DNA from: a virus
Strand: one strand, 5' to 3'
DNA length: 22,208 bases
Virus record (IMG/VR): IMGVR_UViG_3300038954_000553
Location: 1-22,208 of that record
The translations under genes were made by a program, and so were the position numbers. Each line of letters begins with the position of its first letter. The stretch's first letter is position 1. Under the pieces are notes generated by a model, which was not told the DNA's origin, searched no databases, and saw nothing but the letters and a program-made list of their open reading frames with translations. Of the stretch, positions 1 to 22,208 are shown in pieces.

Positions 1-242
1 CACCAGAAAGCCCCAAAACAGACCGGGAATGTTGCGACAAACATTCCCGGACATTCCCGGACATTCCCGGACATTCCCGGCAAGAAGCCGCGGCCGCCCG
101 CTACCGGGAAGAAGACTACCGGCTTGCGTTGCTGGCTCGCCTGGTCACGCCAGACACGGGTCGCGAGGAGCGTGCCAGGATGTACGCGATGAGCACGAGT
201 GAACTGGAACGGTTGGTAACGGGAACGATTGAAACATCATGA
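1..242 (+). CDS. C-terminal part of an unidentified phage protein (5' end outside window)
   Basis: The frame beginning at position 3 is open from the window edge to a TGA at 240-242 and gives about 79 residues ending in ELERLVTGTIETS. Its stop overlaps the next open frame as ATGA, the same coupling seen through this operon, which supports it as a real gene. The first half is built on a 10-bp tandem DNA repeat that reads HSRTFPDIPG in protein; the second half is charged and probably helical (REEDYRLALLARL). I do not recognise the family. Position before recombination genes makes a replication protein possible, but nothing visible proves it. Confidence 0.6.
   Translation, partial: PESPKTDRECCDKHSRTFPDIPGHSRQEAAAARYREEDYRLALLARLVTPDTGREERARMYAMSTSELERLVTGTIETS
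23..80 (+). repeat. 10-bp tandem repeat with an inverted copy, inside a coding region
   Basis: ACATTCCCGG occurs four times head to tail at 41-80. An inverted copy at 23-33 pairs with 40-50 as an 11-bp perfect stem with a 6-nt loop. Because the unit is 10 bp, each gain or loss of a single unit would shift the reading frame of the gene it lies in. Confidence 0.85.
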
Positions 243-256
243 AAAAGGAGGATGAG

Positions 257-1069
257 ATGAGAGTACTATCATTGGGCTGGGGGGTACAGTCTTGGACCAT
301 TGCGGCTATGGTCGCAATGGGAGATATTCCGCCCGTGGAGGTGGCAATCCACGCAGATACGACATGGGAGCGGGAGGAGACCTACGCCTTTGCCAGCCAT
401 ATGGCTCCCTGGCTGGAAGAGCGTGGTGTAGCGGTTGTGACCGTCTCGTCACGTTCTTCACAAGAGATTGTGGATGGGGGAACAAATGTCCATGCTCCCG
501 TCTTTTCCAAGCTTGATGGAAGTGGTATTGAAATCCCCGCTTTCACAAGCTCCCCGAATGGGAAGGGGCAGCTTCGGCGACAATGCACCAACCGCTGGAA
601 AATCCAACCACTTCGGCGGTATATTCGCGCTGTGCTGCGCGAGCGGGGCGTTCGCAATCCCCCCCCCGGCAGCGTGACGATGCTGCTGGGCATAACAACC
701 GATGAGTGGATGCGGGTGCGGGATAGCGATGTCAAGTACATCGCCCATCAGTATCCTCTCTTGGATATGGGGATGTCACGCCAAGACTGCATTGCGTGGC
801 TGGCCTCACATGATCTCCCCGTACCTGCCAAAAGCAGTTGCGTGTTTTGTCCATACCACAACCAACATGCGTGGATTGACATGGCGGCCGCGGGGGGGAG
901 TGATTGGGAGATAGCCTGCCAGGTAGACGACGTGATCCGATGGAAGCGGCCTCCATACGCACTTTACGTCCATCCGTCTTGCCGACCGCTACGCGAGATG
1001 GAGATGGTAGAACAGTTGAGGTTTGAGTTTGATGAGATGCCCTGCGATAGCGGGCATTGCTTTTTGTAG
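257..1069 (+). CDS. PAPS reductase-like / PP-loop ATP pyrophosphatase family protein
   Basis: A 270-residue protein. The N-terminus MRVLSLGWGVQS carries an SxGxxS-type PP-loop, the nucleotide-binding loop of adenosine-phosphosulfate reductases and related N-type ATP pyrophosphatases. Cys110 (RRQCT) and the pair Cys195/Cys198 (CVFC) could hold a metal cluster. Phages often carry such proteins; their role (sulfur transfer, nucleotide or DNA modification) is mostly unknown, so I do not call it a true assimilatory reductase. An in-frame ATG at 239 overlaps the previous stop, but AAGGAGG at 245-251 lies 5 nt before the ATG at 257, so 257 is the better start. A run of nine C at 659-667 encodes three prolines and is a possible slippage site. 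It precedes rusA by 15 bp. Confidence 0.75.
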   Translation: MRVLSLGWGVQSWTIAAMVAMGDIPPVEVAIHADTTWEREETYAFASHMAPWLEERGVAVVTVSSRSSQEIVDGGTNVHAPVFSKLDGSGIEIPAFTSSPNGKGQLRRQCTNRWKIQPLRRYIRAVLRERGVRNPPPGSVTMLLGITTDEWMRVRDSDVKYIAHQYPLLDMGMSRQDCIAWLASHDLPVPAKSSCVFCPYHNQHAWIDMAAAGGSDWEIACQVDDVIRWKRPPYALYVHPSCRPLREMEMVEQLRFEFDEMPCDSGHCFL

Positions 1070-1084
1070 AAGAGAGGGGATAAG

Positions 1085-1453
1085 ATGCTCAGGATCACAT
1101 TGCCCTTCCCACCGTCCTCCAACACCGCATACGCCGATAACGGGCGTCGTGGCGGTCGTCACTTGTCCAAGAAAGCCAAAGCCTGGCAAGATGAGGCGAT
1201 ACAGCTTTGCAGGCTTGCTGTGTGCCACGCTGCGCCGCCTGGACGTTTCAACCTGACTATCGGGTTATGGATGCCGACACGAGCACGGAGAGACGTGGAC
1301 AATTACATCAAGCTGCCAAAGGATGCACTGTGTGCTGCGTGGGGCATAGATGATGACTGGACACGTATTCCACGGGTGTGTGTGGAGTATCGAGGCGTGG
1401 TCAAGGGAGGGCGGTGCGTGGTGGAAGTGGAGAGTTTGACAGGCTATTGCTAA
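1085..1453 (+). CDS. rusA: RusA-family Holliday junction resolvase
   Basis: A 122-residue protein of normal RusA length. RusA is a homodimeric, metal-dependent endonuclease that cuts four-way DNA junctions; phages use it to resolve recombination or replication intermediates. Residues D70, D72, K76 (in RRDVDNYIKLPKD) and D91 (GIDDDW) fall at the numbers of the acidic and lysine active-site residues known for E. coli RusA. The N-terminal LPFPPSSN is also typical. A purine-rich AGAGGGGAT ribosome binding site precedes the ATG. The last codons contain the -35 element of the next promoter. Confidence 0.93.
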   Translation: MLRITLPFPPSSNTAYADNGRRGGRHLSKKAKAWQDEAIQLCRLAVCHAAPPGRFNLTIGLWMPTRARRDVDNYIKLPKDALCAAWGIDDDWTRIPRVCVEYRGVVKGGRCVVEVESLTGYC

Positions 1454-1464
1454 TGTGGTATAGT
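1436..1464 (+). promoter_or_regulatory. Sigma70-type promoter with inverted TTAGCAATA half-sites
   Basis: TTGACA (1436-1441), a 17-nt spacer and TATAGT (1459-1464) make a near-consensus promoter; +1 is expected near A1471. A perfect 9-bp inverted repeat, TATTGCTAA at 1445-1453 and TTAGCAATA at 1473-1481, brackets the -10 box and looks like an operator. The -35 lies inside the end of rusA. Confidence 0.85.
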
Positions 1465-1467
1465 ATA

Positions 1468-1497
1468 CCTAGTTAGCAATACCCTCACGCGTGTGGG
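1468..1497 (+). promoter_or_regulatory. Shared start-site motif plus GC-rich dyad (operator candidate)
   Basis: CCTAGTTAGCAATA (1468-1481) is identical to the sequence at the start site of the minus-strand promoter at 8813-8841. It is followed at 1482-1497 by a dyad with CCC and GGG arms around the palindrome CACGCGTG, broken only by a T-T mismatch. Both lie at the 5' end of the predicted transcript and could bind protein as DNA or fold as RNA. Confidence 0.5.
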
Positions 1498-1521
1498 GGA
1501 TGAAGTCAAAGGAGCGATACT

Positions 1522-1881
1522 ATGAAGAAGATTATGAGGCTAACGAGGCACGCGGTAACAGAGGAGCAGGTGGAGGCATTGGAAAATGCGTTCGGGGATG
1601 TTAATATTGTGCATGAGACCGAAAGCTTGCCTTCCACCCCGCGCGAGGCTGTGGCAAAGTTCGATGAGATCGCCCAGCAGTCCTGGGCAGATGTAGCCGA
1701 GGTGGTACTGCCCATAAACCTGCTTGAAGCTGTGTTGAAGCACAGTCAGTTCGCAAAAAACGGCGGTATTATCATCCGTAGCGTGATGGAGCGTGAGATT
1801 GACGATGAAGGGAACGCAACCTTCACCTTCTCCCACTACGAAATTGTACGAAAGGTAGAAGTCGTCACCGAACCGCTGTAG
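1522..1881 (+). CDS. Hypothetical protein transcribed as its own unit
   Basis: 119 residues, acidic, soluble, no membrane segment. AAAGGAG at 1508-1514 lies 7 nt before the ATG. The beginning (RLTRHAVTEEQVEAL), followed by a helix with LPSTPREAVAKFDEIA and a C-terminal F-H-Y-E-I-V strand, resembles in layout a common phage protein family that opens with LTQHxAT and ends with a FRHxGFV-like strand; that similarity is from memory and distant, and the family has no function I can state. The gene has a dedicated strong promoter with a putative operator and is followed within 10 bp by an intrinsic terminator, so it can be expressed independently of the surrounding operon. A regulator or an early-expressed anti-host factor would fit this arrangement. 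Confidence 0.8.
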   Translation: MKKIMRLTRHAVTEEQVEALENAFGDVNIVHETESLPSTPREAVAKFDEIAQQSWADVAEVVLPINLLEAVLKHSQFAKNGGIIIRSVMEREIDDEGNATFTFSHYEIVRKVEVVTEPL

Positions 1882-1889
1882 TAGTTTTT

Positions 1890-1925
1890 GCGGGCGTACC
1901 GAGAGGTGCGCTCGCTTTGTTTTTT
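1890..1925 (+). terminator. Intrinsic terminator
   Basis: An 11-bp stem (1890-1900 with 1905-1915, two G-U pairs) closed by a GAGA tetraloop is followed directly by TTTGTTTTTT. It lies 8 bp after the stop at 1881 and separates that gene from the operon downstream. Confidence 0.88.
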
Positions 1926-1948
1926 ACAGCGAAAAGGAGCAAGCGGAG

Positions 1949-2143
1949 ATGAAGATACGGGTTTATTACACCGACGAGGAGGAGGGGTACGTCAAGGAAA
2001 TAACCGCGCTGGCAGCGGAAATGATGACAGAAGGCGCAAGCGAAGAGCACGCATACCTGCGTGCGGTTGGGATGGTTGACGAACTGCTCGAATATGCGGC
2101 TGACTGGGATGAAAATGTCGTTAAGAAAGTGGAGTTAATCTGA
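1949..2143 (+). CDS. Small acidic hypothetical protein
   Basis: 64 residues, rich in Glu and Asp, predicted largely helical, no cysteine and no membrane segment. AAAAGGAG followed by GCGGAG precedes the ATG. The stop overlaps the next start as TGATG, so it is translationally coupled to the ASCH gene. I do not recognise it. Confidence 0.7.
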   Translation: MKIRVYYTDEEEGYVKEITALAAEMMTEGASEEHAYLRAVGMVDELLEYAADWDENVVKKVELI

Positions 2144-2520
2144 TGCCGTCGTATAATTTCCAGTCACGTTTCGCGGCCGCGGTAGAAGCTGGGCGTAAAA
2201 CCCAGACCATCCGCGCACCGCGCAAGGACGGGCGTGTACCGCAGCCAGGCCAGACCGCATATCTGTACACGGGTATGCGGTCTTCGGCATGTCGTAAGTT
2301 GGGGGAGGGGGTCATCACCCATGTGGCTGATATCCGTATCAGCCACATGGGGGTGACGATATCCTCCTCCTCCTCCGTGAGGGTTTTGCGAAAGGTCGAA
2401 ACGCTTGACGCATTTGCCCAGGCGGACGGGTTCGTGAACTGGCAGGAGATGGTGGACTGGTTTCAGACCACACATGGGATGCCCTTTGTGGGGCATTTGA
2501 TTGTTTGGGAGATGCTGTGA
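2143..2520 (+). CDS. ASCH-domain-like protein
   Basis: 125 residues. The N-terminal FQSRFAAAVEAGRKTQTIR, then PGQTAYLYTGMR and a GEGVITHVADIRIS strand, match the layout of phage ASCH proteins: a small beta-barrel related to the PUA fold and expected to bind RNA or nucleotides. The C-terminal half (ADGFVNWQEMVDWFQTTHG, then a strand with LIVWE) is also typical of this phage subfamily. The start overlaps the previous stop (TGATG) with GGAG 8 nt upstream. The gene contains a 15-bp perfect hairpin and a (TCC)5 run coding for five serines. Domain call is from pattern recognition only. Confidence 0.72.
   Translation: MPSYNFQSRFAAAVEAGRKTQTIRAPRKDGRVPQPGQTAYLYTGMRSSACRKLGEGVITHVADIRISHMGVTISSSSSVRVLRKVETLDAFAQADGFVNWQEMVDWFQTTHGMPFVGHLIVWEML
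2318..2351 (+). repeat. 15-bp perfect inverted repeat inside the ASCH gene
   Basis: Arms 2318-2332 and 2337-2351 pair perfectly around a 4-nt TCCG loop. The stem is as stable as a terminator hairpin but has no T tract and lies in mid-gene. Confidence 0.85.
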
Positions 2521-3248
2521 TGCTGCTCCTATCGCTATTCCCTGGCATTGGCCTGCTCGACATGGCATTCGAGCAGGCTGGGGTCTGCGTTGTTCGCGGC
2601 CCAGATGTGCTATGGGGTGGCGACGTGAAGCAGTTTCACCCTCCTCCTGGGAAGTTTGACGGCATCATTGGGGGGCCACCTTGCCAGTGCTTCAGCAGGC
2701 TTCGCCACCTGGTTGAGGCCAACGGATATCAGTCCGCCGAAAACCTCATACCCGAATTTGAGCGAGTAGTTTCCGAAGCGCACCCAGGCTGGTTTCTGAT
2801 GGAAAACGTACCAGATGCACCAGAGCCAGTGGTGGCAGGCTACGCAATCCACTCGTTCAAACTCAACAACCGCTGGGTTGGTGGGGAGCAGCAGAGGGTG
2901 CGGCGTTTCAGCTTTGGCGTGCGAGGGGAGCAGCCCATTGACCTGCGCCGCTGGATAGAGTATGAGGTGTTTGAGCCGCAGGAGTGGGCGCCTGCCGTAT
3001 GTGCTGGGGGCGGTGTCAGGCCCGGCATTGAGCACGCCACAAATAGAACGATGGCAAAACACCTCGGTTATAAGACTGCGCAAGCCCTGCGCGAGAGCAT
3101 CCGTCTACAGGGCTTGCCTGGGGACTTTTTGGACAAATCTCCGTTCACCCTGGCGGGGAAACACAAAGTTGTCGGCAACGGGGTGCCTTTGCCAATGGGC
3201 AGGGCATTGGCAAGGGCGATTAGAGATTTCACAAAGGAGAAGAGATGA
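2520..3248 (+). CDS. DNA C5-cytosine methyltransferase
   Basis: 242 residues, short for this family. Motif I LFPGIG near residues 6-11 binds S-adenosylmethionine; motif IV GGPPCQ at 51-56 has the catalytic Cys55; motif VI is ENV at 95-97; motif VIII is QQRVRR at 124-129; motif X is VVGNGVP near 215. It transfers a methyl group to C5 of cytosine. The target-recognition region between motifs VIII and X is small. No restriction endonuclease lies beside it, so it is probably an orphan phage enzyme that protects phage DNA from host restriction. An ATG at 2505 is in frame, but 2520 gives the TGATG coupling used throughout this operon and starts directly at motif I. Confidence 0.92.
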   Translation: MLLLSLFPGIGLLDMAFEQAGVCVVRGPDVLWGGDVKQFHPPPGKFDGIIGGPPCQCFSRLRHLVEANGYQSAENLIPEFERVVSEAHPGWFLMENVPDAPEPVVAGYAIHSFKLNNRWVGGEQQRVRRFSFGVRGEQPIDLRRWIEYEVFEPQEWAPAVCAGGGVRPGIEHATNRTMAKHLGYKTAQALRESIRLQGLPGDFLDKSPFTLAGKHKVVGNGVPLPMGRALARAIRDFTKEKR

Positions 3249-3901
3249 GACACATTATCAAGTTAAGCCTGGTGCTATTGGCTGTCGTCACGACCTTTTT
3301 CGTGTACGACACCATGTTGATGGTCGCCCCCTGGTGGGTTGCGGTCGCGAGCAGCGTGTCATTAGCCAGCGTATATGTGGGGTTGGCGTTCACGCCAATT
3401 CCCCACCATCAGCGGGGGACTGCCGTAACCATTGCCGGTAGTGCTTTGGCAATCGAGGCAAGCATGGGCATTGTCCATGCTCTGAGAATAATGGCACCAA
3501 GCTTATTCATAGACATGCCGATGTGGGCAATTATCGGTATGTCTGTTCTGTTTGGCGTCCCGTTTTCGGCACTATTGTTTGCCGTGGCTCACTTTGTCGT
3601 GCATCAGCACGGCGGTGACGACGATAATCCGATGTCGCAGACATTGGTGCATATCGCCAGGATTGCCGAGGCAAGCAACGCCAATGCCCAGGCAATTGCC
3701 CGTTTTGCCGAAGCAAGCGAAAATGCCCCGCAAGCCTTAACAAAGACCAGCACGGCATTTTCTTGTCCGAACTGTGGTGGTGAGCTGTCGCAGGGTCAAT
3801 ATGGAGCCGCGATGCGACACGGTTACTGCTCAGCGTGCAAGCCGAGCAACGGGAATGGACATAAAAAGGAGTCAATTGAGGATATGGAGGTGGAGTTATG
3901 A
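3245..3901 (+). CDS. Membrane protein with C-terminal zinc ribbon
   Basis: 218 residues. Hydrophobic segments near residues 5-20, 27-48, 58-78 and 90-118 suggest four membrane spans. A cytoplasmic-looking linker (IARIAEASNANAQAIARFAEASE, helical) follows, then a zinc-ribbon pattern CPNCGG near 176 and CSAC near 198. The ATGA overlap with the methyltransferase stop and with the following gene shows coupling. It begins a run of three membrane proteins before a membrane ATPase, so it may be part of one envelope complex; function is not recognised. Confidence 0.78.
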   Translation: MRHIIKLSLVLLAVVTTFFVYDTMLMVAPWWVAVASSVSLASVYVGLAFTPIPHHQRGTAVTIAGSALAIEASMGIVHALRIMAPSLFIDMPMWAIIGMSVLFGVPFSALLFAVAHFVVHQHGGDDDNPMSQTLVHIARIAEASNANAQAIARFAEASENAPQALTKTSTAFSCPNCGGELSQGQYGAAMRHGYCSACKPSNGNGHKKESIEDMEVEL

Positions 3902-4092
3902 ACAAGGATGAGCGTATTTTCCGAGTTATGACTACCCATACCCACCGTCGCAGTTGGGCCAGTATTATCGGCATGGTGGTGGGGGGAACGTTACTGCTGG
4001 CAGGAGCGTTGGTATGGTTGGCCCAGGGCTTCAACCCGCTGGCGGCGGGGTATGGGGTTTTTGTTTTTTTGGTTTCTTTGGCGATGAAGTAG
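3898..4092 (+). CDS. Small membrane protein
   Basis: 64 residues with a basic N-terminal segment and two hydrophobic stretches, about residues 20-42 and 47-63, the second ending two residues from the C-terminus. It overlaps the previous stop by ATGA and has GGAGGTGGAG just upstream. No family recognised. Confidence 0.65.
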   Translation: MNKDERIFRVMTTHTHRRSWASIIGMVVGGTLLLAGALVWLAQGFNPLAAGYGVFVFLVSLAMK

Positions 4093-4093
4093 T

Positions 4094-4174
4094 AGTGTTT
4101 CAGTGTTTCAGTGTTTCAGTGTTATAGCCCGTTATAACGGCAAATAACACCAGTCAAATAACACTGAAACACTG
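4094..4174 (+). repeat. Iteron-like repeat cluster and palindrome (candidate origin or operator)
   Basis: AGTGTTTC is repeated three times at 4094-4117. Positions 4109-4125 form a perfect 17-bp inverted repeat with 4158-4174. Between them lies the 12-bp palindrome CCGTTATAACGG at 4129-4140, and the core GTTAT/ATAAC recurs. This fills the only gap of about 100 bp in the operon between 3245 and 7480. Such tandem plus inverted repeats are typical of origins or multi-site operators. No T tract follows the right arm, so it is not an ordinary terminator. Confidence 0.75.
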
Positions 4175-4192
4175 TAACAGATGGAGGTTGAC

Positions 4193-4624
4193 ATGAAAGC
4201 TATGACGGTTGACGCGTCGGTATTGAAGCGGAGCCAGGTCGAACGTCACGCTGCGAACAGTGAGCGTGTGGTGGCGTTCGGGTTAATGCTCCTCTCGTTG
4301 AGTGGTACGTACATCGGGTTGCTCAATGGAGTGTTGGTGTGGCGCGGTGATATGTTCGTTCTGGCGGTATTCTGGCAGTTGGTTGTCAGCGCATTCCAAT
4401 TCATCCACGTGCGAAATTGGCAGAGCGCGTGGTATCTTGTTCCGCTGCTGTTGAGTGTTGCCCCCACAGCGGCAGGGTACGGCTCGCTGCTGGGGGCATA
4501 TATAGCATCGGTGCTGGCAGGGTGGGGCATCCCATCTCCGGTGGTGGGGGCATATGCTATCATCCTGCTGGCAAGCCTGGGCATTGACGTTATCCCGGAA
4601 CGCATCCTGGTAAAGCGGGGGTGA
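4193..4624 (+). CDS. Multi-span membrane protein
   Basis: 143 residues with about four hydrophobic spans (residues 26-49, 54-72, 79-108 and 116-134) and a basic C-terminus (ERILVKRG). An ATG at 4181 is in frame, but GGAGG at 4183-4187 sits 5 nt before the ATG at 4193, which I take as the start. It follows the iteron-like cluster and lies 4 bp before the ATPase gene. No family recognised; it may be a membrane partner of the ATPase. Confidence 0.72.
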   Translation: MKAMTVDASVLKRSQVERHAANSERVVAFGLMLLSLSGTYIGLLNGVLVWRGDMFVLAVFWQLVVSAFQFIHVRNWQSAWYLVPLLLSVAPTAAGYGSLLGAYIASVLAGWGIPSPVVGAYAIILLASLGIDVIPERILVKRG

Positions 4625-4628
4625 AGGA

Positions 4629-5642
4629 ATGCCGGACAACCCATTGGTCATTGTGTTTATGGCAGCCATAGTCCTCATCGCCATATGGATGGCGATTGAG
4701 GGCTTTGTGCTTGCGTACAATGGTGTCGTTTGGCTTGCCAGTAAGTGGAAGCCATCCGCACCAGGCGAGACCGCCATCGTACCGGCACACACACCAGAAG
4801 TGCCAGTACCCCCCACAGGCGACGCCACCAGCGTACCGCCACCTGCTGGCAACATACTGGCAGCTATGGCAGTAGCAAAGCCCCACCTGCTGGTGGTGGG
4901 GCACACAGGCGGCGGCAAAAGCATACTTACCAGGGCTTTCGTCAAGCATCTGCTGGCAAGCGGGGCGAAGGTGGTGGCTCTCGACCCTGATGCTGCACCA
5001 CGCCACTATCCTTCTCCTGTCCATCTCATCAACGATGATGAGCAATGGGGCGCGGCTATTGCTGCCATAGCCGCCATATTTGCCGAGCGCAATGAGGCAT
5101 ATCGGGAGGGAACGGAACGCTTTGCAACGTTTTGGCTCGTGGCGGATGAATGCCAGGAGCTTCTGGCGGTTGACGGCGTGCTCGATACCATTGAGCGCAT
5201 AATACGTCGTGGGCGCAAGCTGAATATGCGTGTCCTGCTGGCGGTGCAGGACAGTCAGGTCAAGACGTTGGGGTTGGAGCGTAAGAGCGCGTTGCTGGCA
5301 AATCTCTCACGGGTTGAGGTGATGAAGCGTGAGGATACCAGGGTGGCTACCGTTGACGGGGGTGAACACCCCGTACCAGACCTGCCAACGCAATACGAAG
5401 GGGCGTGCGGCGTGGTGATTGACCTGGACACAACGCCAGTAGCACAACCAACCGCGAGCAAATGGACAGACAAGCACGTCCTGGCGGCTGGCATTCTGGC
5501 AACCGAACCAGACGTGAGCGGGAGGGAGCTTTCACGTCGTCTGTATGGTGGCGATGGAAGTGGGGAGGCGTACTATCGCACGAAGGCTATTCGTGCGGAC
5601 ATTGAGAGAATACAGAAAGAGGAGCAAGATGAGATACGATAA
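4629..5642 (+). CDS. Membrane-anchored FtsK/HerA-like DNA translocase ATPase
   Basis: 337 residues. One or two N-terminal membrane segments (about 6-38) are followed by a Pro-rich linker (50-73), then a P-loop ATPase: Walker A GHTGGGKS at 91-98 and Walker B FWLVADE ending at 173-174, with a sensor-like LLAVQDS segment after it. The C-terminal 70 residues (VSGRELSRRLYGGDG, then a basic helix) look like a winged-helix DNA-binding domain, as in FtsK gamma. FtsK/HerA/TraG-type ATPases pump DNA using ATP. In a tailed phage with its own terminase the role is unclear; segregation of a plasmid-like prophage or conjugation-like transfer are possibilities. The membrane proteins upstream could be partners. 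Confidence 0.82.
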   Translation: MPDNPLVIVFMAAIVLIAIWMAIEGFVLAYNGVVWLASKWKPSAPGETAIVPAHTPEVPVPPTGDATSVPPPAGNILAAMAVAKPHLLVVGHTGGGKSILTRAFVKHLLASGAKVVALDPDAAPRHYPSPVHLINDDEQWGAAIAAIAAIFAERNEAYREGTERFATFWLVADECQELLAVDGVLDTIERIIRRGRKLNMRVLLAVQDSQVKTLGLERKSALLANLSRVEVMKREDTRVATVDGGEHPVPDLPTQYEGACGVVIDLDTTPVAQPTASKWTDKHVLAAGILATEPDVSGRELSRRLYGGDGSGEAYYRTKAIRADIERIQKEEQDEIR

Positions 5643-5898
5643 ACTTTTTGACCTGTGCTGCGATATGGCAGCGCAGATGGACACGGCAATGCCAATGTCC
5701 ATACCGTCAAGCCCCGACGTGTCAACGGAAAAGTCAGCGCAGGCGGACATCACCCGTTTGCGCAACCTGTTCTGCTATTTAGTTGCGGAAATGGCTGAGG
5801 TCGAGGGAGAGATGACTTTCGCCTCGGCAAGAAAAATCTACCAGGACTTGGTGGTGGAGAGAATGGCGCAGGCAACGTTTTTGGAGGACGGGCGATGA
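5629..5898 (+). CDS. Hypothetical protein preceding the sigma factor
   Basis: 89 residues, helical, acidic, no membrane segment. AGAGGAG lies 4 nt before the ATG at 5629, which overlaps the end of the ATPase gene by 14 bp; an open frame continues upstream but without a comparable ribosome binding site. Its stop overlaps the sigma factor start as ATGA, so the two are coupled. Being cotranslated with a sigma factor, it could be a cofactor or anti-sigma protein, but that is a guess. Confidence 0.65.
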   Translation: MRYDKLFDLCCDMAAQMDTAMPMSIPSSPDVSTEKSAQADITRLRNLFCYLVAEMAEVEGEMTFASARKIYQDLVVERMAQATFLEDGR

Positions 5899-6650
5899 CC
5901 ACGTTGGCGGACTGGACGCGGGAGGTGCGCAGGAACTACACCAGGATGTCGCGGGATGAGGAAGCGGAGGCATCACGCGACAACTTGGTGGAGCGAAATA
6001 TGCCCCTTGTCCTGCGAATGGCCGAAAGCTTCAAGGGGCGCGGCGTGGCGTTTGAAGACCTGGTGCAGGAGGGCTTCATTGGCCTCATGCGGGCCGCTGA
6101 TAAATACGACCCTGCCCGCGGCAACCGCTTCTCCACTATGGCCGTCCCGTGGATACGGCAAGCCCTTCAACGAGCGGTCGCCAACCACGGCAGGGTTGTG
6201 CGCCTGCCAGTCCACATTCAAGAAAAATGGCGAAAGCTACAAGCGGAAGAGGTGAGGTTGCACGAGGAGATGGGGCGCGAGCCAGCCACGGAGGAGCTTG
6301 CCGAAGCATCTGGTTTTTCATCGGCTAAGATAGAGGAGATGCGCAAGGTTTGCCGGCGTGTTTACAGTTTGGACACACCAGTCGCAACGGATGCAGGCGA
6401 AACGTTTGCCGCCGTCCTCCGCCAGGATGGGCACGAAGACGAAAGCATCCTGGCGGATGAGATACAGGCTCTCCGCCGTGCGATGAAAACCCTGACAGAC
6501 GAGGAGCAGCGCATTATTCGCCTGCGATACGGGATAGGGGCGGAGCCTATGCGCTGGCGGGATATAGGGAGAGAAATGGGGATGTCGCACGAGTATTGCC
6601 GACTGACCTGCAATCGTGCGATTGCACGGTTGCGGGAGGCGCTGGGATGA
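5895..6650 (+). CDS. RpoD-like sigma70-family RNA polymerase sigma factor
   Basis: 251 residues with the order of a group 3-4 region sigma factor lacking region 1.1. Region 2 begins near residue 31 (LVERNMPLVLRMA), includes DLVQEGFIGLMRAADKYDP at 55-73 and FSTMAVPWIRQALQRA at 79-94 for -10 recognition; region 3 spans about 104-150; region 4 (LTDEEQRIIRLRYGI, then WRDIGREMGMSHE) spans about 195-251 and has the helix-turn-helix for the -35. It would redirect host RNA polymerase, for instance to phage late genes. It ends by ATGA overlap with the adenine methylase. The recognisable promoters in this window look like ordinary sigma70 sites, so its targets are unknown. Confidence 0.92.
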   Translation: MTTLADWTREVRRNYTRMSRDEEAEASRDNLVERNMPLVLRMAESFKGRGVAFEDLVQEGFIGLMRAADKYDPARGNRFSTMAVPWIRQALQRAVANHGRVVRLPVHIQEKWRKLQAEEVRLHEEMGREPATEELAEASGFSSAKIEEMRKVCRRVYSLDTPVATDAGETFAAVLRQDGHEDESILADEIQALRRAMKTLTDEEQRIIRLRYGIGAEPMRWRDIGREMGMSHEYCRLTCNRAIARLREALG

Positions 6651-7480
6651 AGCCAATCCTGTCGTATTATGGCGGCAAGCAGCGGATAGCCTCTCGCATC
6701 GTGGAGCTTATCCGTACTATCCCTCACAAGGTCTACGCTGAACCATTCGCTGGCGGCGCGGCGGTGTTGTTTGCAAAAGGTCGGCCGCATACCACAAACA
6801 CAACCCACTACCGCGAAGCAATAAATGATGTGGATGAGCGGATAGTCACCTTGTACCGCGTGTGCCAGGAGCAGGAGGGCGAACTGTTGCACTTGCTCAA
6901 ATACACACCATACAGTCAGTCGGAGTACCGCAAAGCCTCGGAGATATTAAGAGGCGAGGTTGAAACCACTGACCTGCGCCGTGCCTGGGCAACAGTGGTT
7001 AGCACCCGTCAGGGCTTTGCAAAAAAGATGTTTGGCGGGTGGGGGACGAGTGTGAGTGTGACAGGCTCAAACGACGCGATGGGGTGGGCAACCTATCTTG
7101 ACGCATTGCCCGATATCCTGGCGCGGTTTCGTGGCGTTTTCGTGGCGTGCGAGGACGCCCTGCGCTTCATTGAGCGTTGGGATAGCCCAGACACGCTCTT
7201 CTACTGCGACCCACCGTATCCAAATACGTGCCAGGGCCATTACGCTGGATACACGCTTGATGACTGGCAGGCGTTGTGCGACGCGATTGACCGTTGCAAG
7301 GGGAGCTACATCCTGAGCAATTATCCGCAAGAGATTGAGCCGCAAACAGCACAGCAGCGGATAGAGCTAGATGCGGTGATGTGCGCAGCAAAGGATGTGC
7401 GCGGGGAAAAGCGCACCGAGGTGCTCTGGGTGTGCAACCGCAGCGGCGCGGTTGTGGAGCAGAGCAAGATGTGGGAATAA
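6647..7480 (+). CDS. dam: Dam-type DNA N6-adenine methyltransferase
   Basis: 277 residues, normal for the D12-class/Dam family. The N-terminal LSYYGGKQRI, the SAM-binding motif EPFAGGAAV at 32-40 and the catalytic DPPY at 188-191 are clear. It methylates adenine N6, probably for protection against restriction or for regulation. The start at 6647 overlaps the sigma factor stop as ATGA; the open frame upstream of it has no better start. Its stop codon lies within the A tract that is the U tract of the opposing terminator, so the two convergent operons share only a few bases between them. Confidence 0.92.
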   Translation: MKPILSYYGGKQRIASRIVELIRTIPHKVYAEPFAGGAAVLFAKGRPHTTNTTHYREAINDVDERIVTLYRVCQEQEGELLHLLKYTPYSQSEYRKASEILRGEVETTDLRRAWATVVSTRQGFAKKMFGGWGTSVSVTGSNDAMGWATYLDALPDILARFRGVFVACEDALRFIERWDSPDTLFYCDPPYPNTCQGHYAGYTLDDWQALCDAIDRCKGSYILSNYPQEIEPQTAQQRIELDAVMCAAKDVRGEKRTEVLWVCNRSGAVVEQSKMWE

Positions 7481-7510
7481 AAAAAGCCGCCAGGGTAAAG
7501 ACCCTGGCGG
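7479..7510 (-). terminator. Intrinsic terminator of the minus-strand cassette
   Basis: A perfect 10-bp stem (7487-7496 with 7501-7510) with an AAAG/CTTT loop is followed on the minus strand by C and seven T (7485-7479). On the plus strand no T tract follows, so it works in the minus direction. Confidence 0.9.
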
Positions 7511-7517
7511 TGAAAGG

Positions 7518-7574
7518 AGCGAGAGATGTGTGATGGATGGGTGGTTGCACCTTTATTATAGCACATCTCTCGCT
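7518..7574. other. 13-bp hairpin enclosing a mini-ORF
   Basis: Arms 7518-7530 and 7562-7574 pair perfectly around a 31-nt loop that itself holds a GGTG/CACC stem. On the plus strand AAAGGAG (7513-7519) is followed 6 nt later by ATG at 7526 and an 11-codon frame (MCDGWVVAPLL) ending at 7561. Only three or four weak T follow on the plus strand, so termination of the dam operon here is possible but not convincing. On the minus strand the hairpin precedes the cassette terminator and would sit in the 3' untranslated region. Confidence 0.55.
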
Positions 7575-7579
7575 TTCGG

Positions 7580-7978
7580 TTAAAGAATAATTATCCTGTC
7601 GAGGGTGGTAAGCTCGCTTTTCCAGTGCTTCCCTGCCCTGTCAATCCCCCTGGCAGAGTTCTTCATTCCCATCCTTTTCATCCTGCCCAGCAACGCGCGG
7701 TATGCGGCCCAGGTTCCATCGAGATGGGCTATCGTCGGTGTCTTCCATGTCCCATACAGATGGAACACTTCATCTTGGTATTCCGCCCTAATTTGTATGC
7801 GGTCGCTTGTGATAAACACATAGTTTTCCACTAGTTGGGCCTGTTTCAACTCCTGCTTTACCGATAGGTAAGCAGGCCGTTCGGTGAAGCACGCTCCAAA
7901 TATTTCCACAATAACCTGTGCTGCTTCTTGCAACGTCAGGTTGTGGAAATCCAAGTTGGTCATCCCGTAATCAGCCAT
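7580..7978 (-). CDS. Hypothetical protein C (third gene of the ribozyme cassette)
   Basis: 132 residues, soluble, mixed alpha/beta, with a basic C-terminal third (GRMKRMGMKNSARGIDRAGKHWKSE). AAAGGAG at 7992-7986 lies 7 nt before the ATG at 7978; the frame is open 21 codons further upstream, but that part is the hammerhead ribozyme, so 7978 is the start. The ribozyme ends only 4 nt before the ribosome binding site. Followed by a long hairpin and the cassette terminator. No family recognised. An unidentified accessory gene on the opposite strand from the phage core suggests a superinfection, anti-defence or lysogenic role, but nothing in the sequence shows which. Confidence 0.78.
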   Translation of the reverse strand: MADYGMTNLDFHNLTLQEAAQVIVEIFGACFTERPAYLSVKQELKQAQLVENYVFITSDRIQIRAEYQDEVFHLYGTWKTPTIAHLDGTWAAYRALLGRMKRMGMKNSARGIDRAGKHWKSELTTLDRIIIL

Positions 7979-7996
7979 CTCGCAACTCCTTTCATA

Positions 7997-8060
7997 AGTC
8001 TCATCAGTACCGCTATCTGCGGTATACGTGAGGAGTGGCAAGTCTCCCCACGTTTCGACT
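7997..8060 (-). ncRNA. Type II hammerhead self-cleaving ribozyme (upstream of gene C)
   Basis: Read on the minus strand: AGUC (8060-8057), conserved GAAA (8056-8053), stem III 9 bp with one G-U pair (8052-8044 with 8035-8027, loop ACUUGCCA), the U-A of the cleavage site (8026-8025), stem I 6 perfect bp (8024-8019 with 8013-8008, loop AGAUA), the conserved core CUGAUGA (8007-8001), then GACU (8000-7997), which closes stem II with the first AGUC. All invariant core bases are present, the first A of stem III (A15.1) pairs with U16.1, and G10.1-C11.1 is present. Expected cut is between 8025 and 8024. It lies in the 100-bp gap between genes B and C. Confidence 0.93.
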
Positions 8061-8079
8061 ACTGCTTTCGCTTCGGAAT

Positions 8080-8427
8080 TTATTCTTCCTCAAATTCTTC
8101 CTCAAACTCCCAATCCCAATCGGAAGAGTTATCAATTTGGATAAATCCCATTGCTTTAGCGAATGGAACACACTCGTCGCAAACCTTCCTCATTATGATG
8201 TAATCCTGCTCCTCTTGCATCTGCCTTACAAGCTTCGCTGCATTTCCCTCTCGTTTGAAGAGAGTTTCTATGGTGTGTATCTCATTATTCCCGTACACTT
8301 CCATTCCAGCGATGGGATATCCACCATCATCCACAAGAACGACCAAATCTGCTTGTTCGTCTTGCCCAATTAAGTCAAAGCCCAATCCCTCAAGGTCGTT
8401 CGTGTTGTAATCGTATCGAATTTCCAT
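8080..8427 (-). CDS. Hypothetical acidic protein B (second gene of the ribozyme cassette)
   Basis: 115 residues, strongly acidic, ending in WDWEFEEEFEEE. The N-terminal half looks like beta strands (ADLVVLVDDGGYPIAGMEVY), the middle helical, with a Cys pair in KVCDEC. GGAG lies 7 nt before the ATG at 8427; the 12 upstream in-frame codons are leader sequence shared with gene A and are not used. The acidic tail recalls DNA-mimic or inhibitor proteins, but I cannot assign a family. It sits between the two hammerhead ribozymes, so after cleavage it would be a single-gene mRNA. Confidence 0.78.
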   Translation of the reverse strand: MEIRYDYNTNDLEGLGFDLIGQDEQADLVVLVDDGGYPIAGMEVYGNNEIHTIETLFKREGNAAKLVRQMQEEQDYIIMRKVCDECVPFAKAMGFIQIDNSSDWDWEFEEEFEEE

Positions 8428-8448
8428 CACGCAACTCCATTCCTTTAA

Positions 8449-8463
8449 TACTATTGCTAACAA
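8449..8463 (-). promoter_or_regulatory. Copy of the leader motif after the first ribozyme
   Basis: Minus-strand GTTAGCAATAGT followed by ATTAAAG and AATGGAG copies the 5' leader of gene A almost base for base over about 36 nt. Here it directly follows the ribozyme stem II rather than a recognisable -10 box, which argues for a role in RNA or for duplication of the leader rather than a second promoter. Confidence 0.6.
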
Positions 8464-8518
8464 AGTCTCATCAGTGACGCTGCTTGCGCCAGACCCCTGG
8501 CAAGTGTGGGTTTCGACT
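8464..8518 (-). ncRNA. Type II hammerhead self-cleaving ribozyme (upstream of gene B)
   Basis: Minus strand: AGUC (8518-8515), GAAA (8514-8511), stem III (CCC-A-C at 8510-8506 with GGGG at 8497-8494, one bulged A, loop ACUUGCCA at 8505-8498), cleavage triplet GUC (U8493, C8492), stem I 6 bp with one G-U (8491-8486 with 8480-8475, loop AAGCA), CUGAUGA (8474-8468) and GACU (8467-8464) closing stem II. Invariant core bases and the A15.1-U16.1 pair are all present. Expected cut is between 8492 and 8491. The stem sequences differ from the other copy in a pairing-preserving way (stem I UGGCGC/GCGUCA versus UACCGC/GCGGUA), while core, stem II and stem III loop are identical. Confidence 0.93.
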
Positions 8519-8520
8519 AT

Positions 8521-8546
8521 TAAATTAAACTTATAAATTAAACTTA
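8521..8546 (-). repeat. Perfect 13-bp tandem duplication at the end of gene A
   Basis: TAAATTAAACTTA is present twice in direct contact at 8521-8533 and 8534-8546. The upper copy carries the stop codon of gene A. It ends 2 bp before the upstream ribozyme. Confidence 0.9.
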
Positions 8547-8771
8547 GGCAAACTTTTCCATGACCTCTTCATAAGATATGCCCATTTTGGAAAGATGTGC
8601 CTTGAAGCTGCGTTCGTGATGCCCCCGCGCTGGGCATATCTTCCCGCTCTTCAAGTCAATATGTCCGATTTTTTCGTATGGTCGGTTTTTGAACCCTGTT
8701 TCGACTTGGAAATACAATCGTTTCATACCTTCACGTTCCCAAACATTCAGTTTGTATCCGTTATTTTCCAT
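8544..8771 (-). CDS. Hypothetical protein A (first gene of the ribozyme cassette)
   Basis: 75 residues, basic, mixed alpha/beta: a beta-rich N-terminal part (KLNVWEREGMKRLYFQVETG) and a helical C-terminus (SFKAHLSKMGISYEEVMEKFA). GGAG lies 6 nt before the ATG at 8771; an ATG 24 bp upstream is in frame but lies in the shared leader without a ribosome binding site. It is the promoter-proximal gene, with a 5' leader of about 35 nt starting at the AGTTAGCAATA motif, and no ribozyme in front of it. The size and basic charge would fit a small DNA- or RNA-binding protein, without firm support. Confidence 0.72.
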   Translation of the reverse strand: MENNGYKLNVWEREGMKRLYFQVETGFKNRPYEKIGHIDLKSGKICPARGHHERSFKAHLSKMGISYEEVMEKFA

Positions 8772-8795
8772 CACTTGCTCCATTTCTTTAATCAC

Positions 8796-8841
8796 TATTG
8801 CTAACTAGGAATAATTTATCATGCGCCAATGGTATTGTCAA
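8796..8841 (-). promoter_or_regulatory. Sigma70-type promoter of the ribozyme cassette
   Basis: On the minus strand TTGACA (8841-8836), a 17-nt spacer and TAAATT (8818-8813) form a good promoter; +1 is expected at A8806. Transcription would start with AGTTAGCAATA, the same first 11 nt predicted for the promoter at 1436, with TTAGCAATA at 8804-8796. Confidence 0.83.
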
Positions 8842-8869
8842 GTGGCAAAATGCCCCCATTTTCCAGATG

Positions 8870-8878
8870 TGTTATAAT
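8870..8878 (+). promoter_or_regulatory. Extended -10 promoter of the late operon
   Basis: TGTTATAAT is a perfect extended -10 (TGn plus TATAAT). No -35 hexamer is visible at 16-18 nt spacing, which extended -10 promoters do not need. +1 would be near A8885, giving only about 18 nt of leader before the ATG at 8903. It is divergent from the cassette promoter; the two cores are about 30 bp apart. Confidence 0.7.
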
Positions 8879-8902
8879 CTATATATAGTGTTGTTTTAGT
8901 GC

Positions 8903-9253
8903 ATGGAACCACAACATATGGACGCATTCATCCAAGTCGCACCACAATTAGCCATAGCCGCATTCATGTTTTATGTGTTCCGGTGGATCGTTCGCCACTT
9001 CGACCCTCACATCTCCCGTCTCCTGGATAGCATTGACGACATACGTGAAACTGGTCAGCGTATGGCGGACATAGGGGATAGGCTTGTGTCCATTGTGGAG
9101 ACGCAACAGGAATGGCAGGAGCAGCTTGATGCTGTGCTCACAGAACGCCACAAGCGCGTGATGGAGCGGTTGGATATTCAAGACAACACAATGACACAAA
9201 TTCTCTTTGCAATGCAGGAATGCCCTGCCAGAAAGAAAATAAAAGATGAATGA
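8903..9253 (+). CDS. Small protein with one membrane segment and a coiled coil
   Basis: 116 residues. A hydrophobic segment at about 12-31 (PQLAIAAFMFYVFRWIV) is followed by a long charged helix (about 35-100) with heptad-like spacing. It begins the late operon. A holin or other lysis/envelope factor would fit the size and topology, but this family assignment is weak. No Shine-Dalgarno sequence is visible before the ATG and the predicted leader is very short, so translation may be nearly leaderless; an ATG at 8918 is an alternative start. Confidence 0.68.
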   Translation: MEPQHMDAFIQVAPQLAIAAFMFYVFRWIVRHFDPHISRLLDSIDDIRETGQRMADIGDRLVSIVETQQEWQEQLDAVLTERHKRVMERLDIQDNTMTQILFAMQECPARKKIKDE

Positions 9254-9449
9254 GAACACGACATTTGGTGACATGATCAATACCGGCATTGACACGGTAA
9301 TTGAACAAATGAAACGCCATGTAAATCTCCCACCAGAAACAGAAAAACTAATCGAAGAAGCCCTACACCAGGCGGCCAACCACGGCGTGGAATACGCGCA
9401 AAAGCTGGCGCAAGCGTTGCGCGAGCGGGTCAATGAGGATGCTGCATAA
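9246..9449 (+). CDS. Small helical hypothetical protein
   Basis: 67 residues, almost wholly helical and amphipathic (LIEEALHQAANHGVEYAQKL), no membrane segment. The start lies inside the end of the previous gene by 8 bp. It is directly before the small terminase gene. Not recognised. Confidence 0.6.
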   Translation: MNENTTFGDMINTGIDTVIEQMKRHVNLPPETEKLIEEALHQAANHGVEYAQKLAQALRERVNEDAA

Positions 9450-9452
9450 GAA

Positions 9453-9782
9453 GTGAAAAAAATCGAGCTTGACACAGCAAAGATTGAAGAGATGGCCGGT
9501 AGTGGTTTGACAGAGCAGGAGATATGTCTGTGTTTGGACATATCTCGCACTACACTCTACCGGCGCAAGCGTGACAGCCAGCACGTCGCAGAAGCCATAG
9601 AGCGCGGCAAGGCCAAAGCGCACGCGGTGGTTGCGAACGCGCTTTTTGAGCTTTGCAAAGAGCGCAATCTCGGAGCGATTGTCTGGTTTGAAAAGTCGCG
9701 TTGTGGAATGAGCGAGGACGCTGAATTGATACGACGGATTGAGCAGTTGGAGCGAACTCTTGAGCAAGACAATCAAAAATAG
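9453..9782 (+). CDS. terS: Probable terminase small subunit
   Basis: 109 residues, GTG start 3 bp after the previous stop. Residues about 14-35 (GLTEQEICLCLDISRTTLYRRK) form a helix-turn-helix, followed by helices used for oligomerisation and a coiled-coil end (RRIEQLERTLEQ). Small terminases bind the phage packaging site and hand DNA to the large subunit. The call rests on this fold pattern and on position immediately before and overlapping the large terminase. Confidence 0.78.
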   Translation: MKKIELDTAKIEEMAGSGLTEQEICLCLDISRTTLYRRKRDSQHVAEAIERGKAKAHAVVANALFELCKERNLGAIVWFEKSRCGMSEDAELIRRIEQLERTLEQDNQK

Positions 9783-10989
9783 AATTGAGCACCTTGAAAA
9801 GCGGTATACAGCAGCCCGTAGCCCGGTTGACATCCCGATGCGTCTCCCAGAACCGCATGAGATGCAGCAGCGAATTATCAATGAAGCAAAACGCTTCAAC
9901 GTGGCGTGCCTTGGGCGTCGCAGCGGGAAGACCGTGCTTGGTACCCGTCTGGCGATAGATGTCGCCCGGCAAGGCAAGCCAGTCGCCTGGTGTTCCCCCA
10001 CGTACAAGATGTTATTGGAAGTCTGGCGCAGTTTGCGCCACACACTGCACGGTTATGCCACACGCATATCAGACGCAGATAAGCGCATTGACCTGCACGG
10101 GGGAGGTTGCATTGAGATGTGGTCGCTTGAGCGTCCTGATGCGCTCCGCGGCCGAAAGTATGCCCGTGTTATCATAGATGAGGCCGCGATGGTGCGCGGG
10201 CTTCAAGATGCATGGCAACAGATTATCCGTCCGACGCTGGCGGATATGCAGGGCGACGCGTTCTTTTTTTCGACGCCGAAAGGCATCAATTATTTCTGGC
10301 AGCTTTATCAGGACGCCCAGGACAAGCCCGATTGGGCGTCCTGGCAGATGTCATCGCATTGCAATCCCCACCTCCCCTCCGCAGAGATAGACGCGATGGA
10401 AGAAGAGCTTCCGGAGCGCGTGTATGAGCAAGAAGTACTTGCGCGTGCGCTTGAGGACGGTGCGTTTTTCACCGGCATCCAGTCCTGCGTTTACTACGAC
10501 CTGCCTGAGCACGCCGCCCCATACGTTGCTGGCATAGACATTGGCAGAACCGACGACTACACCGTGGTCGTGGTGATGGATGCGAAGCAAAAAACTGTCG
10601 TGCATATCGAGATGTTCACCGGTATTGGCTTTGCGGCTCAGGCAGAGCGAATCAAAGACATATATGCCGAGTGGAACCCAGAAGTCGTGATGGTGGAAAT
10701 CAACTCGTTTGGTCGTGCGCTCTACGAGATGCTTGCGCACGCCATGCCAGTCCAGCCATTTTCCACGACAAACCAGAGCAAGCAGCATATTATAGATATG
10801 CTTGCGATTGCGCTTGAGAAGCAAGCCATATCTATCCCAGACGACAAAACGCTTATCAACGAGTTGACGAGATACACGCAGGAGCAACTTCCTGGCGGTC
10901 TGGTTCGTTTCGGCGCACCATCGGGGCAGCACGATGACATGGTGATGGCTCTGGCATTGGCTAATGCGGTGGCGGGGAGCTACGAATGA
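9760..10989 (+). CDS. terL: Terminase large subunit (packaging ATPase/nuclease)
   Basis: 409 residues from a TTG start at 9760, which has GGAG 7 nt upstream and overlaps the small subunit; another TTG at 9739 lacks such a site. Walker A GRRSGKT is at 52-58, Walker B VIIDEA ends at D140-E141, and the coupling motif FFFSTPKG is near 168-175. The RNase H-like nuclease follows with D260 (GIDIGRTDD), E313 (MVEINSFG) and a late HDDMVMALALA motif. It drives DNA into the procapsid at the portal and cuts the concatemer. The protein is of usual length and looks intact. Confidence 0.95.
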   Translation: MSKTIKNRIEHLEKRYTAARSPVDIPMRLPEPHEMQQRIINEAKRFNVACLGRRSGKTVLGTRLAIDVARQGKPVAWCSPTYKMLLEVWRSLRHTLHGYATRISDADKRIDLHGGGCIEMWSLERPDALRGRKYARVIIDEAAMVRGLQDAWQQIIRPTLADMQGDAFFFSTPKGINYFWQLYQDAQDKPDWASWQMSSHCNPHLPSAEIDAMEEELPERVYEQEVLARALEDGAFFTGIQSCVYYDLPEHAAPYVAGIDIGRTDDYTVVVVMDAKQKTVVHIEMFTGIGFAAQAERIKDIYAEWNPEVVMVEINSFGRALYEMLAHAMPVQPFSTTNQSKQHIIDMLAIALEKQAISIPDDKTLINELTRYTQEQLPGGLVRFGAPSGQHDDMVMALALANAVAGSYE

Positions 10990-12224
10990 TAAAGTTTGTG
11001 GAGAGGCATAATAACGGGAAAATCAAAGCGACACCACTGTCGTCTGTCGGAGGATGGTCGGAGTTGCTTGGCGAGCGGGATACCGCATCGCTGTCACCAG
11101 TCGAGGCATACAACAACGTCGCGACGGTTTTTAGCTGCGTGGAGATACGTTCCGGCGCGGTGGCCTCAATGCCGTTGGATTTGTACAAGCGGGGCCGACT
11201 ACTCAACCGCGAGGGCAAGGAATTCCTGGCGTGGCAGGACGTGCTGCGCAATATGCTTGTGGAGATTGAAGAGAATTTGTGTCTTTTCGGCCGCGCATAT
11301 ATCCACACGCCACGCAACGGCGTCGGTTTCTCATCCCCAGGCGATTTTCACATCCCTCTCCCGCATACCATATCCATTCAATACGCTGCTGATGGCACCA
11401 TCGCGTACTTTGTTCGCAGCGGGCGTGCAACGATGGTGCAAGAAATCCCACGTGAAGAAATGACTTGGATGTGGTACCCGTCGAAAAGCTACGAAAACCA
11501 CCCAGGTGGGGGGCCGCTTCATCGCGTGCTTGGTGAAGCTTCCACAATGCAAAACATCGCGTTGTTCAGCCAGCAATATTTCAAAAACGGTGCGATATCT
11601 CCAACGTTGTTTTTCTTTGGCGATGGGTCTGCATCCGTGCCTTATCGCGTGACTGACAGCGAACTGTCCAGTTTTCAGACCCTTATGCGTCGCGTGATGG
11701 GGGGCATAAAAAACGCTTTTAAAATCTTCGCATTCCGCGGGAATGTAACGATGCACACAATAGGGGCAAAGCTGTCGGAGAGCGGATCGGATAAAGAATA
11801 TCCACGCGCCACGACGGAAATTGTCCGCGCATTCGGCGTGCCAAAGTCACTCGTGGACAGCGAGACCGCTACGTATGCGCACGCAAGTGCGGATATCTTT
11901 AACCTTTATGACCAGACCGTGCTCCCACACATGCAGGCGCGTATACTCGGCCCACTCAATGATTGGCTTGCCCTGAGCGGACTGCGTGCTGAAACACGCG
12001 AAGATATGCTTGAGTGTTATCAGCAATACGAACTCCAAAAAGCTCAGGCGGTGTCTGCGCTCGTTGGAGGGCCGGTATGGACTGTCAATGAGGGACGGGC
12101 TTACCTGGGCAACGAACCACTGCCAGGGGGAGACACGATTGGCGGCGGCGCGGGTGATAGCGGTGTCGAGACTGCGCGGGCGTGGAAGGCAGCGCACGAC
12201 GCGATTTGGAGCGATTATCCGTGA
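10986..12224 (+). CDS. Portal protein (HK97 family)
   Basis: 412 residues. Features of HK97-type portals: an early SPVEAYNNVATVFSCVEIRSGAVASMPL segment, LFGRAYIHTPRNG, a helical stretch with LFSQQYFKNGA, the FGVPKSLVD motif near 285-293, and a Gly-rich C-terminus. The portal is the twelve-fold ring at the capsid vertex through which DNA enters. It overlaps the large terminase by ATGA, and its own stop overlaps the next gene as GTGA. Confidence 0.93.
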   Translation: MIKFVERHNNGKIKATPLSSVGGWSELLGERDTASLSPVEAYNNVATVFSCVEIRSGAVASMPLDLYKRGRLLNREGKEFLAWQDVLRNMLVEIEENLCLFGRAYIHTPRNGVGFSSPGDFHIPLPHTISIQYAADGTIAYFVRSGRATMVQEIPREEMTWMWYPSKSYENHPGGGPLHRVLGEASTMQNIALFSQQYFKNGAISPTLFFFGDGSASVPYRVTDSELSSFQTLMRRVMGGIKNAFKIFAFRGNVTMHTIGAKLSESGSDKEYPRATTEIVRAFGVPKSLVDSETATYAHASADIFNLYDQTVLPHMQARILGPLNDWLALSGLRAETREDMLECYQQYELQKAQAVSALVGGPVWTVNEGRAYLGNEPLPGGDTIGGGAGDSGVETARAWKAAHDAIWSDYP

Positions 12225-12871
12225 CAGAGCGCGAACGCCAGATATATAATGCGTTGCTGCGTGTCTTTGCTCCCTACATCACGAGCGTATCGCAGTCCAT
12301 TTTCAGCAATGGCACGTTCGACATCGCCTCCCTTCCGCAAGCCATGCAGCGGGTCTTGATACGTGAGCTTGAAGCAGCGTACATCAACAATGCAGACGAG
12401 ATGGTGCTGCGTGATGACCTGCCTGGCGTGGACATAGACGTGATTGGCACGGTTGCTGGGGAGTGGGCCAACCAGCACAGCAGTGAGCTTGTGGTCGGCA
12501 TCACGGATAGCGTTCGCAAGCGACTGCGCAGCATCACACAGTCGTTTCTCGACACGCCGGGAATGACGCGAAAAGAACTGGAAGAGAGGATACGTGCAGT
12601 CGGATTGTCAGAAACGCGAGCGGAGGCAATCGCTATCACAGAAGTGACGCGAGCCGCATCCGCAGCGACAAATGGATTGCAAGACCACTACCGCGAGCGA
12701 TACAACCTTGACTATCTTCGCGTGTGGCAGACCAACGAAGACGACCGTGTTTGCCCAATCTGCGGGCCGTTAGATGGTAAATCGGAGCAGTATTGGCGAA
12801 ACCGATTTCCTTCCGGTCCCCCTGCACATCCACGATGTAGATGCGCAACGGCATTGAGGTTGAAGCGATGA
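12221..12871 (+). CDS. MuF-like minor head protein
   Basis: 216 residues from a GTG start at 12221 that overlaps the portal stop. The C-terminal RVWQTNEDDRVCPICGPLDG, then PPAHPRCRC, is the Mu gpF domain signature with its conserved Cys and His. MuF proteins sit inside the capsid near the portal and assist head assembly, and some carry toxins; no extra C-terminal domain is present here. The open frame continues 13 codons upstream inside the portal gene without support for use. Confidence 0.9.
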   Translation: MTERERQIYNALLRVFAPYITSVSQSIFSNGTFDIASLPQAMQRVLIRELEAAYINNADEMVLRDDLPGVDIDVIGTVAGEWANQHSSELVVGITDSVRKRLRSITQSFLDTPGMTRKELEERIRAVGLSETRAEAIAITEVTRAASAATNGLQDHYRERYNLDYLRVWQTNEDDRVCPICGPLDGKSEQYWRNRFPSGPPAHPRCRCATALRLKR

Positions 12872-13323
12872 AAATACACATCAACACAAAAGCATACGAT
12901 GACATGAAAGAAGCCCTGACTGGCGGTTCGTGGCTGCGGCAATACACGCTGATGGTAGCCACCAGGATACATGAGCTTATCTCAAAGTATCCGCCAGCCA
13001 CGGCAGCGAACCGACCGAAGCGCGGTGAAACGCACTACGAGCGCGGGTTGGGGAGCGTCTACACGCGAGTTGGGGGGGGGAGGACAGTCCGCAAGACCTC
13101 GGAGATGTTAGGCAGGCGTTGGGATATTCTGCCAGGAGCGAGTGGCACGACGCGACTGCGCAACAACGCAAGCTATGCAGGCTATGTCCACGACGCGCGG
13201 TATCAGGCGTGGTTTCACGGCGACCGCGGCTGGAAGACGGATGAGGAGGTTACCCGCCAGATGGAGGACGCGGGGGAGTTTGAAGACCTTGCCGAGATAG
13301 TAGTAATGAAGGATGTGCTATGA
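12868..13323 (+). CDS. HK97 gp10-like head-tail joining / tail completion protein
   Basis: 151 residues. A helical N-terminus (YTLMVATRIHELISKYPP), a beta-rich core, then NNASYAGYVHDARYQAWFHGDRGW, a pattern of HK97 gp10-like and Mu gpG-like joining proteins. Starts by ATGA overlap with the MuF gene. A run of nine G at 13072-13080 codes for VGGGR. It would help connect the tail to the filled head. Confidence 0.75.
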   Translation: MKIHINTKAYDDMKEALTGGSWLRQYTLMVATRIHELISKYPPATAANRPKRGETHYERGLGSVYTRVGGGRTVRKTSEMLGRRWDILPGASGTTRLRNNASYAGYVHDARYQAWFHGDRGWKTDEEVTRQMEDAGEFEDLAEIVVMKDVL

Positions 13324-13895
13324 GCTATTGCACGTTGGAAGACATCAAGCGATACCTCGGCATCACCGAGGACAGTGACGATGCGCTGATAGAGCAGTCT
13401 ATCCTGGCGGCAAAAGCCGCCATAGACGCATATTGTGACACGGTGTTCGACGTGTCTACGGATACGACAAAGTACTTTTCCTCGCGGGATATATTTATAT
13501 TTGGGGCATATTTGCATCTGGGTCGCAACAGGCTTGCAGCAACACCGACATCCGTCACAATCGCAGGCACGGATGTCACCAGCGATCTTATTCCAATGCC
13601 AGACGAAAGACCTATCACGCAACTTTATCTGATGAGCAGCGCCCCAAAAACGTGGCGTGATGGCGGTGATGACCCTGCCATTGCCATTGCCATCACAGGC
13701 AAGTGGGGATACAGCACGGTCGCCCCAACCGACATCAAACAGGCTGCTGTCATCTGGGCGTCTTCCTTGTATCAGCAGAAGGATGCGTTTATTGATGGCA
13801 CGGTCGCTTCCTCGTCCGAGGAGCGCAGGAATGTGATCCCAGGCGTTCCCAGGGTCGCACTCCACTTAATGGCACCATACAAGCGGGGGTGGTGA
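13320..13895 (+). CDS. Head-tail connector (HK97 gp6-like adaptor)
   Basis: 191 residues. The opening MSYCTLEDIKRYLGI, the paired helices LIEQSILAAKAAIDAYCD, and a late helix (DIKQAAVIWASSLYQQKDAF) followed by GVPRVALHLMAPYKR are typical of gp6/gp15-type adaptor proteins that form a ring below the portal. Overlaps both neighbours by 1-4 bp. Confidence 0.85.
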   Translation: MSYCTLEDIKRYLGITEDSDDALIEQSILAAKAAIDAYCDTVFDVSTDTTKYFSSRDIFIFGAYLHLGRNRLAATPTSVTIAGTDVTSDLIPMPDERPITQLYLMSSAPKTWRDGGDDPAIAIAITGKWGYSTVAPTDIKQAAVIWASSLYQQKDAFIDGTVASSSEERRNVIPGVPRVALHLMAPYKRGW

Positions 13896-14314
13896 TGGCG
13901 AACATTGAGCAAATACGAGGGATATTGCAGCAACGCCACATGCAAATCACCGGCATAAAGACCGCTCCGGTGTACCCACCGCGCAAAATCGAGACATCGC
14001 AATTGCCTTGTGTGCTCTTGAGGACGGCGCAAGGAAAGTGGGGGCGTGCGCAGACGGGCAGCAATATGCAGGAGCGCACATTTGTCGTGGAGGTGCTCCT
14101 GGAACCGCTCCCACAGAACCTTTTTGCGGTCAATGAGCGGCTCATTGACCAGCTTATACAGGCATTTGGAGACCATTACTACCATATGCAAGACATTACA
14201 TCAGACTGTTGGGTACTCTACAACAGTCTGACGGATAGCGGATGGCAGGTGCTCCGCTTTGGTGCGGAGTATGTAGGTTTTACTTTTGAAGTGACTATAC
14301 GAATTGGAGGCTAA
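13895..14314 (+). CDS. Probable tail terminator / tail completion protein
   Basis: 139 residues, alpha/beta. The start at 13895 makes a TGATG overlap with the connector; a GTG two codons earlier is in frame. Strands such as ERTFVVEVLLE and YVGFTFEVTIRI, with a central helix, fit the terminator (gpU-like) fold. Position between connector and major tail protein supports the call; sequence evidence alone is weak. Confidence 0.62.
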   Translation: MANIEQIRGILQQRHMQITGIKTAPVYPPRKIETSQLPCVLLRTAQGKWGRAQTGSNMQERTFVVEVLLEPLPQNLFAVNERLIDQLIQAFGDHYYHMQDITSDCWVLYNSLTDSGWQVLRFGAEYVGFTFEVTIRIGG

Positions 14315-14317
14315 AGA

Positions 14318-14677
14318 ATGGCACGAACAGAGTTGACAGTCAGCAACAAGCCAGGCCGCTACGCGACTTCTGGCACGACACTAACCAAGAACACCGTGAC
14401 AGACGGGACGGGTGATGATGGATATTACGCCGTTTTTAACGGCGATCTTATCATGGTAGTAGAGACCTCGGCAGCAGCGGTATGCACCGCCGAGGTTCAG
14501 GGAGGCAAGTTCCCGCCATTGAGCGAAACTATCAACGACGTAAGCGTCACGACTGGCAGCACAAGCGGTGACATGGCGGTCTATTACATCCCACAAAACG
14601 GATATCGCAACTCCACCAACGGCCGCTGCGAGATAGACGTGACTGGTGACGGTTACATTATGCTGTTCCCGGCATAG
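14318..14677 (+). CDS. Hypothetical structural protein, decoration-like
   Basis: 119 residues, nearly all beta with many Thr, Ser and Gly, starting MARTELTVSNKPG and ending in YIMLFPA. This resembles small beta-sandwich capsid decoration or head-fibre proteins of phages that begin MART.LTV. It is too small for an HK97-fold major capsid protein. If it is a decoration protein it is odd that it lies between tail genes and that no capsid gene is near it. Confidence 0.5.
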   Translation: MARTELTVSNKPGRYATSGTTLTKNTVTDGTGDDGYYAVFNGDLIMVVETSAAAVCTAEVQGGKFPPLSETINDVSVTTGSTSGDMAVYYIPQNGYRNSTNGRCEIDVTGDGYIMLFPA

Positions 14678-14689
14678 AGGAGGAATATC

Positions 14690-15142
14690 ATGGCAACACC
14701 AACCCAGACATACACCGGTGTGCGCCTGCAACTCAGCGTCACACCAGGTAGCGACACGTTCGACACGGTAGGAAAGCTTACAGTCCCGGTTATGCCCGCT
14801 GCTACGCGCGGGGAGGTTGACGGGACTACCACAGAGGACAGTCACCGCCAATACTTTGCGGCAGATTTGACGGAATACGAGCCAACAGAATACACCATCC
14901 TGTACGACCCGCTTGATGCTGCTCATGCGCGTGTGCGTAATAACATCAAAGCGTCGAATGGATACAGACAATCGTACACGTGGAGAATGGTTGATGGGCA
15001 GGGAAACAGGTTATTCCAGTGTGAAGGGTTCGTAACTACACTGCAACCAGAGTTTGCGCAGGACGCAGCAGATACCTTGACCTTCACCGTGCGTTGGACC
15101 GGTGAGGCAACGTTTTACGCGCAAAAGGAGCCACAGTCATGA
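14690..15142 (+). CDS. Major tail tube protein
   Basis: 150 residues, AGGAGG upstream. Beta-rich sequence with PVMPAATRGEVDGTTTED, then YTILYDPLDAAHARVRNNI and a QSYTWRMVDG...FQCEGFVTTLQPEF section, the layout of lambda gpV-type tube proteins. Polymerises into the tail tube. Followed by the tail assembly chaperone, as expected in siphoviruses. Confidence 0.85.
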   Translation: MATPTQTYTGVRLQLSVTPGSDTFDTVGKLTVPVMPAATRGEVDGTTTEDSHRQYFAADLTEYEPTEYTILYDPLDAAHARVRNNIKASNGYRQSYTWRMVDGQGNRLFQCEGFVTTLQPEFAQDAADTLTFTVRWTGEATFYAQKEPQS

Positions 15143-15405
15143 CAACAAGGGAAGATTATAAAAACGGGCAAATCCGTGCTTTTCGCATGTCCACGATGCG
15201 CGGGATTGATGCTCTCGATGGCGTTGACAAAGCAGCGCGGATTGTCTGCGATTGCTTTGTCAACGCAGACGGTACGCGGATATATTCAACGCCACAAGAC
15301 GTTGAAAAAGCGGTAGAAGATGAAACACTATCGTGGGATGACATCCGGTACATATCAGAAAAAGCAAGCGAGATGACAACTGGCGGGGGAAAAAAAGAAG
15401 ACTAG
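15139..15405 (+). CDS. Tail assembly chaperone, short product (gpG-like)
   Basis: 88 residues ending GGGKKED. ATGA overlap with the tail tube gene. The gene sits exactly where lambda G sits, between tube and tape measure, and its 3' end has a -1 frameshift signal, so most ribosomes would make this product and a minority the G-T fusion. The short form coats the tape measure during tail assembly. Confidence 0.87.
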   Translation: MTTREDYKNGQIRAFRMSTMRGIDALDGVDKAARIVCDCFVNADGTRIYSTPQDVEKAVEDETLSWDDIRYISEKASEMTTGGGKKED

Positions 15406-15430
15406 CAAGCGACCACGACCGTCGCTTGCT
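15387..15430 (+). promoter_or_regulatory. Programmed -1 ribosomal frameshift signal
   Basis: In the zero frame the codons GGG GGA AAA AAA offer two overlapping slippery heptamers, G-GGA-AAA (15387-15393) and A-AAA-AAA (15390-15396). Seven nt after the A run comes a perfect 10-bp hairpin (15404-15413 with 15421-15430), the standard distance for a stimulator. A second, 12-bp perfect hairpin (15436-15447 with 15459-15470) follows 5 nt later. Confidence 0.93.
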
Positions 15431-15692
15431 CTTCCGTCTGGCTCTGGCGTTCGGAGAACCAGAGCCAGACAACTTGCTCGATAAGATGAGCGTGACAACG
15501 TTTCGCGAGTGGGCGGAATTTTTCCACCACGAACCAGGCACATTAAACCTCAACAACCAGTTTGCTATATTGCTCACGATGCTGAGCAAAAAGGGCAAGT
15601 TCCGAGACTTTGGTGGCGTGGAGAGAGAATGGTCGGATGAAGAAATCGAGAAGCGCATGAAGGCGTATTGCGGATGGCGAGCAAAAGTATAG
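15396..15692 (+). CDS. T extension of the tail assembly chaperone (G-T fusion, via -1 frameshift)
   Basis: After a -1 slip the frame runs from 15396 to a stop at 15692, adding 98 residues (RRLASDHDRRLLFRL onward) to 86 of the G part for a 184-residue fusion. There is no ATG at its beginning and no ribosome binding site; a TTG at 15426 lies within the hairpin loop region. In lambda the T part recruits tail tube subunits. It contains FREWAEFFHHEPGT, typical of T-like domains in this group. Confidence 0.88.
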   Translation, partial: RRLASDHDRRLLFRLALAFGEPEPDNLLDKMSVTTFREWAEFFHHEPGTLNLNNQFAILLTMLSKKGKFRDFGGVEREWSDEEIEKRMKAYCGWRAKV

Positions 15693-18082
15693 AAATCATA
15701 ATAGAGGGTGACAATCAGACCGGCAAGGCTTTCAAGTCGGTTGATAAGTCGCTCGGCAAGCTTGAAAAATCCACTGACAAAGCTGCGAAAAGCTTTGGTG
15801 CGATGGATGTCGCTATCGGGACAGTGGTCGGCAATATCGTCACCGGTATCGGCTCTGCTGCAATCGGTGCGATTGCAAATCTTGCCAGTGATGTCATCGG
15901 ATTGTCTCGCGAATTTGAGGACAGTGGTAGTCAAATCCAAGCAAGCCTGGACACGACCGCTGCCGAGACCGATGAGCTATCCGAAAGCGTCGAGGAGCTT
16001 TTCAGCGATGGCTTCGACGTGGGGCCTGCAACGGATGCCATAGTCAGCATCCGCCAGAATATGGGGGACTTGGCAGACGATGAGCTTGAGGATGTCGCCA
16101 CCGGCGTGCTCAACATCTCAAAGCTGTTTAAGCAGGATTTGGCAAAGACTTCAAACGCCGCTGGCGCATTGATGAAGCAGTTTGGACTGGATAGCCAGCA
16201 GTCAATGGACTTCATTGCGAAAGGGTTCCAGTCTGGCTTAAACACCTCGGACGACTTCCTTGAAAGCATTTCAGAATACTCCAACCAGTTCGCAAGTCTC
16301 GGCTTCAGCGCGGACGAGTTTTTCTCAATAATGGAAACTGGCTTGCAGGCTGGTGTCCTCGGCACGGATAAAATCGCCGACGCAATCAAAGAATTTGGCG
16401 TCAGGATGCAGGACGGTAGCGACACCACGCGCGACGCGCTCGCCGACCTGTTTGCCGAAGTGGGAGAAGGAAATCCTGAATTAGACAGGCTCAATGATGA
16501 GCTTGACCAGGCGCAATCGAATTTCAATATCGCCGGCAAGAAGGTCGAATATTGGGAAGGCCAGCTTGAGAAGTCGAAGGATGAAGCCGACAGACTTTCC
16601 GCCGCCATAGACGAGACGAAACGGTCGCTGGACAGGCTCTCAGAGCCAAACCTCGCCGGTATGGAAGAGTTTGACGATAAGCTCTTTGAACTAGACATCA
16701 AAGCGAAGCAACTCAGACTTGCGATGATAGACATGGACGAGGACAGTCCAGAGTTTGCAAGGACAAAAGCCGCACTTGAAGATGTCAACACGGAAATGGA
16801 CAGGCTCAATCTCCAACGCGACATCAAGTTTGAGCCGCAATTCCGTGCGCTTGCAGATGCCGCCGACTACGCCAATGAGCCGGTGTTGACTTTCAACCAG
16901 GCGATGGCACAGATTGGACAACAGCAGAACAATCTTGCTGGCCTGCAAACAGAATTCACCAATGTGAGCACAGAAATCGGTGTCAATCAGCAGAAGCTTG
17001 CAGAGTGGAAAGCGACGCTTGCGCAGAGCGAGGTGGATATCGGCAATATCCAGGATGCGATGTCGGGGATGACAGGCCCAGCGCAGGAAATGCTGCAAGC
17101 GATTAGCGACGGCTCGATGTCTGTGGCTGATAGCCTCCCGCAGGTGTTGGGCATGCTCCGTCAAATCGAGGACCCCATCGAGCAGAACCGCATCGGTGTA
17201 GCACTGTTCGGCACTCAATGGGAGGATATGACCGCGCAGGCGATGCTTGCGATAGACACGACAGCCACGGGCATGGACGACATGGCAGGCTCAATGGCGG
17301 CGATGAACGAACAAGGAAAAACGACAGCGCAGGAGCAAGCGGCGGCGATGAACCAGATCATGCTTGCATTGAAGCCGCTTGGAGATGCGTTCAACGAATT
17401 GATAGCATCCGAACTGACGCCACTCATCCAGGAGTACGCCCCTCTCCTGGCAGAGTGGCTCGGCACAAACGTGCCAGTGGCAGTTTCATCGTTGCAATCA
17501 GCTATCGAATTTCTGACGCCAGTGATTGACTTGATGATCGCAGGATTTAATATCGCCGTGACTACGGTAGCGTTGGTCATATCTGTCGTGGACACCGTCA
17601 TCGGTGTCTTTGTCAATCTTTCAGCAACAGTACAAGGGGTCATCACGCCGGTTGAGGCTGCATCAAACGTGCTCGGCGATATGGCTGCCCCAATCCGCAA
17701 TCTTATCAGTTTATTCGGGCAGCTTGTATCCGCGATTGGCAATGTGGCGTCGAAACTGACAGGTCTGAAGCCACCAAAGTGGTTGTCAGAGATTGGCGGT
17801 AAGACAAAAAGCAAGGTGAAGGGAATACTCGGATTTGCCGAGGGAGGCATGTATCCTGCCAATGAGCCGTTTGTGGTCGGGGAGAGGGGGCCAGAGGTCA
17901 TAGTTCCGAATGGGTCTTCCGGCACGGTTATTCCGAATGACAAGATTGGAGGCGGGGGGAAGACTATCAATGCTCCCATCACCATCCATATCAATGGGAG
18001 CGTGGATGATGCCACAATACAAGCGATGGAGAAGCGTATCCATGCAACGCTCGACCGCTTGATACAAGGTGGTGCTTTCTGA
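15674..18082 (+). CDS. Tail tape measure protein
   Basis: 802 residues, the length ruler of the tail. A hydrophobic N-terminal region (about 40-80, VAIGTVVGNIVTGIGSAAIG) and the phage minor tail motif with FGLDSQQSMDFIAKGFQSG (about 170-190) match TMP_2-type proteins. Long coiled coils follow at about 270-470. Hydrophobic helices near 620-660 may help DNA cross the membrane. The C-terminus holds the GGMYPANEPFVVGERGPEVI signature common to tape measures. I chose the ATG at 15674; a TTG two codons earlier is in frame. It overlaps the T extension by 19 bp. At about 120 nm estimated from 1.5 angstrom per residue, the tail would be of medium length. Confidence 0.95.
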   Translation: MASKSIEIIIEGDNQTGKAFKSVDKSLGKLEKSTDKAAKSFGAMDVAIGTVVGNIVTGIGSAAIGAIANLASDVIGLSREFEDSGSQIQASLDTTAAETDELSESVEELFSDGFDVGPATDAIVSIRQNMGDLADDELEDVATGVLNISKLFKQDLAKTSNAAGALMKQFGLDSQQSMDFIAKGFQSGLNTSDDFLESISEYSNQFASLGFSADEFFSIMETGLQAGVLGTDKIADAIKEFGVRMQDGSDTTRDALADLFAEVGEGNPELDRLNDELDQAQSNFNIAGKKVEYWEGQLEKSKDEADRLSAAIDETKRSLDRLSEPNLAGMEEFDDKLFELDIKAKQLRLAMIDMDEDSPEFARTKAALEDVNTEMDRLNLQRDIKFEPQFRALADAADYANEPVLTFNQAMAQIGQQQNNLAGLQTEFTNVSTEIGVNQQKLAEWKATLAQSEVDIGNIQDAMSGMTGPAQEMLQAISDGSMSVADSLPQVLGMLRQIEDPIEQNRIGVALFGTQWEDMTAQAMLAIDTTATGMDDMAGSMAAMNEQGKTTAQEQAAAMNQIMLALKPLGDAFNELIASELTPLIQEYAPLLAEWLGTNVPVAVSSLQSAIEFLTPVIDLMIAGFNIAVTTVALVISVVDTVIGVFVNLSATVQGVITPVEAASNVLGDMAAPIRNLISLFGQLVSAIGNVASKLTGLKPPKWLSEIGGKTKSKVKGILGFAEGGMYPANEPFVVGERGPEVIVPNGSSGTVIPNDKIGGGGKTINAPITIHINGSVDDATIQAMEKRIHATLDRLIQGGAF

Positions 18083-18426
18083 TGATCCTCAGCAACAACA
18101 CCACGTCGTGCGTAATAAATGTGCGCAATCCAGACGGATATATCAACCTGCCGTGGCAGCCTGCCCAAACCGAGCACGTCGGTTTGATAGGTATGGATGA
18201 AACGGTGTCCATCCGGTATAAAGGCGAGAGCAATGAGATGGAATACTCCTGCTGGCTATACGCCAGCGAGTACGCAAAGATGGTGGCGATGATTGCGGCT
18301 CAGACCGACAGCAACCGTATCTCACTGTCTGGTGTGGATTACAACGTAGAGATAACCTCCCCACCACGCCAGTTGCTCGGCCGCAATGAAGTGGTGTTTG
18401 TTGATTTGAGGTTCAAGGCACTATAA
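18082..18426 (+). CDS. Probable distal tail protein or small tail-tip component
   Basis: 114 residues, beta-rich. TGATG overlap with the tape measure and TAATG overlap with the next gene. Place between tape measure and hub protein is that of a distal tail protein, but it is shorter than classical Dit proteins. Contains CWLYASEYAKMVAMIAAQ helix. Family not recognised with certainty. Confidence 0.62.
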   Translation: MILSNNTTSCVINVRNPDGYINLPWQPAQTEHVGLIGMDETVSIRYKGESNEMEYSCWLYASEYAKMVAMIAAQTDSNRISLSGVDYNVEITSPPRQLLGRNEVVFVDLRFKAL

Positions 18427-21400
18427 TGATAAGCCCAACAGTGCGACAATATGCGTGGAGAGTGCGCTGCTTTATAAATGGCAAGGAGTACAAGGTCGTC
18501 GGGTTTCCGAAACTTGACAAAGACCTGAGTTATTGGTTCGACGCGAAACCGTCAACGATTGAGGTAGAGCTTGTTGAAATCCCACCAGAGAGTATCGCGT
18601 ACACCATACTCAATGTGCAGGTATCTTACGACGGGGGCACGACCTGGTTGCCATATTTTTATGGCTATGCCATGCCAAAGAGCATATCTATAGTCGGATT
18701 TAGCCGCACCGTAACTGGTGTGGACATCCTGTATCTGCTCAACAAAGACGCCAGCGAAGAGATAGCTTGGAGCGGAACATCTTACCTCGATGCAATCGAG
18801 GATGTGCTGCTCGACGCCGGCATACCGTCGTCAAGCATAAACCTGCCCTCAAGCCTGGATGATTTATCAGACCGCAACAGCATCACATACACAGTGACGA
18901 ACGAGGACAATCTCAAAGACGTGATGAGCGAACTCCTCAAATTCGGTCGCTACGTCGTCTACGTAGACGCTTCTGGAAGCGTCAGGATGCGGAAATACTC
19001 CACCGTACCGGAAGCATCAGCATCCGTTAAGTACTCAATGGATGATAAGCAATCGGACGAGCACGGCATAGCACGCGCATCATTTGGTCGCGAGGTCGGG
19101 ACAACAGATAGGATTGTGCGTAAGGTCGTTGTCAATGGGGGCGACAGTCAGAGCGAGGTGGAAGGCTCATGGGATACCACGTCGTCAAAGGCGGCAGACG
19201 GCGTCACAATGAGCGATAGCAACGACTTTGCTATCACGTCTGCTCAATGTGTCGAATTGGCGACGGATTGGGGGCAAGACGAATGTCGCAATGATTATCG
19301 CACCGTGTTTTCTGCTCCAATGGATCCGGGCTTGACACCAGGTATGTGCATCGAGATTAAAGCCGCAGCAAATGGCTTTGACGATTTCACACCAGCGCGG
19401 GTGATAAAAGTCTCGTACCAGAAAAGTGTGATGGTCGTGACTATCTCGACCAATCCGCGTGCTATTGGCTCTGGTGACGATGGCGGTGAGGGGCTTACCG
19501 AGGACGGCTATGATGACGTAGCGGGGCCGCTTGCGGATTTTACCTACGTCGTTGAGCGTGAAGGCGACCTGTACGGCATAATCCTGGAGGACACCAGCAC
19601 GTCGGATAGCAGCACCATATCATCTCGCACCTGGTCGGTCTCTGGCGCAGGAGCAGGCTATCCAACGCCTGCGCTCGGCACAACCGCCAACGAGATGACA
19701 GTGATTGACACACTGACTGGTGTGTCAATCACGCTGGAAGTTACTGACGCGAATAGCGCAACGGATAGCGTGACAAAGTCAATCGCCGAGACGGAGATTG
19801 ACTTGTACACAAGGCAATTGCATGCGGTGGTTGATGGAGAATGGAAAGTGCTCCTCGACTACGACAGCGGTTGGTTCAACGTCACGCCAGCCGGCAAGAC
19901 TGCGGCGGTAGTCCCCAGGGCCAGCGACACGCAATATCTCTTTGCGGCTATGACCGATGGCACAATCTGGCGATACGATGTCGAAAACAGCAGCGTAGAC
20001 GCTGTTCAGGTTGGGACGCTATCAGGCACACCAGCAGATATAGCACAGGGAGAGGCGTTTGTGAGCGAGGAGAGCGCAAATGTGCTCATCGTTGCGCACG
20101 GCGTCGCTGTGAGCGTCACTTACAATGCGCTCAATGCATCTCCCACATGGACGACTATCACATTCGCTGCCACCCCGAACGCGGTCGGTGTCAATCCCTA
20201 TAATACCGATATTTTGTTTGCCTGTGCCGGCAATATCTTTTTTGTGAGCTACGACCGCGGCGGGGACTGGCAGGCCGAGGTCACTGGCGATAGCGGGTCA
20301 ACGGCGGTGGACTTCTGCACGTTTCCGTGGTCGCCTGGCACAGCGGTGCTGTTCAGCGGCTACTCCGACATCGCCAACGCCATCCTGCCGTCACAGGTGA
20401 CTTGGGGGGCAGTGGTGCCAGGTGGCACCTTGCAAAGCATCACGCCAGGGCTTGAGGAGGAGGTTCTTCGCGTGTCATCTTCTGCCGGTGAGATATTCCT
20501 GGTTGCTGCTGATGGTACGGTATCCGAGACACAGGACGGTACCGACACCAGCGACATAGATCGCATAGTTCGCGACGGCTTCTACAATAAAATCACATGG
20601 CTTGCGGATAACTCGACATTTGGTGTTGGAAAGCAGGTTGCTGATGCGGATGTATTTAGCATATTGGCGGCTTCTACAGGCGCAAACAGCGTGGGGTACG
20701 GTCGTATCATAAGCATCAAAGAAACACCAGATAAGCCCGTGAGGGCAGCGGTCGTCTGGCTTCCTACTTGGGCAAAAGAAAGTAGTGGTGGTATACGACC
20801 TTTGTGGATATATCGTAATGGGGGTTGGACAAGCAATTCCGACGCCCCCCCTAATACTGGCGCAACATATAATTTCTACTGGCATACGATTTCTGTAGAT
20901 ACAGCAGACCCCCAAAAAATCTTGGCAGTAGGTTGCTCAAACCAGCACCCAGATGCGGAATATGTCTTTTCCAGCGATGGGGATTATTTACGTGCAGTAT
21001 CTGGCATAGCATCGTCACCCTTTCGGTACTCTGACGATGGTGGGGTAACTTGGTACGATTTGCGTGTGAACCAACCGTCAGGACTAGGGTGGAATAAAAT
21101 ACGTCTTGGAAAGCAAGGAGATAGGGCTTTTCTTGTTGACGGAAAGCTTTACACAATACTAGCATACGATAATGCCCCACGTATTTATTACGTCGTATAT
21201 GGGGGAGAAATAACTTGGAACGCAAGTGGTTATTATGAGATTAGTTCTGATTATTGGTATGGGACGTTTAATTTGGGTGGGGATAACTTTAATCTTATTG
21301 CAGCATTCGCGTACCACGAAAAAGATGCAAATGGGTACCCTGTTATTCCGTGGGTTTCGCGATATAATGGGAGGGTCGGGTACATAACGTATGACTTGGC

Positions 21401-21899
21401 AACGGATACGGTAACCCCACACCAACGAACGGAAAGTAATATAGAAAATAACTACTACAAAAAAATAACGACAATCATATCAACAAATGAGATGGTCTAC
21501 TCTGGGGTAAATTACACCAGCAAATATTTTGCTGATTACACTACGGGCAGCCCAACCACAGTAGATATAGCGAATGAAAACAGTTTTAACTACGTCGCAA
21601 AGCACGCCAGTGACAAAAACGACATACTTTATAGTGTCCAAGATAGATTGTCGAAACCCAATAGTCTGGTTTCCCCCTATAGCACAAGGACTGCGATATC
21701 TGTACTTGACAACGAAGAAGACTGGATATCCGTGGCTAGAAACGAACAGGATACTTCGCGTGGAAGATTTATTGCTATCGGAAATGACAACGACACATTG
21801 GCTCTCTACGATGCTGATAAAGACACGTGGCAAGTCATTGACCTGGACGCGGGGATGTCTGGTATGAGCAGCATCGCGTTTGCGGTCTTTGCGGAGTAG
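18426..21899 (+). CDS. Large tail-tip protein: hub domain, PKD-like domain and beta-propeller
   Basis: 1157 residues. About 1-345 looks like a tail hub / prophage endopeptidase tail-type module (YLLNKDAS, YLDAIEDVLLDAGI, VMSELLKFGRYVVYVD). About 365-455 resembles a PKD/Ig-like domain (IILEDTSTSDSSTISSRTWSV and TLEVTDANSATDSVTKS). From about 470 on, repeated strands with Asp-box-like motifs, SYDRGGDW near 606 and SDDGGVTW near 867, suggest a sialidase-like beta-propeller that could bind host sugars. The DNA for about residues 720-1115 (20580-21780) is far poorer in GC than the rest and returns to normal at the end. No collagen-like repeats. It is probably the receptor-binding and tail-baseplate protein in one chain. 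Confidence 0.82.
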   Translation: MISPTVRQYAWRVRCFINGKEYKVVGFPKLDKDLSYWFDAKPSTIEVELVEIPPESIAYTILNVQVSYDGGTTWLPYFYGYAMPKSISIVGFSRTVTGVDILYLLNKDASEEIAWSGTSYLDAIEDVLLDAGIPSSSINLPSSLDDLSDRNSITYTVTNEDNLKDVMSELLKFGRYVVYVDASGSVRMRKYSTVPEASASVKYSMDDKQSDEHGIARASFGREVGTTDRIVRKVVVNGGDSQSEVEGSWDTTSSKAADGVTMSDSNDFAITSAQCVELATDWGQDECRNDYRTVFSAPMDPGLTPGMCIEIKAAANGFDDFTPARVIKVSYQKSVMVVTISTNPRAIGSGDDGGEGLTEDGYDDVAGPLADFTYVVEREGDLYGIILEDTSTSDSSTISSRTWSVSGAGAGYPTPALGTTANEMTVIDTLTGVSITLEVTDANSATDSVTKSIAETEIDLYTRQLHAVVDGEWKVLLDYDSGWFNVTPAGKTAAVVPRASDTQYLFAAMTDGTIWRYDVENSSVDAVQVGTLSGTPADIAQGEAFVSEESANVLIVAHGVAVSVTYNALNASPTWTTITFAATPNAVGVNPYNTDILFACAGNIFFVSYDRGGDWQAEVTGDSGSTAVDFCTFPWSPGTAVLFSGYSDIANAILPSQVTWGAVVPGGTLQSITPGLEEEVLRVSSSAGEIFLVAADGTVSETQDGTDTSDIDRIVRDGFYNKITWLADNSTFGVGKQVADADVFSILAASTGANSVGYGRIISIKETPDKPVRAAVVWLPTWAKESSGGIRPLWIYRNGGWTSNSDAPPNTGATYNFYWHTISVDTADPQKILAVGCSNQHPDAEYVFSSDGDYLRAVSGIASSPFRYSDDGGVTWYDLRVNQPSGLGWNKIRLGKQGDRAFLVDGKLYTILAYDNAPRIYYVVYGGEITWNASGYYEISSDYWYGTFNLGGDNFNLIAAFAYHEKDANGYPVIPWVSRYNGRVGYITYDLATDTVTPHQRTESNIENNYYKKITTIISTNEMVYSGVNYTSKYFADYTTGSPTTVDIANENSFNYVAKHASDKNDILYSVQDRLSKPNSLVSPYSTRTAISVLDNEEDWISVARNEQDTSRGRFIAIGNDNDTLALYDADKDTWQVIDLDAGMSGMSSIAFAVFAE

Positions 21900-21904
21900 G
21901 TGCA

Positions 21905-22192
21905 ATGAACAACGCCATTGAGCGAATGCTAAACATACTCAACCAGGACGTTGACAAAAAAATCCGCAAGGCAGGCAGCGAAGCCAAATCAATCGCTCTG
22001 GCAAATAGCGCATTCCTGCCGTTGGTTATTTCATCGGCAGCATATGAGGTGCCGACAGGCAAGCAGGTCATCTTTGACACACTTGAGGTATCATCCACCA
22101 CAACACTGACAATCAACGGCAGGTTGTGCGTAAGGGACGGACTGGAAAATGGTGGCATAATTGAGAACAATGGGGTTCTCAGGTTGGGGTAA
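21905..22192 (+). CDS. Small tail-associated protein, beta-rich C-terminus
   Basis: 95 residues. A helical N-terminus (IERMLNILNQDVDKKIRKAG) is followed by strands with evenly spaced short turns (TLEVSSTTTLTINGRLCVRDG, then GIIENNGVLRLG), as in short beta-helix tail proteins. It begins 5 bp after the propeller gene. It could be a fibre subunit or an attachment for one. The last 16 bases of the window after it show nothing identifiable. Confidence 0.68.
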   Translation: MNNAIERMLNILNQDVDKKIRKAGSEAKSIALANSAFLPLVISSAAYEVPTGKQVIFDTLEVSSTTTLTINGRLCVRDGLENGGIIENNGVLRLG

Positions 22193-22208
22193 CACTAGAT
22201 ATGGTATA

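Follow-up and report, generated by a model that had tools for sequence, protein, structure and literature searches.

Serial hammerhead ribozymes in phage DNA were described in 2011 by Perreault et al., who reported them flanking single genes or short gene blocks on one strand in phages and prophages, with clustered hammerheads in the ardA region of Agrobacterium tumefaciens, in Azorhizobium caulinodans, and in Clostridium scindens, and who proposed that such arrays yield single-gene mRNAs (PMC3088659). The same study demonstrated cleavage both in vitro and in E. coli, showed that native polycistronic RNA is cleaved, and tied a pseudoknot between loop I and the 3' tail of the type II consensus to fast cleavage (PMC3088659). 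A further point of comparison is the HHphage ribozyme of haloviruses HF1 and HF2, for which a mapped transcript 5' end lies at most three nucleotides from the cleavage site (PMC3088659). The locus analysed here resembles HHphage in that a hammerhead stands just ahead of a phage start codon, but HHphage is a single variant-core ribozyme heading an early transcript and is not placed serially between genes. With the arrays of Perreault et al., the locus shares several same-strand hammerheads flanking single genes in phage DNA, whereas it differs in the phage and genes concerned, in that a whole promoter-to-terminator operon is in view, and in that a relative shows gene exchange around kept ribozymes. 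The preliminary description of this DNA had held the serial use of hammerheads to be an undescribed system, a claim that fails because Perreault et al. had reported serial phage hammerheads (PMC3088659), and the operon is a further case of the arrays described in 2011.

The window, i.e., the whole analysed stretch of 22,208 nucleotides, is the phage contig IMGVR_UViG_3300038954_000553; besides the operon, it carries terminase, portal, and tape measure genes. On the minus strand, the operon runs in the order promoter, gene A, first hammerhead (HH1), gene B, second hammerhead (HH2), gene C, and terminator. A scan located a sigma-70-type promoter at 8813-8841 (TTGACA-17-TAAATT with an extended TG, 10 of 12 matches) and an intrinsic terminator at 7479-7510 (a 10-bp GC-rich stem followed by a T run), in agreement with the preliminary description, and both elements are kept in the related contig 3300037504_001074 (hereafter L123), in which the terminator is identical. 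Between them lie open reading frames for gene A (8544-8771, 75 amino acids, GGAG upstream), gene B (8080-8427, 115 amino acids, GGAG upstream), and gene C (7580-7978, 132 amino acids, AGGAG upstream). HH1, a type II hammerhead with a GUC triplet, occupies 8464-8518 and was recovered by a structural descriptor and an independent covariance model; HH2, of the same type with a GUA triplet, occupies 7997-8060 and was recovered by both of these and by the minimum free energy fold. The window thereby holds two same-strand hammerheads, each between adjacent genes of one transcription unit in a phage genome, as in the serial arrays of Perreault et al.

No family match was obtained for genes A, B, and C; gene A had no match in PHROGs, relatives of gene B were looked for in viral contigs and phages and none was found, and the operon DNA had no match among 50,697 phage records. 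An assignment of gene A to XisI was rejected at a Pfam score of 16.7 against a cut-off of 25 bits, and the weak Pfam and PHROGs matches of genes A and B were set aside as being below cut-off or having E-values near or above 0.01. The AlphaFold model of gene C was too poor for fold comparison (mean pLDDT of 52.6). Directly after gene C there is a second promoter-like site (TTAACC-17-TATAAT, 7583-7555, minus strand), which falls inside a perfect 13-bp inverted repeat (7518-7530/7562-7574) immediately ahead of the terminator. This site is kept in L123, its exact core occurs in no other viral contig, and it could drive a short structured RNA (window 7583-7479, minus strand; fold z of -9.7). A DNA methyltransferase gene lies beside the operon (window 6596-7480, plus strand); L123 lacks it at this position, and a sigma factor gene comes there directly after the operon terminator. 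Elsewhere, at 2252-2351 on the plus strand and inside the ORF at 2143-2520, a pair of 15-nt inverted repeats lies side by side (87% and 100% complementary, with 2- and 4-nt loops), the second of which underlies a mir-337 match; the Rfam matches to mir-337 and ncS54 in the window were below cut-off and were taken as chance hairpin matches.

HH1 consists, in order, of AGUC, GAAA, stem III, C17, stem I (6 bp, loop of 5), CUGAUGA, and GACU, and its stem III comprises 4 bp (an A-U closing pair plus three GC pairs) with a loop of 11. HH2 follows the same plan, with a stem III of 10 bp, a loop of 8, A17 (hence the GUA triplet), and a stem I of 6 bp. The CUGAUGA and GAAA core, the A15.1-U16.1 pair, and an NUH triplet (GUC and GUA, respectively) are present in both, and a three-helix structure, in which loops cap stems I and III and stem II stays open, is supported by the descriptor, the covariance model, and compensatory changes in stems I and III. 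The earlier claim of a full type II hammerhead with all core bases in each gene gap was thus borne out, the coordinates and sites given there proved exact, and cleavage is expected from the sequence at 8492/8491 in HH1 and at 8025/8024 in HH2. The minimum free energy fold of HH2 is the exact hammerhead (z of -4.06), whereas that of HH1 is not a hammerhead and contains stem I and part of stem III only (z of 0.08), a weak fold because stem III has only four pairs; HH1 is accordingly the weaker case of the two.

With the type II family of Rfam (RF02276), both ribozymes share the open stem II, the closed stems I and III, the CUGAUGA/GAAA core, and the NUH triplet, while the subtype found in the window is marked by a 6-bp stem I, a 5-nt loop of the CA..YAG type, and UAGUC..GACUU around stem II. 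Unlike the described type II consensus, this subtype shows no clear pseudoknot by eye: loop I and the 3' tail of HH1 and HH2 could form at most 3-4 pairs, including G-U, and the conserved C and A of loop I suggest another contact. A kissing contact between loops III and I of HH1 was dropped as it is missing in HH2. Separately, a stem III loop motif near [ACT]CUU[GA][CU]CA is kept while the surrounding stem varies (L123:5243-5980, L154, L155, HH1, and HH2).

Several lines of evidence separate the two ribozymes from chance. The GAAA..CUGAUGAG pattern had two matches in the 22-kb window, HH1 and HH2, against 0.08 expected; the type I/III arrangement had one match against 0.44 expected, which was HH2 itself, and none stands out. 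An independent covariance model, trained on 28 hammerheads taken from contigs other than the window and L123, scored HH1 at 60.3 bits (E = 6e-15) and HH2 at 56.2 bits (E = 9e-14), E-values that are rough because the calibration was short, and the next match in the window reached 12.5 bits. The covariance check proposed in the preliminary description held with this model, which finds both ribozymes, but not with Rfam Hammerhead_II (RF02276). The latter gave no match to HH1 and scored HH2 at 17.3 bits, its curated gathering score of 37 bits being a library cut-off and no biochemical criterion. Other core-perfect arrays likewise score under this cut-off. Across 1.16 Mb of fetched loci, the structural descriptor gave 170 matches with the true core and 0 with 25 scrambled versions of CUGAUGA, the count of 170 being enriched by design because most loci had been retrieved by a hammerhead pattern. 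Moreover, 31 members of the subtype showed changes on both sides in 15 of 20 pairs, with 97.9% of cells paired versus 68.9% in shuffles; this covariation is support and no blind test, because stem II was set by the search pattern and the pairing of stems I and III was demanded by the descriptor for most rows. In a close set of eight members, eight pairs had two-sided changes.

L123 was the sole close relative found, with ~87% DNA identity in the shared parts. It retains the promoter, leader, gene C, and terminator together with two hammerheads, but has different small genes in place of A and B. Its promoter stands in the same place (TTGACA-17-TATACT, 11 of 12 matches), and its gene C homologue is 90% identical. 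The first L123 hammerhead is identical to HH2 at 64 of 64 positions yet precedes a different gene, and the second, which precedes gene C, has the core unaltered and differs by paired, compensatory changes in both stems I and III. One of the three gene gaps in L123 is without a ribozyme; the earlier proposal that every gene of the operon is split off thus applies to both gaps of the window but is no general rule.

An alternation of genes and ribozymes, which the preliminary description had suggested seeking in related phages, was seen in two further contigs, G001 and G002, and partly in L123. On G001, a more distant contig of 42 kb, no fewer than six hammerheads of this subtype lie on a single strand, among them a run of gene-hammerhead-gene-hammerhead-gene-hammerhead-gene with gaps of 3-25 nt, and the subtype model indicated a seventh candidate (L155 5016-5079). 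G002 has ten model matches, and eight consecutive hammerheads bound seven intervals with one small gene each (L159 2886-5844, minus strand); in six of these intervals a UAG stop overlaps stem II of the next ribozyme, and the stop of the seventh adjoins it. One strict pattern alone had at least 120 matching stretches in viral contigs. The corrected subtype pattern matched 22 stretches in viral contigs versus one real match in 84,980 bacterial and archaeal genomes (four of five matches there were without stems I and III and were dismissed as chance), so that the subtype is mainly viral. Three hammerheads were also observed at L149 805-2006, on a contig that is binned as a Lokiarchaeota MAG (JABXKD010000121) and is probably viral.

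The placement of the ribozymes relative to genes was surveyed in 149 non-redundant hammerheads from the viral-contig loci examined, 141 of which were testable. A Shine-Dalgarno start lies at most 150 nt downstream in 116 of the 141 (median 24 nt); for random positions the figure is 28%, and for the antisense side 5%. The median distance from the upstream stop codon to stem II is 1 nt in the 149-hammerhead survey, the upstream stop begins at -6 to +3 of stem II in 106 of 153 hammerheads, and where a UAG is present at stem II, it is the in-frame stop in 31 of 53 ribozymes.

On the basis of sequence and of analogous systems, it is likely that the operon RNA cleaves itself at both hammerheads into single-gene pieces, uncoupling small accessory genes under one promoter. 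Self-processing is likely because core and architecture are conserved in a relative with swapped genes, and cleavage into single-gene pieces is expected because analogous arrays that have been tested do cleave (PMC3088659). The scrambled-core control, the covariation of the subtype, and the survey of start and stop codons around viral hammerheads speak for it as well. Points against it are the 4-bp stem III of HH1 and its minimum free energy fold other than the hammerhead, the lack of a clear pseudoknot by eye in either copy, and the 4 of 18 consensus hammerheads that showed no activity in vitro (PMC3088659). Alternatively, the hammerheads may cut while the role for which they are retained is genetic, namely as conserved joints for cassette exchange, with cleavage being tolerated or selfishly maintained. 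The L123 ribozyme that is a full copy of HH2 but now stands before a different gene, with the upstream genes replaced, fits such a role, as does the fact that many contigs have just the ribozyme in common at the DNA level. Furthermore, among related viral contigs, 55 of the 89 longest alignments covering a hammerhead end at the ribozyme, compared with 18 of 48 alignments at ribozyme-free gene gaps taken as a control (Fisher p = 0.0075, pairs not independent). The window and L123 provide an actual example of such exchange. However, ribozyme gaps exceed ordinary gene gaps only modestly in this respect, and the alignment ends are explained partly by gene-gap mosaicism. In addition, the compensatory changes indicate selection on RNA structure because they preserve base pairs, which a pure recombination joint does not need, and a mainly genetic role is considered unlikely.

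It is even less probable that HH1 and HH2 are remnants of hammerheads, decayed or no longer active, or mere RNA hairpins acting as nuclease or stability elements. The poor folding of HH1 would agree with decay, as would the inactivity in vitro of 4 of 18 consensus hammerheads (PMC3088659), but loss of core bases would then be expected. Rather than varying freely, which the preliminary description had named as the sign against its own reading, all core bases are intact in HH1, HH2, both L123 copies, and six G001 copies, and the stem pairs change in concert. A further scenario, in which the paired ribozymes excise the gene B RNA and either hammerhead ligation or an RtcB-type ligase of the host rejoins its ends into a circular mRNA, appears very improbable. 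Because HH1 and HH2 have a common stem II (AGUC/GACU), the ends of the excised RNA could rebuild one hammerhead across the junction, and the chemistry of a 5'-OH and a 2',3'-cyclic phosphate fits RtcB. Against this, neighbouring hammerheads in G002 carry unlike stem II sequences (AGUC and AGCC), indicating that matching ends are not maintained, and Perreault et al. found neither spliced nor circular products when they looked for them (PMC3088659).

Under the favoured reading, in which the operon RNA processes itself, the single promoter would give rise to an A-B-C transcript of ~1.3 kb from the minus strand, and HH1 and HH2 would fold and cut at their predicted sites to leave pieces of ~315, 467, and 545 nt with one gene each, as counted from a start site predicted near 8806. 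The 3' end of each upstream piece would be the stem III hairpin, carrying a 2',3'-cyclic phosphate; each downstream piece would open with a 5'-OH right at the stem I hairpin, after which a short leader containing a Shine-Dalgarno sequence would come. Such processing would probably serve to make small accessory genes under a common promoter independent of one another in stability and translation. Several bacterial decay routes act poorly on RNAs with 5'-OH ends and terminal hairpins, and therefore each gene may, as a conjecture, gain its own mRNA lifetime. More speculatively, and with a rather low probability, the hammerhead may be a standard gene-end module in many phages, at one ribozyme per gene and with the stop codon of the preceding gene inside or against stem II, so that the terminating ribosome would block folding and gate self-processing by translation, with the modules also serving as joints for gene exchange. 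The stops at or next to stem II in G002 and in the wider set of 153 hammerheads are in line with this idea. Translation gating as such would not apply in the window, because its stops sit 28 and 22 nt upstream of HH1 and HH2, respectively.

Beyond a further case of serial phage hammerheads, the present analysis adds a subtype that is missed by the Rfam cut-off, the position of upstream stop codons at stem II, the G002 array with its one ribozyme per gene, and the swapping of genes next to a conserved ribozyme; no description of these four was found in the literature searched, which covers few subscription papers. As public models miss much of the subtype, its extent is underestimated. The relatives reveal selection on core and pairing amid the swapping of neighbouring genes, and also that arrays with one ribozyme per gene exist. 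The operon thus offers a clean, small, and testable case for a question that has been open since 2011, namely what phages gain from mRNAs cut by ribozymes.
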